Shown here: positions 1-64,000 of the stretch, piece after piece | Numbering within the stretch: the first letter of the stretch is position 1 | How the letters are laid out: each line of letters opens with the position of its first letter | NCBI RefSeq assembly: GCF_003569045.1 | Contig: NZ_BFCB01000003.1 | Location: 1,798,001 to 1,862,000 of the forward strand | Origin: Aggregatilinea lenta | GTDB lineage: Bacteria; Chloroflexota; Anaerolineae; Aggregatilineales; Aggregatilineaceae | Direction of reading: 5' to 3' | DNA: 64,000 bases | Program-made: the position numbers and the translations under genes | Notes under the pieces: generated by a model | Database searches by the model: none | Seen by the model: only the letters and a program-made list of their open reading frames with translations | Told to the model about the DNA's origin: nothing

Positions 1-1
1 C

Positions 2-2275
2 GTGGTCCCCGTCTGGCACGACATGCCGCATAGCTACAGCCCCTACAACCTGGAAACACTCGCGCTCGAAGACCTGGGCGCAGGCGACCGGCATGTCGCG
101 CTGTTGGGCGTGCGCGGCATGGGCAAGACGACCGCGCTGGTCGCGCTAGGTCTCTTGGCCCTGGGCGAGGTAACGTTTGAATCGCTCGACGATCTGTCGC
201 GCCGCATCGTTGAGGAACAGGAAATGAACCTCTCCGCTGAGGAGCGCGCGCAGCGCGAGCAGGAGCGTGAACGCCTGCACGCCCGCGCCATGACGCGCCT
301 CGAAGAGGTGAAGGAGCGCCAGCAGGAAGGCGCCGAGGCCGTCGTGACCGACAAACGGGCTGCGAAGAAGATCACGCGGCTGCTGCCAGTGTACGTCCAT
401 CTGGACGATTTGAACCTGGACCCGGCGCAGTATGGGCGCGGCGGCAGCGCCGACCCCGCCGAGCCGGTGGTGAACGCGGTTCAGCGGCGGGTCAGCGGCG
501 TTACGTCGCAGATCGTCGGCAGCGTGGTTTATCCCGCGCTGGACGCGGGGCAGGCGATGGTGCTGATCGATGGCTATGACGATCTGGCTCCGGCGGCGCG
601 TGAGACTTATGCGGGCTGGCTCGCGCAGTTCCTGGAGGTCTACGGCCAGAATCTGATCGTGGTGGCCGGGCCGCCTGTGGGCTACGAACCGCTGCTGGCG
701 CTCGGCTTCACGCCGACGTTTATGCGCGCCTGGCGCGACGACGATTACGATCTGCTGGCGCGGCGTTGGGCCGCAACCTGGACCACGCAGGCGAAGGGCC
801 GCAAGGCCGCGCTGCCCGACGACCAGACCATGCGCCGTCTGACCGCCGACAACCGGGGGCGCACCGCGCTGGATGTGACGCTCAAGCTGTGGGCCGGGCT
901 GGCCGACGACGCACGTATGACCGGGCGGACTGGCTGGTACGACGCGCTGATCACGCGCAGGCTCTCCCACGCCGATCAGCGCGAGTCGCTGCCTGCCGTG
1001 GCCGTGCCGCTGATCGAGGCTGGGCAGCCGATCCCGCGCGGGCAGATGCTCAGCACGCTGCGTGAGGCGGGCGTCAACAAACCGGAGTCGCTGCTGGAGG
1101 GCCTGTTGGAGGATGGCCTGCTGGTGCAGTACGAAGACGACCGGCTGGCGTTCTTCCACCCGACCATCGCCAGCTACGTTGCCAGCGAGGGCGTTGCGGA
1201 TGGCGAGTCGGAACGTCTCGTCGAGCGCGCGATGAATCCGGCGTGGCAGGAAGCGATTGGCTTTGCCGCCGCGAGGGTGAGCAACATGCTCCCGGCGGTC
1301 TACCGTCGTCTGAGCACGCCGCCCGATCTGCTCTACAGTAATCTGTTCGACCTGATCCAGTGGCTGCCCGATTCGCCGCCGGATGCGCCGTGGCGCGGCG
1401 ACATCTTCAAGCGGCTGGCGGCGGCGCTGATGGCGCCCGACCAGTATCCCGTCGTGCGCGAGCGCGCGATGGCAGCGCTGATCGCCTCGCGCGACAAGAA
1501 CGTGCTGTTCGTGCTGCGTCAGGCGCTGCGTGCCAGCGACAAGGACGTGCGGCGGCTGGCGTGCATCGGGTTGGGCGCGTTGGGGAATCCCGAAGCGGTC
1601 AAGGACCTCGCGCCGATGCTGACCGATCCGGAGCGCAACGTGCAGCTTGCGGCGGGATTGGCGCTGGGCGCGATCGGCTCGGAGGCCGCGCTGGAGGTCA
1701 TGGTCCAGGGGCTGCTGGACGGCACGGAAGAGTTACGCCGGGCCGTGGCCGAAGCTCTGGCCGCGATCCCGGACGTGGGCTACGCTATTCTGCGCGATGG
1801 CATCCATGCCGAGGACATCATGATCCGCCGCGCGACCGTCTACGGGCTGAGCCGCGTTAAAGCGCCCTGGGCGCTGACGGCGCTCTACCGCGCGATGCTT
1901 GAGGACGAGCAGTGGTACGTGCGCGCCGCCGCCGAAGAAGCGTTCATGGAGGCGCAGTCGCCCGATCGCCAGGGACCGCGTGCGCACCCCGAAGCCGACT
2001 CGCTGACGTGGCTGATCCAGTGGGCAGCGGAGCGCGGCGAAGGCGTGCCCGCCGGGATCAACGCGCGGCAGGTGCTGGTGCGCGTGCTTCAGGAGGGGCA
2101 GCCGGTGTACAAGGTGATGGCCGCTTCGACGCTGGGGCTGCTGGGGCATTTCCATGCGCTCAAGCCGCTCTATGCGGCCCTGCGCGACCGTCACCCGGAG
2201 GTGCGCGGCGCGGCCTACCAGGCCCTGGCGATGATCGAGTTTCGCACCGGGGAGCCGCTGCCGGGATTAACCTGA
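2..2275 (+). CDS. NACHT/STAND-like NTPase with C-terminal HEAT repeats (5' end at window edge)
   Basis: The frame is open to the left edge. A GTG at position 2 could start it, but the protein probably extends upstream, so I treat it as partial. A P-loop (GVRGMGKTT, about residues 36-44 as seen here) is followed by a charged helical stretch, a Walker B-like strand (MVLIDGYDDL, about 184-193) and a NACHT-like region. The C-terminal part, roughly residues 490-750, has alanine/leucine-rich alpha-helical repeats of the HEAT (PBS-lyase) type, for example 'VRRLACIGLGALGNPEAV'. This is the usual build of a signal-transducing NTPase with a scaffold that senses a ligand or protein. No effector domain is visible in this part. 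A strong terminator follows at 2339. The function is unknown. Confidence 0.75.
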   Translation: MVPVWHDMPHSYSPYNLETLALEDLGAGDRHVALLGVRGMGKTTALVALGLLALGEVTFESLDDLSRRIVEEQEMNLSAEERAQREQERERLHARAMTRLEEVKERQQEGAEAVVTDKRAAKKITRLLPVYVHLDDLNLDPAQYGRGGSADPAEPVVNAVQRRVSGVTSQIVGSVVYPALDAGQAMVLIDGYDDLAPAARETYAGWLAQFLEVYGQNLIVVAGPPVGYEPLLALGFTPTFMRAWRDDDYDLLARRWAATWTTQAKGRKAALPDDQTMRRLTADNRGRTALDVTLKLWAGLADDARMTGRTGWYDALITRRLSHADQRESLPAVAVPLIEAGQPIPRGQMLSTLREAGVNKPESLLEGLLEDGLLVQYEDDRLAFFHPTIASYVASEGVADGESERLVERAMNPAWQEAIGFAAARVSNMLPAVYRRLSTPPDLLYSNLFDLIQWLPDSPPDAPWRGDIFKRLAAALMAPDQYPVVRERAMAALIASRDKNVLFVLRQALRASDKDVRRLACIGLGALGNPEAVKDLAPMLTDPERNVQLAAGLALGAIGSEAALEVMVQGLLDGTEELRRAVAEALAAIPDVGYAILRDGIHAEDIMIRRATVYGLSRVKAPWALTALYRAMLEDEQWYVRAAAEEAFMEAQSPDRQGPRAHPEADSLTWLIQWAAERGEGVPAGINARQVLVRVLQEGQPVYKVMAASTLGLLGHFHALKPLYAALRDRHPEVRGAAYQALAMIEFRTGEPLPGLT

Positions 2276-2338
2276 GCCGACAGCGTTCAGGGATCAGTTT
2301 TCAACCAAAAACGGCGAACTGGAATTATGGGAAATAGC

Positions 2339-2367
2339 AAGAGCGTGCGATTGGGCGCGCTCTTTTT
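2339..2367 (+). terminator. Rho-independent terminator after the NTPase gene
   Basis: A 10-bp stem (AAGAGCGTGC with GCGCGCTCTT, one G-T pair) closes a GATTGG loop and runs into five T's. It ends the rightward NTPase transcript just before the convergent lipoprotein gene. Confidence 0.8.
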
Positions 2368-2391
2368 GCTTTTGCTGATGACTGTCACTGA

Positions 2392-3255
2392 CTACTGAGC
2401 GCTCTCTTCCGTCGCTTCCAGCTTGGGTATCGCGTCGCTCAGGATGTCCGGCAGGACCTCGTCCTCTGCCGCGCAGAGGGTGTACTCGCGAATGCTGGTG
2501 TGATAGATCAGCGCCTGCGCGCCGCTGCGCAGCACCAGCCGGTAACCGGGCGTCTCGACCGCTTCATACGTCGCGTTCGGTTTCGGGCAGCCCAGGCTCG
2601 CGTCCGGCCAGTCGATCGCCAGCAGGCTCACTAGATCGATCTGCGCAGTGGGCACGTCCAGCCGCTGTGCCGCGTCCTTCACGACAAGGACGGCCATCGA
2701 CCCTGCCACCGGATCGATCGGCAGCGGCTCGCCTTCCTGCGCCAGCCAGCCCGGATCGTCGCAGACGAACAGGGTGTCGTCACGGTCGGTGTGGTAGACC
2801 ACGATCCGGTCTTCAGCGCTCAGCAGAATGCGGTAGCCCGGCACCTGCGTGCTGACCATGTCGGCGTCGGCCTGCGACGCGCAGCCCAGCGCCGTGTCCG
2901 GCCAGGTGAACGCGTCTATGCTCAGCAGCCGGATCGCGTCGCGTTCGACGTCCTCCTGCGCCGCCAGGTCGTCCATCGCGCGCTGAATAAACGCTTCCGC
3001 GTCCTCAGGGATGCGCAGCACGTTGACCGGCGTCGGCGTCGCGCCGATGGTCAGGGCGGAGGGCAGGTCGGTGGCGGTGGGCGGAAGTGTCATTTGCGGC
3101 AGGGGAAGTGGGGCGGTCGTCGCAGTGGGGGGCACCAGCGTGCGGGTCGGCACGGGATCAGGGGCCTCGTCGTCGCCCCCGCAGGCGGCCAACAACAGCA
3201 GAGCGGCCAGCAGGGCTGTCAGCCACTTCGGCGAAGGGATCGCTCGCTCAGACAC
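2392..3255 (-). CDS. Lipoprotein with two copies of a small WPDxxLGC domain
   Basis: The start chosen is the GTG at 3255, which has GAGGTG just upstream; a GTG four codons earlier is also possible. The N-terminus is a lipoprotein signal: a hydrophobic leucine/alanine stretch ending in a lipobox LLAAC, with the acylated Cys at residue 25. An Asp/Pro/Thr-rich linker follows. The rest is two related units of about 75 residues. Each starts with a helix (DLAAQEDV / DAAQRLDV), then 'WPDTALGC' or 'WPDASLGC', then 'PGYRILLS' or 'PGYRLVLR', then 'VVYHT' or 'LIYHT' and a late Cys. The two Cys in each unit could form a disulfide outside the membrane. The function is unknown. It lies last in a leftward gene run starting with the YfiH-family gene. 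Confidence 0.75.
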   Translation of the reverse strand: MSERAIPSPKWLTALLAALLLLAACGGDDEAPDPVPTRTLVPPTATTAPLPLPQMTLPPTATDLPSALTIGATPTPVNVLRIPEDAEAFIQRAMDDLAAQEDVERDAIRLLSIDAFTWPDTALGCASQADADMVSTQVPGYRILLSAEDRIVVYHTDRDDTLFVCDDPGWLAQEGEPLPIDPVAGSMAVLVVKDAAQRLDVPTAQIDLVSLLAIDWPDASLGCPKPNATYEAVETPGYRLVLRSGAQALIYHTSIREYTLCAAEDEVLPDILSDAIPKLEATEESAQ

Positions 3256-3299
3256 GCCGCACCTCACTTCGCGGGCGCGGGATCGAAAGGGCCGGGCGC

Positions 3300-3599
3300 T
3301 CAGGCCAGCAGCCGCTCGTCGATCCAGCTTGGGGAAATGCCATCCACGCTGATTATCTTTTTGGGCTGGTTCTGCCCGACCACGATGGTGATCTGCGCAG
3401 GATGTACGGCGAGAGCATCGGCCAGGAACTGGATGAGCTGCGCGTCCGCGTGGCCCCCGTCCAACGGCTCAGTCAGGCTAATTTTGATCGAGCGATCCTC
3501 TAGCACGCCGATGACCCCGACCTCGTCGGCAGCGTCAATCACCATCACTGCAAACGCAGCGCCTCGCTTGGCATCGGTGATATTGAATTCGCGCGGCAT
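3300..3599 (-). CDS. DUF167 / YggU-family protein
   Basis: A 99-residue protein of the UPF0235 (DUF167, YggU) family, whose biochemical role is unknown. The conserved pattern of the family is visible: 'DGGHADAQLIQFLADAL' (matching the usual GxANxALxxxLA region) followed by a valine-rich strand 'ITIVVGQNQPKK' where the family has 'vsGxxSRxK'. AAAGGAA lies five bases before the ATG at 3599. The family is often next to yggT and yggS, which is the case here, so the assignment is supported by both sequence and context. Confidence 0.8.
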   Translation of the reverse strand: MPREFNITDAKRGAAFAVMVIDAADEVGVIGVLEDRSIKISLTEPLDGGHADAQLIQFLADALAVHPAQITIVVGQNQPKKIISVDGISPSWIDERLLA

Positions 3600-3645
3600 G
3601 ACGTTCCTTTCGCATCCGGCGGCGATGTGCCGCGCCGGTGGGCCG

Positions 3646-3891
3646 TTAGGCGAGCATTTCGATCAGAATCTGCCCCACGATCTGGAGCACGATGATAACG
3701 ATGATAGGGCTAAAGTCAAGCCCGGCGGCGGGCGGCATCAGGTCGCGGACCGGCTTCAGGACCGGCTCGGTCAGGTCGATCAGGGTGCGGGCCAGCGGGC
3801 TGTTGGGATCGATTTGAACCCAGCTCATCAAGACGCGCGCCAGGATAAGCATCGAGTAGAGCTGAATGAGCAGTGCAATCAACTGGGCCAA
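3646..3891 (-). CDS. YggT/YlmG-family integral membrane protein
   Basis: An 81-residue protein with two hydrophobic helices, one at about residues 3-24 and one at about 58-79. Between them is the diagnostic YggT segment 'VLMSWVQIDPNSPLARTLIDLTEPVLKPVRDLMPP'-like region, in which W, DP, N and the 'TEPxLxPxR' motif are conserved. The start is a TTG at 3891, supported by AGGAG eight bases upstream. YlmG/YggT proteins are linked to membrane and nucleoid organisation in plastids and bacteria, but the molecular role is not settled. It sits between yggS and the DUF167 gene. In Firmicutes the same neighbourhood also has sepF, which is absent here. Confidence 0.85.
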   Translation of the reverse strand: MAQLIALLIQLYSMLILARVLMSWVQIDPNSPLARTLIDLTEPVLKPVRDLMPPAAGLDFSPIIVIIVLQIVGQILIEMLA

Positions 3892-3970
3892 GGTACGTTC
3901 TCCTCACAGTGCAGTGTGCTGCATATCATAGTGCAAGGCGCTGTTTCGCGCCCTATCCGCTATCTCACGC

Positions 3971-4717
3971 TCATTTGTAGCTGCGCGTGCCGAAAATCGA
4001 CCGGCCCACACGCACCAGCGTCGCGCCTTCTTCTACGGCAACCGGGTAATCGTCCGACATGCCCATGCTCAACTGTGACCAGTCGGCGGCGGGAAAGTCC
4101 TGCGCCAACGCGTCGCGAAGCGCGCGTAGTTCCGCGAAGACGGGTCGCGTTTGTTCCGGGTCGTCCACGAGAGGCGCCATCGTCATCAGGCCCCGCACGC
4201 GGATTTGAGGCAGCGCCAGCAGCGCCGCCGCATCGTCCCACAGTGCGTGGCGGATCGCCGTGTCGTCGCGCCATCCGGCCATGTGCCAGCCTTCCTTCGA
4301 CGCTTCGCCGGAGACGTTGATCTCCAGCAGCACGTCCAGCCGCGCGGCATCGCGCTCACTTAATATACGGTCGAGTCGCTCGGCAAGTTTCAGACTGTCC
4401 AGTGAATGCAGCAGCGCGAAGCCGTCGGCGGCATAGCGCGCTTTGCGGCTCTGGACGTGGCCGATCAGATGCCACTCGACCGGGACCTCGCACAACTGCG
4501 CGACCTCGGCCATCTTGCCGGCGGCCTCTTCGGGGCGGTTTTCGCCAAAGCGGCGCTGGCCCGCCCTGATGGCCTCGACAACCGCCGCCGCCGCGTGCGT
4601 TTTACTGACGGCGATCAGGCTCACCTCTTCCGGCGAGCGGTGGGCGCGTTCGCAGGCGCGCCGGATCTCGTCCTGAACGGCGGCGAGCCGCCCGGCGATG
4701 GTCGCTGCGGTATTCAT
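3971..4717 (-). CDS. yggS: YggS/YlmE family pyridoxal phosphate homeostasis protein
   Basis: A PLP-binding TIM-barrel protein of the YggS/PROSC family, 248 residues, the normal length. It keeps PLP and amino acid pools balanced and has no established enzymatic reaction. The PLP lysine lies in 'LIAVSKTHAAA', and the family motifs 'RFGENRPEEA', 'WHLIGHVQSRKAR', 'LLHSLDS', 'VLLEINVSGEASKEG' and 'LSMGMSDDYPVAVEEGATLVR' are all present. Its ATG overlaps the TGA of the upstream laccase-domain gene as ATGA, which suggests coupled translation. A start further upstream at 4897 would run through the end of that gene and is unlikely. Confidence 0.93.
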   Translation of the reverse strand: MNTAATIAGRLAAVQDEIRRACERAHRSPEEVSLIAVSKTHAAAAVVEAIRAGQRRFGENRPEEAAGKMAEVAQLCEVPVEWHLIGHVQSRKARYAADGFALLHSLDSLKLAERLDRILSERDAARLDVLLEINVSGEASKEGWHMAGWRDDTAIRHALWDDAAALLALPQIRVRGLMTMAPLVDDPEQTRPVFAELRALRDALAQDFPAADWSQLSMGMSDDYPVAVEEGATLVRVGRSIFGTRSYK

Positions 4718-5529
4718 ACGCCTACACTTGCTTCCCCTGGTGCGTCCTGGAGCGCGATCATCACGCCAAAGCGCCCGGTCTTGCCGCGCTCGGCGCGATG
4801 AGAGAAAAACTCGTCTGTGCGGGCAGCGGTGCATATGCCCGCGACCTCGATCTGTCGTACGCCGGCGCGTTCCAGCGCGATGCGGTTGGCCGCCCACAGG
4901 TCGAGGTAGGCGCTGCCGCCGGCGGCGCGGTTAACCAACCCGTCTGTACTTCCAAACGCTTGCGCGGTCGCCTCGACGACCTCCGGCCCGACCTGATAAC
5001 ACTCCGGTCCGATGGCTGGCCCGATTCCGGCGATGAGCGCCTCCGGCTGCGTGCCGTAGGCAGCCTGCATGGCTTGTACGATGCGGCCCGCCATGTTTTG
5101 CACCGTGCCGCGCCAGCCCGCGTGTGCCAGCCCGATCGCGTGGTGGTCCGGGTCGTAAAACACCAGCGGCGTGCAGTCCGCGAAGCGCATACTCAGCGGG
5201 ATGCCGCGCCGGTCGGTGATCATGCCATCCGCGCGTGCCAGCCAACGCCGGTTGCTCGCACGCCCGTGCACGACGACTGTGTCCGCGCTGTGCACCTGCC
5301 AGACCGTGCAGGCCCGCCCCGGATCGAGGTTGAGCGCACGATAGGCACGCAGCAGGTTCTCGCTGACGGCGTCGGGATCGTCGCCGACCGTGCCGCCCAG
5401 GTTCAGCGAGGTCCACGGCGCGGCGCTGACGCCGCCCAACCGCGTGAAGATCCCGTGCGCAAGGTCTGGTTGCTCGGCCAGGCTCTCGAACTGGTAATAG
5501 ACGGGACCGCCGCCGTTGATCCGCCGCAC
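4714..5529 (-). CDS. YfiH/LACC1-family polyphenol oxidase-like protein (YlmD)
   Basis: A member of the 'multicopper polyphenol oxidase laccase' family (DUF152, YfiH/YlmD/LACC1), 271 residues. Studied members cleave purine nucleosides (adenosine deaminase and phosphorylase activities) and are zinc proteins; YfiH has also been linked to peptidoglycan quality control. Motifs seen: 'HGIFTRLGGVSAAPW', 'VHSADTVVV', 'ADCTPLVFYDP', 'AHAGWRGTVQN', 'GIGPAIGPECYQVG' and 'CTAARTDEFFSHRAERG'. The Cys/His residues in the ADC, HAGW and CY motifs are the metal and catalytic positions of the family. The GTG at 5529 is preferred because AGGAAAGGA precedes it. First gene of the leftward yfiH-yggS-yggT-yggU run. 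Confidence 0.9.
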   Translation of the reverse strand: MRRINGGGPVYYQFESLAEQPDLAHGIFTRLGGVSAAPWTSLNLGGTVGDDPDAVSENLLRAYRALNLDPGRACTVWQVHSADTVVVHGRASNRRWLARADGMITDRRGIPLSMRFADCTPLVFYDPDHHAIGLAHAGWRGTVQNMAGRIVQAMQAAYGTQPEALIAGIGPAIGPECYQVGPEVVEATAQAFGSTDGLVNRAAGGSAYLDLWAANRIALERAGVRQIEVAGICTAARTDEFFSHRAERGKTGRFGVMIALQDAPGEASVGV

Positions 5530-5647
5530 ACGCTTGTCCTTTCCTCGGTTTCCCCTGCGATTATAGCGCACCGCGCGAGGCACCGTCGAGGCTGTCCTGC
5601 GGGACGCGCCGTTGCAGCCGTACGGCGCGACAGGTACAATCGTCTGT

Positions 5648-6235
5648 ATGGCGAAATTAACGGACAAATTCAGCGTACTCGTCCGGTCCAGCGTGCGCGG
5701 CGTTTTCGGCGGTGGCTCGGATCGATCGCCCAGGCTCGGCAAGGGAGCCGAGCGTCAGGCTGAAGCCCTGCGCGCCGAGATTAACCGCGCGCTCGACGAT
5801 GCCGATCGCCTCAGCGCCGAGATCGCGGGCATGGAGCGCGAAGCGGCGGACTGGGATCGACAGGCCGACGAAGCCTTGGCGCGCGGCGATGAAGCGGGCG
5901 CGCGGCAGGCCATCCGGCAGATGCAGGTCGTCCAGCAGCGGACCGCGCTGCGCCGGGCCGATCTCGACCAGCACCGCCGCGCCACCGGGGACCTGATCAG
6001 CCGGGTGAACGCGCTCGAAGCGCGTCTCGCGCAGGCCAAATCCGAGAGCCAGACGGCGCCTGCGCCTGACAGTCGCCTGAAGCAGTCGGTTGCCGAGCGG
6101 TTGCGCCGCGTGCAGCAGACGTTCGAAGATGTGGGCCGCTCGCCGGATGCATCCGACGATGCCGCGCCTGTGCTGGCGGACGAGCAGGCTGTTGAAGATG
6201 ACCTCGCGCGCCGCCGCTCGCGTTTGAGCCAATAG
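5648..6235 (+). CDS. PspA/IM30-like coiled-coil protein
   Basis: A 195-residue, highly charged protein that is almost entirely predicted coiled coil after residue 40 (Ala, Glu, Arg, Leu and Gln rich; no Cys, no membrane segment). The N-terminal 'FSVLVRSSVRGVF' and the helical hairpin with 'ALARGDEAGARQAI' resemble PspA/Vipp1 (IM30) proteins, which polymerise on membranes and help repair them. It is shorter than typical PspA (about 220 residues) and the match is by overall pattern, so I am moderately sure. It is transcribed divergently from the YfiH gene, about 120 bp apart, and ends at a strong terminator at 6267. Confidence 0.65.
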   Translation: MAKLTDKFSVLVRSSVRGVFGGGSDRSPRLGKGAERQAEALRAEINRALDDADRLSAEIAGMEREAADWDRQADEALARGDEAGARQAIRQMQVVQQRTALRRADLDQHRRATGDLISRVNALEARLAQAKSESQTAPAPDSRLKQSVAERLRRVQQTFEDVGRSPDASDDAAPVLADEQAVEDDLARRRSRLSQ

Positions 6236-6266
6236 ACCGTCTATATGTTTGCCGTAGATGCTCCCT

Positions 6267-6294
6267 CACCGCCGCATAAGGCGGTGTTTTTTTT
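6267..6294 (+). terminator. Rho-independent terminator after the PspA-like gene
   Basis: A perfect 7-bp stem (CACCGCC/GGCGGTG) with a GCATAA loop, followed at once by eight T's. Confidence 0.9.
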
Positions 6295-6668
6295 GCTCTT
6301 CCGGTTCCGGTTTTGTCGCTCTGTCTTAGGCGCGCGCTATATAACCTGTAAATACTTTAAAAAAGAAGTTTACAATTTTAAGGATTCTGGGGTAAAACAA
6401 ACATGCACCTGATCGTATCAAAAATCACTCGCCTCTGGCCTCTTGCCCTATGAACCGTATCAAAGCCAGTTATTTGTGGACCATTTTGCACGAGGCCAGA
6501 ACGCGAACCGCTTAACATCGCTGTGGAGGCTGCGGGAAGATGCCCGCGCTCTGAGCACGACGGCTGCATCATAAGGGGGCGGGCGTGTGCTTCCGGACTG
6601 TCGCGCAGGTGAACAGGCCAGAGCCGGGGTGTGCCGCCTCATAGAACACTGCGCGGGCAGGGTGCCCT
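6295..6668. other. 374-bp gene-free leader region before the hybrid kinase
   Basis: No convincing gene is present. The part at about 6338-6400 is clearly AT-rich against its surroundings. It contains TATATA (6338-6343) with a poor -35 (TTGTCG, 6313-6318, 19-bp spacer) as a weak promoter candidate for the kinase gene. The remaining 270 bp is GC-rich and could be a long untranslated leader; I see no recognisable riboswitch. Confidence 0.4.
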
Positions 6669-9332
6669 ATGGACTTTTTGCTGAACATTAACGCTGCGCG
6701 CATTCTGGTGGCGGAGCACAACACTGACCGCATGACGGAGACGGCGCAGCTGCTCCAGGCGGCGGGCTATAACGTGCAGAAAGCCTATAACGTCGGCGAC
6801 GCGTTGTTCTCGCTCGAAAACGGCCAGTTCGACTTGGCGGTGATTGACGCGTGTATGAAGGACCGCGAGCAGCGCCCGCTGGTGGAGCAGATGAGCGATC
6901 TGCCCGGCTCGATGGTGCGCTGGCTAGTTGTGGCCGAAGAAGGCGATCCCGCGCCCGAAGCGCTGCTGAAGTACGGCGCGGTGGCCTTTTTGCCGCGCGC
7001 GTTCGACCGCGAGACGCTGCTGCGCAAGGTACGTGCTGCGTTGCGCGACGAGGTTACAGCGCCCACCTCCACGCCTGCCGTAGGCGACACGCCGCAGCCG
7101 TTCCCTGCCGTTCCCTCTGCCAATGCCATCGAGACGCAGCATCTGCTCGAACGCCAGCTTGTCGAGCAGCGCACACTCTCCACGCTGGCCCGATCGCTCA
7201 GCTCCGTGCTGGACCTGGACGTGCTGCTGACGCAGGTGGTCGAGGCGGCGGTGACCCTGAGCGGGGCCGAAGAGGGCCTGCTGTTGCTGCCCGACGACGA
7301 GGAAAAGGCGCTCTATATTCGCGCCGCGAAGGGCATCGACAACAAGATCGCGCAGAACTTCCGCGTCAAGACGCAGGATACGCTGGCGGGGCAGGTGTTC
7401 CGCTCCGGCAGCCCGATCCTGATCGGCGACCAGGGCTGGCAAAAGGTCAAGACGGAGTACCTTGTCAAGTCGCTGCTGTACGTGCCGCTGACGAGCAAGG
7501 GCCAGATCATCGGCGTGCTGGGCGTCAACAACAAAAAAGCGGCACGTACCTTCAACGAGCACGACAAGAGTCTGTTGGAAGACCTGGCGGCGCACGCGGC
7601 CATCGCCGTCGAAAACGCGCGCTTGTACGAGGAAAGTGTCGTCCGCACGCGCGATCTGGGCACGCTGGTCCGCGCTGGCGAAGCGGCCAACTCGACGCTC
7701 GCCATCGACCGCGTGCTGGCGACGATTGCCGGGCAGCTCATCAGCGCGCTGGACGTGGACCAGTGCTACATCGGCGAATGGGTGCCCGACGCCAAGCGCC
7801 TGGATACACTGGCGGTGTACTACCGGGCGCGGTGGCGCTCGGCTGATGGGCCTGCGCTGCCGATGGCGGCGAATCGGGCCATCGAGGAGGCGTTTTCCAA
7901 GCGCCAGATGGTCCGCACGGAGCCGGTCAACGCGTACGCCGACCATCCCCTGACGGGCTGGATGCCGCACCGCTACCGCGCGCAAAGTGCGGTGTACATC
8001 CCGCTCTACACCGGCGACCGCATGATCGGCATGGTGACGCTGGTGCACATCCATGCGCCTGCGCAAATCACCGCCATCGACGCGAAACGGGACCAGATCC
8101 AGCAGTTGGCGATTCAAACGGTGGCCAGCCTGCTGGGGTCGAGCAAGACGCAGCGCCAGCAGTACCTGCTGCATTCCGCGCAGCAAATTACGGACCTCGT
8201 CGAGGCCGACTGGTGCGAGATCGCGCTGTGGAACGCGGCGCGTGGACAGTTCAACACCGTGCTATCGTACGGCGAAGCGATCTGGTCCGATGAAGCGCCG
8301 GGCCTCAAGCTGGAGGGCTTTCCGGAGCTTCAACGCATTCTGGATGAGCAAAAGGCCGGGTCCGGCGCGCTGACACCGGATATGCAGTCCCTGGCTAAAG
8401 AGAGTTATGGCAAGGCGCTGCTGGTAGTGCCCCTGATCATCAAGGGGCAAACCGCCGGCGTGGTGATCATGACCGATACGTTGCATGAGCGGCAGTTTTC
8501 GCGGCGCGAGATCGAGCTGGCACAGGCGCTGGTCTTGCAGGCCGCCAACGCGTTGGCCAATGCACGCCTGTACCGCGACCTGGAGCTGAGCCTGGAAAAG
8601 CTGCACCTGACGCAGAGCAAGCTGGTCCAGACGGCGCGCCTGTCCGCGATGGGCGAGCTGGCGGCGGCGGTCGCGCACCAGATCAACAATCCGCTGACGA
8701 CGATCCTGGGCGATACGGAAATGGTGCTTCAGGATCTCGAAGTCGGTGACCCGAACCTCGAACCGCTTCAGGCGGTGTCACGGGCGGGCAAGCGCGCGCA
8801 CGAGGTTGTGCGCCGCCTGTTGGCGATGGCCCGCCAGCATACGCCCGACGACACGGTGGACGAGATCGACGTGAACGATAGCATCCGCAACACACTCACA
8901 TTGGTTAAGGGGCACGTGGAGCAGGGCAGTGTGACGTTGGTCGTGGACCTGCAAGACAAGCTGCCCGGCGTGGCGGCGGTGCGCGGCGAGTTGGAAGACG
9001 TGTGGCTTAACCTGCTGCTGAACGCGCGCGATGCGGTGGCGAACCGCCCAAACTCGCGCGTGGGTATCTCCTCGAAGCATGACGCGGTGCGTAAGGTGGT
9101 GCGCGTTGTCGTGTGGGATAATGGGTCGGGCATTTCGAAGGATCAGCACGACAAGATCTTCGATCCGTTCTTTACCACCAAGCCCATTGGCGAAGGCACG
9201 GGATTGGGCCTGCACATTTGTCAGCAGATTGTCGAAAAGTGCAAAGGTAGCATCACTTTCGAGAGTGAATATAATGAAGGCACGCGCTTTGTGATCACGC
9301 TGCCTGTATACGCTGGACAAGAGGCATTATGA
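6669..9332 (+). CDS. Hybrid sensor histidine kinase: receiver, three GAF domains, HisKA, HATPase
   Basis: An 887-residue soluble kinase with no membrane segments, so it senses cytoplasmic signals. In order: receiver-like domain (about 10-125), coiled linker, three GAF domains (about 170-320, 330-490, 500-640), a dimerisation helix with the phosphorylatable His670 in 'AVAHQINNPLTTILG', and a GHKL ATPase with the N box 'WLNLLLNARDAV', G1 box 'DNGSGI' and G2 box 'GEGTGLGLHI'. The receiver has Asp60 where the phosphate would go, but the usual invariant Lys is Arg109 and the acidic pair is reduced to one Glu (E16), so it may not switch normally. Its stop overlaps the ATG of the next gene (ATGA), so this is a kinase-regulator pair. 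Confidence 0.92.
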   Translation: MDFLLNINAARILVAEHNTDRMTETAQLLQAAGYNVQKAYNVGDALFSLENGQFDLAVIDACMKDREQRPLVEQMSDLPGSMVRWLVVAEEGDPAPEALLKYGAVAFLPRAFDRETLLRKVRAALRDEVTAPTSTPAVGDTPQPFPAVPSANAIETQHLLERQLVEQRTLSTLARSLSSVLDLDVLLTQVVEAAVTLSGAEEGLLLLPDDEEKALYIRAAKGIDNKIAQNFRVKTQDTLAGQVFRSGSPILIGDQGWQKVKTEYLVKSLLYVPLTSKGQIIGVLGVNNKKAARTFNEHDKSLLEDLAAHAAIAVENARLYEESVVRTRDLGTLVRAGEAANSTLAIDRVLATIAGQLISALDVDQCYIGEWVPDAKRLDTLAVYYRARWRSADGPALPMAANRAIEEAFSKRQMVRTEPVNAYADHPLTGWMPHRYRAQSAVYIPLYTGDRMIGMVTLVHIHAPAQITAIDAKRDQIQQLAIQTVASLLGSSKTQRQQYLLHSAQQITDLVEADWCEIALWNAARGQFNTVLSYGEAIWSDEAPGLKLEGFPELQRILDEQKAGSGALTPDMQSLAKESYGKALLVVPLIIKGQTAGVVIMTDTLHERQFSRREIELAQALVLQAANALANARLYRDLELSLEKLHLTQSKLVQTARLSAMGELAAAVAHQINNPLTTILGDTEMVLQDLEVGDPNLEPLQAVSRAGKRAHEVVRRLLAMARQHTPDDTVDEIDVNDSIRNTLTLVKGHVEQGSVTLVVDLQDKLPGVAAVRGELEDVWLNLLLNARDAVANRPNSRVGISSKHDAVRKVVRVVVWDNGSGISKDQHDKIFDPFFTTKPIGEGTGLGLHICQQIVEKCKGSITFESEYNEGTRFVITLPVYAGQEAL

Positions 9333-10030
9333 CGATCCCCTATATTCTTGCGGTGGATGACGATCCTGAAGTTCTGGGCACGCTGACCCGCGCGCTCAGC
9401 CGCGAAGGGTTCGAAGTAGGCCGTGCAACTTCTGGATTCGACGCGCTGCGGCTTCTGGCCGACCGGCAGCCCGATTTGCTGCTGCTGGATATCATCATGC
9501 CCGGCCTCGATGGGCTGGCCGTGTGCCGCAAGATCCGCGCCGAAGATCGCTATAGCGACCTGACGATCCTGTTCCTTACCGCGCGCGGCCAGACCGACGA
9601 CGTGGTGGCGGGCCTGGACGCCGGGGGCGACGACTACCTGATCAAGCCGTTCGAAGTGGCGGAGCTGATCGCACGTGTGCGCGCGCTGATCCGTCGCACG
9701 CAGCGCAACGTGATCACTGCCAGCCCTGTGCTCGACGTCGGATTGCTGCACCTCGATTCGAGCATGCATCAGGCGACGGTGGCCGAAGGCAGTCCGATCC
9801 AGCTCACGGCGACCGAGCACCGCCTGCTGCGCTACCTCATGGAGCACACCAACCAGGCGCTTTCTCCGCAGCACTTGCTTGAAGCCGTGTGGGATTATCC
9901 CCCAAACACTGGCGACCCCGATCTGGTCCGCGCGCACGTGCGTAATCTGCGGGCCAAACTGGAAAAAGGCGACGATTCGATGCGCCTGATCCGCACGATT
10001 CACGGGGTCGGATACATGATCTCTGGATAG
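9329..10030 (+). CDS. OmpR-family response regulator, cognate of the upstream kinase
   Basis: A 233-residue two-domain regulator. The receiver (1-120) has the full set of active-site residues: Asp10-12 acidic pocket, phosphoacceptor Asp54 in 'LLLLDIIMPG', Thr83 in 'FLTARG' and Lys105 in 'DDYLIKPFE'. The C-terminal winged helix (about 130-232) has 'LTATEHRLLRYLMEH' and the recognition/wing part 'VRAHVRNLRAKLE...IRTIHGVGYMI', typical of OmpR/PhoB. Start ATG overlaps the kinase stop by four bases. It probably receives phosphate from His670 of the kinase. Target genes are not shown by the sequence; the next genes rightward are another regulator and the Tad-like cluster. Confidence 0.92.
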   Translation: MTIPYILAVDDDPEVLGTLTRALSREGFEVGRATSGFDALRLLADRQPDLLLLDIIMPGLDGLAVCRKIRAEDRYSDLTILFLTARGQTDDVVAGLDAGGDDYLIKPFEVAELIARVRALIRRTQRNVITASPVLDVGLLHLDSSMHQATVAEGSPIQLTATEHRLLRYLMEHTNQALSPQHLLEAVWDYPPNTGDPDLVRAHVRNLRAKLEKGDDSMRLIRTIHGVGYMISG

Positions 10031-10100
10031 TTCTCAGGATTGTCAAAGATTTTTCACAAGACTTTCATAGCTCCAGCCTTTCTAAACGCGTGATGTCGCG

Positions 10101-10106
10101 TATACT
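10101..10106 (+). promoter_or_regulatory. Candidate -10 box before the second response regulator
   Basis: TATACT sits about 35 bp before the ATG at 10142, in a 111-bp gap after the first regulator. The -35 at the right distance (CTTTCT) is weak, so activation by a regulator is possible. Confidence 0.4.
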
Positions 10107-10141
10107 AAGTCCAGAAGGATGCGGCATCGAAGGCTGGGAAA

Positions 10142-10867
10142 ATGACCAAAGCTAATCTCTCTGTACGCAAAGTTTTAGTAATTGATAGCAATCTTGAGTC
10201 GCGCGGCAAAGTTTGCACCGTGCTTAGTTATGATGGCTATGCCGTCATCGAAGCGGAAACGGGCCAGCGTGCTATCAAGCTCGCTGCTGAACAGCGCCCT
10301 GAAGTGATCATCCTCGACAGCCAGCTCTCTGACATGAGCGGGTACGATCTATGCTCCCGGTTGCGCCGCACCCCTGCCGTCGAACACACCCCCATCCTGT
10401 TTCTCAGCGTGAATCATGGTGCCAAGCATGTGGCCCGCGCGCTAGATTCGGGTGGCGACGACTATGTGCGCCGTCCGTTTGTCCCGCGCGAGCTGAGCGC
10501 CCGCGTCCGCGCGCTGCTGCGCCGCTCCGGCGATAAGCAGGTGAACAACATGTCCTCACTGTACCTCGACCCGGACGGGCATCGCGTCATGGTCGATGAA
10601 CGGCTGGTGGAGCTTACGCCGACGGAATATCAGCTGCTGGAGCACCTGTGCAGCCATCCGTCCGTGCGCCATACGGCCTCTTCGCTGCTCCAGGATCTGT
10701 GGCAGTACCCGGCTGGCACCGGCGACACTGCTCTGGTCCGCAACCACATCCGCAACCTGCGGCGTAAGATCGAGTCCGATCCCGATCGGCCCGCCATCAT
10801 CCTCTCATTTCACGGTCGCGGCTACATGGTGAATGCGCTCGTTTTGTACCCGGAACGCCAGGTCTAA
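10142..10867 (+). CDS. OmpR-like regulator with an atypical receiver domain
   Basis: A 241-residue protein with the same layout as its neighbour: receiver (8-125) and OmpR-type winged helix (about 140-232, 'LTPTEYQLLEHLCSH' and 'VRNHIRNLRRKIE...ILSFHGRGYMV'). The phosphoacceptor Asp59 ('VIILDSQLSDMSG') is kept. However, the acidic pair is reduced to Asp15-Ser16, and the conserved Lys is Arg111 ('DDYVRRPF' in place of DDYLxKPF). Such receivers often act without phosphorylation or bind something else. A candidate -10 lies at 10101, so it can be transcribed separately from the kinase-regulator pair. It lies immediately upstream of the Tad-like cluster and may control it; that is inference from position only. 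Confidence 0.85.
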   Translation: MTKANLSVRKVLVIDSNLESRGKVCTVLSYDGYAVIEAETGQRAIKLAAEQRPEVIILDSQLSDMSGYDLCSRLRRTPAVEHTPILFLSVNHGAKHVARALDSGGDDYVRRPFVPRELSARVRALLRRSGDKQVNNMSSLYLDPDGHRVMVDERLVELTPTEYQLLEHLCSHPSVRHTASSLLQDLWQYPAGTGDTALVRNHIRNLRRKIESDPDRPAIILSFHGRGYMVNALVLYPERQV

Positions 10868-10925
10868 ATGCGTCGCGTCACAGCTAACAAATCTTTATAA
10901 ACTCCTCACAATTGAATACAGGGTG

Positions 10926-10947
10926 ACCATAGCATCTATGGTATTAT
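10926..10947 (+). promoter_or_regulatory. Inverted repeat and extended -10 upstream of the Tad-like cluster
   Basis: A perfect 7-bp inverted repeat (ACCATAG, spacer CAT, CTATGGT; 10926-10942) runs directly into TATTAT (10942-10947), which is preceded by a TGG extended -10 motif. No good -35 exists at 17 bp. The arrangement suggests a regulator binding site overlapping the promoter of the TadE-like gene at 11034. Confidence 0.45.
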
Positions 10948-11033
10948 TCAATCAAGGAAAGCGCGATAAAGGATCAATTCGCGCTCCCCTTCTTTTTGCG
11001 TATGACCCGGATGCTTTTATTTGAGGTGAGACC

Positions 11034-12092
11034 ATGCGAGCCAGATATCGTCGAATGCTCGCCATCCTCGATGGTGCCCCAACTGGTGCTCGCGGCCAGA
11101 GCCTGGTCGAGCTAACTCTGACCGTGCCGATCCTGTTGGTGATGCTGATGGGGCTGGTCGAGGTGGGCTGGTTCGCCAACAACTATATGGTGCTGCTGGA
11201 CAACGTGCGCGAGGCGGGACGTCGCGGCGCGGTCCTCGATCCGCTCACCGACTGGGAAGCCCATCAGGAAAAGGTCTATCACAGGATGGACTGCGAGAAT
11301 ACCGATCAATATTTCAATACAGGTGCAGGTGACAACGGTATTCTCCGCAACTCGACCGACGGTTGGCCGTGGAAGGATTTAGGCGCGTACGGGTATGTAG
11401 ACGGCACTGAACATACTAGCGCATACGGGTTCTACGACGACGTAGCCTGCCTTATTTTGCGCAATATGGCACCGCTCGACTTTGACAGCACCACTGATGA
11501 CATCATTATCTCGGTGTTTTCCTACGCGGTGATTGACCCGAACCCGACCGACGACGATCCGAGCGACAAAGTCGTCCGCGTGATTGGGCGCTTCCCGCCT
11601 GACACGAACGAATGCTCCGGCGAACCTGATCCATTCGATTGGCGCGGCGCAGGTCTCCTGGATCCTCCCGATGGGGACGCCACTGATGACGGCGAATTTT
11701 ACGAAAGCACCGATGGCAACACACCCTATTACGACGCGACGTCTGACGAGGTGCGCGGCTTTGTGATGCGCGGCAACCACGTGGCCGAAGATGACGCCGT
11801 AGGACTGCCCTGCCTGGGGTCCGATTTTTCGACGGCGGAAGTGCAAAATCTGCTCAACTTCAACAATATCACCGACCCGACGGAACACACCGACAAGATC
11901 GACAACACTCGCAAGTTCGGCATGGTCCTGGTCGAGATGGATTGGAAACACCGGCAACTGTTTGGAATGCCCTGGTTTAATCTTGGCCCGCTGAACAATG
12001 GCCCGTACGTCCACGTGTGGACCTTCTTCCCGGTCTCCGGCGCGGAACTCGATCTCCAGGATGCGGATCTTGACCCAGCGTATTTCCAGTAG
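11034..12092 (+). CDS. TadE-like anchored surface protein
   Basis: A 352-residue protein. After a basic N-terminus comes the TadE-type class III signal and membrane helix 'GQSLVELTLTVPILLVMLMGLVEVG' region (about residues 21-48; in this family the Glu and the hydrophobic helix mimic a type IV pilin start). The remaining 300 residues are extracytoplasmic, rich in Asp, with a few Cys (Cys86 region, Cys143, Cys193, Cys261). Much longer than standard TadE (about 150-200 residues), so this is a TadE-like protein with an added ectodomain rather than a plain minor pilin. GAGGTGAG lies before the ATG. First of three similarly built genes. Confidence 0.8.
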   Translation: MRARYRRMLAILDGAPTGARGQSLVELTLTVPILLVMLMGLVEVGWFANNYMVLLDNVREAGRRGAVLDPLTDWEAHQEKVYHRMDCENTDQYFNTGAGDNGILRNSTDGWPWKDLGAYGYVDGTEHTSAYGFYDDVACLILRNMAPLDFDSTTDDIIISVFSYAVIDPNPTDDDPSDKVVRVIGRFPPDTNECSGEPDPFDWRGAGLLDPPDGDATDDGEFYESTDGNTPYYDATSDEVRGFVMRGNHVAEDDAVGLPCLGSDFSTAEVQNLLNFNNITDPTEHTDKIDNTRKFGMVLVEMDWKHRQLFGMPWFNLGPLNNGPYVHVWTFFPVSGAELDLQDADLDPAYFQ

Positions 12093-12127
12093 GCGGTACA
12101 CCGAGTCCGACAGATAGGTAGACGCTG

Positions 12128-14248
12128 ATGAAGAGCTTAGTATTCCAGAACCCTGTCGCCCGGCGCTTTCGGCGCAGCCAGCGCGGGCAATCGATTGTGC
12201 TGTTGGCGATAGCCTTTCTGGCGCTTATCGCATTTGTGGGACTTGTCACCGATGTGGCGATGATGTTCGTGCGCTACGCGGCGCTGCGTCGTGCGGTGGA
12301 CTCGGCGGCGATCGCGGCTGCCGGGCAGATCCGCGAGGGAACGAACTACGCAGAAGTGACGATGGCCGCCGAGCAGTACATCCAACTGCACGGCATCGAT
12401 CCCGACACGGTGCTCGTCGAAACCTGCGAAACCGACATCTACCAATGGCGCGTGGGCCTAGGGCCGTGGGATGGTGAACCGCACCCGGAAGAGTATGATG
12501 GCACCGGCAACCTTGTTTCGGTCGCGACGCAGATGGGTGAAGACACCGAGCTGTGTAACTGGGATGACCCGCGTAAGCTGGTGCGCGTCAGCGCTCAAAT
12601 CACGTCGCCTACCTCGTTCCTGAGGTTGTTTGGCTTCGACGACTTTATTCTTGAGGCGACGTCGCTGTCTGAGACGGCGGTGCTCGACGTGGCGTTGGTG
12701 ATCGACACGTCCGAGTCGATGTCGAAGTATACGTATCTGCCATCTGCAACTACAGGTGAGACCAGGAACACGATTTACGACGATTCCGGGCTGACGCCCG
12801 ATCAGCTGCCCAGTCGCTGCTTTGGCGGCTATGGCGGATCAAGCCCCTACAAGTACCGTTGGGGCGGCTGTTGTAACGACGTGGGTACGGGTTACGTTGG
12901 TGATGGTTCAGATCAGAGCAACGGCGTTTTCTTGCCCAACGGTTTGCTTTGGCACGATGCGAATGCGAATGGCCTGTATGATCCCGGCGAAGAAGGTGTG
13001 CTGCCCGGCACGATGTCGGACTGGGTGGGATATGACGCGGACCCACGCGCGCCGGAAGAGAAGGCGGAGTATTTCAACTTCACGACCTTGGTTTGCGAGC
13101 CATTCAAGCAAGTAAAGGACGCCGCGCGGCTGTTCATCAAGCGCCTGGACTTTGTGCGCGGCGACCGCGTCGTGTTCGTGACCTTCGACCGCAACGGCAC
13201 GGTCTACGATCCTGACGGCACCGAGAGTACGTTCCGTCCCCTGATCAACAGCGAAAGCGTTGCTATTCAGACACTGAATGAAAAGATTGGTGTGTGGATT
13301 AACCCGAACCAGTGGCAGGACTGGGACCTGTGTCAGGAAGAACTTTCGTCCAAGATGGCATGGGGTAGTTGGACTGACCTGGGGTCGGATCCGGCGACGG
13401 AGCCGGACCTGCGCCCGTACGCCTACGAAAGTATCGCGCCCTGCGGGAACACGAACATCGGCGGCGGTATCCGCAGCGCGGTCAACGCCCTGACGGATCC
13501 CGACGACATCCGACGCGAAGCCGTGTGGGTCATGATCGTGTTGAGCGACGGTGCTGCGAACGCCACCGACCGCAGCGTGGACACCACTGGCTATCCAGGC
13601 ATTGAGGAACGCGTTTACGGTGGCTACGGTTACTGCCCGTGGTGGACCTTCTGCCGTCAGACCATTCCTGCGGGGCAGGAATTCGAGGGCGAACCCTGGC
13701 CGGAGTGTACTGGCAACAACCCGTCGCAGGTCGAGTATTCGGCGCCGGCCTGCAACGACGACCAGTCCGATACGCGTCACTTCTGTCTGGATGCGGATCT
13801 GGAGCAGGAAGTGGGTAACGTGGAATGCGGTCAGTCCGGTCATTACGACGCGGATGACTACGCCCGCGATATGGCGGACTTCGCAGGTTTGATCTCCATT
13901 GCGGATGGTAAGCCCGGTAACTACATCGCCATGTACTCGATCGCCTTCGGTGAGGAAGTGATCAACGCGGCTACCGGTGCGCCGCTGCTGCGCTACATCG
14001 CAGACGCGGGCGACAACGGCATTATCGACAACAATACCGAACAAGATTGGCGTGATGATCGTGCGTTGAACGGGTCGCTGACGGCGGCAGAGCTTGGTGT
14101 GCTGGACCCGTGCACCGACTCGGACACCGGGAACCCGCTCGATCCAACGACACAGTGTGGCCAGTACTACTATGCGACCGACCAGGCAAGCCTGCTGCAT
14201 GTATTCGAGCAAATTGCCAGCCGTATGTTCACCCGCATCTCGCGGTAA
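12128..14248 (+). CDS. TadG-like protein with an extracytoplasmic von Willebrand A domain
   Basis: A 706-residue protein. The N-terminus has 'RGQSIVLLAIAFLALIAFVGLVTDVAMMF' region (one membrane helix, about 20-48) followed by 'YAALRRAVDSAAIAAAGQI', the signature of TadG-type Flp pilus assembly proteins. From about residue 185 a vWA domain begins, with the metal-dependent adhesion site 'DTSESM' (DxSxS) in 'LDVALVIDTSESM'; later 'NIGGGIRSAVNAL' and 'WVMIVLSDGAAN' fit the other MIDAS loops. The vWA domain carries a large Gly/Cys-rich insert (about 235-320). Probably a surface adhesion or assembly factor working with the two flanking TadE-like proteins. Confidence 0.85.
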   Translation: MKSLVFQNPVARRFRRSQRGQSIVLLAIAFLALIAFVGLVTDVAMMFVRYAALRRAVDSAAIAAAGQIREGTNYAEVTMAAEQYIQLHGIDPDTVLVETCETDIYQWRVGLGPWDGEPHPEEYDGTGNLVSVATQMGEDTELCNWDDPRKLVRVSAQITSPTSFLRLFGFDDFILEATSLSETAVLDVALVIDTSESMSKYTYLPSATTGETRNTIYDDSGLTPDQLPSRCFGGYGGSSPYKYRWGGCCNDVGTGYVGDGSDQSNGVFLPNGLLWHDANANGLYDPGEEGVLPGTMSDWVGYDADPRAPEEKAEYFNFTTLVCEPFKQVKDAARLFIKRLDFVRGDRVVFVTFDRNGTVYDPDGTESTFRPLINSESVAIQTLNEKIGVWINPNQWQDWDLCQEELSSKMAWGSWTDLGSDPATEPDLRPYAYESIAPCGNTNIGGGIRSAVNALTDPDDIRREAVWVMIVLSDGAANATDRSVDTTGYPGIEERVYGGYGYCPWWTFCRQTIPAGQEFEGEPWPECTGNNPSQVEYSAPACNDDQSDTRHFCLDADLEQEVGNVECGQSGHYDADDYARDMADFAGLISIADGKPGNYIAMYSIAFGEEVINAATGAPLLRYIADAGDNGIIDNNTEQDWRDDRALNGSLTAAELGVLDPCTDSDTGNPLDPTTQCGQYYYATDQASLLHVFEQIASRMFTRISR

Positions 14249-14289
14249 ACGGCGCGGCGCCAGCGTGTGGTGAGCAAGGGGGACTGAAG

Positions 14290-16977
14290 ATGTACCCGAC
14301 CGAAGAACACAAGGACACGCCAGCTCGGAGCCGCCGTGGTCAGACGATGGCCGAGTTTGCGCTGACGCTGCCAATCCTGCTGATGTTGATGTTTGGCGTC
14401 ATCGAGTTTGCACGCATCTTCCATGCCTGGATTACGCTGCAGAATTCAGCACGTACTGCGGCGCGTTATGCCGTCACCGGCCAGTGGGACGAAGACAGCG
14501 TTGCGGCAGCCATTGGCTATGTCGAAGACGGCAAAACCGGCGAAGAACGTCGGCAGCTAATCCTCGATACGCTTATTCCGTGCACGACCGATCCCGACGC
14601 CCTGTTTACCGCCCACTGGGGGCGCGACTGTGACCCGGCTCAGCAAGAAGACCAGGGCCTGCGCGCAGACCTGGCGCGCCTGCCCTCGATCATCGAGCGC
14701 GCGCGATACGGTGCTCAAGGGTTGGGAATTTCTGACGGCGATCACATTGTCGGACTGACGAATCCGTACACCAGTGCTGATATCAATACTGAGACGGTAG
14801 ACGATAGCTCTAAAGGCTGGTTCCACGTCTGGATGTGCAGTGAGCGCCGCCAGTTGGATGATGACGAACAGCAGCGCTATAAACCAAGTGCGGATCGCAC
14901 CGACCGGATCTGTGAGGTGGTTAACGGCGAGCCAAACAGCGCGAACCAGTATGACGCGGGTGGCCCGGGTGACGCGGTCGAAATCATCGTGTTCTTCAAC
15001 CATCCGCTGATCACGCCGCTGGGGCTGGTGGACTACGTGCCTCTGCAGGCGCGCCGTGTGATGATCAACGAATCGTTTCGTTCGACGCGCGTCGTGAACT
15101 TGCCCGGTAATCTGGTCGGCCCGACGTGGACGGCCAGCCATACGGCGACTGGAACGAGCACGAATACGCTCACCTATACGCCGACTATTACACTGACGCC
15201 ATCGTTTACGCCGAGCATCACCGATACACCCGCATCCCCGACCGCGTCGCCGCTGTGCGAGGATCTCGGCTTCAGGTTGACCGATCCGGTCCAACTGGTA
15301 GGGAACACGCTGCAGGTCGCTGTCACCAACAGCGGTCCCGCGCCATTCTTCCTGTCTGGCGCAACAGTCCAATGGAAACGTATCTCGATATATCCCGATA
15401 TGTACGCCTCCGCTATGCAGTTCGTCGGACGCGCGGCACTGTGGTCCGGGCATGACAGCGGGGGCAGCGATCCCCAGTACGGCACCATCGATATGACCGA
15501 CAACCCGCCCTATCCGTATCAGGCGTGGCTCAGCGGTCCGCCCAACTACGATGAGCGCCGCGTGGAAACCGGCGACACCATATGGCAGATGCGCTTCAGT
15601 AACGGCCCATCCGACCTGAACAGCCGCCTGCGCACTGGCGACTTCGGCGGCACCGTTCTGTACTTCTCGACCGAGTGGGGCGGCGCGACACACGACTGCA
15701 CGCTGCCGTTGACTGACCTGCCGCTGCCGACGTCAACGCCTGAGACACCTCAGCCGACGCCTGCCTGCTCAGACTACGCGCTCACGCTGAACAACTTCCT
15801 GTCCGGTGGCGTCGTGCAGTACCGCGTCCAGAACACCGGCGCGGGCGTGGGTCGCCTGACCGGGTTCTCGGTCAACTGGGATACCTACAACCGTCCGTTC
15901 TTTGACGACAAAAGCTACCTGCTCGACCGGATTAGCGTCGGCGGAACAAGCGCGACTGACTCCAGCGGGATCGTGATGTGGAATGGCACCAATGGTGCCA
16001 GCGATCGCACGCCGCCGGTTGTGGCGAGCACGACATCGGGCACGGGCTGGAATACGGCGGTGGCCCTCAGCCCCGGGGCGGTTGTGAACGTGTGGCTGGT
16101 GTTCACGAACCTGGGCAGCGGCAACACCGACTTCGACAACCTGGGCGTCTTCCGGTCCGACTTCAACGCGACGACCTTCACTTTCGACGAAGATCCGAAC
16201 TGCTCGAGGCAGGTCCTGATCAATACGCCGACGGTAACCTATACGCCGACCAATACCGCTATACCGACCGCGACCCAAGTGCCGGTGGACCTGTGTCCGA
16301 ACATCGACGGCATTCAGGCCACGATCCCACCTGGTATGGTGATCGACAGCAATGGTAACTGCGTGACGGATGCCTGCCCGAATATCATCGGCATTCAGCA
16401 GTCGGTGCCGTCCGGTTACTGGGTGGACAGCAACGGCAACTGCCAGCCGGACGTGTGTCCGAACATCAGCGGCATCCAGCAGTCAATTCCCTCCGGTATG
16501 GTCATCGACAGTGGTGGCAACTGCGTGACGGACGCCTGTCCGAACATCAGCGGCATTCAGCAGTCGGTGCCATCCGGCTACTGGGTAGACAGCAACGGCA
16601 ACTGCCAGCCGGACGTATGCCCGAACATCAGCGGCATCCAGCAGTCGATCCCGTCCGGGATGAGCAAGGACAGCAACGGCAACTGTGTGCCGGACGCATG
16701 CCCAAACATCAGCGGTATCCAATCTTCGGTGCCATCCGGCTACTGGGTGGACAGTAATGGCAACTGCCAGCCAGACGTATGTCCGAACATCAGCGGCGTC
16801 CAGCAGTCGATTCCGTCCGGCATGGTCAAGGACAGCAACGGCAACTGCGTCAGCCCGACGCCGGTCCTGACAAATACGCCGACGAATACGGCGGTCCCGA
16901 CGGACGTGCCGCCGCCAACGCCCGTGCCAACGGAAACGGCGACACGCGCATACACGCCCGAGCACCACGAAGGTTAA
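14290..16977 (+). CDS. TadE-like protein with mucin-like linkers, two beta domains and seven Cys repeats
   Basis: 895 residues from the ATG at 14290, supported by a GGGGG run eight bases upstream; the frame is open further back, but that part overlaps the vWA gene. Order: TadE-type helix 'GQTMAEFALTLPILLMLMFGVIEFA' region (about 19-45); TadE ectodomain to about 275; Thr/Pro/Ser linker (about 278-320); beta-rich domain 1 (about 323-475) and a related domain 2 (about 493-645), each opening with 'CxD' and closing with a late Cys; a second Thr/Pro linker; seven 27-residue repeats 'CPNISGIQQS.PSG...DSNGNC' (about 669-854); a final Thr/Pro tail. A rigid anchored stalk with a disulfide-rich distal part is likely. 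Confidence 0.85.
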   Translation: MYPTEEHKDTPARSRRGQTMAEFALTLPILLMLMFGVIEFARIFHAWITLQNSARTAARYAVTGQWDEDSVAAAIGYVEDGKTGEERRQLILDTLIPCTTDPDALFTAHWGRDCDPAQQEDQGLRADLARLPSIIERARYGAQGLGISDGDHIVGLTNPYTSADINTETVDDSSKGWFHVWMCSERRQLDDDEQQRYKPSADRTDRICEVVNGEPNSANQYDAGGPGDAVEIIVFFNHPLITPLGLVDYVPLQARRVMINESFRSTRVVNLPGNLVGPTWTASHTATGTSTNTLTYTPTITLTPSFTPSITDTPASPTASPLCEDLGFRLTDPVQLVGNTLQVAVTNSGPAPFFLSGATVQWKRISIYPDMYASAMQFVGRAALWSGHDSGGSDPQYGTIDMTDNPPYPYQAWLSGPPNYDERRVETGDTIWQMRFSNGPSDLNSRLRTGDFGGTVLYFSTEWGGATHDCTLPLTDLPLPTSTPETPQPTPACSDYALTLNNFLSGGVVQYRVQNTGAGVGRLTGFSVNWDTYNRPFFDDKSYLLDRISVGGTSATDSSGIVMWNGTNGASDRTPPVVASTTSGTGWNTAVALSPGAVVNVWLVFTNLGSGNTDFDNLGVFRSDFNATTFTFDEDPNCSRQVLINTPTVTYTPTNTAIPTATQVPVDLCPNIDGIQATIPPGMVIDSNGNCVTDACPNIIGIQQSVPSGYWVDSNGNCQPDVCPNISGIQQSIPSGMVIDSGGNCVTDACPNISGIQQSVPSGYWVDSNGNCQPDVCPNISGIQQSIPSGMSKDSNGNCVPDACPNISGIQSSVPSGYWVDSNGNCQPDVCPNISGVQQSIPSGMVKDSNGNCVSPTPVLTNTPTNTAVPTDVPPPTPVPTETATRAYTPEHHEG
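16294..16854 (+). repeat. Seven tandem 81-bp coding repeats (27 residues each, in alternating A/B types)
   Basis: Copies begin at 16294, 16375, 16456, 16537, 16618, 16699 and 16780, exactly 81 bp apart; the last is truncated after its second Cys. Odd copies read '..IPSGM..DSNGNCV.DA' and even copies '..VPSGYWVDSNGNCQPDV', so the true duplication unit is a 162-bp pair. Each copy has Cys at positions 1 and 23. Even copies are nearly identical, which points to recent expansion or gene conversion. Confidence 0.95.
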
Positions 16978-17001
16978 ACGCTCTGTGGTCCGCAAAACAT
17001 C

Positions 17002-17032
17002 AAAGACCCCGGTTACTGACCGGGGTCTTTTT
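17002..17032 (+). terminator. Terminator between convergent genes
   Basis: A perfect 12-bp stem (AAAGACCCCGGT/ACCGGGGTCTTT) with a TACTG loop and a short T-run. It ends the Tad-like cluster and separates it from the leftward DUF2085 gene that ends at 17077. Confidence 0.85.
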
Positions 17033-17076
17033 GTGTACGGTAGCTGTTATAAGTGAGGTTCGTGCTAGGTGAAAGA

Positions 17077-17850
17077 CTACACGTTGCGTGCGCGCAGCTC
17101 GCTGAGCCGCTGCTCGGCCTGGGCGAGCTTGGCTTCCACTGCGTCCGCCGTGTCGCGCATCGAGCTTTCCAGATAGGGGAACGCCAGCCAGATGTTCATC
17201 AGGCCAAACGTCATGCCGGTCAGCAGGCGGTAGATAGGCAGCGTTTCGCGCACGGGCCACAGCTCGAAGGGCGGGTAGCTCAGGAGCTGGCTGAAGCCGT
17301 CCAGCCCGATCGGCCCCAGGCCCAGCAGCACGTACAGCCACACCGGGGCAGGGCGCAGCTTCTTGCGCACGACGCTGAAGCCCACGCCCGCCAGCGCCAT
17401 CATGCCGTAGGTCGCCACGTCGCGCTCGCACAGGGCGGTCTTGTAGCCCATCTCCTCGTTGCCCTTGAAGGAGCGCGATTGAAGCTGTAAGTCCGCCGTC
17501 CACTGGTACAGGTCCAGTCCGGCGAAATGCGGATCCCGCGCGGCATACACCTCAAACGGCGTCAGGTCCGACCCGCTGATCGCGCGCGGGTAGGTGAGCT
17601 GGTCGCCGAAGAAGAACCACGACCGGAACGCAAACTGGTGGCACAGCGGGCTGTACAACGTGTAGATCACGTTGGCCGGACCCTCCGCGCCTGCTTCCAT
17701 CAGCACCGGCGCGCTGAGCGACAGGCCAACGTACAGAAACAGGAACACGAGCGCGATTCCCAGCCAGTGACGCGAAAGCCGCAGCACCCATCGGTTGACA
17801 CGGACAAGACGATTCATCTCGGCTTCGCTGCGGGCGGGCGGAGTGCTCAT
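17077..17850 (-). CDS. DUF2085 family membrane protein
   Basis: A 257-residue integral membrane protein. A helix at about 30-52 is followed by 'LYSPLCHQFAFRSWFFFGDQL', where 'PLCHQ' is the DUF2085 signature, and later by 'ALCERDVATYGMMALAGVGF', a Cys-Arg-Asp motif, then three more hydrophobic segments (about 140-160, 168-190, 205-232). The C-terminus is a short Glu/Ala/Arg helix. The Cys and His may bind a metal or form redox pairs, but no function is established. It starts 17 bp after the CcdA-thioredoxin gene, with AAGGATAT as ribosome site, so the two are probably one operon. In this context a role linked to envelope redox is possible. Confidence 0.8.
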   Translation of the reverse strand: MSTPPARSEAEMNRLVRVNRWVLRLSRHWLGIALVFLFLYVGLSLSAPVLMEAGAEGPANVIYTLYSPLCHQFAFRSWFFFGDQLTYPRAISGSDLTPFEVYAARDPHFAGLDLYQWTADLQLQSRSFKGNEEMGYKTALCERDVATYGMMALAGVGFSVVRKKLRPAPVWLYVLLGLGPIGLDGFSQLLSYPPFELWPVRETLPIYRLLTGMTFGLMNIWLAFPYLESSMRDTADAVEAKLAQAEQRLSELRARNV

Positions 17851-17867
17851 GACGATATCCTTAGGCG

Positions 17868-19493
17868 TTAGCTGGTCAGGGTGTCCTTCAGATCCTGCGT
17901 GAGCATGGAGAAGTTCATTTCGCCCACGTAGTAGGCTGCGATTACGCCGTTCTGGTCAATCAGGAAACTGGTGGGGTAGCCCAGGACGCGGTCGCCATAT
18001 ATATCGCCGTTGATCGCGCCGTCCTCGTCCAGCAGCAGCGGGAACGAGATGCCCACGTCATCGGCGAAGTCGGTGATGGTGTCCGCGCTTTCCTGGTTGT
18101 CGACGCCCAACACGACGAAGTTCGGGTCATGGAGTTCGTAGAGGGTCTGGAAGTAGGGCATTTCGCTGCGGCACGGTCCGCACCACGTCGCCCAGAAATT
18201 GACCAGTACGACCTTGCCCCGATAATCGGACAGGGAGACGGTATCACCGTCCACCGTCTCGGTAGTGAAGTCCGGCGCGCGCTGTCCGACTTCAAGTCCG
18301 GTCGGCACATCCTCAGCGTCGATCTCAGGGGCTGCCGGGGCGGCAGTGACGTCGGTGCCGGTATCCATCGCGGTCACGTCACGCGAGGCGGCGATATAAA
18401 AGCTCTCTTTGGTGCCGTCACCGATGCAGGACAGCAGGTTGCCCGGCTGGATATCTCCCTGCACGACGCCCAGCGCGCAGTTTTCCAGGTTGACCGACAG
18501 ATCTGCAAACGAGCTGTTGCCGCTGCCATAGGTCGAGAGGCGCTGTAGCTGCCCGGTGAACACGACCACGCCGATCAGCACCAGGAATGCGCCGCTGACT
18601 GCCTCGATGGTGCGGGTATTGCGCTGCAAGCGGCGGAACAGGCTCTGCGACTGGTTGAGTGCCAGCGCCGTGAGCAGGAACGGAATGCCCAAGCCCAGCG
18701 AATAGGCGAGCATCAGCGGCCCGGCCCGGAGGATCGACTCCAGGCCGCCTGCCGCCGCCGTGATGAGCACCGCGCCGTAGATTGGTCCGATGCACGGCGT
18801 CCAGCCCGCCGAGAACACGACGCCCATGAACAGCGAGTTCATGTAGCTGGCCTGGGCCTTGGGTTGGTTCAGGCGGCGCGTGTCGGCGTACAGGGTCACC
18901 TGGAGCCGCTCGGCGATGCGCGACCAGAACTGGCCGGGCGTGTCGGCTTTGAGCGCGGCGTGGAAGAATTGGAGCAGCACCAGCACAACCACCAGCGTCA
19001 GGAACCACGACTCGACAAACAGCCACCACGTGATGCCGATGAACGCGACGATGATCAGCGCTGAAATCAGGTTGGCGTAGGGATTGCGGTCGAGCCGGGC
19101 GGCGCGGACCTGAAGCCCATTGAGGATGCGCATCAGCAGGCCGCTTACATGCAGCCCGAACAGGATGATCGTCGCGCCGCCGACGCGCGCCAGGCCGTCG
19201 CGTACGTCGCCTTCGGTCACACCGAGCGAGGTCAGCGACGACACCGCCGCCGTGGTCAGCAGCCCGAACAGCACGAAGAAGAGGGTGAACCCAAGCACGA
19301 AGAACAGGCCGTGCACCAGCGTCCCGAAGCGTTGATCGAGCGAGGGACCAGTCGTTTCTCCCTGGGCCTGCCGGGTGACGCGCCCACCCATGTAGCCCAC
19401 GTATGCGGGTACCAGCGGCAGTACGCACGGCGAGACGAATGAGATAAGCCCTGCCAGGAAAGCCAGACCGATAGTTACGTCCGAAGATTCCAC
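17868..19493 (-). CDS. Fused CcdA-type transporter and TlpA/ResA-like thioredoxin
   Basis: 541 residues. The N-terminal half (about 1-300) is a CcdA/DsbD-beta protein that moves reducing power across the membrane: 'FLAGLISFVSPCVLPLVPAYVGYMGG' contains the first active Cys, and 'GVVFSAGWTPCIGPIYGAVL' the second. A region of about 90 residues with two extra Cys follows (near 'LENCALGVVQGD' and 'LLSCIGDG'). The C-terminal domain (about 395-541) is a thioredoxin of the TlpA/ResA/AhpC-TSA group with 'FWATWCGPCRSEMP' at about 432-445 and 'GYPTSFLID' (cis-Pro). The fusion would hand electrons from the cytoplasm to exported thiols, for instance in cytochrome c maturation. GTG start at 19493, with GGAG upstream. 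Confidence 0.9.
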   Translation of the reverse strand: MESSDVTIGLAFLAGLISFVSPCVLPLVPAYVGYMGGRVTRQAQGETTGPSLDQRFGTLVHGLFFVLGFTLFFVLFGLLTTAAVSSLTSLGVTEGDVRDGLARVGGATIILFGLHVSGLLMRILNGLQVRAARLDRNPYANLISALIIVAFIGITWWLFVESWFLTLVVVLVLLQFFHAALKADTPGQFWSRIAERLQVTLYADTRRLNQPKAQASYMNSLFMGVVFSAGWTPCIGPIYGAVLITAAAGGLESILRAGPLMLAYSLGLGIPFLLTALALNQSQSLFRRLQRNTRTIEAVSGAFLVLIGVVVFTGQLQRLSTYGSGNSSFADLSVNLENCALGVVQGDIQPGNLLSCIGDGTKESFYIAASRDVTAMDTGTDVTAAPAAPEIDAEDVPTGLEVGQRAPDFTTETVDGDTVSLSDYRGKVVLVNFWATWCGPCRSEMPYFQTLYELHDPNFVVLGVDNQESADTITDFADDVGISFPLLLDEDGAINGDIYGDRVLGYPTSFLIDQNGVIAAYYVGEMNFSMLTQDLKDTLTS

Positions 19494-19680
19494 ACCCGTA
19501 CTCCAAGCCTTGTTACGCTATCAGTACATCTGTTGGATGCTGCGCGCTGCGATTTGTACCACCGGTGCGCGCCAAATTGACCGAGACGGTTCGTTTCTAC
19601 AGTAGTTCCACAGGTGAGGATAATACCCAACCTGGCGGGGTCTTTCCAGGTGCAGGGTCGGCGTCCAGCCCGGAGGCGCG

Positions 19681-20346
19681 CTAGCTGTACGTTTCCTGGC
19701 GCAGCACGAAGCCGCGCACCACGATCCCGAACCCCAGCGTGACCAGCACCAGCCCCAGCAGCGTCTCGTTGACGCTGGCGACGCTCTGCGTGTCCATCAG
19801 CAGGCTGATGCCGATCCCAGCCAGCCCGGCGGCCCCCAGGAAGGCAGGAATCCGGCGCTGGACGAGTGCGGCGAGCATCCACAGCACGGCGACCGCAATA
19901 ATGGCGGCGGGCCACCAATCCTGAACGTCGCCCGTGATCTGGTCGCGGTTGAGCAGGGTGCCGAAGATCCCCAGCGCGATCAGACTCAGCACCAGAAACA
20001 GCGCGCCAAACTGAATTTGCACTGGTGAGCGCGGACGCCGGACCTCGTGCCGCGCAATCTGCGGGCGGGATAGGCGGAAGCGCCGCGTGCGGGGCCGGTG
20101 AATCGGCTCAACGGGGGCCAGGTCCTCCTCGGCGTACTCATCATCTTCGCTGCCGGGGATGTCGTACGGCTCGAAGGTGAAATCGTGCTCGCTCTCGACC
20201 GGCACGAATGGCACCAGCGGTTCGTCGGTGTAGGGCAGCAGCGCGTCGTCGGACGGTTTGACGTCCTCCATCGAGAACTCGGCGTCGGACGGGATCTCCT
20301 CATATTCGTCGTCTTCCTTCGGTTTCCGGCGAAACAGACGCGGCAT
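19681..20346 (-). CDS. Membrane protein with an acidic cytoplasmic N-terminal region
   Basis: 221 residues, family not recognised. The first 85 residues are hydrophilic and strongly acidic (many Glu/Asp and Pro), bordered by basic patches at the start ('RLFRRKPK') and at 85-110 ('RPRTRRFRLSR'). The second half has about four hydrophobic helices (112-130, 145-163, 168-184, 195-212) and resembles small multi-helix 'DUF'-type membrane proteins. GGAGG lies eight bases before the ATG. No Cys, no catalytic motif. It stands alone between the CcdA-thioredoxin gene and the cupin gene. Confidence 0.6.
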   Translation of the reverse strand: MPRLFRRKPKEDDEYEEIPSDAEFSMEDVKPSDDALLPYTDEPLVPFVPVESEHDFTFEPYDIPGSEDDEYAEEDLAPVEPIHRPRTRRFRLSRPQIARHEVRRPRSPVQIQFGALFLVLSLIALGIFGTLLNRDQITGDVQDWWPAAIIAVAVLWMLAALVQRRIPAFLGAAGLAGIGISLLMDTQSVASVNETLLGLVLVTLGFGIVVRGFVLRQETYS

Positions 20347-20458
20347 GGATCACACCTCCATCGGACGGGCCAATGACGAAAAACCGGGATGAGCGATTGG
20401 CTGCATCCCGGGTACTGTACATCAAAATGGAAGCGTTGGAAATACGCTGTTTGACCTG

Positions 20459-20788
20459 CTAAACGTGGCTGCCCTCGATGCACTGCGTGCCCGCCGGGCC
20501 GACGATTGTCCCGTAGCGCACGCCGCGCGGCAGGTCGATCCGGTCGCCGGATTTGAGGGTCACACGCTGTTTGCCGTCAGGGAAAATCAGTTCGAGGGTG
20601 CCTTGAATGCAGTAGAGCGTTTTGTGGTAGCCGTGGCTGCGAACCGGGTAGCGAAAGTTGGGGGTGTTGGACCACACGTAAGGGCGCAGGCCTTCATCGC
20701 GCATTTGACGGGTTATGTTTTCCAACGTCGGATGCTGCCCGCCGCGCCACCGTATGATCTGAATAGGATTGATCGTTCCAACTGACAT
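20459..20788 (-). CDS. Small cupin-domain protein
   Basis: A single-cupin protein, 109 residues from the ATG at 20788 (a GTG at 20809 would add seven residues, but it falls inside the GGAGG that more likely serves as ribosome site). The beta-barrel motifs are clear: 'HGYHKTLYCIQGTLELIFPDG' gives cupin motif 1 with the metal-binding His and Glu, and 'LKSGDRIDLPRGVRYGTIVG' is motif 2, with the usual second His replaced by Arg/Tyr. Proteins of this size may bind a sugar or metal; the substrate cannot be told. The C-terminal Cys ('TQCIEGSH') is unusual for the family. Confidence 0.75.
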   Translation of the reverse strand: MSVGTINPIQIIRWRGGQHPTLENITRQMRDEGLRPYVWSNTPNFRYPVRSHGYHKTLYCIQGTLELIFPDGKQRVTLKSGDRIDLPRGVRYGTIVGPAGTQCIEGSHV

Positions 20789-20926
20789 ACCGGTTACTAC
20801 TACCTCCACGTTGTTGTATATCCGGACGTTAGAGTGTGTGGGATGATACTCACGTTAACAACATTTTACAAGTGTTAACTGTCGCGAGTTGTTTGAATCT
20901 ACTAACGCCTGTCGAAAATAGGCCGA

Positions 20927-23566
20927 TCAGCATGGGCCGGTTGGACGACTGTCATGGGCTGCCGTGGCGGCAAGGTCTAGGAGCAGCGCGCGTTCTGCCT
21001 CCGGGCTGCCGATCTCGCCGTCCAGCCATGCCTGCCGCAGACGGCGCAGCAGCGTGCCATAGGCGGGGCCGGGCTTGAGGCCGGTAAGCGCGCCGACCGC
21101 ACGCCCGTCGACGGTGGGCCGGACGAACTGCCACGTGCACGCGAACTGCTCGACGGCATGGCGCGCCTGGGCGGTGGGTGCGGCAGCCCACGCTGCCAGC
21201 CAACCGACCTCGTCCAGCGGTTCGAGCAGGGCGACGACCGCGCTCGGCGGCAGCGGATCGCTCAGTGCGGGCAGGTGCTCGATAGCGGCGTGTGCGTCAT
21301 GGATGTGGTCGAGGTACAGGCGCTTGAACATCAGACGCTGGCCGACACGCTCGATCTCGGGCTGCGGCAGGCGGCCCACCAGCAGCGCGACCGCCGTGAG
21401 CATCCAGTTATCGAAGGTTGCCAGGGACGGCCACGGCTGTCGTTCGCGAGCGTAGCGCAGGGCGTAAAACGTGGCGCGTACCCACTCGTCGACTACGAGA
21501 TTCGGGTGAATTTGCGGCAGAATGCCCAAACGCTCCAGGCGGACGAGCGGACGCAGCGGCTCGGCTTCGGCCAGGATCAGGGCCAGCTCGTGGCGGATGC
21601 GGTCGCCGCTGACCCGGTCGAGCAACGGCAGCGCGCCCCGGATCAGCTCTGCCGTGCGCGGCTCGATGGAGAAGCCCAGGCGCTGTTCCAGGCGCACGGC
21701 GCGCAGCATGCGCGTCGGATCGTCGATGAAGCTCAGGCTGTGCAGCACGCGGATGATCCCGTCGCGCAGATCCTGTTCCCCGCCGTAGAAGTCGAGCAGG
21801 TCCCCGAACGGCTCCGGCGCAAGCCGGATCGCCAGCGTGTTGATGGTGAAGTCACGGCGGTAGAGGTCCGGCTTGATCGAGCTGCGCTGAACGGTGGGCA
21901 GGGCGGTCGGCTCCTCGTAATACTCCATGCGTGCCGAGACGAAATCGACCGAGGCGGGCCAGCCCGCGCCGCCCGGATCGACGTCCAGCCGGGCCGCGAC
22001 CGCCTCGTCGAGCATCCACTTGGCCGTACCGAACTGCGCATGGCTGCGCATGTCGCCGCCGTAGGTCTGCTGGATGCTGCGCACCAGCTCGATCGCGTCA
22101 CCCTCGACTACGAAGTCGATGTCCACATTCGGCTGGCCGAGCAGCAGGTCGCGCACGAAGCCGCCGACCACGTACAGGCCCACGCGCTGGGTCTGCGCCT
22201 GGTGCGCGATGACCTGCACCAGCGTCCAGACGCCACCGGGCAGCACCTCGCGCAGCTTGCGCACGATCTCCGTGCGGCGCTGGTCGTCGGGGGGATGGCC
22301 CCACATCTTGATCAGGTCGGTGCGCGTGACGATACCGATCAGCTTGTCGCGTTCGTCCACGACCGGGATCTGGCCCCAGCCGGACCGCATCATGCGCTGC
22401 TGCAAGACCTCGATGGAGTCCTCGGCGCGCACGGTGATCTGTCCGGCCTCCATGATGTGGCGCACAGGCTGCCGCCCCATGCCATGACTCATGGCGCGGT
22501 CTACGGCGCGGCGCGTGAGCAGCCCGGCCAGCCGCCCACGTTCCAGCACGGGAAAGCCCTCGTAGCCGGTACGCTGCATGCGGGCCGCCGCGTTTTCGAC
22601 GCGCTCCCCGGCGTCGATGGTCTGCGCGCCCAGGGACATCAGTGCGCTGACCCGCACCGAAGCGGTGACCACCTGCGGCAGCAGGCCGAGCAGCTCCCGG
22701 CGCACGTCGGGCAGCATCCGCGCGCGGATCAGCGCCGCCGCCGCACGGCTGTGGCCGCCGCCGCCGAAGTGTGTTGCGATGCGCGACACGTCAATGTCGT
22801 CGGTGGTGCCGCGCGCCACGAGTTGAATGTCCCCGTCGAGCGCGACCAGCACGAACACCGCACTTGGGTCGTACAACTCGCGCAGCTTGTGGGCCAGCGT
22901 GGCGATCTCGTCCACTGGCGTGACGGTCTCGGCGCAGGCGATGACGATCGCGTGGCCGTTGACCGTATGCGTCTCAGCGTGCTCGACCAGTGCTTCGTAG
23001 AGCACGCGCTGCGCCGGCACGAGCGGATGTTGCAAGAAGTCGCGCACGGCGTCCAGGTCCGCGCCCAGGTCCAGCAGCCACGCCGAACAGCGGATGTCGC
23101 GCGGGGTGGTCGTGCCGTAAAGCAGCGATCCCGTGTCCTCGTAGATGCCGAGCATCAACAGAGTTGCTTCCAGCGGTTCCAGCCCGACGTTTTGGGTGTG
23201 AAGCTGCTCGACCAGCAGCGTTGTCGTCGCGCCAACCAGATCGCCGCTGAACTGCTGGTGCTCGGCCAGATCGCGCGTGAGCGGATGATGGTCGATGAAC
23301 AGCAGTGGCGTGTCAGGGTGCATGCCGCGCACGGTCGAAAAGCCCTGCGTATCGACCACCGTCACGCGCTCGACCGGCTGGCCGCGCTTGAGATCGTCCG
23401 GCTGTACGAACGCGAACATGCCCGCGTAGAGGTTGAGGAAGTGCGCCACGTTGCGGTTGACGCGGCGCGGCAGGACAGGTACCGCGCCCGGCGTCAGACG
23501 ATGCGCCGCCCATAGGGAGGCTACCGCGTCAAAGTCGGCGTTATCGTGCGTGAGGATCAGGTTCAC
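20927..23566 (-). CDS. tRNA nucleotidyltransferase with DHH, CBS and poly(A) polymerase-type domains
   Basis: 879 residues in three modules. Residues 1-310: a DHH/DHHA1 phosphoesterase ('THDNADFDAVASLWAA', 'LLFIDHHPL', and 'FGGGGHSRAAAALI' near 270). Residues about 315-435: two CBS domains. Residues about 450-879: a class II nucleotidyltransferase head ('GGFVRDLLLG', 'DIDFVVEGDAIEL' with the catalytic DxD) and an RNA-binding tail ('DFTINTLAIRL', 'DDPTRMLRAVRLEQRL'). This layout is that of the A-adding enzymes known from bacteria that split CCA addition between two proteins. A separate CC-adding enzyme should then exist elsewhere. GTG start at 23566; the ribosome site is weak. It lies 31 bp downstream of the dehydrogenase gene. 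Confidence 0.88.
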   Translation of the reverse strand: MNLILTHDNADFDAVASLWAAHRLTPGAVPVLPRRVNRNVAHFLNLYAGMFAFVQPDDLKRGQPVERVTVVDTQGFSTVRGMHPDTPLLFIDHHPLTRDLAEHQQFSGDLVGATTTLLVEQLHTQNVGLEPLEATLLMLGIYEDTGSLLYGTTTPRDIRCSAWLLDLGADLDAVRDFLQHPLVPAQRVLYEALVEHAETHTVNGHAIVIACAETVTPVDEIATLAHKLRELYDPSAVFVLVALDGDIQLVARGTTDDIDVSRIATHFGGGGHSRAAAALIRARMLPDVRRELLGLLPQVVTASVRVSALMSLGAQTIDAGERVENAAARMQRTGYEGFPVLERGRLAGLLTRRAVDRAMSHGMGRQPVRHIMEAGQITVRAEDSIEVLQQRMMRSGWGQIPVVDERDKLIGIVTRTDLIKMWGHPPDDQRRTEIVRKLREVLPGGVWTLVQVIAHQAQTQRVGLYVVGGFVRDLLLGQPNVDIDFVVEGDAIELVRSIQQTYGGDMRSHAQFGTAKWMLDEAVAARLDVDPGGAGWPASVDFVSARMEYYEEPTALPTVQRSSIKPDLYRRDFTINTLAIRLAPEPFGDLLDFYGGEQDLRDGIIRVLHSLSFIDDPTRMLRAVRLEQRLGFSIEPRTAELIRGALPLLDRVSGDRIRHELALILAEAEPLRPLVRLERLGILPQIHPNLVVDEWVRATFYALRYARERQPWPSLATFDNWMLTAVALLVGRLPQPEIERVGQRLMFKRLYLDHIHDAHAAIEHLPALSDPLPPSAVVALLEPLDEVGWLAAWAAAPTAQARHAVEQFACTWQFVRPTVDGRAVGALTGLKPGPAYGTLLRRLRQAWLDGEIGSPEAERALLLDLAATAAHDSRPTGPC

Positions 23567-23597
23567 AGGATGACTGCAATTCTTTCGGTGCGCGCGC

Positions 23598-24671
23598 CTA
23601 TCCCAGGGCTTCCCACACGGCGAGCTTGGCCCGCACGCGCCGGATCACCTCGTCGGTGAACTCGGTGGTGGTGGCGTGCCCCCCCAGATCAGCGGTGCGG
23701 ATGCCGTCGTAGACCGTTTCCAGCGCGGACTCGCGGATCGCGCGCGACAGGCGCTGAGCCGGTTCAGTATCCATGTAGTTTACCAGCGATGCGCCTGCCA
23801 GGATCATGGCCATCGGGTTGGCGATGTTCTTACCCAGCAGAGACGGCGCGGTGCCGTGCGGCGCTTCAGCGATCAGCGCGCGAATTTCCAGGTCGTCGCC
23901 GAAGCTCAGCACCATCGACTCAGCCCCGGCGATCGTGCCGAACATCTTCAGCACCAGATCGCTCATGCTGTCACCGTCGCGGTTGAGCGTGGGGATCGCC
24001 AGGCTCTCGCCGGTTGTCTCCAGCAGCAGGGCGTAAGTCGCGTCGATCAGCTGCGGATCGTAGCGCACGGATGGGTGGCGCAGCGCGGCGGCATCCAGTT
24101 CTTCCTTGAACATGCCCTCATAGATCGGGCTGACGGTGTACTTGGGGCCGCCGAAGACCTTCGAGCCGGTGCGCTCGGCGTAGCGGAAGCTGTACTCCGC
24201 GACGATGCGGCACGTCTTGCGCGTGGTTTTTTCGGTGCGGTAGGCGATTTCGTCCAGGCCCTCGCCCTCGCGCCATTCTTTGGCCCCGTAAGCGCCATCG
24301 ACCGCCATGCGAATCACGGCAATTGGCGCGTGTACGCCCGCGACCGGCTGCATGGGCGGGATGCGCCGTCCGACGCGCAGGATCACCTGGGCGTCGATGG
24401 CCTCGCGCAGGATCGCGTTGGGACTGCCCACATCATCGGGATTACCGGGCGTGATCGTCGCCGCTTTGATGCCAAACTTATTGTTGACGACTGCCTCCGC
24501 CGCATCCAGGACTACTTGGTTCTTGGTCACCCGGCGGTTTTCGAGCGACAGGTCGTACGTTTTGATGTCAACGCCCATCGGGCGGACGAACGGCTCCAGC
24601 ACGCGCAGCGCTTCGACCAGCAGTTCCTGTCCGGTTTGGTCGCCTTGCAAAACAACAATCGTGCGATTCAC
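23598..24671 (-). CDS. Isocitrate/isopropylmalate dehydrogenase family protein
   Basis: 357 residues of the beta-decarboxylating dehydrogenase superfamily, which oxidises (2R,3S)-hydroxy-diacids with NAD(P) and Mg. Family motifs visible but divergent: 'LQGDQTGQELLVEALRVLEP' at the start (usual GDGIGxE), 'FGGPKYTVSPIYEG' (usual KANVxKxxxGL), 'RDGDSMSDLVLKMFGTIAG' (usual GDILSDL), and 'EAPHGTAPSLLGKNIANPMAMILAGASLV' region (usual EAxHGSAPDIAGKGIANP). The substrate-specifying loop does not look like textbook LeuB or Icd, so I do not assign a substrate. GTG start at 24671. Confidence 0.8.
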   Translation of the reverse strand: MNRTIVVLQGDQTGQELLVEALRVLEPFVRPMGVDIKTYDLSLENRRVTKNQVVLDAAEAVVNNKFGIKAATITPGNPDDVGSPNAILREAIDAQVILRVGRRIPPMQPVAGVHAPIAVIRMAVDGAYGAKEWREGEGLDEIAYRTEKTTRKTCRIVAEYSFRYAERTGSKVFGGPKYTVSPIYEGMFKEELDAAALRHPSVRYDPQLIDATYALLLETTGESLAIPTLNRDGDSMSDLVLKMFGTIAGAESMVLSFGDDLEIRALIAEAPHGTAPSLLGKNIANPMAMILAGASLVNYMDTEPAQRLSRAIRESALETVYDGIRTADLGGHATTTEFTDEVIRRVRAKLAVWEALG

Positions 24672-24811
24672 GGGTGACCCTGTCCTTTCCGTAGTGGATG
24701 GCGTTGTAGCGTTAACTTTAGTTCGACGTGTTTCTGATGCTCGCTATAGGTAATTGTCGCTTTAGAGCCGTCTCAATCCCAAGTCGCCGGGCAAATCGGT
24801 GGCCTGAGGGA

Positions 24812-25819
24812 TTAAACCAACAGGTGATCGAGCCGGTGCGCCGCCTCGACGCTGCTGCCCGGCGCGAACTGGGCCTTGAACCACTCGACGGAGTCCTGCC
24901 GGGTGGCGTCGCTGGCGTCCGGCGCGAAGACGCGCTCCGCGAAGGCGGCCAGATCCTCCATCGCTCGCGCATAGCGATAGAAGGCCATCACAAGCAGATC
25001 GATCTCGGTGGGGCCATATCCCTCGAAGAACAGCGACTCCGTACGTTCCTCGGCTACGAAGCCGCCGACCGTTACGAACATCAGGTCGCGCTCCCTAGGG
25101 GCCAGCACTGCTTCGTCCCAATCGACGATGAACACCTGCTCCTGCGCGTCGATCAGCACGTTTGCCAGATGGATGTCGGCGTGACACGGCACGAGGGGCA
25201 GGGTTTTGTCGTGAAGCTGTTCGCCCAACCGTGTCGTACGCTCGATGATCGCGCCGATCTCGTCGTAGTGCGCTCGCCAAAAGGCGGCCAACTCGCGCTC
25301 AAACGGGTTACTGGCGGTCTGGTCTCGGATATCCGCGTGCAACGCGCGAATGAGCGCCATCCACTTCGGATGCGGTACGAACGTCTCCTGCGGCATCTGA
25401 CGCAGCAGGTCGGGCGGGAGCTGTGTGGCGTGCAGTTGTTTCAGCGCCGCGCCAAGCGTCTTCCACTGCGCGTCCGACAGGCCGGTGTTCCAGGCGTTCG
25501 TGCCATCGACGTACGGGTACAGGATCAGCGTGAAGTCCTCGACCGTGCCCCAGGGCGCTCCGGCGCGCGTCAGGATCGGCGCGACGACCTGTTCCATTCC
25601 CTGCGCGCCGAGGTAATGCGGCAGCAAGACGCTGAGCGCCTGGGCTGGCTCACGCCGGATCTTCAGGAAATAACACTGCTCCCCCGCCTGCGCCCGGTAA
25701 ACCCCGGCAGCCGAATCGTATCCGAGCGGCAGAAATTCCAGCGCGCTCACGGCCAGACCATAATCCGCGCTCAAGGAGGCGATGATTTTTTGGTTTTCGA
25801 GGCGGGGTTTGTCCAGCAT
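24812..25819 (-). CDS. Aminoglycoside phosphotransferase (APH)-family kinase
   Basis: 335 residues from the ATG at 25819, chosen because AAGGATC precedes it. A small-molecule kinase of the APH/choline kinase fold: the catalytic loop 'CHADIHLANVL' (HxDxHxxN) and the metal-binding 'VFIVDWDEA' are intact, and the N-lobe has 'GEQCYFLKIRREP', in which the Lys binds ATP. The late part ('FFEGYGPTEIDLLVMAFYRYARAMEDLAAFAERV') is alpha-helical, as in the spectinomycin phosphotransferase-like subgroup. Many such genes in environmental bacteria phosphorylate unknown metabolites, so resistance should not be assumed. It sits alone, convergent with nothing, leftward like its neighbours. Confidence 0.85.
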   Translation of the reverse strand: MLDKPRLENQKIIASLSADYGLAVSALEFLPLGYDSAAGVYRAQAGEQCYFLKIRREPAQALSVLLPHYLGAQGMEQVVAPILTRAGAPWGTVEDFTLILYPYVDGTNAWNTGLSDAQWKTLGAALKQLHATQLPPDLLRQMPQETFVPHPKWMALIRALHADIRDQTASNPFERELAAFWRAHYDEIGAIIERTTRLGEQLHDKTLPLVPCHADIHLANVLIDAQEQVFIVDWDEAVLAPRERDLMFVTVGGFVAEERTESLFFEGYGPTEIDLLVMAFYRYARAMEDLAAFAERVFAPDASDATRQDSVEWFKAQFAPGSSVEAAHRLDHLLV

Positions 25820-25905
25820 GACGATCCTTGCGTGTCTGCGGCTGAGCGCTGCGAATATCGGCATTCTATAAGTTTAGCGACCGTGAGGCACGGCTTCCAA
25901 GTCGA

Positions 25906-26823
25906 TCAGCCGATCCACTCCACCAGCAGCCACACGAGCGCCGCGACGTTCGCCGCGATGAAGAAGCTCCATTGGATGCGCCCGCTGAGGTCGATGGCCT
26001 CGGTGCCGCGCATGTCGGTGCGGGGCCGGAAGCGCCACAGCAGCGGCAGCAGCGCCAGCGGCACGAGCGCCAGCCACAGCGGCCACAGGCCCATGATCAC
26101 TGTTGCCAGCAGGCAAAGCGCCGCCGCGCCGAGGGCGGCATACATCCAGCGCTGCGTGCCGCGCCGCCCCACGATGTTGGCCGTGTTGTGGAGCTTTGCA
26201 GCGCGATCCATATCGTAGTCGCGCACCTGATTGTAAAGCTGGCCGTAGGCCGAAATCAGCCCCAGGCCGAACGCCACCCACCACACGCGGCCCGGTGTGG
26301 TGTCGTAGGCGAAGTAGCCGGCCAGGAATAGCAGGGTGCTGAGCATCAGCGCGTGCGAGATCACGTCCACCACCGGCAGCGCCTTGAGCCGCACGCCGCG
26401 CCACGAATAGAGGACTGCCAGCGCCAGCGTGAGCGCTCCGATCCAGAAGGCGGCAGTGCTGGCGGAGGCGTAGAGCAGCAGCGCGATTGCACCGAGCACC
26501 CACGCAGCGATCCAGCCGTCGCGCGCGGTGACCTCGCCGGACGTGACCGGATTGCGGGCGGCGCGGTGCATCTCGCGGGCGTCGTCAGGCGCGTCCTCGA
26601 CATCGTTGACCATGAACGCGACCGTCACCGCCAGTAGCGCCGCCGCCGTGACCAGCAGCACGCGCGCATCCGGTGTGACGCCGGGCGCGTGGCGGGCGGC
26701 CATTGCCGCGCCGGTCAGCGTGGCGGGCAGTGTGAACAGGACGTGTTCCTGCCAGCGCGAGAGCTTCGCCAGCCCTTTGAGGCGCGTCTGTGCGCGGCGC
26801 GAGGTGTGGACCGATTCGATCAC
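25906..26823 (-). CDS. UbiA-family prenyltransferase
   Basis: 305 residues with eight to nine hydrophobic helices. The two Asp-rich motifs of UbiA enzymes are present: 'NDVEDAPDD' at 73-81 (NDxxDxxxD) and 'YNQVRDYDMDRAAK' around 195-208. These chelate Mg and the diphosphate of an isoprenyl donor. Members join prenyl chains to quinone, chlorophyll, haem or lipid head groups. The spread of the second motif (DYDMD) is more like the UbiA proteins that prenylate (bacterio)chlorophyll or sugar-lipid substrates than like MenA, but no neighbour indicates the acceptor. Confidence 0.85.
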   Translation of the reverse strand: MIESVHTSRRAQTRLKGLAKLSRWQEHVLFTLPATLTGAAMAARHAPGVTPDARVLLVTAAALLAVTVAFMVNDVEDAPDDAREMHRAARNPVTSGEVTARDGWIAAWVLGAIALLLYASASTAAFWIGALTLALAVLYSWRGVRLKALPVVDVISHALMLSTLLFLAGYFAYDTTPGRVWWVAFGLGLISAYGQLYNQVRDYDMDRAAKLHNTANIVGRRGTQRWMYAALGAAALCLLATVIMGLWPLWLALVPLALLPLLWRFRPRTDMRGTEAIDLSGRIQWSFFIAANVAALVWLLVEWIG

Positions 26824-26963
26824 GGCAGGGTTCCCGAAGGCCAGTAACGATGCGAGTCAGTGTACCGTGAGCGTCGGGTGCTCGCTAGTGGGGCGAATGG
26901 GCTGAATCGGGATGTCTTTGCTAGGGTCTGAATAAGAGACGTACTGTGAGATAGGAGGAAAAA

Positions 26964-27329
26964 ATGGCCAAACGAGTAGAAGTGAATGACGCAGCGGTGA
27001 AGCATGCCAGGCAACTGATCCGGGACGGGAAAATCGATAAGGAATCGGATTGGAGCGAGGCGCAGCCTTCGGCCAGCAAAGAAAATGCGTTCCTTGAGAA
27101 GCACGACATGAAAGAATATGGGGAATGGTACCTGGGTCTCGTGCCCGGTGAGGACGACGACAACAAGGGGCACTATTCCTTCCCGTATGGCGACTTCAAG
27201 CAGGTGCACCGCGATGGCGTGATCGCCGCCAGGCAGCGCGCCGCGCAGAACCACCATCCCGCCGTGGAGAAGGCCGCCGGCGAGCTGCTGGAACTGATCG
27301 ACAAGAAAACCGGCAACAACGGTAAGTAG
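26964..27329 (+). CDS. Small hydrophilic protein of unknown function
   Basis: 121 residues, preceded by a good AGGAGG about five bases before the ATG. No membrane segment, no Cys, many charged residues. The central part 'HDMKEYGEWYLGLVPGEDDDNKGHYSFPYGDF' is rich in aromatic and acidic residues and the C-terminal third is a Lys/Glu helix. The pattern looks like small proteins annotated as conserved hypotheticals in many soil bacteria, often duplicated, but I cannot name the family. It is a single-gene unit: divergent from UbiA, and closed by its own terminator at 27352. Confidence 0.7.
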   Translation: MAKRVEVNDAAVKHARQLIRDGKIDKESDWSEAQPSASKENAFLEKHDMKEYGEWYLGLVPGEDDDNKGHYSFPYGDFKQVHRDGVIAARQRAAQNHHPAVEKAAGELLELIDKKTGNNGK

Positions 27330-27351
27330 TTGCTATATCCTGACTGACGCA

Positions 27352-27388
27352 AAACTGCCGGAGCACATCGCGTGTTCCGGCAGTTTTT
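27352..27388 (+). terminator. Rho-independent terminator
   Basis: A stem of at least 10 bp (AACTGCCGGA with TCCGGCAGTT, plus inner GCAC/GTG pairs) followed by a run of T's. It ends the small hydrophilic protein gene and separates it from the convergent ABC exporter. Confidence 0.85.
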
Positions 27389-27423
27389 GTTTGCCTCAGA
27401 ATGCAGAGCAGGCGGCGCGGCGA

Positions 27424-29427
27424 TCAGCTTTCGACTGGCTCCGTTAGCGCCGGTTCGCTCAGCGCGGCGTCGTGGTGGGCCAGCTCGCGGCTGAACTGCG
27501 TGTCGTAGAGCTGCGCGTACAGCCCGCCGAGCGCCAGCAGTTCCTCGTGCGTGCCCTGCTCGACGATGCGGCCCCGGTCCATAACCAGGATCTTGTCGGC
27601 GGCCAGGATGGTGCTGAGGCGGTGCGCGATTACGATGCTGGTGCGTCCGGCCATGACCGTCTTCAGCGCGTCCTGGATCAATGCCTCGGACTGGCTGTCC
27701 AGGTGGCTGGTCGCCTCGTCCAGCACCAGGATGCGCGGGTCCTTGAGGATCACGCGGGCGATGGCGATGCGCTGCTTTTCGCCGCCGCTCAGGCGGTAGC
27801 CGCGCTCCCCGACGACCGTCTCATAGCCCTTCGGCAAGCCCATGATAAAGTCGTGGATGTTCGCCGCGCGGCACGCTGCTTCGATCTCTGCCTGGGTTGC
27901 GTCGAGCCGGGCGTAGATCAGGTTGGTGCGGATCGTGTCGTGGAACAGGTGCGTTTCCTGCGTCACGGTGCCGATCTGCGTCGCCAGCGAGTCGAGCATC
28001 ACGTCGCGCAGATCCCAGCCGTCGATGCGGATGCTGCCCGCGTTGGGGTCGTACAGACGCGGGATCAGATAGGTCAGCGTCGTTTTGCCCGCGCCGCTCG
28101 GCCCGACCAGCGCGACGAGCTGGCCCGGCTGGATGTGGAACGAGACGTTTTCCAGCGCCATCTCGCGCGCCTGGTGGTGCGCCGCGCCGTTTTCGTCCGG
28201 CTGCGGGGTCGCGCCGTTGCCATTGGCCGCTGGCTTGCCTTTGGTCTTCGGACTGCCGGACAGCACCGCTTCGATCGAATCCTGCCCGTAGCGCTTCACA
28301 CTACTGAGCAGGTTCGCCTCGTCGGCGCGATAGGCGAACGAGACGTCGTCGAACTCGACTTCGCCGCGCACGTCCGTCAATCCGTGTGCGTCCGGCTTCT
28401 CCTGAATGTCCATTGGCAGATCGAGCACCTCGAACACGCGCTCGAAGCTGACCAGCGACGTGGCGATCTCGACCGGCGCGCTCGACAGCGAGTGCAGCAG
28501 GCCGTAGAGCTGCGTCAGGTACGCGCTGAATGCGACGATGGTGCCGATGGTAAACACACCCTTCAGCACGAAGTAGCCACCCAGCCAGTACACGAGTGCC
28601 GTGCCCACGGCGGCCAGCAGGCTCATCAGCACGTAGAACTGCGTCATGATCACCGCCCGCCGTACGCCGACATCGCGCACTGCCGCCGCACGCTCGCGGA
28701 AGCGGTCGGTTTCGGTGTCCTTGCGCCCGAACAGCTTGACCAGCAGCACGCCGCCGATGTTGAGCGTCTCGTTCATCATAGCGTTCATGGCTGCGTTGAA
28801 GGACATGCCGTCGCGGATGACCTTGCGCAGCATCAGGCTGGATTTGCGTGAGAGCGGCACGAACAGCGGCACGATCAGGATGCCGAGCGCGGTCAGACGC
28901 CATTCGAGCGCAAACATCACGCCCAGGATGGCAACGGTCTGCACAATGTTGGACAGCACTTCGACTGTGGACTGCGAGATCGCACGCTGCGCCTCGACCA
29001 CGTCGTTGTTCAGGCGGCTCATCAGCTCGCCGGTCTTGGTATTGGTGTAGAAGCGGATCGACATACGCTGAAGGTGCTTGTACACGTCCACGCGCAAGTC
29101 GTAGATCACGCCTTCGCCCACGCTGGCGTTCCATTTGCGCTGGAAGATCTGGATCGCGCCGCCCAGCAGCGCAATGATCAGCAGGCTGACGGCCAGTACG
29201 TTCAGGCGGCCCATGTCCTCGTTGGGCAGGGCGTTGTCGATCAGATCGCGGAAGATGAGAGGCCGCGCCAGCCCGATAGCCGTGGTCACCAGGATTGTGA
29301 ACAGCAGCCCGATGAGCTTCGACCGGTAGGGGATGCCATAGCGCAAGACGCGCTTGACGAGTGGCCAGGTCAGGTTGACTCGCTCGCCCTCGTTACTGCT
29401 AAGTCCCCGCATTCGTCCTGGATGCAA
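27424..29427 (-). CDS. ABC exporter, fused membrane and ATPase half-transporter (MsbA/LmrA type)
   Basis: 667 residues; two copies form the transporter. Residues about 20-330 are six membrane helices of the type I exporter fold ('FYTNTKTGELMSRLNNDV' is the conserved cytoplasmic loop). The ATPase has Walker A 'GPSGAGKTT' (about 440-448), Q loop 'IGTVTQETHLF', signature 'LSGGEKQRIAIAR' (about 541), Walker B and 'LVLDEATSHLD' (about 565), and 'IVIAHRLST' (H loop). Unusually, about 58 residues rich in Asn, Gly, Pro and His (about 365-422) are inserted between 'VSFAYRADE' (A loop) and 'MALENVSF'. The substrate could be a lipid or drug. The ATG at 29427 is used; a second Met is six codons later. 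Confidence 0.9.
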   Translation of the reverse strand: MHPGRMRGLSSNEGERVNLTWPLVKRVLRYGIPYRSKLIGLLFTILVTTAIGLARPLIFRDLIDNALPNEDMGRLNVLAVSLLIIALLGGAIQIFQRKWNASVGEGVIYDLRVDVYKHLQRMSIRFYTNTKTGELMSRLNNDVVEAQRAISQSTVEVLSNIVQTVAILGVMFALEWRLTALGILIVPLFVPLSRKSSLMLRKVIRDGMSFNAAMNAMMNETLNIGGVLLVKLFGRKDTETDRFRERAAAVRDVGVRRAVIMTQFYVLMSLLAAVGTALVYWLGGYFVLKGVFTIGTIVAFSAYLTQLYGLLHSLSSAPVEIATSLVSFERVFEVLDLPMDIQEKPDAHGLTDVRGEVEFDDVSFAYRADEANLLSSVKRYGQDSIEAVLSGSPKTKGKPAANGNGATPQPDENGAAHHQAREMALENVSFHIQPGQLVALVGPSGAGKTTLTYLIPRLYDPNAGSIRIDGWDLRDVMLDSLATQIGTVTQETHLFHDTIRTNLIYARLDATQAEIEAACRAANIHDFIMGLPKGYETVVGERGYRLSGGEKQRIAIARVILKDPRILVLDEATSHLDSQSEALIQDALKTVMAGRTSIVIAHRLSTILAADKILVMDRGRIVEQGTHEELLALGGLYAQLYDTQFSRELAHHDAALSEPALTEPVES

Positions 29428-29750
29428 GTTTGTTATTCTCCAGCTCGTTTTGATTTAGTCAGAAGATTTTAGTGCTTTTTGTCCGTAAGCGGTCAATTTC
29501 TAACACAACGCTGAGATGGCCTGAATTGCACGCTTTAGCCGAAAGCCTGGATCGTTTGCCGGAGCATCTTCTCACCGTGTGGGTCGGCGGTTGTGCGCTT
29601 TGCACGAGTAATTCGGACATTCGTCACAAATGGTTTGCCCGGCCATTCTACATATGCTAAGATGATCCCATCCTTCCAGCTTCTGGCTTGACCACTGGAT
29701 CGAATGTCCAACGGACAGGCCGCCGTCCTTGCCACGCTGATGAGGCGCTT
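29428..29750. other. 323-bp intergenic region between divergent transporters
   Basis: Contains short open frames on both strands with no ribosome site and no recognisable protein, so I call no gene. The left third should hold the promoter of the exporter gene. The right half holds the promoter of the nucleoside transporter (29635-29663) and its roughly 85-base leader. No purine riboswitch core was recognised by eye. Confidence 0.5.
29635..29663 (+). promoter_or_regulatory. Promoter of the Bmp-type transporter operon
   Basis: TTGCCC (29635-29640), a 17-bp spacer, TAAGAT (29658-29663). Matches the housekeeping consensus in four positions of each box and has ideal spacing; the start codon follows at 29751. 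Confidence 0.55.
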
Positions 29751-30902
29751 ATGCTAGTAAGGTTTGTCAAAGACCCCCGCCTGGATCGTTTACTCGAACC
29801 GTTAATGCCTTTAATAGCCGCACTGGCTGCTCTCGTAGTTGGTGCGGTTGTATTAGTGCTTCTTGATGTCAATCCAATAGATGCCTATAAAGCTCTTTAT
29901 GAAGGCGCATTTGGAACTAAAAATGCATTTGCTGAAACGCTGGTCAAGGCGACGCCGCTGCTGCTGGTCGGCATCGGCATCTGCATCAGCTTTCGCGCCG
30001 GGGTGATCAACATTGGCGGCGAGGGACAGATGGTGATCGGCGCGCTGATGGGCACGGCCCTGGCGCTGCAAATACCGGACGCTCCGGCAGAGGTCATCAT
30101 CCCACTGTCACTGGTGGTCGGTTTCATCGGCGGGGCGGTGTGGGGCGCGCTGGCCGGAGCACTCAAGGCGTACTTCAACGTCAACGAAATCCTCAGCACG
30201 GTGATGCTCAACCAGATCGCCATCTACACCATGAATTACCTGCTGAACAATACGTTGATCGACCCCGCGCAGGCGCAGCTTGCGTCACGCATCCCGCAGA
30301 CGGCGCGCCTGTCGCGTGCGGCGGACCTGCCGCGCCTATGGATGCCTACCCGGCTCCACCTGGGCGTGGTGATCGCCGTGGTGCTGGCCATTCTGGTCTA
30401 CATCCTGCTGTGGCGCACGACGCTCGGCTATCGCATCCGCGCGGTGGGTAAAAGCCCGCGCGCCTCGCGCTATGCGGGCATCAACGTGAAACGCTACGTC
30501 GTGCTGTCGCTGCTGCTCAGCGGCGGGTTCGCCGGGCTAGCCGGGATTACCCAGGTGCTCGGCGTCAGCCACCGTATGATCACCGACGGCTCGGCCTCCG
30601 GCTTCACCGGCAGCGCGGGCTTCAACGGTATCGTCGCGGCGCTGTTCGGCAAGCTGCATCCTATCGGCGCGATTCCGGCGTCGATCCTGTTCGGCGCGCT
30701 GCTCGTGGGCGCGAACCAGCTCCAGCGTACAACGCAGGTGCCCTCCGCGTTTGTGACCACGCTGAACGGCATTGTGCTGCTCTTTGTCGTGGGCAGCGAG
30801 ATCTGGACTCGCCGCCGTGCGCGCCGCCGGGTTGCCGTGGTGTCCTCTGAGCCGACCCCGCCCGCGCGGCAGACGGCTGTGGAAGCGGAGCCTGCGAAAT
30901 GA
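29751..30902 (+). CDS. Nucleoside/Bmp-type ABC transporter permease 1
   Basis: 383 residues from the ATG at 29751 (GAGG five bases before it). About ten membrane helices of the BPD_transp_2 family, related to NupP/YufP and to RbsC-type permeases. The diagnostic loop 'GVINIGGEGQMVIGALMG' and the coupling segment 'SGGFAGLAGITQVLG' are visible, and 'GFNGIVAALFGKLHPIGAIPASILFGALLVGA' spans the last helices. Works with the second permease, the binding protein and the double ATPase encoded just downstream. Family members import nucleosides or purines. The C-terminus is basic and Pro-rich. Confidence 0.9.
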   Translation: MLVRFVKDPRLDRLLEPLMPLIAALAALVVGAVVLVLLDVNPIDAYKALYEGAFGTKNAFAETLVKATPLLLVGIGICISFRAGVINIGGEGQMVIGALMGTALALQIPDAPAEVIIPLSLVVGFIGGAVWGALAGALKAYFNVNEILSTVMLNQIAIYTMNYLLNNTLIDPAQAQLASRIPQTARLSRAADLPRLWMPTRLHLGVVIAVVLAILVYILLWRTTLGYRIRAVGKSPRASRYAGINVKRYVVLSLLLSGGFAGLAGITQVLGVSHRMITDGSASGFTGSAGFNGIVAALFGKLHPIGAIPASILFGALLVGANQLQRTTQVPSAFVTTLNGIVLLFVVGSEIWTRRRARRRVAVVSSEPTPPARQTAVEAEPAK

Positions 30903-31837
30903 TCGGCGACCTGTTCACCGCAAGTGTGCTCATTGGCATTGCCGGGTCGGGCATCCGGCTGGCGACGCCCTATCTGTATGCCGCCCTCGGCGAAACCTTC
31001 GGCCAGCGCAGCGGCGTGTTCAACCTGGGCGTCGAGGGTGTGATGCTCATGGGGGCGTTTTCGGCCTATTGGGCGACGTACGAGTCCGGTAACAATTTGC
31101 TGATCGGCATCCTGGTGGCGCTGTTCGTCGGCGTGTTGATGGGCTTGCTGACGGCCTTTATCAACGTCACGCTGAAGGCGGAGCAGGGCATCAGTGGCAT
31201 CGGCATCTTCATGTTCGGGCTGGGCCTGAGCGAGCTGCTGTACCAGATCGCGTTCAAAGGCGAGCGCATCCCGATCAAAGCCTTCTCGCGCATCAACATC
31301 CCGCTGCTGTCGGATATTCCGGTCGTCGGCGAGATCTTCTTCCGGCAGAATCTGCTGGTGTATGTCGCGTTTGCGCTGGTTCCGGTGGCGTGGTTCGTGA
31401 TCAACCGCACGACGTTTGGTCTGAAGATCCGCGCCGTGGGGCAGAACCCGGAAGCGGCGGACGCGATGGGCATCAACGTCACGCGCATCCGTTACGCCAC
31501 GGTGACGCTGGGTGGCATGCTGGCTGCGGTGGCGGGCGCGTCGTTATCCATCGCGCAGCTCAACGTCTTCCAGCAGAACATGACGGCGGGACAAGGTTTT
31601 ATCGCGGTGGCGCTGGTATACTTCGGAAGCTGGCGACCCTTCGGCGTGATGGCCGGGGCGTTGCTGTTCAGCACGGTGAACGCGCTCCAGTTGTGGGTGC
31701 GCACCAGGGGCATCGACATCCCGGCGGAATACGCCTCGATGGCGCCCTATCTGCTCACGATCCTGGCGCTGGTGTTTGCGTCGCGCCGGGTGGACCAGCC
31801 CGCAGCGCTGGGGAAGGTGTTCGAGCGCGGCGGGTAG
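30899..31837 (+). CDS. Nucleoside/Bmp-type ABC transporter permease 2
   Basis: 312 residues, BPD_transp_2 family (NupQ/YufQ-like), about eight to nine helices. 'YLYAALGETFGQRSGVFNLGVEGVMLMGAFSAYW' region is the typical start, 'NLGVEGVMLMGA' matching the NxGxEGxM signature of this permease type, and 'LKIRAVGQNPEAADAMGINV' is the cytoplasmic coupling loop. ATG overlaps the stop of permease 1 as ATGA, so the two are translationally coupled and likely form a heterodimer. The last segment 'MAPYLLTILALVFAS' is the final helix. Confidence 0.9.
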   Translation: MIGDLFTASVLIGIAGSGIRLATPYLYAALGETFGQRSGVFNLGVEGVMLMGAFSAYWATYESGNNLLIGILVALFVGVLMGLLTAFINVTLKAEQGISGIGIFMFGLGLSELLYQIAFKGERIPIKAFSRINIPLLSDIPVVGEIFFRQNLLVYVAFALVPVAWFVINRTTFGLKIRAVGQNPEAADAMGINVTRIRYATVTLGGMLAAVAGASLSIAQLNVFQQNMTAGQGFIAVALVYFGSWRPFGVMAGALLFSTVNALQLWVRTRGIDIPAEYASMAPYLLTILALVFASRRVDQPAALGKVFERGG

Positions 31838-31880
31838 CACGGCAAGGCAATCTCCACACTGTTCTTGGGGTTTCCCGGTT

Positions 31881-31898
31881 GACCGGAATAACCCGGTC
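31881..31898 (+). other. Hairpin between permease 2 and the binding-protein gene
   Basis: GACCGG and CCGGTC with a 6-base loop, not followed by T's. Such hairpins can mark mRNA processing that raises the level of the binding protein over the permeases. AGGAGG precedes the next gene at about 31931. Confidence 0.35.
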
Positions 31899-31947
31899 GG
31901 CCTGAATCAAGCTCGCTTTGATCACCGTCTAGGAGGCGAAGATCCAC

Positions 31948-33018
31948 ATGAACAAGAGATTACTGCTGTCGCTTATTTTGGTCGTCGTTTTGGCCGTTCC
32001 CGTGTTCAGTGTCAGCGCGCAAGACGACGAGCCGTTCAAGGTCGCCGTCGTGATGCCGTCCACCGTCAATGACCTGGCCTTCAGCCAGAGCATGTACGAC
32101 TCGCTGCTGGCCGTGCAGGAAGAAATGGGCGGCGAAGAAGCCTTCCAGTTCGTATATTCCGAGAACATGTTTGTGATTGACGACGCCGCGACCGCTATCC
32201 GTGACTACGCCAGCCAGGGCTACAATCTGGTGATCGCGCACGGCTCGCAGTACGGCTCCTCGCTGCAGGAAATCGCGCCGGACTTCCCCGACACGGCGTT
32301 TGCCTGGGGCACCACCGTCGATACGTTTGTGGACCAGGGCATTGACAACATCTTTGCCTACGAAGCGCGCGCCGAAGAGGGCGGCTATGTGAACGGCGTG
32401 ATCGCGGCCATGCTCAGCGAGAGCGGCACTATCGGTGTAGTTGGCCCGATTGAAACCGGCGACGCGAAGCTGTACGTCGATGGCTTCAAGGCGGGCGTGC
32501 TGTCGGTGAACCCCGACGCGGATGTGCTCGTGAACTACATCCAGTCCTTCAGCGACCTGTCGCTGGCGGCGGCGGCTGCAGAAACCATGCTGGACGAAGG
32601 CGCGGACGTGCTGACCGGTACGGCGCAGATGGTCCCCGGCGCGATCGGCAAAGCCCAGGAAGCGGGCGCGCTGTGGTTCGGCACCCAGGCCGACCAGACC
32701 TCCCTGGCCCCCGACGTAGTCGTCGCGAATCAGGTTTATGACTGGACCGTCGTGCTCGACGAAATGATCGCCAAGATCCAGGAAGGCCAGATGGGCGGCG
32801 AAGCCTTCGCTATCACCCTGGAAAACGGCGGCGAGCTGATTACTTTCAACGAAGACTATGAGCTGCCCGAAGACGTGCTGGCGGCGGCAGAAGACGCCAT
32901 CGACCAGATCGCCAGCGGCGCGATCACCTTCTCCGTGGACGAAGAAGGCATGCTCAACGTCGAAATGGGCGAGCCGATGATGGAAGGCACCGCCGAAGCA
33001 ACCGAGGCGGCCAGCTAA
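31948..33018 (+). CDS. BMP-family substrate-binding protein (nucleoside/purine type)
   Basis: 356 residues. A signal peptide ('RLLLSLILVVVLAVPVFSVSA' area, cleavage near Ala25) precedes a periplasmic-binding fold of the PnrA/Med/BMP family, whose characterised members bind purine nucleosides. Seen: 'FKVAVVMPSTVNDLAFSQSMYDSL', 'GYNLVIAHGSQYGSSLQEIAPDFPD', 'FAYEARAEEGGYVNGVIAAML', 'GTAQMVPGAIGKAQEAGALWFG'. No lipobox Cys is present, so unlike Bmp lipoproteins it may stay anchored by an uncleaved signal or be held at the surface in another way. The tail is rich in Glu/Ala/Thr. It is the third gene in the transporter set. Confidence 0.9.
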   Translation: MNKRLLLSLILVVVLAVPVFSVSAQDDEPFKVAVVMPSTVNDLAFSQSMYDSLLAVQEEMGGEEAFQFVYSENMFVIDDAATAIRDYASQGYNLVIAHGSQYGSSLQEIAPDFPDTAFAWGTTVDTFVDQGIDNIFAYEARAEEGGYVNGVIAAMLSESGTIGVVGPIETGDAKLYVDGFKAGVLSVNPDADVLVNYIQSFSDLSLAAAAAETMLDEGADVLTGTAQMVPGAIGKAQEAGALWFGTQADQTSLAPDVVVANQVYDWTVVLDEMIAKIQEGQMGGEAFAITLENGGELITFNEDYELPEDVLAAAEDAIDQIASGAITFSVDEEGMLNVEMGEPMMEGTAEATEAAS

Positions 33019-33038
33019 CGCATGTTCGTGCAACCTGC

Positions 33039-33062
33039 GGGGGTGCGGCACGCCGCACCCCC
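33039..33062 (+). other. Strong GC hairpin after the binding-protein gene
   Basis: Ten perfect pairs (GGGGGTGCGG/CCGCACCCCC) around a CACG loop, with no T-run. It probably protects the 3' end of the binding-protein mRNA or attenuates reading into the ATPase gene, rather than ending transcription completely. Confidence 0.5.
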
Positions 33063-33106
33063 ATCTTGCCTCACGCTCGATTAGTATTCTTAACGGACAG
33101 ACCACT

Positions 33107-34678
33107 ATGCCTGCCTCAACGAACCTTCTTCCAACGGGCCATGCCCGCATCGACCACATGGAGATGCATGGGATCGTCAAGCGCTTCCCCGGCGTGCTGG
33201 CGACGGATCATGTCGATTTCGACGTGCGGGCGGGCGAGGTCCACGCGCTGCTGGGCGAAAACGGGGCGGGCAAAAGTACCTTAATGAAGATCCTTTACGG
33301 GCTGTACCAGCCGGACGCGGGCGAAATCCGTCTGGATGGGCAGCCAGTCGCGGTGCACTCTCCATCCGACGCCATCGCACGCGGGATCGGCATGATCCAC
33401 CAGCACTTTATGCTGGTCCCCTCGCTGACCGTGACCGAAAACGTGGCGCTGGGCTTGAAGTCGTCGCGCGGGCTGCTGCTGGATCTGGATCGGGTGGCGG
33501 CGCGCATCCGCGAGCTGGCGGAGACGTACGGCCTCCAGGTCGATCCCGACCGCCCGGTGTGGCAGTTGGCCGTGGGCCAGCAGCAGCGCGTCGAGATCAT
33601 GAAAGCGCTCTATCGTGGCGCGGCGCTGCTGATTCTGGACGAGCCGACCGCCGTGCTGACTCCGCAGGAAGTGGACGACTTGTTCGTCACGCTGCGGCAG
33701 ATGGCGCGCGACGGCCACGCGCTGATCTTCATCTCTCATAAGCTGCATGAGGTACTGTCGATCAGCAACCGCGTGACCGTGCTGCGCGATGGCCGCTTCA
33801 TCGGATCGGTCCCGACGTCGGAGGCGACCAAGCAGTCGCTGGCGCGCATGATGGTCGGGCGCGACGTGGTGCTGGAATACGAGCGTCACGAAGCGGCGCA
33901 GGGCGAAGTACGGCTAAAGCTTGAGAACCTCGAAGCGCTGCGCGACGAAGGCACGCCCGCGCTGCGCGGCGTCTCGATCGAAGTCCGTTCCGGGGAGATC
34001 CTGGGATTGGCGGGTGTGTCGGGCAATGGCCAGCGCGAGCTGGCGCAGACGATCTTCGGGCTGCGGCCCGCGTCCGCCGGACGCGTGCTGCTCGATGGGC
34101 ACGACGTGCTGGGCAAGCACGTCAACGTGCTCAACGCCAGGGGGCTGTCGTATATCCCCGAAGAGCGCATGCTCGATGGCGTGATCACCGACTTCACCGT
34201 GGCCGAGAATATGGTCTTGCAGGATCACGGCCAGAAGCCCTTCGCGACGAGCATTTTTCTGAACGGGCGCGCTATCGGGCGGACGTGCGGCGAGCTGATC
34301 AAGAGCTTCGACATCAAGACGCCCAGCGGTGACACGCCGATCAAGAGCCTGTCCGGCGGCAACATCCAGAAGGTGATCCTGGCGCGCGAGCTGCGGCGCA
34401 ACCCGCGCGTGCTGATTGCCGCCCAGCCGACGCGCGGTGTGGACATCGGCGCAACGGAGTACATCCACCGCTGCCTGCTGGACGAGCGCGCGAAGGGCAC
34501 CGCGACGATGCTGATCTCTGAGGACCTGGACGAGATCCTGGCGCTCGCGGATCGCATCGCGGTGATTTACGAAGGCGAGATCGTCGGCGTAGTGGACCGC
34601 GCCGGCGCGGACGTGGAGACGCTGGGCCTGATGATGGCGGGCGTCCGTCCTGAGGGCCACCCTGCGGCAGCGGGGTAA
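33107..34678 (+). CDS. Nucleoside/Bmp-type ABC transporter, double ATPase subunit
   Basis: 523 residues with two ABC ATPase domains in tandem (NupO/RbsA/MglA type). The first has a full Walker A 'GENGAGKSTLMKIL', Q loop 'IHQHFMLVPSLTV', signature 'LAVGQQQRVEIMKAL' and 'LILDEPTAVLTP'. The second has the degenerate P-loop usual for this family ('GVSGNGQRELAQTIFG'), signature 'LSGGNIQKVILAREL' and 'LIAAQPTRGVDIGA', where the catalytic Glu is replaced by Gln. One ATP site is therefore likely active. The ATG at 33107 lacks a clear ribosome site; Met at 33158 ('MEMHGIVKRFPG') is an equally good start. Confidence 0.92.
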   Translation: MPASTNLLPTGHARIDHMEMHGIVKRFPGVLATDHVDFDVRAGEVHALLGENGAGKSTLMKILYGLYQPDAGEIRLDGQPVAVHSPSDAIARGIGMIHQHFMLVPSLTVTENVALGLKSSRGLLLDLDRVAARIRELAETYGLQVDPDRPVWQLAVGQQQRVEIMKALYRGAALLILDEPTAVLTPQEVDDLFVTLRQMARDGHALIFISHKLHEVLSISNRVTVLRDGRFIGSVPTSEATKQSLARMMVGRDVVLEYERHEAAQGEVRLKLENLEALRDEGTPALRGVSIEVRSGEILGLAGVSGNGQRELAQTIFGLRPASAGRVLLDGHDVLGKHVNVLNARGLSYIPEERMLDGVITDFTVAENMVLQDHGQKPFATSIFLNGRAIGRTCGELIKSFDIKTPSGDTPIKSLSGGNIQKVILARELRRNPRVLIAAQPTRGVDIGATEYIHRCLLDERAKGTATMLISEDLDEILALADRIAVIYEGEIVGVVDRAGADVETLGLMMAGVRPEGHPAAAG

Positions 34679-34708
34679 GGCGGGGCGGGACGAAGGTTCC
34701 GCCGTAGA

Positions 34709-34737
34709 TTGATCGCTCTTAAATAATCCGTTACAAT
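34709..34737 (+). promoter_or_regulatory. Promoter of the molybdenum hydroxylase operon
   Basis: TTGATC (34709-34714), exactly 17 bp, TACAAT (34732-34737). It implies a 5' leader of about 130 bases before the ATG at 34875. That leader can fold into GC-rich hairpins, for example CGCC/GGCG near 34773-34785 and TGGGC/GCCCA near 34794-34809. Confidence 0.65.
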
Positions 34738-34874
34738 AGTCATCATCAAGTTCCCCGGCTGCGGGTCGTGGACGCCGCGTGGCGGACCGGCGTTGGGCAT
34801 CCTCGCCCATCGAAAAGTGCCTACAGTCGCATATCTCGCTCGACGTTATATTACGACTGATGGAAGCACCCACC

Positions 34875-35789
34875 ATGAGCCTGTGGAATCATTACTATAC
34901 CCCTACCTCTGTTGACGACGCGCTGGCCCTGCTGGCCCAGTACGAGGGCCGTGCGCGTGTCATTGCGGGCGGCACTGACCTGCTGCTCGACATCCGCCAG
35001 GGTCACATGGCGCCGCCTGATGCGCTGATCGACGTGACCCGCATTCAAGGTTTCGACGATGTTCGACAAGACGGCGATACGCTGTTCCTGGGCGCGGGCG
35101 TGACCCACACGCAGATCGTGCAGTCCAGTGTGATCACCGCGCGCGCAACCTGCCTGGTGGAAAGCTGCGGCGTCGTAGGCGGTCCCCAGGTGCGCAATGT
35201 CGGCACGCTGGGCGGCAACGTCGCGCATGCGCTGCCCGCCGGGGATGGCACGACGTCGCTGGTCGCGCTCGACGCGGACGCCGAAATCGTGCAGCAGGGC
35301 GAGCGGCGTTGGGTCCCGATCCGCGAGATGTATCTTGGCCCCGGCGTGTCGCTGCTCGATTCGACGCGCGACCTGCTGCTGGGCTTTCGCTTTGCGCTGA
35401 CCCGCAAGGGCGAGGCGACCGCGTTCAAGCGCATCATGCGCCCGCAGGGCGTCGCGCTGCCGATTCTGGGCTGTGCGGTGTGGATGCGCGTGGATGATGC
35501 CGGGGAACGCATCGAGGACGTGCGCGTCTGCATCGGCCCGGTGGACCGTGTGCCCGTGCGCGCGGACGAAGTCGAGGCGTCGCTGCGCGGCGTGCTGATT
35601 GCGCCGGACGCGTTCGAGCACGCTGTGGTGGTTGCGCGCGACTCGCTGCACCCGCGCACGAGTAAGTTCCGCGCGACGGCTGAATATCGCGTAGAGATGG
35701 TAGAAACGCTGCTGCGCCGTGTACTGTCGCTCGCTGCTGAGCGGGCGCGCACCGGAGAGGCAGTCCCTGAAGGTGTTGGGTTGGAATAG
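34875..35789 (+). CDS. FAD-binding subunit of a xanthine dehydrogenase-family enzyme (CoxM/XdhB-like)
   Basis: 304 residues from the ATG at 34875, which has GGAAG ten bases before it; earlier starts would place the leader in frame without support. FAD-binding PCMH fold: 'ARVIAGGTDLLLDIRQG' holds the FAD diphosphate loop and 'RNVGTLGGNVAHALPAGDGTTSLVALDA' the second FAD motif, normally 'RNxGTxGGNxxxxSPxxD'. The C-terminal CO-dehydrogenase flavoprotein domain starts around 175. It passes electrons from the FeS clusters of the next gene product to NAD or another acceptor. 15 bp separate it from that gene. Confidence 0.9.
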   Translation: MSLWNHYYTPTSVDDALALLAQYEGRARVIAGGTDLLLDIRQGHMAPPDALIDVTRIQGFDDVRQDGDTLFLGAGVTHTQIVQSSVITARATCLVESCGVVGGPQVRNVGTLGGNVAHALPAGDGTTSLVALDADAEIVQQGERRWVPIREMYLGPGVSLLDSTRDLLLGFRFALTRKGEATAFKRIMRPQGVALPILGCAVWMRVDDAGERIEDVRVCIGPVDRVPVRADEVEASLRGVLIAPDAFEHAVVVARDSLHPRTSKFRATAEYRVEMVETLLRRVLSLAAERARTGEAVPEGVGLE

Positions 35790-35804
35790 GGAGATAAGAC
35801 GATC

Positions 35805-38615
35805 ATGAGCCGACTGACGCTGACTGTAAACGACAAACCTTATGATCTTGACGTGCTGGAGTCGCGCACCCTGGCCCAACTGCTGCGCCTCGATCTCGGC
35901 CTGACCGGGACGAAGATCGGTTGCGAAGAGGCCGAATGTGGCATCTGCACCGTCCTGGTGGACGGTGTGCCAGTCGATTCGTGCCTGTACCCGGCGTTCA
36001 AGGCGCAGGGCGCGGAGATTCTGACGATTGAGGGCTTGAAGCAGAACGGCGACCTGCACCCGCTGCAGCAGGCGTTCGTGGATCACGGCGCGGTGCAGTG
36101 CGGCTTCTGTACGCCCGGCCTGATCATGACCTCCTACGCGCTGATCAAGGACAACCCCGACCCCAGCGATCACGACATCAAGGTGGCGCTCAAGGATACG
36201 CTGTGCCGCTGTACGGGCTACACCAGCGTGATCAGCGCCATTCACTCCGCCGCCAGCGACCTGCGCGGCGCGGGCGCGATCCCCTGGAAGCAGGTGAAGA
36301 CGGTCGAGCCGCTCAAGGTGGTGGGGCGCTCCGTGCCGCCACAGGAAGTTGTCTCAAAGGTGACGGGCGCGGCCAAGTTCACTGATGACTACGTGTTTCC
36401 CGGCATGCTGTTCGCGCGGACGCTGCGCGCGGCCTATCCGCACGCGCGCATTTTGTCGATCGACACGAGCAAGGCGAAGGCGCTGCCCGGCGTGCATGCC
36501 GTGCTGACGCACGAAGACATCCCCGGCGAGAACATTCATGGTCTGGTCTATTCCGACTGGCCGGTGCTAGCCGCCGACAAGGTGCGCTACATGGGCGACC
36601 CCGTGGCAATCGTCGCGGCGGACAACGCCGACATTGCCGCCGAAGCGCTGGCGCTGATCGAAGTCGAGTACGAGCCGCTGCCGGTAGTGGCCGATCCTGA
36701 ATATGCCAACACGCCCGAAGCGCCGCACGTCCACGAGGAATGGGAAGGCGGCAACCTGCTGAAGCACATCAAGGTGCGCCACGGCGACGTGGAGCAGGGC
36801 TTCAACGAGGCAGACGTGGTCGTCGAGCGCGAATATCGCACGCCGACCATCGAGCACGCCTTCATGGAGCCGGAATGCGCGATTGGCGTCCCAGCGGGCT
36901 TCGACGACGAGCACACCAAGCTGACGATCTACGTGGGATCGCAGATCCCCTACGACGACCGCCGCCAGGCGGCGCGCGCGCTCAACCTGCCGGAAGACCA
37001 GATCCGCGTGCGCGGCACGTTGATCGGCGGTGGGTTCGGCGGCAAGGAAGACATCGCGGGCCAGATCCACGCCGGTATGCTGGCGATGGCGACAGGCTGC
37101 CCGGTCAAGATGCTCTATACGCGGCAGGAATCGCTGTTGTTCCACCCCAAGCGCCATGCGACGATCATCCGCATCAAGACCGGGGCCAAGCGCGACGGCA
37201 CGCTGGTGGCGGTCCAGGCCGAGCTGTACGGCGACGGCGGCGCGTATGCCAGCCTATCCGACAAGGTCATGACGCGCGCCACGACGCACGCTACCGGCCC
37301 GTACGTGATGCCCAATGCCAAGATCGACTGCTACGTGATGTACACCAACAACCCGCCGTCGGGCGCGTTCCGTGGCTTCGGCGTGACGCAGTCGGCGTTC
37401 GCCGTCGAGCAGAACATGGATCTCGTCGCGGAAGCGATCGGCATGGACCCGCTGGAGTTCCGGCGCAAGAACGCGCAGAAGGTCGGCGTGACGACCGCGA
37501 CCGGCCAACTCCTGCGCGAGAGTGTTGGCCTGCTGGAGACGATCGATCGTGTCAACCAGGATATGCGCGGCGGCGACCCGGCGAGCTTCCAGTGGAGCTG
37601 GCGCGAAGGCAATAAGGCGTATGGCTGGGGTGTCGCCAGCGCGTACAAGAACACCGGTCTGGGCGGTGGCGCGAACGACGCAGCGGCGGCAGAAGTCGAG
37701 ATCTACGAGAACTCGATTGCCGAGGTGCGCACCTCGTCCGCCGACATGGGGCAGGGCCTCAGCGCCGTGCTGGCGCAGGTAGCCGCGGAAGAACTCGGCA
37801 TGCCCGTCGAACACGTGCGCGTGCTGCTCTCCGACACGGACCTGACGCCGGATGGCGGCCCAACTACCGCCTCACGCCAGACCTACGTCAGCGGCAACGC
37901 GGCGCGGCACGCGGCGGCGACCATGCGCGACGCGTTGCGGTCGGTGGCGGCGGAGCGCCTGAGCGTCGCGCCGTCCGACCTGCGCTTCGAGGACGGCTGT
38001 ATCCGCTATAACGGCTCCGGCGTGGAGATCGGGCAGGTGGCGGCGTGGATGCGCGAGCAGGGCCAGGAGGCGAAGGTGCGCTTCCAGTATGCCGCGCCCA
38101 AGACGCAGCCGCTTGGTACGGGCGGCGACATGCACTTCGCGTTCTCCTATGCGACACAGGCTGCGCTGATCGAAGTGGATATGGAAACCGGCGCGGTGAA
38201 GGTGCTCAAGGTCATCGCGGCCAACGATGTGGGCCGGGCGATCAACCCGCGTATGCTCGAAGGACAGGTCGAGGGCGGCATTGCGATGGGCATGGGCAAC
38301 TGCCTGACGGAAGAGTACATCGTCGAGGCGGGCGTGCCGTGGAGCACGCTGCTGGCCCGCTACAAGATGCCCAGCATCAAGCACACGCCGGAGATCGTCT
38401 CGCACATGGTCGAGCATCCCACCGCCGACGGGCCGTTCGGCGCGAAGGGCGTCGGGGAGATCACGTCGATCAACACCACGCCCGCCATTGCCAACGCGGT
38501 CTACAACGCGACGGGCGTGCGCGTCTTCAGTATCCCGGTGGACCAGGACGCGCTGCTGCGCGCGATCAAGCGCGGCCAGCCGGAAGTGCACACGACATGG
38601 CACGACGTGAAGTAG
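35805..38615 (+). CDS. Fused 2Fe-2S and molybdopterin-binding subunit of a xanthine dehydrogenase-family enzyme
   Basis: 936 residues. The N-terminal 150 residues carry two 2Fe-2S clusters: Cys40/45/48/60 (ferredoxin type) and Cys99/102/134/136 (helical type). A linker leads to the molybdopterin subunit from about 175 on, with 'TLIGGGFGGKED', 'PSGAFRGFGVTQS' (substrate Arg region of xanthine/aldehyde oxidases) and the base-catalyst Glu885 in 'GAKGVGEITS'. The CO dehydrogenase motif AYRCSFR is absent, so it is a purine or aldehyde hydroxylase. FeS-Mo fusions of this length match XdhD and Mop-type enzymes. Lying downstream of a nucleoside importer, a purine substrate is plausible. Needs the Mo cofactor; no maturation gene is in the window. 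Confidence 0.9.
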   Translation: MSRLTLTVNDKPYDLDVLESRTLAQLLRLDLGLTGTKIGCEEAECGICTVLVDGVPVDSCLYPAFKAQGAEILTIEGLKQNGDLHPLQQAFVDHGAVQCGFCTPGLIMTSYALIKDNPDPSDHDIKVALKDTLCRCTGYTSVISAIHSAASDLRGAGAIPWKQVKTVEPLKVVGRSVPPQEVVSKVTGAAKFTDDYVFPGMLFARTLRAAYPHARILSIDTSKAKALPGVHAVLTHEDIPGENIHGLVYSDWPVLAADKVRYMGDPVAIVAADNADIAAEALALIEVEYEPLPVVADPEYANTPEAPHVHEEWEGGNLLKHIKVRHGDVEQGFNEADVVVEREYRTPTIEHAFMEPECAIGVPAGFDDEHTKLTIYVGSQIPYDDRRQAARALNLPEDQIRVRGTLIGGGFGGKEDIAGQIHAGMLAMATGCPVKMLYTRQESLLFHPKRHATIIRIKTGAKRDGTLVAVQAELYGDGGAYASLSDKVMTRATTHATGPYVMPNAKIDCYVMYTNNPPSGAFRGFGVTQSAFAVEQNMDLVAEAIGMDPLEFRRKNAQKVGVTTATGQLLRESVGLLETIDRVNQDMRGGDPASFQWSWREGNKAYGWGVASAYKNTGLGGGANDAAAAEVEIYENSIAEVRTSSADMGQGLSAVLAQVAAEELGMPVEHVRVLLSDTDLTPDGGPTTASRQTYVSGNAARHAAATMRDALRSVAAERLSVAPSDLRFEDGCIRYNGSGVEIGQVAAWMREQGQEAKVRFQYAAPKTQPLGTGGDMHFAFSYATQAALIEVDMETGAVKVLKVIAANDVGRAINPRMLEGQVEGGIAMGMGNCLTEEYIVEAGVPWSTLLARYKMPSIKHTPEIVSHMVEHPTADGPFGAKGVGEITSINTTPAIANAVYNATGVRVFSIPVDQDALLRAIKRGQPEVHTTWHDVK

Positions 38616-38659
38616 CCCGCTGCACTCAGTAAGCGGCACGCCGTAAACAAGCTGTTAGA

Positions 38660-38696
38660 AATCCCCTGTCCCATTGCGGGCGGGGGATTATTGGTT
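38660..38696 (+). terminator. Possible terminator after the molybdenum hydroxylase operon
   Basis: AATCCCC and GGGGATT enclose an inner CCC/GGG stem; a TTGGTTTT stretch follows. The stem has internal mismatches and the T-run is broken, so this is tentative. TATAGT at 38698-38703 right after it may be the -10 box of the next gene. Confidence 0.4.
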
Positions 38697-38755
38697 TTAT
38701 AGTCTGGAACGCATGATCCGCGCTATGCAGATTGCGTGTCAGAGTGGTCCCGCTT

Positions 38756-39400
38756 ATGGCCGAGTCCGAATATTCCCCGGTGGTGCGAGTCCTCGTCATT
38801 GCGGACGATGCGCTGGTGCGCGCGGGGCTGGCCGCCCTGCTCGGCGACGTGCCGGGGATTGCGGTGGTGGGACAGAGCGCGGCGGGCGATGACCTGGGCG
38901 ATCTGGCTGCGCCGTATGCGCCGAACGTGATTGTGTGGGATCTCGGCTGGGACGCGGAGGCGGTGCTGGCGCGTATGGACGGTTTGGACGAAGCGGGCGT
39001 GCCGGTGATCGCGCTGCTGTCCGGCGAGGACGCGGCGGCCCCAGCCTGGAACGCGGGCGCGCGCAGCCTGCTGCTGCGCCAGGCGGAGCTTGATCCGCTC
39101 GTCGCGGCGCTGCGCGCGGCGGCGCTGGGGCTGGTCGTGCTCGATCTGGCCCTGGCGGAAGCCGCGCTGGTGCCTCACGCCGATCCGCCCACCGATCCGG
39201 GCGCGCTGCTCACCCTGCGCGAGGCGGACGTGCTGCGCCTGCTGGCCGAAGGACTGGCGAACAAGGCCATCGCGCAGCGGCTGGACATCAGCGAGCACAC
39301 GGTCAAGTTTCACGTCAACTCGTTGCTGCGCAAGCTCGACGCGCAGAGTCGCACCGAAGCTGTGATCGAGGCCACGCGGCGCGGGCTGATCCTGCTGTAA
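38756..39400 (+). CDS. LuxR/NarL-type regulator with an atypical receiver
   Basis: 214 residues from the ATG at 38756 (a TTG eight codons earlier is possible). N-terminal receiver: Asp17-Asp18 acidic pair ('VLVIADDALVRAG'), phosphoacceptor Asp62 ('VIVWDLGWD'), but the conserved Lys is Arg108 ('ARSLLLRQA'), and the receiver is Ala/Leu-rich with short loops. C-terminal LuxR helix-turn-helix (about 150-208): 'LTLREADVLRLLAEGLANKAIAQRL' and 'ISEHTVKFHVNSLLRKL', fully conserved. No kinase gene is adjacent. The serine protease pair follows 120 bp downstream, so regulation of those genes is possible but not shown. Confidence 0.85.
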   Translation: MAESEYSPVVRVLVIADDALVRAGLAALLGDVPGIAVVGQSAAGDDLGDLAAPYAPNVIVWDLGWDAEAVLARMDGLDEAGVPVIALLSGEDAAAPAWNAGARSLLLRQAELDPLVAALRAAALGLVVLDLALAEAALVPHADPPTDPGALLTLREADVLRLLAEGLANKAIAQRLDISEHTVKFHVNSLLRKLDAQSRTEAVIEATRRGLILL

Positions 39401-39523
39401 TTCCTCAAGTTTTTCCACACCCTGGCCAAAAGGATAGGATCGCCCTCACCAGATGGGGGAAGACACACGCGCGCGTCGGGCGTATGCTTGGATCATGACA
39501 GGATGTAGCGTGAGGAGTGGACA

Positions 39524-40420
39524 ATGCCTGGTGTATTGCAAGAGTTGTCGGATGCGATGGCGAATGCTGCCGAGACGGTCGGCCAGAGCATCGTGCGCGT
39601 CGAGGGACGTAAGCGGCTGGCAGGGACCGGCGTCGTGTGGTCGGCGGACGGCGTGATCGTCACGGCACATCACGTCGTGCACAAAGAAAGCGGCATCGAG
39701 ATCGGCCTGCCCGATGGCTCGATCGCGTCCGCGTCGCTGGTGGGGCGCGACCCGTCCACGGACCTGGCCGTGCTTCGCGCCGAGACGGGGAACTTCGCCG
39801 CGCCCACGTGGGGCGAGATCGACGGCGTGAAGGTCGGCCAACTGGTGCTGGCGTTGGGCCGCCCAGGCAAGTTCGTGCAGGCGACGCTTGGCGTGGTGAG
39901 TGCGCTCGGCCAGGGTTGGCGCACGCCGCCCGGCGGCCAGATCGACCGCTACCTGCAAACCGACGTGCTGATGTATCCCGGCTTTTCCGGCGGGCCGCTG
40001 GTTAGCGCCGGTGGTGAGGTGATCGGCCTGAACAGCTCAGCGCTGCTGCGCGGCGTCAGCGTGGCGGTTCCTGTGCCGACCGTGCGGCGTGTCGTAGAGT
40101 CGCTGCTCCAGCACGGGCATGTACGGCGCGGCTACCTGGGCGTCGCGGCGCAGCCAGTGCGCCTGCCGGAAGCGCTTCAGGAACAGTTGGGGCAGGAGAC
40201 GGGCGTGCTGCTAGTCTCGGTCGAGACGGGCGGCGCGGCGGATCAGGGAGGGTTGGCGCTGGGCGACACCATCGTCGCGCTGGACGGCCAGCCGGTGCGC
40301 CACATGGACGACCTGCTGAGTCTGCTGACAGCCGAGCGCATCGGGGTCAGTGTGCCCGTGCAGATCGTGCGCGGCGGGCAGGTGCAGGAGATGCAGATCG
40401 CGGTCGGCGAGCACGCCTGA
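39524..40420 (+). CDS. HtrA-like serine protease with one PDZ domain
   Basis: 298 residues, with GAGGAG about seven bases before the ATG. Trypsin-like domain (about 15-205) with triad His50 ('VIVTAHHVVHK'), Asp80 ('DPSTDLAVL') and Ser155 ('YPGFSGGPLV', in which Phe replaces the usual Asn of GNSGGP). A PDZ domain follows (about 210-295; 'GYLGVAAQPV', 'GLALGDTIVALDGQPV'). There is no signal peptide and no membrane helix, so it looks cytoplasmic, unlike DegP. The N-terminus is a short acidic helix. Ten bases separate it from a second protease, so the pair is one operon. Role probably in protein quality control or processing of a specific partner. Confidence 0.88.
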   Translation: MPGVLQELSDAMANAAETVGQSIVRVEGRKRLAGTGVVWSADGVIVTAHHVVHKESGIEIGLPDGSIASASLVGRDPSTDLAVLRAETGNFAAPTWGEIDGVKVGQLVLALGRPGKFVQATLGVVSALGQGWRTPPGGQIDRYLQTDVLMYPGFSGGPLVSAGGEVIGLNSSALLRGVSVAVPVPTVRRVVESLLQHGHVRRGYLGVAAQPVRLPEALQEQLGQETGVLLVSVETGGAADQGGLALGDTIVALDGQPVRHMDDLLSLLTAERIGVSVPVQIVRGGQVQEMQIAVGEHA

Positions 40421-40430
40421 GGGGGCGGAT

Positions 40431-41090
40431 ATGAGTGATATCGTCCAACAGCTCGACGAGGAGCTGGCCGGGATCGTCGCGGCGGTGCGGCGCAGTCTGG
40501 TGCAGGTGCGCTACCGCGATCGCAGCCTGGGCGCGGGCACGATCTGGCACGCGGACGGGCTGATCATCACCAACGCGCATGTCGCGCAGCGCGGCGGCCT
40601 GACGGTCACACTGCCGGACGGGCGCACCGTCCCGACGCGGCTGTTGGCGCGCGATCCAGAGTGCGACCTCGCGGCGCTGTCCGTGGAGGCGCACGACCTG
40701 CCCGCGACTCCGCTCGGCGACGCTCGCGCGTTGCGTCCCGGCGACTGGGTGATGGCGCTCGGCCATCCCTGGGGCGCACTCGGCGCGGTGACGGCGGGTA
40801 TCGTGGTCGGCATGGGCGCGGACTGGCCGGAGATACTGCCCGGTCGCAATGACTGGCTGGTGGCGAGCCTGCACTTGCGCCCCGGCCACTCCGGCGGTCC
40901 CCTGGTGGACGCGCAGGGAAAGTTAGTCGGAATCAATACGTTGATGAACGGCCCCGACGCGGGCGTGGCGATCCCGGTTCATGTCGCGGCGCGCTTCCTG
41001 AAGGACGCGCTCGACGACGAGCGCCGCCGCTCCCAGCCGGAAGGGCACGTCCAGGCGGCAGGTGATCCCGGCCCAGCAGAATACGTGTAA
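40431..41090 (+). CDS. Trypsin-like serine protease without PDZ domain
   Basis: 219 residues from the ATG at 40431 (GGGGGCGG upstream). Triad His50 ('LIITNAHVAQR'), Asp79 ('DPECDLAAL') and Ser154 ('RPGHSGGPLVD'). The N-terminal helix 'MSDIVQQLDEELAGIVAAVRRS' resembles the start of the preceding protease ('ELSDAMANAAETVGQS'), and the two are likely a duplicated pair in which this copy has lost the PDZ domain. No export signal. A short hydrophilic tail (Glu/Gln/Pro) replaces the PDZ. The two may assemble together. A strong terminator follows. Confidence 0.85.
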   Translation: MSDIVQQLDEELAGIVAAVRRSLVQVRYRDRSLGAGTIWHADGLIITNAHVAQRGGLTVTLPDGRTVPTRLLARDPECDLAALSVEAHDLPATPLGDARALRPGDWVMALGHPWGALGAVTAGIVVGMGADWPEILPGRNDWLVASLHLRPGHSGGPLVDAQGKLVGINTLMNGPDAGVAIPVHVAARFLKDALDDERRRSQPEGHVQAAGDPGPAEYV

Positions 41091-41098
41091 GGCAGAGT

Positions 41099-41120
41099 GA
41101 AAAACGGGCGGTGCAAGCCC
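41099..41120. repeat. Dispersed repeat, copy 1
   Basis: A 22-bp segment, GAAAAACGGGCGG-T-GCAAGCCC, that recurs at 47362-47383 with a single base change. It lies between the protease stop codon and its terminator. Confidence 0.6.
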
Positions 41121-41133
41121 GAAACACATTCTG

Positions 41134-41177
41134 ACGCGCCCCGATCCCAGGAAAAAGATGGGATCGGGCGTGTTTTT
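41134..41177 (+). terminator. Rho-independent terminator after the protease pair
   Basis: A stem of about 12 bp (GCCCCGATCCCA with TGGGATCGGGC, one bulge) ending in TGTTTTTG. The leftward uronate isomerase gene ends 19 bp beyond. Confidence 0.8.
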
Positions 41178-41195
41178 GTTTTGGGCCACTAGCCC

Positions 41196-42632
<1,437 letters not shown>

Positions 42633-42685
42633 CGTGTGCTCCTTAACCTGAATAATCTTGACAAACCCCCTGGGGTGGTGTTTAC

Positions 42686-42699
42686 TGTAATCGATTACA
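42686..42699. promoter_or_regulatory. LacI-family operator between uxaC and the regulator gene
   Basis: TGTAATCGATTACA is a perfect 14-bp palindrome with the central CG typical of LacI-family sites. It lies just downstream of the leftward -10 TATAGT (42698-42703 on the minus strand, preceded by a TGG extension), so binding would block uxaC transcription; it is also close enough to affect the rightward regulator gene. Confidence 0.8.
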
Positions 42700-42731
42700 C
42701 TATACCATAAAATGTTACGGTTAGGACGCAA

Positions 42732-43763
42732 ATGCCCGCCAAAATGCAAGACGTCGCCCGGCTGGCCGGGGTCTCCACGGCCACCGTTTCCCGCGCGCTC
42801 AACACGCCCGAATTAGTCAGTGCGGAGACGCACCAGCGCGTGATGGCGGCCATCCACGAGCTTGACTACAAGATCAACCTGGCGGCACGCAACCTGCGCA
42901 CCAACCGCACCGGCACCCTCGCGATCGTGATCCCCACCATCGCCGATCCGGTCATTAATCGCGCCGTGGAAGCCGTCGAGGATGCGGCCATCGAGCATGG
43001 CATGACGCTGCTGATGTGCAGCACGCGCGGCGAGGCGGCGCGGGAGCAGGCGTATATCCGGCTGCTGACGCAGCAAACGGTGGTGGACGGCGTGCTGTAC
43101 ATTTCGCCGCGCGCCGCGCCGGAGGACGTACGGCGGCTGGCGCATGGCGCCGCGCCGCTGGTGCTGTGCAACTACGTTATGGACGACGCGCGCACACCAA
43201 GTGTGCTGGTCGATCACGTCAGCTCGATCTATCAGGCGACGCGGCATTTGCTGGCGCTCGGCCACCGCCGGATCGCGCTGTTGAGCCTCGACGCGCCGTA
43301 CTATACTCCGGCACGGATGCGGCGCGAGGGCTTCGAGCGCGCCTTTGCGGAAGTGGACGCCGCGCCCGATCCGGCGCTGATCGCGGAGATCCACCAGCCG
43401 ACCTATGCCAACGACGAGTGGCAGGCAACCATTCGCGACCTGCTGGACCGCGACAATCCACCTACGGCGGTCGTGGCGTTCAACGACGAGGTCGCGCTGC
43501 AAGTGTACGCCGTGTGCCGCGCGCGGGGCATCCGCATCCCGCAGGATCTGTCGGTGACGGGCTGCGACGACAGCGTATCGGGTCGCTACGTGGACCCGCC
43601 GCTGACCACGGTGCGCGTGCCCGCCTACGAGCTGGGGCAGGTGGCGGTCCGGCACTTGCTGCGGCGCATCGAGCAGCCGCGCGCCCGCCTGCCGCGCACC
43701 ACGCTGCTGGACGTGGTGCTGGTGACGCGTGGCTCCTGCGCACCGCCCCATGTTAACCTTTGA
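42732..43763 (+). CDS. LacI-family transcriptional regulator of the sugar-acid locus
   Basis: 343 residues. The N-terminal helix-turn-helix and hinge are standard: 'MQDVARLAGVSTATVSRALN' (about 5-24) and 'AARNLRTNRTGTLAIVIPTI' (hinge about 52-62). The effector domain is the periplasmic-binding type with 'LLALGHRRIALLSLDAPYYT', 'NPPTAVVAFNDEVALQVYAVCRARGIRIPQDLSVTGCDDS' region and 'LTTVRVPAYELGQVAVRHLL'. Probably binds the palindrome at 42686 and is released by a uronate or its metabolite. It is the first gene of the rightward run that continues through the SDR and LarA-like genes. Confidence 0.93.
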   Translation: MPAKMQDVARLAGVSTATVSRALNTPELVSAETHQRVMAAIHELDYKINLAARNLRTNRTGTLAIVIPTIADPVINRAVEAVEDAAIEHGMTLLMCSTRGEAAREQAYIRLLTQQTVVDGVLYISPRAAPEDVRRLAHGAAPLVLCNYVMDDARTPSVLVDHVSSIYQATRHLLALGHRRIALLSLDAPYYTPARMRREGFERAFAEVDAAPDPALIAEIHQPTYANDEWQATIRDLLDRDNPPTAVVAFNDEVALQVYAVCRARGIRIPQDLSVTGCDDSVSGRYVDPPLTTVRVPAYELGQVAVRHLLRRIEQPRARLPRTTLLDVVLVTRGSCAPPHVNL

Positions 43764-43791
43764 CTAGAGCACCGAAGAAAGAGTAGACGAC

Positions 43792-44610
43792 ATGGCTTCT
43801 ATCCTCGACCTGTTCGACCTGACCGGCAAGACCGCCGTCGTGACCGGCGGCTGCGGCGTGCTGTGCTCGGCCATCGCGCAAGGGCTGGCGAGCGCCGGGG
43901 CGCGCGTCGTGCTGCTGGACCGCGACACGGAGCGCCTGCCGAACTGCGCGGGCATGATCCCCGGCGAGCCGCTCGGCCTGTACGCGGACGTGCTCGACGC
44001 CGGGATGCTGGCGGACGTGGCGGACGAGATCGAGGATCGTGCCGGGCCGGTCGATATCCTGGTCAACTGCGCGGGCGGTAATCGGGCCACCGCGACCACT
44101 GGTGATGGCCGTACGTTCTTCGACCTGCCGCCGGAGGCGCTGCGCGCCGTGATCGATCTGAACCTGATGGGCACGCTGATCCCGTCGCAGGTGTTTGGGC
44201 GCCACATGGCCGAGCGCGGCGAGGGCGTGATCCTTAACGTCTCGTCGATGAACGCGTTTCGCCCGCTGACACGCATCGCCGGGTACAGTGCGGCGAAGGC
44301 GGCGGTCAGCAACTTCACGCAGTGGCTGGCGGTGCATCTGGCGCAGGAATACGGCGCGGAACTGCGCGTCAACGCCATCGCGCCGGGTTTTTTCATGACG
44401 CAGCAGAATAAGTTTCTGCTGACCGACGAGGCGACCGGCGCGCTGACCGAACGGGGCCGCCAGATTCTCGACCACACGCCTGCGGGGCGCTTCGGCGCGC
44501 CGGAGGATCTGCTCGGCGCGGTACTGTGGCTGGTATCGCCCGCGTCCGCGTTCGTAACCGGCGTGGTGGTTCCCATCGACGGCGGCTTTAGCGCCTTTTC
44601 GGGGGTGTAA
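43792..44610 (+). CDS. SDR oxidoreductase, probable D-mannonate oxidoreductase (fructuronate reductase)
   Basis: 272 residues, short-chain dehydrogenase/reductase. NAD motif 'AVVTGGCGVLCSAIAQGL' in the form TGGxGVL typical of the UxuB-type SDRs; 'LVNCAGGN'; catalytic Tyr165 and Lys169 in 'GYSAAKAAVSNFTQWLAVHLA' region; and the C-terminal 'TGVVVPIDGGFSAFSGV', a near-hallmark of bacterial D-mannonate oxidoreductases of this family. Would reduce fructuronate, made by UxaC, to mannonate. Genome context agrees. It lies 28 bp after the LacI gene and one base before the LarA-like gene. Confidence 0.88.
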   Translation: MASILDLFDLTGKTAVVTGGCGVLCSAIAQGLASAGARVVLLDRDTERLPNCAGMIPGEPLGLYADVLDAGMLADVADEIEDRAGPVDILVNCAGGNRATATTGDGRTFFDLPPEALRAVIDLNLMGTLIPSQVFGRHMAERGEGVILNVSSMNAFRPLTRIAGYSAAKAAVSNFTQWLAVHLAQEYGAELRVNAIAPGFFMTQQNKFLLTDEATGALTERGRQILDHTPAGRFGAPEDLLGAVLWLVSPASAFVTGVVVPIDGGFSAFSGV

Positions 44611-44611
44611 C

Positions 44612-45874
44612 ATGCTTGACAGCCAGGCATCCGTGCCGCAGGGCACGCTCGACGACGACACGATCCGCGCGACCATCGCGCAGGGCCTCGCGGGGCACTT
44701 CACCGGGCAGCGTGTGCTGGTGTTGGTCCCCGACCACACGCGCACGGTCCCGCTGCCGCAGTTGTTCCCGCTGCTGGTCGAGGCGCTGAGCGACGCGAAA
44801 CATGTCGATTTTATGGTGGCGCTCGGCACGCACCTGCCGCTCGACGACGCGTCGCTGTGCAGGCTGGTCGGCATCACGCCGGAGCAGCGCGCCACGACCT
44901 ACCGTAACATGGGCCTATTTAACCACGCCTGGAGCGATCCCGGCGCGCTGGTGCAGATCGGCACGATTACACGCGATCAGGTGCAGGACATCGCCGGGGA
45001 CGTGTGGCACCCGTCGCTGGGCGGCGACGTACCGGTGCGCCTCAACCGCGCCGCGCTGGAGGCGGACCATGTACTGATCGTCGGGCCGACCTTCCCGCAC
45101 GAGGTGGTCGGTTTTTCCGGCGGGGCGAAGTACCTGTTCCCCGGCATCTCCGGCCCAGAGATGATCAACGTCACGCACTGGCTGGGCGCGCTGATCACGA
45201 TCATGGAGATGATCGGCATGGAGCAGACGCCGGTGCGCGCCATGATCCATGCGGCGGCGGACTGCCTGACCACGCCCGTGACGCTGTGCGCGCTGGTGGT
45301 GGAAGGCGGCGGGCTGGCCGGGATGTTTATCGGGCCAATGTACGAGGCGTACGCCGCCGCCGCGCGGCTGTCGTCGCAGCGGCACATCATCTGGGTGGAC
45401 AAACCGTTCAAGCGCGTGCTGTCGCACGCGCCCGCCATGTACGACGAGTTGTGGACCGGGGCGAAGGCGATGTACAAGCTCGAACCGGCCATCGTGGACG
45501 GCGGCGAGGTGATCGTGCATGCGCCGCACCTGGACACGGTCAGCCTCGTCCACGGCAAGTATCTGTATCAGGTGGGCTACCACGTGCGCGACTATTTCCT
45601 CAAGCAGTGGGATCGTTTCGGTGACGTGCCGCTGGGCGTGCTGGCGCACAGCACGCACCTGAAGGGCGCGGGCACCGTCGAGAACGGCGTTGAGCGTCCG
45701 CGCATTCAGGTGACGCTGGCCTCACGCATCTCGCCGGAGGACTGCGCGACGTTGAATCTCGGCTACGCCGATCCGGCTGAAATCGACGTGGCGGCGTGGC
45801 AAAATCGAGAAGATGAGGGCATTCTATACGTGCCCAAAGCGGGCGAGTTCCTGTACCGGCTCAAGGAAGGATAG
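44612..45874 (+). CDS. LarA-family nickel-pincer racemase/epimerase homologue
   Basis: 420 residues, lactate racemase (LarA, DUF2088) superfamily. The residues that hold the nickel-pincer nucleotide in L. plantarum LarA have counterparts at identical spacing: Asp41/Arg44 in 'PDHTRTVPLP', His74 in 'ALGTHLPL', His163 and Lys173 in 'PHEVVGFSGGAKYLFPG', His189 in 'NVTHWLG' (10 and 16 residues apart, as in LarA). Family members racemise or epimerise 2-hydroxy acids; some act on sugar acids. Lying between mannonate oxidoreductase and 6-phosphogluconate dehydrogenase, a mannonate/gluconate 2-epimerase role is attractive but unproven. Requires LarB/C/E, not in this window. Confidence 0.85.
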   Translation: MLDSQASVPQGTLDDDTIRATIAQGLAGHFTGQRVLVLVPDHTRTVPLPQLFPLLVEALSDAKHVDFMVALGTHLPLDDASLCRLVGITPEQRATTYRNMGLFNHAWSDPGALVQIGTITRDQVQDIAGDVWHPSLGGDVPVRLNRAALEADHVLIVGPTFPHEVVGFSGGAKYLFPGISGPEMINVTHWLGALITIMEMIGMEQTPVRAMIHAAADCLTTPVTLCALVVEGGGLAGMFIGPMYEAYAAAARLSSQRHIIWVDKPFKRVLSHAPAMYDELWTGAKAMYKLEPAIVDGGEVIVHAPHLDTVSLVHGKYLYQVGYHVRDYFLKQWDRFGDVPLGVLAHSTHLKGAGTVENGVERPRIQVTLASRISPEDCATLNLGYADPAEIDVAAWQNREDEGILYVPKAGEFLYRLKEG

Positions 45875-45879
45875 CGGAA

Positions 45880-47283
45880 ATGGGCGAGTATGCCATTGGC
45901 ATGGTCGGGCTGGGCGTCATGGGCGCGAATCTGGCCCGTAATTTTGTGAGCAAGGGCTTCAGCGTGGCCGGGTACGACCTCGCGGCGGACAAGCGTGAAG
46001 CGTTCGACCGGCACGCGGGCGAAGGCGATCTGAAGAGCTTCGCGGACGTGCAGGAGTTCCTCGGCGCGCTCGAACAGCCGCGCCGGATCATCCTGCTCGT
46101 GCCGTCGTCGGTGGTGGACGAGGCGATCGCCTCGCTCAAACCGATGTTGAATAAGGGCGACCTGCTGATCGACCTGGGCAACAGCTTCTTCGGCGACACC
46201 GAGCGGCGCGCGGTGTCGCTGGAAGACGCGGGCTACTACTTCATCGGCAGCGGTGTGTCGGGCGGGGAGAAAGGCGCGCTGCGCGGGCCGTCGATCATGC
46301 CCGGCGGCCACCGCGAGGCCTACGCGCTGATCGCCCCGGCCTTCGAGGCTATCGCCGCCAAGGTGGACGGCGATCCGTGCGTGACCTACATCGGGCCGCG
46401 CGGCGCGGGCCACTACGTGAAGATGGTTCACAATGGCATCGAGTACGGCATCATGCAACTCATCGCGGAGGCGTACGATTTGCTCAAACGCGGCGTGGAC
46501 GCCAGCGCTGACGAGCTGGCGGCGGCCTTTCGCACCTGGAATCAGGCCGAGCTGAATTCGTACCTCGTGCAGATCACGGGCGAAATCTTTGCGCGGCGCG
46601 ATCCCGATACGGGCACGCCGCTGGTGGATATCATCCTCGACGAGGCCCAGCAGAAGGGCACCGGCAAGTGGACCAGCCAGAACGCATTGGACCTGGGCGT
46701 GCCGACCCACACGATCAACGCGGCGGTCGAGGGGCGCATCATCTCCGGCCTGAAGGCGGAGCGTATCGAGGCGGCGAAGGTGTTCGGCGGGCCGAAGGGC
46801 GGCTACTCCGGCGACCGGGGCGAGTTTTTCGAGCAGGTGCGGGACGCGCTGTACGTCTCGATGCTGATCTCCTACGCGCAGGGCATCGCGCTGATGCAGG
46901 CGGCCAGCAAGGATTACGACTACGACCTGGACATCGCGGACATCGCGCGCATCTGGCGCGGCGGCTGCATCATCCGCGCCGGACTGCTGGAAGACGTCCG
47001 TAAGGTGTACACCGCGCAGCCCGATCTGCCGAATCTGCTGTTGGCGTCGCCGTTCAAAGAAGCGGTCGAAGCGCGGCAGGCCGATTGGCGCGCCGTGATC
47101 CAGGCGGCGGTTGGCATGGGCGTGCCCGTACCCGGCATGGCCGCGTCGCTGGCGTACTTCGACGCGTACCGCAGCGCGCGCCTTCCCGCCAATCTGACCC
47201 AGGCGCAGCGCGACTTCTTCGGTTCGCACACGTATCGCCGCCTGGACCGCGACGGCGTGTTCCACACGGAGTGGGAAGCGTAA
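45880..47283 (+). CDS. gnd: 6-phosphogluconate dehydrogenase, decarboxylating
   Basis: 467 residues, full length. Oxidises 6-phosphogluconate to ribulose 5-phosphate and CO2 with NAD(P). Rossmann motif 'GMVGLGVMGANLARNF'; substrate loop 'GSGVSGGEKGALRGPSIMPGG'; catalytic 'GAGHYVKMVHNGIEYGIMQ' (Lys and Asn); C-terminal all-alpha domain with 'KGTGKWTSQNALDLGVPTHTI' and 'FFGSHTYRRLDRDGVFHTEW', the usual end of the family. It starts five bases after the LarA-like gene, so the two are cotranscribed and the operon joins the pentose phosphate pathway at this enzyme. Confidence 0.95.
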   Translation: MGEYAIGMVGLGVMGANLARNFVSKGFSVAGYDLAADKREAFDRHAGEGDLKSFADVQEFLGALEQPRRIILLVPSSVVDEAIASLKPMLNKGDLLIDLGNSFFGDTERRAVSLEDAGYYFIGSGVSGGEKGALRGPSIMPGGHREAYALIAPAFEAIAAKVDGDPCVTYIGPRGAGHYVKMVHNGIEYGIMQLIAEAYDLLKRGVDASADELAAAFRTWNQAELNSYLVQITGEIFARRDPDTGTPLVDIILDEAQQKGTGKWTSQNALDLGVPTHTINAAVEGRIISGLKAERIEAAKVFGGPKGGYSGDRGEFFEQVRDALYVSMLISYAQGIALMQAASKDYDYDLDIADIARIWRGGCIIRAGLLEDVRKVYTAQPDLPNLLLASPFKEAVEARQADWRAVIQAAVGMGVPVPGMAASLAYFDAYRSARLPANLTQAQRDFFGSHTYRRLDRDGVFHTEWEA

Positions 47284-47312
47284 GGGCGGACGGCAAATTT
47301 AACGATTCTCGC

Positions 47313-47336
47313 AGGGGCAATTCATGAATTGCCCCT
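47313..47336. repeat. 24-bp perfect palindrome (dispersed repeat)
   Basis: AGGGGCAATTCA followed by its exact reverse complement. The same 'CAGGGGCAATTCATG..' type is familiar as a short dispersed repeat in many environmental genomes; a 22-bp motif shared with 41099 lies 26 bp to its right. It sits in the 197-bp gap between gnd and the PFK gene. Confidence 0.65.
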
Positions 47337-47361
47337 ACACAGAACATCATGGTAAAGGGGC

Positions 47362-47383
47362 GAAAAACGGGCGGAGCAAGCCC
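47362..47383. repeat. Dispersed repeat, copy 2
   Basis: GAAAAACGGGCGG-A-GCAAGCCC, one mismatch to the copy at 41099. Here it continues as CCGCCCCTAC, and with GGGGCG just before forms an imperfect hairpin, so copy 2 looks more complete. Confidence 0.6.
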
Positions 47384-47480
47384 CGCCCCTACGCAACTCA
47401 ACATTTGAGGGCGGCAATGATCCGTCCGACAGGAACCAAGAGAATATTCGCTTTGAGGGGAGCATAAAGGAAGAACGCGC

Positions 47481-48785
47481 ATGTCTGGACCGAAGAATGT
47501 CATCGTCGCCCAATCGGGCGGGCCGTCGCCCGTGATCAACAGCTCGCTGCGCGGCGTGATCGAAGCGTGCCGCGCGCAGCCGGACGTGTTCGGCACGGTT
47601 TACGGCGGCTGGCACGGCATCGAGGGCGTACTGAAAGAGGAATTGCTCGATCTGTCCGCGCAGGATCCGCAGGAAGTCGCGCTGCTGCGCACGACGCCCG
47701 CCGCCGGATCGATCGGCACGTGCCGCTATAAGCTCAAGGCGCGCCAGGAAGAGGACTTCGAGCGCGTCATCGAGGTGATGAAGGCGCACGACGCCGGCTA
47801 CTTCTTCTACATCGGCGGCAACGACTCGATGGATACCGCCAACAAGGTCGCGCAGCTGGCCGCGCGGCGCGGCCTGGACCTGATCGCGGTCGGCGTGCCT
47901 AAGACTATCGACAACGACGTGGGCGACAGCGCCTTCAAGCTGATCGACCACACGCCCGGCTACGGCAGCGTGGCGCGTTACTGGGCGCTGGCGCTGCAAA
48001 ACCTCAACGAAGAAAACGCGGGGTCTAGCCCGGCGGACCCGGTGATGGTCGCGCAGGCGATGGGGCGTAAAATCGGCTTCATCCCCGCTGCTGCACGGCT
48101 GGCGGACCCTGGACGCGAATGGCCGATGCTGATCGCGCTGACCGAGTCCGGCGTGTCGCTGCCGGAGCTGGCCGATCGCGTCAATGACCTGCTGCACCGC
48201 GAAGGCCGCGCGCTGGTTGTGGTCAGCGAGGGCTTTGACGTGGGCGATATCGGCGCGCGCAAGGACAGCTTTGGGCACACCGAGTTCGGCGCGAGCGAGG
48301 TGCAGGCCGCGCAGGCCGTGATCAATTACCTGAACGGCGTCGGGCTGCCCGTGCCCGGCGGGGCGCGGGCCAACATCCCCGGCACGGATCAGCGCCACGC
48401 GATGATCTACGCCTCGACGGTGGACCTCGACGAAGCGTATCACGTCGGCTGCAAGGCGGTCGAGATTGCAGCCAGCGGCGCGAACGGCTTCATGGCGACC
48501 ATTCTGCGCGCGCCGGGATCGATCTACACCGCGACGTTCGACCGGGTGGCACTGGATCAGGTCGCCAATTCCGAGCGCAGCTTCCCGGCGGACTGGATCG
48601 CGCCGGATCGGCTGGACGTGACCGATGACTTCGTAGCCTATGCCCGCCCGCTGATCGGCGATGACTGGCCCGCGATCCCGGTGGTCGATGGCCGCCAGCG
48701 CTTCGCGCGCTTCGAGCGGATCTTCGCGTCGCAGACCCTGGCCGCCTACGTGCCGCAGACCTATCGCAAGGAGACGGTGAAATGA
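47481..48785 (+). CDS. Phosphofructokinase of the pyrophosphate-dependent type
   Basis: 434 residues, PfkA superfamily. Motif 'FFYIGGNDSMDTA' has Asp115 where ATP-dependent enzymes have Gly (GGDGS), and 'GVPKTIDNDV' has Lys141 where ATP enzymes have Gly (PGTIDND). Both changes mark use of pyrophosphate as phosphate donor. Substrate loop 'HTPGYGSVARYWALAL' and 'EAMGRKxGFIPAxxxLA'-like 'VAQAMGRKIGFIPAAARLAD' are present. Converts fructose 6-phosphate and fructose 1,6-bisphosphate, or a related sugar phosphate. AAGGAAG precedes the ATG. Overlaps the HAD gene by four bases. Confidence 0.88.
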   Translation: MSGPKNVIVAQSGGPSPVINSSLRGVIEACRAQPDVFGTVYGGWHGIEGVLKEELLDLSAQDPQEVALLRTTPAAGSIGTCRYKLKARQEEDFERVIEVMKAHDAGYFFYIGGNDSMDTANKVAQLAARRGLDLIAVGVPKTIDNDVGDSAFKLIDHTPGYGSVARYWALALQNLNEENAGSSPADPVMVAQAMGRKIGFIPAAARLADPGREWPMLIALTESGVSLPELADRVNDLLHREGRALVVVSEGFDVGDIGARKDSFGHTEFGASEVQAAQAVINYLNGVGLPVPGGARANIPGTDQRHAMIYASTVDLDEAYHVGCKAVEIAASGANGFMATILRAPGSIYTATFDRVALDQVANSERSFPADWIAPDRLDVTDDFVAYARPLIGDDWPAIPVVDGRQRFARFERIFASQTLAAYVPQTYRKETVK

Positions 48786-49687
48786 GCGATGCAGCCCAAC
48801 CCCTGCGCGACCTCGCCCCGCAGCACGCGTTTTTTATCGGCATCGATTCAGATGGCTGCGCGTTCGACACGATGGAACTGAAGCACAAGGAGTGCTTCGC
48901 ACCCAACACGATCAAACACTGGGGTTTGCAGCCCGTCTCGAAGTATGCGCGCGATGCAGCCTTGTTCGTGAACCTGTATTCCAAGTGGCGCGGCATCAAT
49001 CGTTGGCCCGCGCTGGTGATGGTGCTCGACCTGCTGCGCGAGCGCGACGAGGTGATCCGGCGCGGTGTGACGATTCCCCAGGCGGACAGCCTGCGCGCTT
49101 TCATCGCCCAGGAGAAATACCCGCACAGCGACAGCGGCCTGCGCGCCTACATGGCGGAGCATCCCGGCGACCCGGACCTGGAGCGCGGGCTGGCCTGGAC
49201 GACGGCCATCAACGACGCCGTGGCGGACATGGTCGTCGGCGTGTCGCCGTTTCCGTTCGTGCGCGAAAGCCTGATCGACATGCAGAACAAAGCCGATATG
49301 ATCGTCGTCTCCGCGACGCCTAACCGGGCGCTGGAGCAGGAATGGAACGAGCACGGCATCGCGCAGTACATGCGCATGATTGCCGGTCAGGAACTCGGCA
49401 GCAAGGCGGTATGTCTTGGCGCGGCAGCCGCCGGGCGGTACGATCCCGACAGGATCCTGATGATCGGTGATGCGCCGGGCGATATGAAAGCGGCCAAAGC
49501 CAACGACGCGCTGTTCTTCCCGATCAATCCGGGTGACGAAGAACGCTCATGGGAGCGCTTCTACAACGAGGCGATGGGCCGTTTCTTCGACTGCACCTAC
49601 GCGGGCGAGTACGAGGCGGCGCTGATTCGTGAGTTCGAGACGTATCTACCCGACACGCCGCCGTGGAAGCGCGGTGGCGCAGGCTAG
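48782..49687 (+). CDS. HAD-superfamily hydrolase
   Basis: 301 residues with the four HAD motifs: I 'GIDSDGCAFDTM' (DxDG, nucleophile and acid), II 'IVVSATPN', III Lys in 'ELGSKAVCLG', IV 'LMIGDAPGDMKAAKAN'. A large alpha-helical cap (about 35-165) lies between motifs I and II. Probably a phosphatase for a sugar phosphate; the substrate is unknown. The ATG overlaps the PFK stop, so its amount is tied to PFK. Its position between PFK and a GarR-like dehydrogenase suggests work on intermediates of the same route, or removal of a side product of PFK. Confidence 0.85.
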   Translation: MSDAAQPLRDLAPQHAFFIGIDSDGCAFDTMELKHKECFAPNTIKHWGLQPVSKYARDAALFVNLYSKWRGINRWPALVMVLDLLRERDEVIRRGVTIPQADSLRAFIAQEKYPHSDSGLRAYMAEHPGDPDLERGLAWTTAINDAVADMVVGVSPFPFVRESLIDMQNKADMIVVSATPNRALEQEWNEHGIAQYMRMIAGQELGSKAVCLGAAAAGRYDPDRILMIGDAPGDMKAAKANDALFFPINPGDEERSWERFYNEAMGRFFDCTYAGEYEAALIREFETYLPDTPPWKRGGAG

Positions 49688-49697
49688 GGGGCATTTC

Positions 49698-50591
49698 ATG
49701 GCAAAAGTAGGCTATATCGGCCTGGGCCTGATGGGGTCCGGCATCGCGCGCAACCTGATGAAAGCCGGGCATACGCTGGTGGTGCACAACCGCAGCCGCG
49801 CCATCGTGGACGAGTTCGCGGCGGAAGGCGCGATTCCGGCGACGTCCCCGCGCGAAGTGGCAGAACAGGTGGAATTCGTGTTCACCAATCTGCCCGACTC
49901 GCCCGACGTGGAACTGGTCGCGCTGGGGCCGGACAGCATCATCGAGGGCGCGCACGCGGGCCTGATCTTCATCGACAACAGCACGATCAAGCCGGAGACA
50001 GCGCGGCACATCGCGGAGACGCTGGCCGAAAAGGGCGTGCAGGCGCTGGACGCGCCGGTCAGCGGCGGCGACATCGGCGCGCGCAACGGCACGCTGAGCG
50101 TCATGGTCGGCGGGCCGCAGGACGCCTTCGACCGGGCGCTGCCTCTGTTCGAGGCGATGGGAAAGACCATCACTCGCGTCGGTGACAGCGGCGCGGGGCA
50201 GATCGCCAAGGTGGCGAATCAAATTGTGGTCGCCGGGACGATGGTCGCCATGTGCGAGGCGCTGGTCATGGCGCAGAAGTCCGGCGTGGACCCGGAACGT
50301 GTGGTGCAGGCCATCAGCGGCGGTGCGGCGCAGTGCTGGGCGCTGGACAAAAAGCCGCCCAAGATCTTCAAGCGCGACCTGGGGCCGGGCTTCAAGGCGT
50401 ACATGCAGGCCAAGGACCTGAAGATCGTGGTCGATACGGGGCGCACGTATGGCGTGCCGCTGCCGCTGACCGGCATCAGCCACCAGCTCTACGAGGCGAT
50501 GGTGGCGATGGGCAATGGTGAACTGGACAACAGCGCTGTGATCACCGTGCTTGAAGCGCTGGCAGGCGTGCAGGTGGGCAGGGCGGACTAG
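49698..50591 (+). CDS. GarR/GlxR/3-hydroxyisobutyrate dehydrogenase-family protein
   Basis: 297 residues from the ATG at 49698, ten bases after the HAD gene. NAD(P) binding 'VGYIGLGLMGSGIARNLMKAGH' at the start; substrate motif 'LDAPVSGGDIGARNGTLSVMVGG'; catalytic Lys in 'GAGQIAKVANQIVVAGTMVA', as in the beta-hydroxyacid dehydrogenases. These enzymes reduce tartronate semialdehyde to glycerate or oxidise 3-hydroxyisobutyrate and related 3-hydroxy acids. In a uronate operon, tartronate semialdehyde reductase (a step of hexarate breakdown) is the likeliest activity, but sequence alone does not decide. Last gene of the sugar-acid run. Confidence 0.88.
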   Translation: MAKVGYIGLGLMGSGIARNLMKAGHTLVVHNRSRAIVDEFAAEGAIPATSPREVAEQVEFVFTNLPDSPDVELVALGPDSIIEGAHAGLIFIDNSTIKPETARHIAETLAEKGVQALDAPVSGGDIGARNGTLSVMVGGPQDAFDRALPLFEAMGKTITRVGDSGAGQIAKVANQIVVAGTMVAMCEALVMAQKSGVDPERVVQAISGGAAQCWALDKKPPKIFKRDLGPGFKAYMQAKDLKIVVDTGRTYGVPLPLTGISHQLYEAMVAMGNGELDNSAVITVLEALAGVQVGRAD

Positions 50592-50631
50592 CAGCACCCG
50601 CACTCAAACTGAATTGTAGCCACGGGCAGGT

Positions 50632-50661
50632 CAGTCTGTTTTGCAGGCTGGCTTGCTTTTT
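50632..50661 (+). terminator. Possible terminator of the sugar-acid operon
   Basis: CAGTCTG and CAGGCTG (one G-T pair) with a TTTTG loop, then a T-run six bases later. Weak. Confidence 0.4.
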
Positions 50662-50683
50662 GTTAAATAGATATTGTAATAAA

Positions 50684-50712
50684 TTACCAGGATTGAAAAT
50701 AAGAGGCATAAT
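50684..50712 (+). promoter_or_regulatory. Promoter of the secreted beta-sandwich protein gene
   Basis: TTACCA (50684-50689), 17 bp, CATAAT (50707-50712), in a clearly AT-rich stretch; the GTG start follows 46 bp later. Confidence 0.55.
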
Positions 50713-50757
50713 GAGTGTAAATTGATATTAGGTGAGTTTCTTTCATAGGGGGTAAAG

Positions 50758-51738
50758 GTGCATCGTTTTTGGTCTCGTAGTCCGGCACTTCTGCTTGTGG
50801 CAATTGTTATCCTCTCAGTGGGTGTGGGGGTTCCGGCCCAGGCAGCGCCGCGTTTAGAACTCCATGAATTTTCTAATACGGCGACATTTATCTTCGTGTC
50901 AACAGCCAGTTCGGCCATTACGGTGAGCGGCATCACGGGCAGCGTGACTGATGTGAACGTCGTGCTAAACAGTGTGCAAGCCTTAGACGCCGATGCTATG
51001 GTCTTTCTCGATGTGCTTCTTGTGCCTCCTGCCGGCGCTGCATATGATGTTATGCTGTTGTCCAATATATGCATCAACACAACCGGCCCGTTTGATTTTA
51101 CGTTTGATATGTCGGCGAGCAGCGTACTGCCCGACACGGGCCCCTGTTCTTCGGGAACGTATTTTCCCAGCGACTATTGTGCACTGATACCCGGATGTTA
51201 TGCCGTCAGCGCCCCCGCTCCTACTCCGTCTTATGGAAATGATCTGGGCGTCCTGAATGGACTCGATCCGAATGGGGTATGGACGCTGTATGGGGCGGCA
51301 TATAACGGGGTCACAACCGGCCAGCTTGCCGGCTGGAAGCTGGTCATCACGACGGATGGATCTGATCCGGTTGCGCCGACGCTGCCCGCACCCGGCCCGG
51401 ACCTGGTCGAGATCCCCAATACGGCGGTGATGGGTACGTTCATGGTCGATACGCCGCTGTACTGGAAGCCTGAGGCGGGCGCAGCGTCTGGCTCGGTGAT
51501 GCAGGCGGGTCAGAGCCTGTGGGTGTATGGCGCGGACCCTAGCGGCGAGTATTTCTTCGTGATGATGGCGGGCCAGTTCTTCTGGGTTCCGGTGAGCACG
51601 ATGGGGCCGACGGCGAGCAGCCCGTGGAATGGACGCCTGCTGCCGCTGGACGAAGTCGCGCCGGACGATCCACGCGTCGGGGCGGCCTCTGCTCCGGTGA
51701 GCGACGAGAGCAGCAGCGACGGTGTTTCGCGCCGGTAA
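50758..51738 (+). CDS. Secreted protein with a convertase P-domain-like beta sandwich
   Basis: 326 residues from a GTG at 50758 with AGGGGG close upstream. Signal peptide (about 1-30, 'LLLVAIVILSVGVGVPAQAAP'). Residues about 33-205 resemble the P/proprotein-convertase beta-sandwich: 'ITGSVTDVNVVLNSV' near the start and 'LNGLDPNGVWTLYGAAYNGVTTGQLAGWKLVIT' region near the end match the 'DPNGxWxLxxxDxxxxxxGxLxxWxL' signature. No protease domain is attached. The last 100 residues ('MVDTPLYWKPEAGAASGSVMQAGQSLWVYG') look like a small SH3-type module. Codon G+C is lower in the first half than in neighbours. Exported; role unknown, perhaps wall binding. Confidence 0.7.
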   Translation: MHRFWSRSPALLLVAIVILSVGVGVPAQAAPRLELHEFSNTATFIFVSTASSAITVSGITGSVTDVNVVLNSVQALDADAMVFLDVLLVPPAGAAYDVMLLSNICINTTGPFDFTFDMSASSVLPDTGPCSSGTYFPSDYCALIPGCYAVSAPAPTPSYGNDLGVLNGLDPNGVWTLYGAAYNGVTTGQLAGWKLVITTDGSDPVAPTLPAPGPDLVEIPNTAVMGTFMVDTPLYWKPEAGAASGSVMQAGQSLWVYGADPSGEYFFVMMAGQFFWVPVSTMGPTASSPWNGRLLPLDEVAPDDPRVGAASAPVSDESSSDGVSRR

Positions 51739-51759
51739 GCGTACATTCGCTAGAACGCG

Positions 51760-51794
51760 ACAGCGGGCGGCTCAGACGAGTCGCCCGCTGTTTT
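51760..51794 (+). terminator. Rho-independent terminator
   Basis: A 10-bp perfect stem (ACAGCGGGCG/CGCCCGCTGT) with an internal CTC/GAG mini-stem in the loop, then four T's. Confidence 0.8.
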
Positions 51795-51836
51795 ACGCCC
51801 ACCCCGCGTGAGCGTCCTGGTAAAACCCTGCACCGG

Positions 51837-52307
51837 CTAGGGGATGATTTCCCCGCCGTGGTACAGCAGATAGTAGACGAGGGTGTCGCCCTGGGTGATC
51901 GTCTCCTTGCCCTGGAAGGCGCGGAAATCGCCCTCGTTTTCGTCCAGGTAGCGCAGCGATCCCCGGACGTGCTCGAAGCCGCCCGGGAAGCGGTTCTCGT
52001 CGTAGAGCGCGGTCAGACTCGCCATGATCATCCGGCCTGCGTCCGCCGACGACAGCAGATCCGGGCGCAGCAGGTAGCCGAAGTAGTTCATGCTCCACAC
52101 CGGCTCCGCGCGGAAATAGGCCACTTCCTGCCCACTGAAGTTGCTGCCGCCGAAATAACTGTCGTGATAGGTCCAATCGCCGTCCTGATACTGCAAATCG
52201 TGCGAGCCGAGCCGGTAGGGCAGCAGCTTGGCGCCGCCTCCGGCGTAGGTAGCGCGCTTGGCGCACACGATGAAGCGCTCGAATGTCTGACCCTGAGCAG
52301 CGTCCAT
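51837..52307 (-). CDS. DUF5680-family protein
   Basis: 156 residues matching the DUF5680 pattern: 'FIVCAKRATYAGGGAK', 'RLGSHDLQYQDGDWTYHDSYFGG', 'FSGQEVAYF', 'PVWSMNYFGYLL', and an ending rich in aromatic residues. The family occurs in many bacteria, sometimes fused to helix-turn-helix domains, and has no known function. This copy stands alone, four bases after the receiver gene, so the two are likely one transcript. Confidence 0.8.
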   Translation of the reverse strand: MDAAQGQTFERFIVCAKRATYAGGGAKLLPYRLGSHDLQYQDGDWTYHDSYFGGSNFSGQEVAYFRAEPVWSMNYFGYLLRPDLLSSADAGRMIMASLTALYDENRFPGGFEHVRGSLRYLDENEGDFRAFQGKETITQGDTLVYYLLYHGGEIIP

Positions 52308-52311
52308 GCCG

Positions 52312-53043
52312 CTAGAGCACGCTTTCCTTCTGGCGCTGGATCATCACGTCGCGCAGCTGCTGGCGCAGCTCGTTGGGGGCGGGCAGCGGCTTGTAGATGA
52401 GCAGGTCGGCCTGCGATTCGGCCATTACGTCCCGTTCTTCCTGTGGCGACAGAACAAACGCCGTCATCAGCACGATCGCGATGTTGTTCAGCAGCGGACT
52501 TCGGCGCATCCGCGCGGCGACCTTCGTGCCATAGATGCCATCGGGCAGGCGGATGTCGAGCAGGGCGATAGGCGGCACGCTGACGACAGTCACGTCGTCG
52601 TCCAGATCGTCGATCCACTTGATCGTGTCCCCGCCGGTGGTGAAGGCGATCGGGTCGATGTTCCAGATTTCGAGCAGGGCCATCAGCGTGTCGAAAATGT
52701 CGGGGTCGTCTTCCACGATGATGCACGCAGTGTCGGCGGTAACCGTCGGCTGTGACAGGTCCGTGTCGGTGTCGGAATCGGTGCCGTAGGGCGGGATGAC
52801 GGCAGCCATCACCGCTTCGCGCATGTCGGGGTCGACGGGAGTGCGGGGCCGCGAGTCGTCCGAGCGCACGATGGACAACCACAGCGGCACGAGCGCGATC
52901 AGGTTGCCAACCGCACCGAGCACACCGCCCAGCACCGCGCCGGGCAGCGGGTTGCGCTGCTTGCGAGCATAGAGAATGGACGTGATCAATGCGCCCAGGA
53001 CTGCCCCGGTGATGACCCAGACCAGCAGAATTTGCAGTGCCAT
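52312..53043 (-). CDS. Membrane-tethered receiver domain protein
   Basis: 243 residues. Two hydrophobic helices at the N-terminus (about 3-25 and 35-58; 'LLVWVITGAVLGALITSIL' and 'GAVLGGVLGAVGNLIALVPLWLS'), a flexible Asp/Thr-rich linker (60-104), then a complete receiver (105-236) with the acidic cluster Glu111-Asp113 ('IIVEDDPD'), phosphoacceptor Asp163 ('IALLDIRLPDG'), Thr194 ('VLMTAF') and Lys218 ('LLIYKPLP'). There is no output domain: the protein ends just after the receiver. It could sequester phosphate at the membrane or recruit a partner. No adjacent kinase. Confidence 0.8.
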   Translation of the reverse strand: MALQILLVWVITGAVLGALITSILYARKQRNPLPGAVLGGVLGAVGNLIALVPLWLSIVRSDDSRPRTPVDPDMREAVMAAVIPPYGTDSDTDTDLSQPTVTADTACIIVEDDPDIFDTLMALLEIWNIDPIAFTTGGDTIKWIDDLDDDVTVVSVPPIALLDIRLPDGIYGTKVAARMRRSPLLNNIAIVLMTAFVLSPQEERDVMAESQADLLIYKPLPAPNELRQQLRDVMIQRQKESVL

Positions 53044-53184
53044 AAGCCCTTCTCTCTGCCCTTGAGAGCGATCCGGTGGAGCCAGTCTGCCCGGATACGG
53101 CCCCGCGCGTTGCGGACTGCGCCTATTCTAGTATAAAGCGACCGCCAGGGAAACCGGACATGCCCCTGAAATAAACGACGATCA

Positions 53185-53208
53185 CCCCGTTCTTCGCGAA
53201 GAGCGGGG
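53185..53208 (-). other. Hairpin downstream of the metal ATPase gene
   Basis: CCCCG...CGGGG around TCTTCGCGAAGA: an almost perfect 24-bp palindrome without a clear T-run on either strand. It lies 33 bp past the stop of the P-type ATPase gene and may protect or end that transcript. Confidence 0.4.
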
Positions 53209-53240
53209 CGATTGCGTGCGCCGCTGGCAGGGGCTGGGGG

Positions 53241-55202
53241 CTAGTTGACGCGTCCGGTCAGCAGGCGGAGGCCATTCAGCACGACGATCACGGTGCTGCC
53301 TTCGTGTCCCAGCACGCCGAGCGGCAGCGGCAGCTCGATAACGAACGCGCTGATCAGCAGGATGACGATCACCGACATCGCGAAGATGATGTTCTCCCAC
53401 ACGACGCGACGCGCGCGGCGGCTCAGACGGATGGCGTAGGGGATCGCTTCCAGATGGTCGCCCATCAGCACCACGCCCGCCGTTTCGAGCGCGACGTCGG
53501 TGCCTGCCGCGCCCATCGCGATGCCGACCGTGGCCGCGGCCAGGGCGGGGGCGTCGTTCACGCCGTCGCCGACCATCGCTACCGGGCCGTAGTCGCGCTC
53601 AAGTATGGACATCATCGCGGCCTTGTCGCCGGGCATCAGCTCCGCGCGGACCTCGTCCACGCCCGCCATCACGCCGATGCGCTGGCCGACGCTGGCGTTA
53701 TCCCCGGTGAGCATGACCACGCGCTTTACGCCCGCCTGGTGCAGCTCCTGTACGATGCGCGCCGATTGCTCGCGGATCTGGTCGGCCACGGCCAGCAGAC
53801 CCATGAACTCGCTGCCGTAACAGACGAACAGCACCGTCTTAGCCTCAGTGTGCAGCCGGTTATGGATCGCCATCAGGTCTGCGGGCGGTTCCCCGGCGCA
53901 CTCCGCGATGTACTTCAAACGCCCCACACGTACCAGTGTGTCGCCGATGAAGCCGGTGACGCCCTGCCCGGTGATCGCCTCGAAGTCTTCGACCTCACCC
54001 AGTTCCAGCCCGCGCGCTTCGGCGGCCTCGCGTACGGCACGGGAAAGCGGATGCTCCGAGCGAGACTCGACCGCACCTGCCGCACGCAGCAGGTCTTCTT
54101 CGCTGTGACCGTTGCATGCGAACACGTCCGTGACTGCGGGGCGGCCTTTGGTGAGCGTGCCGGTCTTGTCGAACGCGACGACGCGGATGGTGCCCATTTG
54201 CTCCAGGTGCGCGCCGCCCTTGAAGATCACGCCGCGCCGCGCGCCCGCCGCGATGGCGCTCAGGAACGCTGCCGGGACGGAAATCACCAGTGCGCACGGC
54301 GACGCGACGACCAGCACGACCATCGCGCGGTAGAAGCTGTCGTCGAACGTCCAGCCCAGCAGCAGCCAGCAGATCAGCAGCACGAGCGCCGAGCCGCCGA
54401 TGACGGCCATCGCATAGTACTGCTCGAAGTCGTCGAGGAAGCGCTGCGTGGGGGCCTTGCGTGACTGTGCCTCTTCTACCATCTGAATGATGCGCGAGAG
54501 CGTGGACTGCGACGCGAGCTGCGTCACGCGCACGTCGAGCGCGCCCTGCTGGTTGAGCGTGCCCGCGAAGACGGTATCGCCCGTGCGTTTTTCGACCGGC
54601 ATCGACTCGCCGGTGATGGTCGATTGGTCGATGCTCGATTGGCCGCTGACGATCATGCCGTCGACGGGGATGCGCTCGCCGGGCTGGATCAGCACGATCT
54701 CACCCAGGCCGATCTCGCTGATCGGCACGATCTCGGTTTGGCCGTCCCGCCGGACTTTGGCGTCTTCGGGGTACAGCTCGAACAGCGCACGGATCGCCTG
54801 GCGGCTGCGACCCATCGCGTAGTCTTGCATCACGTTGCTCAGCGAGAACAGGAACAGCAGCATCGCGCCGTCGCGCCACTGCCCGACCAGCGCCGCGCCC
54901 ACGGCGGCAACGATCATCAGGAAGTCGATGTCCAACATCTTCTGGCGCAGGCTCGCAAAGCTGGTCTGCGCGCCGTAGAAGCCGCCTGCCACATACGCGA
55001 TCACACCCAGGATGGCGTTCAGGCTGTGGGGCAGGCCGGTCCACTGTACGATCAGGCTCAGCAGCAGCGCCGCCAGCGTCACGGCGACCAGCGTTGGCTC
55101 CAGGGTTTTGCGGTCGAGCCAGCGCGCGGTAGACACGGGTTCCGTACGGGGAGAAGCGGAACTGCGTGTCTGTGAAAGTGCGGCAGTATCGCCCATGAGC
55201 AC
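53241..55202 (-). CDS. P1B-4-type heavy metal-transporting ATPase (CtpD/PfeT/CoaT-like)
   Basis: 653 residues with the P-type ATPase landmarks: '[13 protein letters not shown]' (actuator), '[13 protein letters not shown]' (about 297-309), phosphorylated Asp in '[11 protein letters not shown]' (about 340-350), '[13 protein letters not shown]'. The metal-path motif in helix 6 is SPC, not CPC, and the last helix carries '[17 protein letters not shown]' (about 630); SPC with HEGxT defines subgroup P1B-4, whose members export Fe(II), Co(II) and related divalent metals. No N-terminal metal-binding domain, as usual for the group. A TrmB-type regulator lies 62 bp upstream on the same strand and is likely cotranscribed or regulating it. 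Confidence 0.9.
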
Positions 55203-55264
55203 CTCGGTTGAAGTCGAGAGAAATGCCGTTCACATTGCCGGGAACGGCGAACGGGTAAGACGAA

Positions 55265-56062
55265 TCAGTGAGTTCTGCCGACCGCTTCGAAGACGTCGCG
55301 GTCTGCCGGGTCGAGCCGGGCGAGCAGATCCGGGCCGATCTGGCTGAAGATCCGGTGCGCGAACAGTTCCATCCATACGAACTGCCGACCGATCTGGACC
55401 ATGTTGCCGTTGGTGGTCACGGTCGCGGTGCAGTCAGGCTCCGCACTAGAGATCAGGACTTCCTGCTCGTCAATGACCACGACAAGGCTGTCCGACAGCT
55501 TGTGCAGCTTGCTTTCGGTTGGCGGGTGGTAGGCCACCTGCCCGACGTCTAGCGTGCCGCTGCCGGTCAGCAGCACGCCGACTGCGACGCCGCGCTGGTA
55601 CGCGTTGGTTACCTGCGCGCGCAGGGCATCCAGGTGATTGTCGGCCAGCACCAGCATGGCTTCCTGCTCGGCATTGTCCAGCATGTTGGCCGCGTAGCTC
55701 AACACCGGGCTTTCGCCCGCGAAGGTCCAGAGGTAGCCCTCGTCACGGCGGGTATACAGCGATTCCAGCCCGGCGCGCAGCGACTGCATGCGGCGCTCGT
55801 GTTCCAGCGTGAGGCGGTCAAGCATCGCGCTGGGCGGCATGGGCCGGTAGAGCGTCGCTTTGGCTTCCTCGGTCTTCAGCACTACACCGCGCGCGTCGAG
55901 CCGTCCCAGCGCTTCGTAGACCATCGAGCGCGGGATGCCTGCCGCCTTGCTGAGCTGGTAGCCGGTCGCGGGGTGATCCTTGAGCAGCGCGAGGAACACT
56001 TTGGCCTCGTACTCAGTGAAGCCAATCGCGTCCAGATCGTCCAGTAGATGAAGTTCAGCCAT
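55265..56062 (-). CDS. TrmB-family transcriptional regulator
   Basis: 265 residues. N-terminal winged helix-turn-helix: 'LDAIGFTEYEAKVFLALLKDHPATGYQLSKAAGIPRSMVYEALGRLDARG' region (about 8-58), the TrmB hallmark. Dimerisation helix about 75-105, then a C-terminal domain with 'LVLADNHLDALRAQVTNAYQRGVAVGVLLTG' (PLD-like TrmB regulatory domain). Archaeal TrmB proteins sense sugars; bacterial ones are mostly unstudied. The next gene downstream is a metal ATPase, so a metal or redox signal is possible here. Its own promoter is overlapped by three copies of TAGTAGTT, indicating autoregulation. Confidence 0.88.
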   Translation of the reverse strand: MAELHLLDDLDAIGFTEYEAKVFLALLKDHPATGYQLSKAAGIPRSMVYEALGRLDARGVVLKTEEAKATLYRPMPPSAMLDRLTLEHERRMQSLRAGLESLYTRRDEGYLWTFAGESPVLSYAANMLDNAEQEAMLVLADNHLDALRAQVTNAYQRGVAVGVLLTGSGTLDVGQVAYHPPTESKLHKLSDSLVVVIDEQEVLISSAEPDCTATVTTNGNMVQIGRQFVWMELFAHRIFSQIGPDLLARLDPADRDVFEAVGRTH

Positions 56063-56064
56063 CG

Positions 56065-56122
56065 TAGTAGTTTTCCTCCAAACTAGTAGTTCTATTATAA
56101 ACTACTACCATGTGGGTCGCAA
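56065..56122 (-). promoter_or_regulatory. TrmB promoter with operator repeats
   Basis: On the minus strand: -35 TTGCGA (56117-56122), 17-bp spacer, perfect -10 TATAAT (56094-56099), GGAGG before the ATG. The 8-bp unit TAGTAGTT occurs at 56065-56072 and 56084-56091, and in the opposite orientation at 56100-56107, so the copies flank and touch the -10 box. This looks like an autoregulatory operator for the TrmB protein. Confidence 0.75.
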
Positions 56123-56244
56123 GCATTGAATCCGGCAAGAGCGCCGCAGTGGCGAATAGAGATGGGGGAATTGGGATTAGGGGATGGGGAAAAGCGAGCC
56201 GGGAAATGAGGATGTCCGTACACACTCTCTAAGTATAGTTTTCT

Positions 56245-56272
56245 CCCCTCTCCAATCGACGTTGGAGAGGGG
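56245..56272. repeat. Palindromic dispersed repeat (11-bp arms)
   Basis: CCCCTCTCCAA, loop TCGACG, TTGGAGAGGGG, then CCGGGGGTGAGG. This sequence type is a familiar short intergenic repeat in many environmental genomes. It lies between the TrmB gene and the universal stress protein gene, in 271 bp with no gene. Confidence 0.6.
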
Positions 56273-56333
56273 CCGGGGGTGAGGCATAGAGGATAACCGG
56301 CTCAGTTGTTGAGTCGCACCGCCACCCGGCGGA

Positions 56334-57209
56334 TCAGGTCTGGTCGGGGCGGACGAGGGTCACCGGACAACGCAGGTTCTTGATGACCTTCTGCGCCACG
56401 CTGCCGAATAACCAGCGCGAGATCCCGGTGCGCCCGTGGGTGGACATGACGATCATGGCGACGCCTTCTTCGTTTTGCACGAAGTCGCTGATCGCCTGGG
56501 CGGGATTGTTGCTGCGGATGATGTGTTCTTCCGCGCGCAGCCCTTCATGGCGCAGCGTGTTGCGCAGCGAAACGAGTTGGTCGCGCATTTGATCGTAGGT
56601 TTGGTCCGAGAGCTGCTGGTGTCCGGCCAGCGAGAGCTGCGCTTCGTATTCGCTGACGGGCGACTGGTAGACGTGCAGCAGGACGATTTCCGCGTTGTGC
56701 GCGCGGGCCAGCTCCGTGGCGGGGCCGATCGCGCTTTCGGACCAGCCGGAGCCGTCCAGCGGCACGACGATCTTGTGGTACACGGGACGCACCAGCATGA
56801 CCGGTACGGGGCTGGTGGTCAGGGCCGTTTCGAACTGACTGCCGAACAACCAGCGCAGCATCGGCATGTGGCCCTGCGTAGACATCACCACGACGCTGAC
56901 GTGCTCCGCTTCGACGAACTGGAACAGGCTTTCGGATAGGTTGCGGCTTTCGAGCATCGCTTCCCGCGCGTGCACGCCGTCCGCATGCAATCGGTTGCGC
57001 AGATCGACGACGCTGGCTTTGGCCTGCGCGATCTGCTCGGCATCGTCGGCTTCGCTGGTCAGGGCGGGCAGGTATTGAAGGTAGAGCAGGACCAGCTCGG
57101 CGTTGTGGCGATTGGCCAGATCGACGGCGTAGGGCACGGCGAACTCCGCTGTCTCGGATCCGTCCAGCGGGACGAGAATGCGTTGGTACGCTAGCGAGGC
57201 AACCGGCAT
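56334..57209 (-). CDS. Universal stress protein with two UspA domains
   Basis: 291 residues from the ATG at 57209 (AGGAG upstream). Two UspA domains in tandem: 'RILVPLDGSETAEFAVPYAVDLA' starts the first and 'KIVVPLDGSGWSESAIGPATELARA' the second. The second keeps the ATP-binding pattern 'STHGRTGISRWLFGSVAQKVI' (GxxGxxxxxxxxxGS), whereas the first has 'STQGHMPMLRWLFGSQFETAL', with the second Gly missing, so probably one ATP site is active. It is the last gene of the amino acid transporter run, 16 bp after the ATPase gene, so it is coexpressed with nutrient uptake. Confidence 0.9.
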   Translation of the reverse strand: MPVASLAYQRILVPLDGSETAEFAVPYAVDLANRHNAELVLLYLQYLPALTSEADDAEQIAQAKASVVDLRNRLHADGVHAREAMLESRNLSESLFQFVEAEHVSVVVMSTQGHMPMLRWLFGSQFETALTTSPVPVMLVRPVYHKIVVPLDGSGWSESAIGPATELARAHNAEIVLLHVYQSPVSEYEAQLSLAGHQQLSDQTYDQMRDQLVSLRNTLRHEGLRAEEHIIRSNNPAQAISDFVQNEEGVAMIVMSTHGRTGISRWLFGSVAQKVIKNLRCPVTLVRPDQT

Positions 57210-57225
57210 CGCGCTCTCCTGGCTC

Positions 57226-57981
57226 CTACAGAATTTGCGATAAGAATAGTTTAGTGCGTTCGTGCTGCGGGTTGGTGAAGAAGTGCTCCGGCGTACCGAT
57301 CTCCACGATGCGCCCTTCGTCGAAAAACACGATGCGGTCGGCGACTTCACGCGCGAAGCTCATCTCGTGCGTGACGACGAGCATCGTCATGCCGCTCTGT
57401 GCCAGCTCCTTCATCACGTCCAGCACTTCCTTGATCATCTCCGGATCCAGCGCGGAGGTCGGCTCGTCGAACAGCATGATCTTGGGCTGCATCGCCAGCG
57501 CCCGCGCGATGGCGACACGCTGCTGCTGGCCGCCGGAGAGCTGGCCGGGATACTTGCGCGCCTGTTCGGGGATGCCCACGCGGTCGAGCAATTGCAGCGC
57601 GATCTGGTCCGTGTTGTGGCGTGGCTGGCGGCGCACGTAGCGCGGGGCCAGCGTCACGTTTTGCATCACGGTCAGGTGCGGGAACAGGTTGAACTGCTGG
57701 AAGACCATGCCGATCTCGCTGCGGATGGTGGCGATGTTACGCACATCGTGGCTCAGCTCGATGCCGTCCACGACGATTTCGCCTTCCTGGTGCTCTTCCA
57801 GGCGGTTGATGCAGCGGATGAAGGTCGATTTACCGGACCCGGATGGGCCGATGATCACGACGACTTCCTGCGGCTGCACGGTAAGGCTCACGTCTTTGAG
57901 CACGTGGAAGTTGCCGAACCACTTGTTGACGTCTCGACAAATGATGATTGGCTCGCCTGATGGAGTGTCTGCCATGCTCAT
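57226..57981 (-). CDS. Polar amino acid ABC transporter ATPase (GlnQ/AapP-like)
   Basis: 251 residues. Walker A 'GPSGSGKST' (45-53), Q loop '[14 protein letters not shown]', signature '[13 protein letters not shown]' (147-159), Walker B/'[12 protein letters not shown]' (169-180), H loop '[22 protein letters not shown]'. The sequence is closest in pattern to the AapP/BztD/GlnQ group that energises general L-amino acid or Glu/Gln/Asp uptake. It lies 16 bp downstream of permease AapM. Confidence 0.95.
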
Positions 57982-57997
57982 AGGTCCTTACAATGGG

Positions 57998-59854
57998 TTA
58001 GCGCACCTTGCGCACGCTGCCTGCCCCGGACGCTTCCAGGCGGTAGCTCACGCCGGACATTGCGTAGCTGATGACGAAGTAGATGATGGCGATAAAAATA
58101 TACGCCTCACGCTGGTAGGGCCGGTAGATCGGCTGGCCGCTCACTATAGTATCCACGATCCCGACCAGTTCAAACAAGCCGACGACCGCGACCAGCGACG
58201 TATCCTTGAACAGGCTGATGAACTGCCCGACCAGCGCCGGGATGACCGCGCGCAGCGCCTGCGGCAGCACGATCAGCGTCGTGGTCAGCATGGGGTTCAT
58301 GCCCAGGGCGCGGGCCGCTTCGAGTTGGCCTCTGGGGATGATCTGCAGGCCACCGCGCACGTTTTCGGCCACGTAAGCGGCAGAGAACAGCGTGACGCCG
58401 ATCATCATGCGCACCGTTAGGTCGATGTTGACCAGCGCCGACCAGAAGAACGGCACGATCAGCTTGGCCATGAACAGGATCGTGATCAGCGGCACGCCGC
58501 GCACCGTCTCGATGAACAGCGTGCAGATCCACTTGATCGCGGGTAGGTCGCTGCGCCGCCCCAGCGCCAGCCCGACGCCGAGCGGGAACGACGCCACGAT
58601 GCCGACAATGGTCAGCAGCAGAGTCAGCAGCAGACCGCCCCAATTGGCGGGCGGCACGTAGGGCAGGAAGCGCGAGCCGGAGATCCCGGCCAGGATGATG
58701 TAGATCGCTAGCGGCGAGATGATCCACGCCGCGATCGTGGTGCGTCGTACGGGGCGCTCGCGCTTGCCCAGGTAGCCGATCAGCCAGCCATTGAGGAACA
58801 GCACCAGAGCGACGACGGCAGGCGCGGCCAGCTTATTGAAGAACGGCGCGACCTGCAGGCTGATAAACTCCGCGAAGGTGCGCGTGCCCTCGAAGCGAAA
58901 GGCGTCCTCTTCGGCGAACAGCACGCGGTCGCCTCCCGGCGGCAGGCCATACTCCGCGATGCGATCCTGCTGGGCATCCTGCGCGCTGGCGAACAGCTCG
59001 ATGCCGTCCAGGCGCAGCCACGCGTACCCCGCGTTGGTGTCGTTGGCCTCGTCGTCGCGGGTGACTTCCAGCGCATACCACCCGGTTTCGGGCAGGGTCA
59101 CCGTCTGCTTGCCGCCGGGCGTGGTGGCGTCGGTGACGATACGCACTGGCTCGCCATCCTCGCTGACGGGCGCGTCGGCGTCGTCCACCAGCCGCACGGT
59201 CAGCGCGAGGTTGTAGGCGGACAGATCGAGGCTGCCGCTGGCAGCGTTACGGGCTTGCGTGGACCACTCCGTGCGCGATCGCTGCTCGATGTAGCCGAGC
59301 GGGATCGACGCGTCGTCGGGCGAGGTGAGCGGCTCGACGGCGAACGAGACTTCGTCCCCTTCGTGGCCCAGAAACGTGACGTTCGTTGGCGTGCGCTCCG
59401 GCTCGATCAACACGTAGGCGGGCGGTTCGGGGATGCTGGCTCCCAGGATAGGGATCAGCAGGATGAAGGCGACCGTCACCATCACGCCCACGAACGCGCT
59501 CCGCGTGATCGCGCCCCAGATGCCGGTCGACAGGCCGCTCAAAAAGATCAGGATCGCCGTCGTGACCTGAATGCGCCAGATCTCGTCGCGGTTGTAGAAC
59601 CCGGCCATGATCACGCGCAGGTTGTTGAAGACCACGCTCCACTGCGCGCTGCGGATGGCCCACGCGAAGAGGGCCCACAGCAGCCCGCCCACGACCAGCG
59701 CCGTTACGACGGTGGCGAGGGTGTTGCCGATGCTGCTGAACAGATTCTGCCTGGCCCATCCCAGCGGCCCAACTGTGGTGATCGGCGGGCGGCGGCTTGC
59801 GGGCGGCGTAGGCGGGGCCACGTAGAAGTCGGAGTCGGAATAGGGTCCCCGCAT
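57998..59854 (-). CDS. Polar amino acid ABC transporter permease (AapM-like) with large extracytoplasmic insert
   Basis: 618 residues, well above the usual 380-430. N-terminus: four hydrophobic segments up to about residue 138. Then about 190 residues (138-330) with no membrane helix, rich in Asp, Thr, Val and Gly ('TVTLPETGWYALEVTRDDEAND'), which resembles an exported beta-sandwich. Then the standard His/Glu/Gln/Arg-type permease core: 'GGLLLTLLLTIVGIVASFPLGVGLALGRRS', 'ETVRGVPLITILFMAKLIVPFF', 'AAYVAENVRGGLQIIPRGQLEAARALGM' (EAA loop), 'LPQALRAVIPALVGQFISLFKDTSLV'. The ATG lies one base after the stop of AapQ. Confidence 0.88.
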   Translation of the reverse strand: MRGPYSDSDFYVAPPTPPASRRPPITTVGPLGWARQNLFSSIGNTLATVVTALVVGGLLWALFAWAIRSAQWSVVFNNLRVIMAGFYNRDEIWRIQVTTAILIFLSGLSTGIWGAITRSAFVGVMVTVAFILLIPILGASIPEPPAYVLIEPERTPTNVTFLGHEGDEVSFAVEPLTSPDDASIPLGYIEQRSRTEWSTQARNAASGSLDLSAYNLALTVRLVDDADAPVSEDGEPVRIVTDATTPGGKQTVTLPETGWYALEVTRDDEANDTNAGYAWLRLDGIELFASAQDAQQDRIAEYGLPPGGDRVLFAEEDAFRFEGTRTFAEFISLQVAPFFNKLAAPAVVALVLFLNGWLIGYLGKRERPVRRTTIAAWIISPLAIYIILAGISGSRFLPYVPPANWGGLLLTLLLTIVGIVASFPLGVGLALGRRSDLPAIKWICTLFIETVRGVPLITILFMAKLIVPFFWSALVNIDLTVRMMIGVTLFSAAYVAENVRGGLQIIPRGQLEAARALGMNPMLTTTLIVLPQALRAVIPALVGQFISLFKDTSLVAVVGLFELVGIVDTIVSGQPIYRPYQREAYIFIAIIYFVISYAMSGVSYRLEASGAGSVRKVR

Positions 59855-59855
59855 G

Positions 59856-61058
59856 TCAACGCTCCCTGAGCCGCATGAAATAATTGACCAGATTCATGAC
59901 CAGCGAAATGACGAGGCTCATCGTCAGGTAGATTGCCATCATCGACGCAAACAGCGTGACCGACTGGCCGGTCTGGTTGGCGATGACGTTGGCGATATTG
60001 TAGGTGTCGAAAAAGCCGATGGCGATGCCCAGGCTGGAGTTTTTGGCGAGGTTCAGGTACTGGTTGCCCAGCGGCGGGATGATCAGGCGTAGCGCCTGGG
60101 GCAGCACGATCAGCCGCAGCGTCTGCGCCTGGGTTAAGCCCTGCGCGCGCGCCGCTTCGATCTGGCCGTACTGCACCGCCTGGATGCCCGCGCGCACGAT
60201 GTCCGCGATGAACGCGGCGGTGTAGAGAATCAGCCCGATGGTCAGCGCGAGGTACTCCGCCGAGAGACGATCCCCGCCGGAGAAGTTGAAGCCCTGCAGT
60301 TCCGGCGTCTGGACGTCAAGCGGCCCGCCGGACAACAGCCAACCAACCAACCCGGTCACGAGGACACTGGGAATGAACCAGTACAGCACGTTGGCCGGCT
60401 GCCCGGTTCGCTCCTGGACGCGCAGCCGCCAGACCCACAGTCCGATGCCGACCGCCAGCCCCACGGCGAGCGCGATCCACAGTATCCAGACCGTGTCCGT
60501 GCCCTGCACCAATGGAAAGTTCACCGCGCGGCGGTTGAGGTAGACGGATCCCGGCAGTTGGATCGAGTCGCGCAGCGTCTCCGGCAGGACGAGGCGCATG
60601 CCGCGATAAATGAAATAGAGCTGCACCAGAAGGGGGGTATTGCGGAAGATCTCGATGTAGACGCTGGACACGCTGCGGATGAGGGCGTTGGTGGCGAGCC
60701 GCCCGACGCCGACCAGGATGCCCAGGATGGTCGCCCCGATCAGGCCGACACTCACCACGCGCAGCGTGTTTTGCAGGCCCGCCCACAACGCCTGGAGGTT
60801 GGACGACTTGCCGGGGTTGAAGTCCATCTGGCCTTCGGAGATCTGCGTGCCGAAGGGGCGCGTCAGAATGCCGAAGTCGATCGGCAGGTTGCTGCGTTCC
60901 AGCCCGGTGACCAGATTGTTGATCAGCAGGTAAAAGAATGCGACCACCAGAACGACGAAGACGATCTGCAAAAATATCTGAATTACCCGGATATCTCGCC
61001 AAAAGGGAACCGGGGCATGGGCAGACGGCGTGAGCCGCGAAGGAGTTGGTTCGGCCAT
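59856..61058 (-). CDS. Polar amino acid ABC transporter permease (AapQ-like)
   Basis: 400 residues, near the normal length for AapQ/BztB. Several helices in two groups: one at about 22-45, then after about 60 hydrophilic residues the block from about 95. EAA loop 'QYGQIEAARAQGLTQAQTLRLIVLPQALRLIIPPLGNQYLNLAKNSSLGIAIG' region; 'VSSVYIEIFRNTPLLVQLYFIYRGMRLVLPE' is the typical periplasmic/TM1 segment of these permeases; the core continues to 'ADIVRAGIQAV'. Forms the channel with AapM. A leftward stop-start gap of one base couples the two genes. Confidence 0.9.
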   Translation of the reverse strand: MAEPTPSRLTPSAHAPVPFWRDIRVIQIFLQIVFVVLVVAFFYLLINNLVTGLERSNLPIDFGILTRPFGTQISEGQMDFNPGKSSNLQALWAGLQNTLRVVSVGLIGATILGILVGVGRLATNALIRSVSSVYIEIFRNTPLLVQLYFIYRGMRLVLPETLRDSIQLPGSVYLNRRAVNFPLVQGTDTVWILWIALAVGLAVGIGLWVWRLRVQERTGQPANVLYWFIPSVLVTGLVGWLLSGGPLDVQTPELQGFNFSGGDRLSAEYLALTIGLILYTAAFIADIVRAGIQAVQYGQIEAARAQGLTQAQTLRLIVLPQALRLIIPPLGNQYLNLAKNSSLGIAIGFFDTYNIANVIANQTGQSVTLFASMMAIYLTMSLVISLVMNLVNYFMRLRER

Positions 61059-61198
61059 AGCTTACCCCATAGGTTGAAAGGAGCCGCAGGCGAGGCTCGG
61101 CGCTGCTATACCCCAGCCCTCAATCTCAGCGCGTCAAAAAACCAAAAAACGAACGCTGTGCAATGCCTCAAAAAAACAGTCTTTTGCCGGATGGTCCT

Positions 61199-61225
61199 TC
61201 AGGGGCGCACCCGGTACGCCCCTGA
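61199..61225 (-). other. Hairpin between binding-protein and permease genes
   Basis: TCAGGGGCG and CGCCCCTGA (9-bp perfect stem). No immediate T-run, so it more likely sets the ratio of binding protein to permease than ends transcription. Confidence 0.55.
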
Positions 61226-61273
61226 AGGTGCCCCGGACCTCTGCCCGGAGCGGTGTGTCTGGTCGAATGACGA

Positions 61274-62335
61274 TTAGCGCCAGGGCGGCGAGTACATCAG
61301 GCCGCCGTCGGTCCACAGGGCGTTCTGACCGCGCGCGAGGCCCAGATCGCTGTCGGGACCCACGTTGCGGGCGAACATTTCGCCGTAGTTGCCGACCGAG
61401 GTGATGACATTCACCACAAAGTCGTTGTCCAGGCCCACCAGCGAACCGGTGGCGGAGTCGCCCTGGCCCAGGAAGCGCAGGATGCTGTCGTTGTCGGACG
61501 AGAGGAACTCGCTCACGTTTTCGGAGGTGATGCCGAACTCTTCCGCCTGAATGGTCGCATAGACGGTCCAGTTAACCACGTCGCCCCACTGCGCGTCACC
61601 GGCGAGGTACGCCGGGCCGAGCGGCTCCTTGGAGATGACGTCGTCAAGCATGACCATCGAGCCAGGGTCGGCAGCGTTGGAGCGCAGACCCGCCAACTGG
61701 CTGCGGTCGGAGGTTAGGACGTCGCAGCGGCCTTCTTCAAAGGCGGCAATGGTTTCGCTCGACTGCTCGAACGGCACCAACTCATATTCCAGCCCGCGCG
61801 ATTCCATCGCTTCGGTGATGTTCAGCTCGGTCGTCGTGCCGGTCAGCGAGCAGATCGACGCGCCGTTCAGGTCGTCAATCGAGGTGACGCCTGCATCCGC
61901 GCGGACCATCAGGCCCTGGCCATCGTAGAACGTCGTCGGCCCAAAATCGAGACCCAGCTCCGTATCGCGCGAGAAGGTGGCGGTGGTGTTACGGAACAGG
62001 ACGTCCACCTGGCCGGTCTGAACGGCGGTAAAACGCTCCTGCGCCGTTAGCTGCACGAAATTGACGTTGTCTTCGGTCGCTTCGCCAAAGATCGCGGCGG
62101 CGACCGCGCGGCAGAAGTCGGCGTCGAAGCCTTCCATCACGTTGGTGTCAGGGTTGAGCGCTGCAAAGCCGGGGAGCTGGCCGTTCACGCCGCAGTTCAG
62201 CACGCCCCGGTCGATCACTTCTTGGAGCTTGCCGGGGGTATCGTCTTGCGCGAAAGAAGCAGCGGGGAAGCTAAAGGCAGCAATGAGGGCAAAGGTGAGA
62301 ACGGTAAGTAAGACTACACGGGAGAAACGGTTCAT
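61274..62335 (-). CDS. Polar amino acid ABC transporter substrate-binding protein (AapJ/BztA-like)
   Basis: 353 residues with a signal peptide of about 28 residues ('VVLLTVLTFALIAAFSFPAASFA'); no lipobox Cys. Type II periplasmic-binding fold: 'KLQEVIDRGVLNCGVNGQLPGFAALNPD', 'GFDADFCRAVAAAIFGEA', 'AVQTGQVDVLFRNTTATFSRD', 'GASICSLTGTTTELNI', 'FEEGRCDVLTSDRSQLAGLRS', 'PPWR' at the end. Cys48 near the start, Cys80, Cys161 and Cys200 are typical of the AapJ group and may form disulfides. First gene of the operon, with AGGAG-type site upstream and a promoter at 62473-62502. Confidence 0.93.
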   Translation of the reverse strand: MNRFSRVVLLTVLTFALIAAFSFPAASFAQDDTPGKLQEVIDRGVLNCGVNGQLPGFAALNPDTNVMEGFDADFCRAVAAAIFGEATEDNVNFVQLTAQERFTAVQTGQVDVLFRNTTATFSRDTELGLDFGPTTFYDGQGLMVRADAGVTSIDDLNGASICSLTGTTTELNITEAMESRGLEYELVPFEQSSETIAAFEEGRCDVLTSDRSQLAGLRSNAADPGSMVMLDDVISKEPLGPAYLAGDAQWGDVVNWTVYATIQAEEFGITSENVSEFLSSDNDSILRFLGQGDSATGSLVGLDNDFVVNVITSVGNYGEMFARNVGPDSDLGLARGQNALWTDGGLMYSPPWR

Positions 62336-62472
62336 TTTAGAGAGTCTCCTCTACGACTGCGTCTTGCCAGGGCCGGTGTGGATGAAGGAGTTATGGGAAG
62401 TTCGACGATGCGTCAACCCTCCTCTCTTATGTTCTGTGATGAAACGTCTTACACTATGATATAGTATAACTT

Positions 62473-62502
62473 ATATTAATCAGCATCCTCTGCCGATGTC
62501 AA
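62473..62502 (-). promoter_or_regulatory. Promoter of the amino acid transporter operon
   Basis: On the minus strand: perfect TTGACA (62497-62502), 18-bp spacer, TAATAT (62473-62478), in an AT-rich block with further TATA-like runs. The ATG of the binding-protein gene follows at 62335, giving a leader of about 130 bases. Confidence 0.7.
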
Positions 62503-62582
62503 AATGTTTGTGTAAAAGCGATAAACCGAATGCGCGCCGGAGCGGAGACGAGCTGCTGCCCCGGCGCTTGATATACGGGGAT

Positions 62583-63305
62583 CTAATCTTCGATCTGCAC
62601 GTAGAGCCGCTTGTTGATCTTGCCCTTACTCTTGTAATCTGTGACGCGAATATGGCCCACCTCGGACGTGTTGCGCACGTGTGTGCCGCCGTCCGCCTGC
62701 AAGTCCAGCCCGACGATCTCCACCACGCGGACCTGCTCGATCCCTTCCGGCAGCAGGTTGATCTTGGTGCGGATCAGGTCCGGGATCTGAAACGCCTCGG
62801 CGCGCGGCAGGATTTTGACCTGCACGTCCCGCGCATTTTGCACCTCCGCGTTGATGGCTTGCTCGATGGCGTCCACCAGATCGCGGTGCATCGTCTCGAA
62901 CTCGAAGTCCATGCGTCCCTGGAGTGGGTCCATGTCGCCGCCCGTGACCAGCGCGCCGTAGTCGCGAAACACCGTGCCGCACAGGATGTGCATAGCGGTG
63001 TGCGTGCGCATCAATTGGTAGCGGCGCTTCCAGTCGAGCATACCTTCGACCATGTCGCCGGGGAAGGGCAGCGGACTGTTTTCGTCGACGAAATGCAGCA
63101 CGTCCGCGCCCGCTTTTTTGGCCCGCGAGACGGGGTAGGTCGTCGCCCCGGCGCGCAGCGTGCCCCGGTCGTAGGGCTGCCCGCCGCCGCCGGGATAAAA
63201 TGCCGTGCGGTCCAGAATGACGGCGTGGTTGGCCTCGTCAATGCCGCTGACGGCAGCCTGGAACGTTTGCAGGTAGCTGTCCGTCTGGTAGAGCAGGTCG
63301 GTCAT
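62583..63305 (-). CDS. AlaX-type alanyl-tRNA editing protein
   Basis: 240 residues from the ATG at 63305 (GAGGTG upstream); the region above does not continue the family. Resembles the AlaRS editing domain, which removes serine or glycine from mischarged tRNA-Ala: 'DRTAFYPGGGGQPYDRGTL' and the zinc motif 'RTHTAMHILCG' (His102, His106). The second half of the zinc site, CGGTHV in AlaRS, is 'ADGGTHVRNTSEVG' here: His209 is present but Asp205 replaces Cys. Asp can ligate zinc, so activity is not ruled out. The tail 'KSKGKINKRLYVQIED' is basic and may bind tRNA. Confidence 0.88.
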   Translation of the reverse strand: MTDLLYQTDSYLQTFQAAVSGIDEANHAVILDRTAFYPGGGGQPYDRGTLRAGATTYPVSRAKKAGADVLHFVDENSPLPFPGDMVEGMLDWKRRYQLMRTHTAMHILCGTVFRDYGALVTGGDMDPLQGRMDFEFETMHRDLVDAIEQAINAEVQNARDVQVKILPRAEAFQIPDLIRTKINLLPEGIEQVRVVEIVGLDLQADGGTHVRNTSEVGHIRVTDYKSKGKINKRLYVQIED

Positions 63306-63412
63306 GAGAGCACCTCGATCATGGGACATCCAGAATCGTAGAGAAGCACGTAGACGGTACGCGGTGACTTGTTGCATTATAACCCGATTTTGCGCCGGGA
63401 CGGGGCGTGCGA

Positions 63413-63907
63413 TCATGGCCTGCCGATCTCGTCGTCCGGCTCGGGATCGGGGTCCAGCCCGCCGCCGCGCGCCGTGCCGCCAAGCACGATCCCCGCGCCG
63501 ACGAGCACCATGTTTTTGATGATGTACTGCCCTTCGAGCGTGAGCGCGTAGGGGAAGTGTGTCCAGACCGCGTCGGGCTTGACGACCAGCGGCAGCGCCG
63601 TGCCGGGCATCTGCAGGAACAACAGCAGCAGCGTGATCCGCATGAACTTGCCGACGATCAACCCCAGGCCGATCGCCATTTCCCACACGGCGAGCACCGG
63701 AATGAACCAATCGGGATCGACAAAGTACGTCGTTTCGCGCACGAGATCCTCGGCGGGACTGAGGTCGGGGAACAGCTTGAGCGCACCAAACCATAGGAAG
63801 ACCACGCCCAGGCTTAAGCGCATGATGCGCAGGCCGTGCCGGGCCATCCAAAACGTGATGCGGCGGTCCAGCCGGTCGAAGCGCGTTTGCAGATCGGCGT
63901 AGTTCAC
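63413..63907 (-). CDS. DoxX-like integral membrane protein
   Basis: 164 residues from a GTG at 63907, with AGGAGG ten bases before it. A TTG at 63961 is possible, but a -10-like TATACT at 63964-63969 (minus strand) would place transcription start after it. Four hydrophobic helices (about 25-46 '[21 protein letters not shown]', 68-90, 93-115 and 130-150). The pattern of a first helix with 'FxWFGxxKLFP' and the helix pair in the middle resembles DoxX/SURF4-like proteins, often linked to thiol or redox metabolism in the membrane. The tail is Gly/Asp-rich. Function unproven. Confidence 0.7.
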
Positions 63908-64000
63908 CTTTATCAAGCCTCCTGGTTTTCCAGCACTCGTGATCGTTTTCACAGCCGCCAATAAGTATATAAAATATCATAAAAACAACAGGAGCAGCCA

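Follow-up and report, generated by a model that had tools for sequence, protein, structure and literature searches.

A tandem array of two-cysteine repeats on the distal tail of a TadE-family protein of Aggregatilinea lenta, a probable extension of a minor pilin

A stretch of 64,000 nucleotides of the Aggregatilinea lenta genome (further referred to as the window) encodes a TadE-family protein that carries, close to its C-terminus, seven copies of a short cysteine-containing repeat. This raises the questions of what kind of module the repeat is, how the array arose, and what it may do at the end of such a protein. The protein has 895 amino acids and is encoded by an open frame on the forward strand (14290..16977, +), the probable start codon being the ATG at 14290 rather than the GTG that opens the listed frame. 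The TadE domain, which comprises the membrane anchor and a prepilin-like segment, covers residues 17–59 (14338..14466, +; PF07811, E 2e-16) and scores 60.2 bits against a curated cut-off of 22.9, confirming the TadE anchor that the earlier note had assigned to this protein. Prepilin-type motifs have the form G|QxxxE and precede a hydrophobic helix; reading of the sequence gives such a motif at the corresponding place (RRGQTMAEFALTLPILLMLMFGVIEF, G|QTMAE). Two probably beta-rich regions with a Thr/Pro linker between them follow at 15256..16206 (+; approximate limits from reading by eye), and behind the array the protein ends in a Thr/Pro-rich tail of 42 amino acids (16849..16974, +).

The gene is the third and last of a tadE-tadG-tadE trio (11034–16977). 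The first member is a tadE-like minor-pilin gene (11034..12092, +; PF07811, E 2.4e-9), and the second, a tadG-like gene with a von Willebrand A-type region (12128..14248, +), which matches PF13400 (Tad) above the cut-off (E 4.5e-5) and scores slightly below the respective cut-offs for VWA_2 and VWA. A GAF histidine kinase and two response regulators are encoded 5' of the trio. At its other end, an intrinsic-terminator-like hairpin followed by a T run (17002..17030, +; fold energy −24.2 kcal/mol, z −5.1) probably marks the end of the transcript. A convergent gene just downstream (17868–19493, −) has thioredoxin/AhpC-TSA and DsbD_TM matches, and is possibly linked to disulfide formation.

The array occupies positions 16294–16848 (residues 669–853) and consists of seven units of 27 amino acids with the pattern C1...C23, the next cysteine being at position 28. 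The units start at 16294, 16375, 16456, 16537, 16618, 16699 and 16780, in one open frame and with 81-bp steps without exception. Units 1, 3, 5 and 7 are of type A (16294..16362, 16456..16524, 16618..16686 and 16780..16848, all +), and units 2, 4 and 6, of type B (16375..16443, 16537..16605 and 16699..16767, all +). Each of the seven units contains exactly two cysteines. The exact 81-bp spacing of seven copies and the two cysteines per unit reported in the earlier note were thus reproduced. As for the extent of the array, the 162-bp pairs are present, but there are only 3.5 of them, and the last Cys codon ends at 16848, not at 16854 as given earlier. The array had also been placed at the tip of the protein; it is indeed close to the C-terminus, but not at it, because the 42 Thr/Pro-rich residues come after the last unit.

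The best-scoring period reported by Tandem Repeats Finder was 162 bp (3.5 copies, 85% matches, score 748), and the second call had the period of 81 bp with 6.4 copies. Nucleotide identity between units was higher at lag 2 than at lag 1 (84.4% vs 70.1%), and {2,4,6} versus {1,3,5,7} ranked top among all 35 possible 3-versus-4 splits. From these three observations it follows that a two-unit (162-bp) block was duplicated, as had been proposed. Protein identity over 24 amino acids was 92–96% among units 2, 4 and 6 and 75–92% among units 1, 3, 5 and 7, in agreement with the previous description of near-identical even copies and a second type of odd ones. The most alike units, 2 and 4, have 92% DNA identity, and 5 of the 23 codons for their shared residues differ. 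At least one synonymous codon difference is found in every pair of window units; hence the duplications in the window array do not look recent, and, judging by its sequence, the array looks old. Since the most alike units still differ at 8% of 72 bases, a collapsed assembly was considered an unlikely source of the repeats.

Arrays of this kind seem to grow in place, because the nearest units mostly belong to the same protein. In a nearest-neighbour test that took in only units of exactly 23 residues, 46.2 of 85 units of multi-unit loci had their closest unit in the same protein, compared with 6.9 when labels were shuffled (maximum 14.6); for the window units this value was 6.3 of 7. Recent growth is seen elsewhere. 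In a 26-unit array of the same genome, described below, units 3 and 4 have 99% DNA identity. A PKD protein from a relative of the same family (locus L155 of genome G008) has at least seven units in an array that runs off the contig, and its units 3–7, the last one incomplete, have 91–99% DNA identity, which points to recent expansion. As for the suggestion that the copy number is prone to change, the synonymous differences speak against a recent change of length in the window array, while for this class of repeats length change is indicated by near-identical units in the sister array and in the family relative and by seven versus zero units between homologues of the host protein.

The cysteine pattern was studied on 128 units found in the own genome and related loci. 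The search required the core N..Q..P (N3, Q8, P12), with no Cys demanded inside the core, and frames holding at least one C-containing unit. As the loci were partly found by C1 patterns, at least one unit of every frame necessarily had C1, whereas cysteines at positions 22–24 were not enforced. The loci L023 and L024 were dropped from these statistics since their unit-bearing protein is the same as that of L022. All 128 units have a cysteine at position 1. The next one is at positions 22–24 in 124 of the 127 uncut units, and at 13, 27 and 31 in the other three. Given this near-invariance, one disulfide per unit is likely, and this part of the earlier interpretation stands, with the pairing deduced from conservation. 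Among 20 lone units, six are without a further Cys over a range of 25 residues, in keeping with a disulfide inside the unit; these six are not independent, because four of them come from related Saccharibacteria-type proteins. Other conserved positions in the 99 units of 23 residues are G6 (99%), G14 (94%), G21 (91%), D18 (79%), and position 22, which is N or D in 80%. Directly before the units of two further proteins (residues 870–916 of the frame in L047 and residue 752 in L041) we observed 13-residue Cys hairpins CxxGxxx[DN]xx[GN]xC, by appearance a shorter relative of the unit's second half.

The fold of the array was modelled with AlphaFold2 using alignments of the window and related-locus sequences. 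The mean confidence was high both for four units (pLDDT 90.1, pTM 0.62, alignment of 32 rows) and for seven units (pLDDT 89.2, pTM 0.56, 24 rows), and the array is predicted to be ordered. In the seven-unit model, hairpins recur every 27 residues in units 1–6, with strands at unit positions 15–17 and 23–25; unit 7 has shorter bridges only, and the first 20 residues are weaker (73–77). A disordered array was rejected since both predictions are ordered, although, the alignments being made of related sequences, they are not independent of conservation. A disordered predicted fold, which the earlier note would have taken as refuting its reading, is thus not what was obtained; the rigid rod proposed there is no more than a possibility, because the placement of units relative to each other is only moderately confident (pTM 0.56–0.62). 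Fold libraries yielded no clear match to the predicted array. The best Foldseek match in PDB was the insulin-receptor ectodomain (E 0.08), followed by LRP2/megalin; the best match in the viral library had E 0.017, and the best match in the VIA fold search was ErbB4 (Z 2.1, 8.4 Å over 88 residues). Such weak scores do not establish a new fold.

Sequence searches yielded no match of the window array over any Pfam or NCBIfam cut-off and no PDB sequence match. Of the profiles for EGF-like modules, EGF_STAB1-2 scores 12.9 bits against the cut-off of 27, and cEGF, 10.0 against 26.6. When 32 array pieces were considered, cEGF matched eight of them at E ≤ 10 (best 0.0087) and EGF_Tme5, four (best 2.2e-5). 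Pfam with cut-offs was run on ten relatives, among them L022 from a viral contig, where EGF_Tme5 reaches 24.7 bits against the whole-protein cut-off of 22 but no single stretch passes. Similarly, CLIP (PF12032) does not match the window array, and in the 26-unit sister protein it sums to 28.7 bits against the cut-off of 20 with no single passing stretch. In our judgement, both whole-protein passes are sums of weak matches to the cysteine spacing. DUF4215 (PF13948) has no Pfam match in the window array or in its 895-residue protein; the Thrombospondin type 3 repeat (PF02412) does not match the window array and matches two of the 32 pieces (best E 0.092). In PHROGs, which has no cut-offs, the phage family phrog_34628 of unknown function matches 11 of 32 pieces (best E 6e-6), and no match of the array was found in annotated phages. 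Plasmids gave a single match, in Alteromonas (28.8% identity, E 7e-4), at a place for which the gene table, itself incomplete, has no entry; it was not counted as a relative. Literature was searched as well: a text search for motif strings of the unit and searches directed at Saccharibacteria and DUF4215 found no paper on the array, and broad searches returned, among the matches listed, none that dealt with the repeat according to its title or the start of its abstract. In the libraries searched, then, the repeat has no established family of its own; the module is unnamed, whereas the kind of place in which it sits is known.

With the own genome included, the set of relatives comprised 61 genomes, of which 18 belong to the same family and 43 to the rest of the order; the other 60 are all from different genera than the own one. 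The array had a match in five of the 61 genomes (own included), all within the family, and in none of the 43 genomes of the order outside it. Among 400 genomes of the phylum two had a match, the own one and G132 from the same class. A scan of one genome per species (84,980 species) with a strict pattern, whose result is thus a lower bound, yielded 27 loci; by title, 18 are Patescibacteria-type, three are Chloroflexi/Anaerolineales, three Actinomycetota (two of them Demequina), and three unnamed bacteria. The 18 Patescibacteria-type loci support the previous remark that similar repeats occur in candidate-phylum and environmental bacteria. Catalogued viral contigs contributed 13 loci, three of which (L022, L023, L024) encode the same protein. 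Domains in the ten host proteins scanned were PKD, lamin-tail, peptidoglycan-binding, carboxypeptidase-regulatory-like and histidine-kinase; four of the ten had no Pfam match. On a Saccharibacteria contig (L036:5740–7839), four units lie between two hydrophobic stretches and are followed by HisKA/HATPase domains, so that they apparently form the ectodomain of a histidine kinase.

The genome of A. lenta encodes a second such protein (L009:9315–13013), about 48 kb from the window array, in which 26 units precede a PD40/TolB-type propeller. The unit and its Cys spacing are the same. Unlike in the window array, the linkers are 4–9 residues long and partly poly-Pro, the identity is highest at lag 1, and the host protein ends in a propeller. 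The gene is downstream of a frame that, read by eye, resembles an ECF sigma factor. Among 29 other propeller loci, units were found in one (L100); as most of these homologues were covered for no more than about 500 residues upstream, the unit counts are minima.

Matches to at least some stretch of residues 1–667 of the TadE protein were found in 53 of the 61 genomes, own included. We read the C-terminus in 43 non-own homologues, 40 of them complete (L076, L084 and L153 run off the contig or off the stretch taken). None of the 40 complete ones, including all 14 from the same family, contains the unit either by pattern or by profile; over the 43 homologues the unit profile gives the best E of 2.5, compared with 6e-112 for the own protein. 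The alignment extends to residue 600 or beyond in 33 of the 40, and in 32 of the 40 at least half of the last 60 residues are Thr, Pro or Ser. Two complete homologues from the same order, L085 and L086, have DUF4215 in the tail (E 1e-46 and 4e-29), with 33–34 Cys in its repeats. Like the array, DUF4215 is tandem, Cys-rich and located in the same distal tail of a homologous TadE protein; unlike the array, it has the motif CGDG...CDDGN.... DUF4215 was identified with Pfam, run on these two; in the other 38 complete homologues, neither the unit profile nor the CDDG motif gave a match. The domain at the exposed end is therefore variable between homologues, with the array in the own protein only and DUF4215 in two of 40, and the tail appears to be a site at which Cys modules of different kinds were gained or lost. 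In 22 of the 26 best-scoring relatives, a second TadE match is located 2.6–3.0 kb from the homologue of the array gene.

The genome contains two TadE matches, both in the trio. Tad export genes are present in the same genome on another contig (TadA-type T2SSE, two T2SSF, RcpC/CpaB and a TadZ-like receiver-ATPase), not adjacent to the trio; the Flp major pilin has only one weak match in the genome, below the cut-off (E 8.5e-4). Sets of tadEEG are reported in Chloroflexota genomes (PMC7332563). In Myxococcus xanthus, minor-pilin complexes named Kil Tips have been proposed as pilus tips that are interchangeable and differ in their variable domains, a proposal which the authors extend to TadEFG minor pilins (PMC12075869). 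The two systems agree in having three minor-pilin-type genes together and C-terminal domains that vary between homologues, and disulfides are predicted in those tips as well. Here, by contrast, it is a tandem array of an unnamed module that varies, the tad export genes are not adjacent, and pilus assembly and a position at the tip are putative.

The explanation that we favour, and consider moderately probable, is that the array is a bead-like extracellular extension of a TadE-family minor pilin, located on its distal tail and grown by two-unit duplication. Each bead would be a module of about 23 residues closed by a C1–C23 disulfide; its second half would form a beta-hairpin, and a linker of four residues would join it to the next unit. 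Such modules would lengthen the minor pilin at its exposed end, probably at a Tad pilus tip, and may serve as a spacer that presents the tip. The Thr/Pro tail would be an exchangeable slot, filled in relatives with plain Thr/Pro sequence, further domains or another Cys-repeat family, and the array would have grown inside the gene through duplication of the 162-bp block. A disulfide-locked extension of a Tad-tip subunit is suggested by the trio, the export genes and the literature on interchangeable tips, so that the pilus location and the spacer role are what we infer from context.

It is somewhat unlikely, but deserves consideration, that the TadE protein is no pilus subunit but an ordinary surface protein anchored in the membrane, with the array as a stalk above the cell wall. 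The separation of the trio from the export genes and the single weak Flp match point in this direction, as do the more than 800 residues after the anchor, large for a pilin, and the presence of the module in non-pilin secreted proteins. However, two TadE proteins and a TadG-like one are encoded together, the tadE genes stay close in relatives, a prepilin-type motif is present, and the genome has Tad export genes. Also unlikely, in our estimate, is that the array is itself the binding part, its repeated surface of the conserved Asp/Asn/Gly turn and the varying residues 9–10, 13 and 15–17 attaching by avidity to a glycan, to Ca2+ or to a partner protein. The conservation of D18, G21 and N/D at 22 over the 99 units would suit binding, and the four Saccharibacteria units stand before HisKA/HATPase, where sensing or binding is expected. 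Yet PDB sequence and fold searches revealed no relative with a known ligand, D18 is absent from about a fifth of units, and the varying positions differ so widely between proteins that they suit a scaffold equally.

The nature of the unit may also be read differently. An EGF-like module has six cysteines and about 40 residues. The unit shares with cEGF and EGF_Tme5 the hairpin spacing x-P-x-G-Y-x7-C, and the 13-residue spacing of its stretch V-P-x-G-Y-x-x-x-D-x-x-x-C equals that of the C5–C6 hairpin of EGF, so that it could be a degenerate EGF-like domain retaining only the C-terminal hairpin. This spacing, the matches of array pieces to both profiles and the whole-protein EGF_Tme5 score of L022 notwithstanding, we regard such an origin as improbable: the window array is far under the EGF cut-offs, the unit has two Cys instead of six and 27 residues instead of about 40, its first Cys is 10 residues before the place of EGF C5, and the best PDB fold matches are at E 0.08 and Z 2.1. 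A role of the Cys pairs in redox or metal chemistry instead of structural disulfides seems very improbable. The thioredoxin/AhpC-TSA and DsbD_TM-like gene just downstream and the occurrence of the module before a kinase would be in its favour, but that gene is convergent and behind the terminator-like hairpin, cysteines 22 residues apart without a conserved His are unlike a metal site, and lone units keep the pair.

The extension of a minor pilin, if right, would show the tail of a Tad minor pilin to be a slot that takes either the present unit or DUF4215, two different Cys modules, and homologues with and without the array would offer a clean comparison for the effect of pilus-tip length and composition on attachment. 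The repeat would also be a clear target for a new repeat family. Further, we tentatively suggest, at rather low probability, that the unit is an unrecognised and widely exchanged mini-domain of about 23 residues with one disulfide, found in cell-contact proteins of at least three phyla; its hosts would possibly include pilus-tip subunits, a kinase ectodomain, a secreted propeller protein, surface proteins of Patescibacteria and proteins of catalogued viral contigs. Were this true, the tandem copy number would set the reach of the contact part, and recent duplications would make this reach variable.
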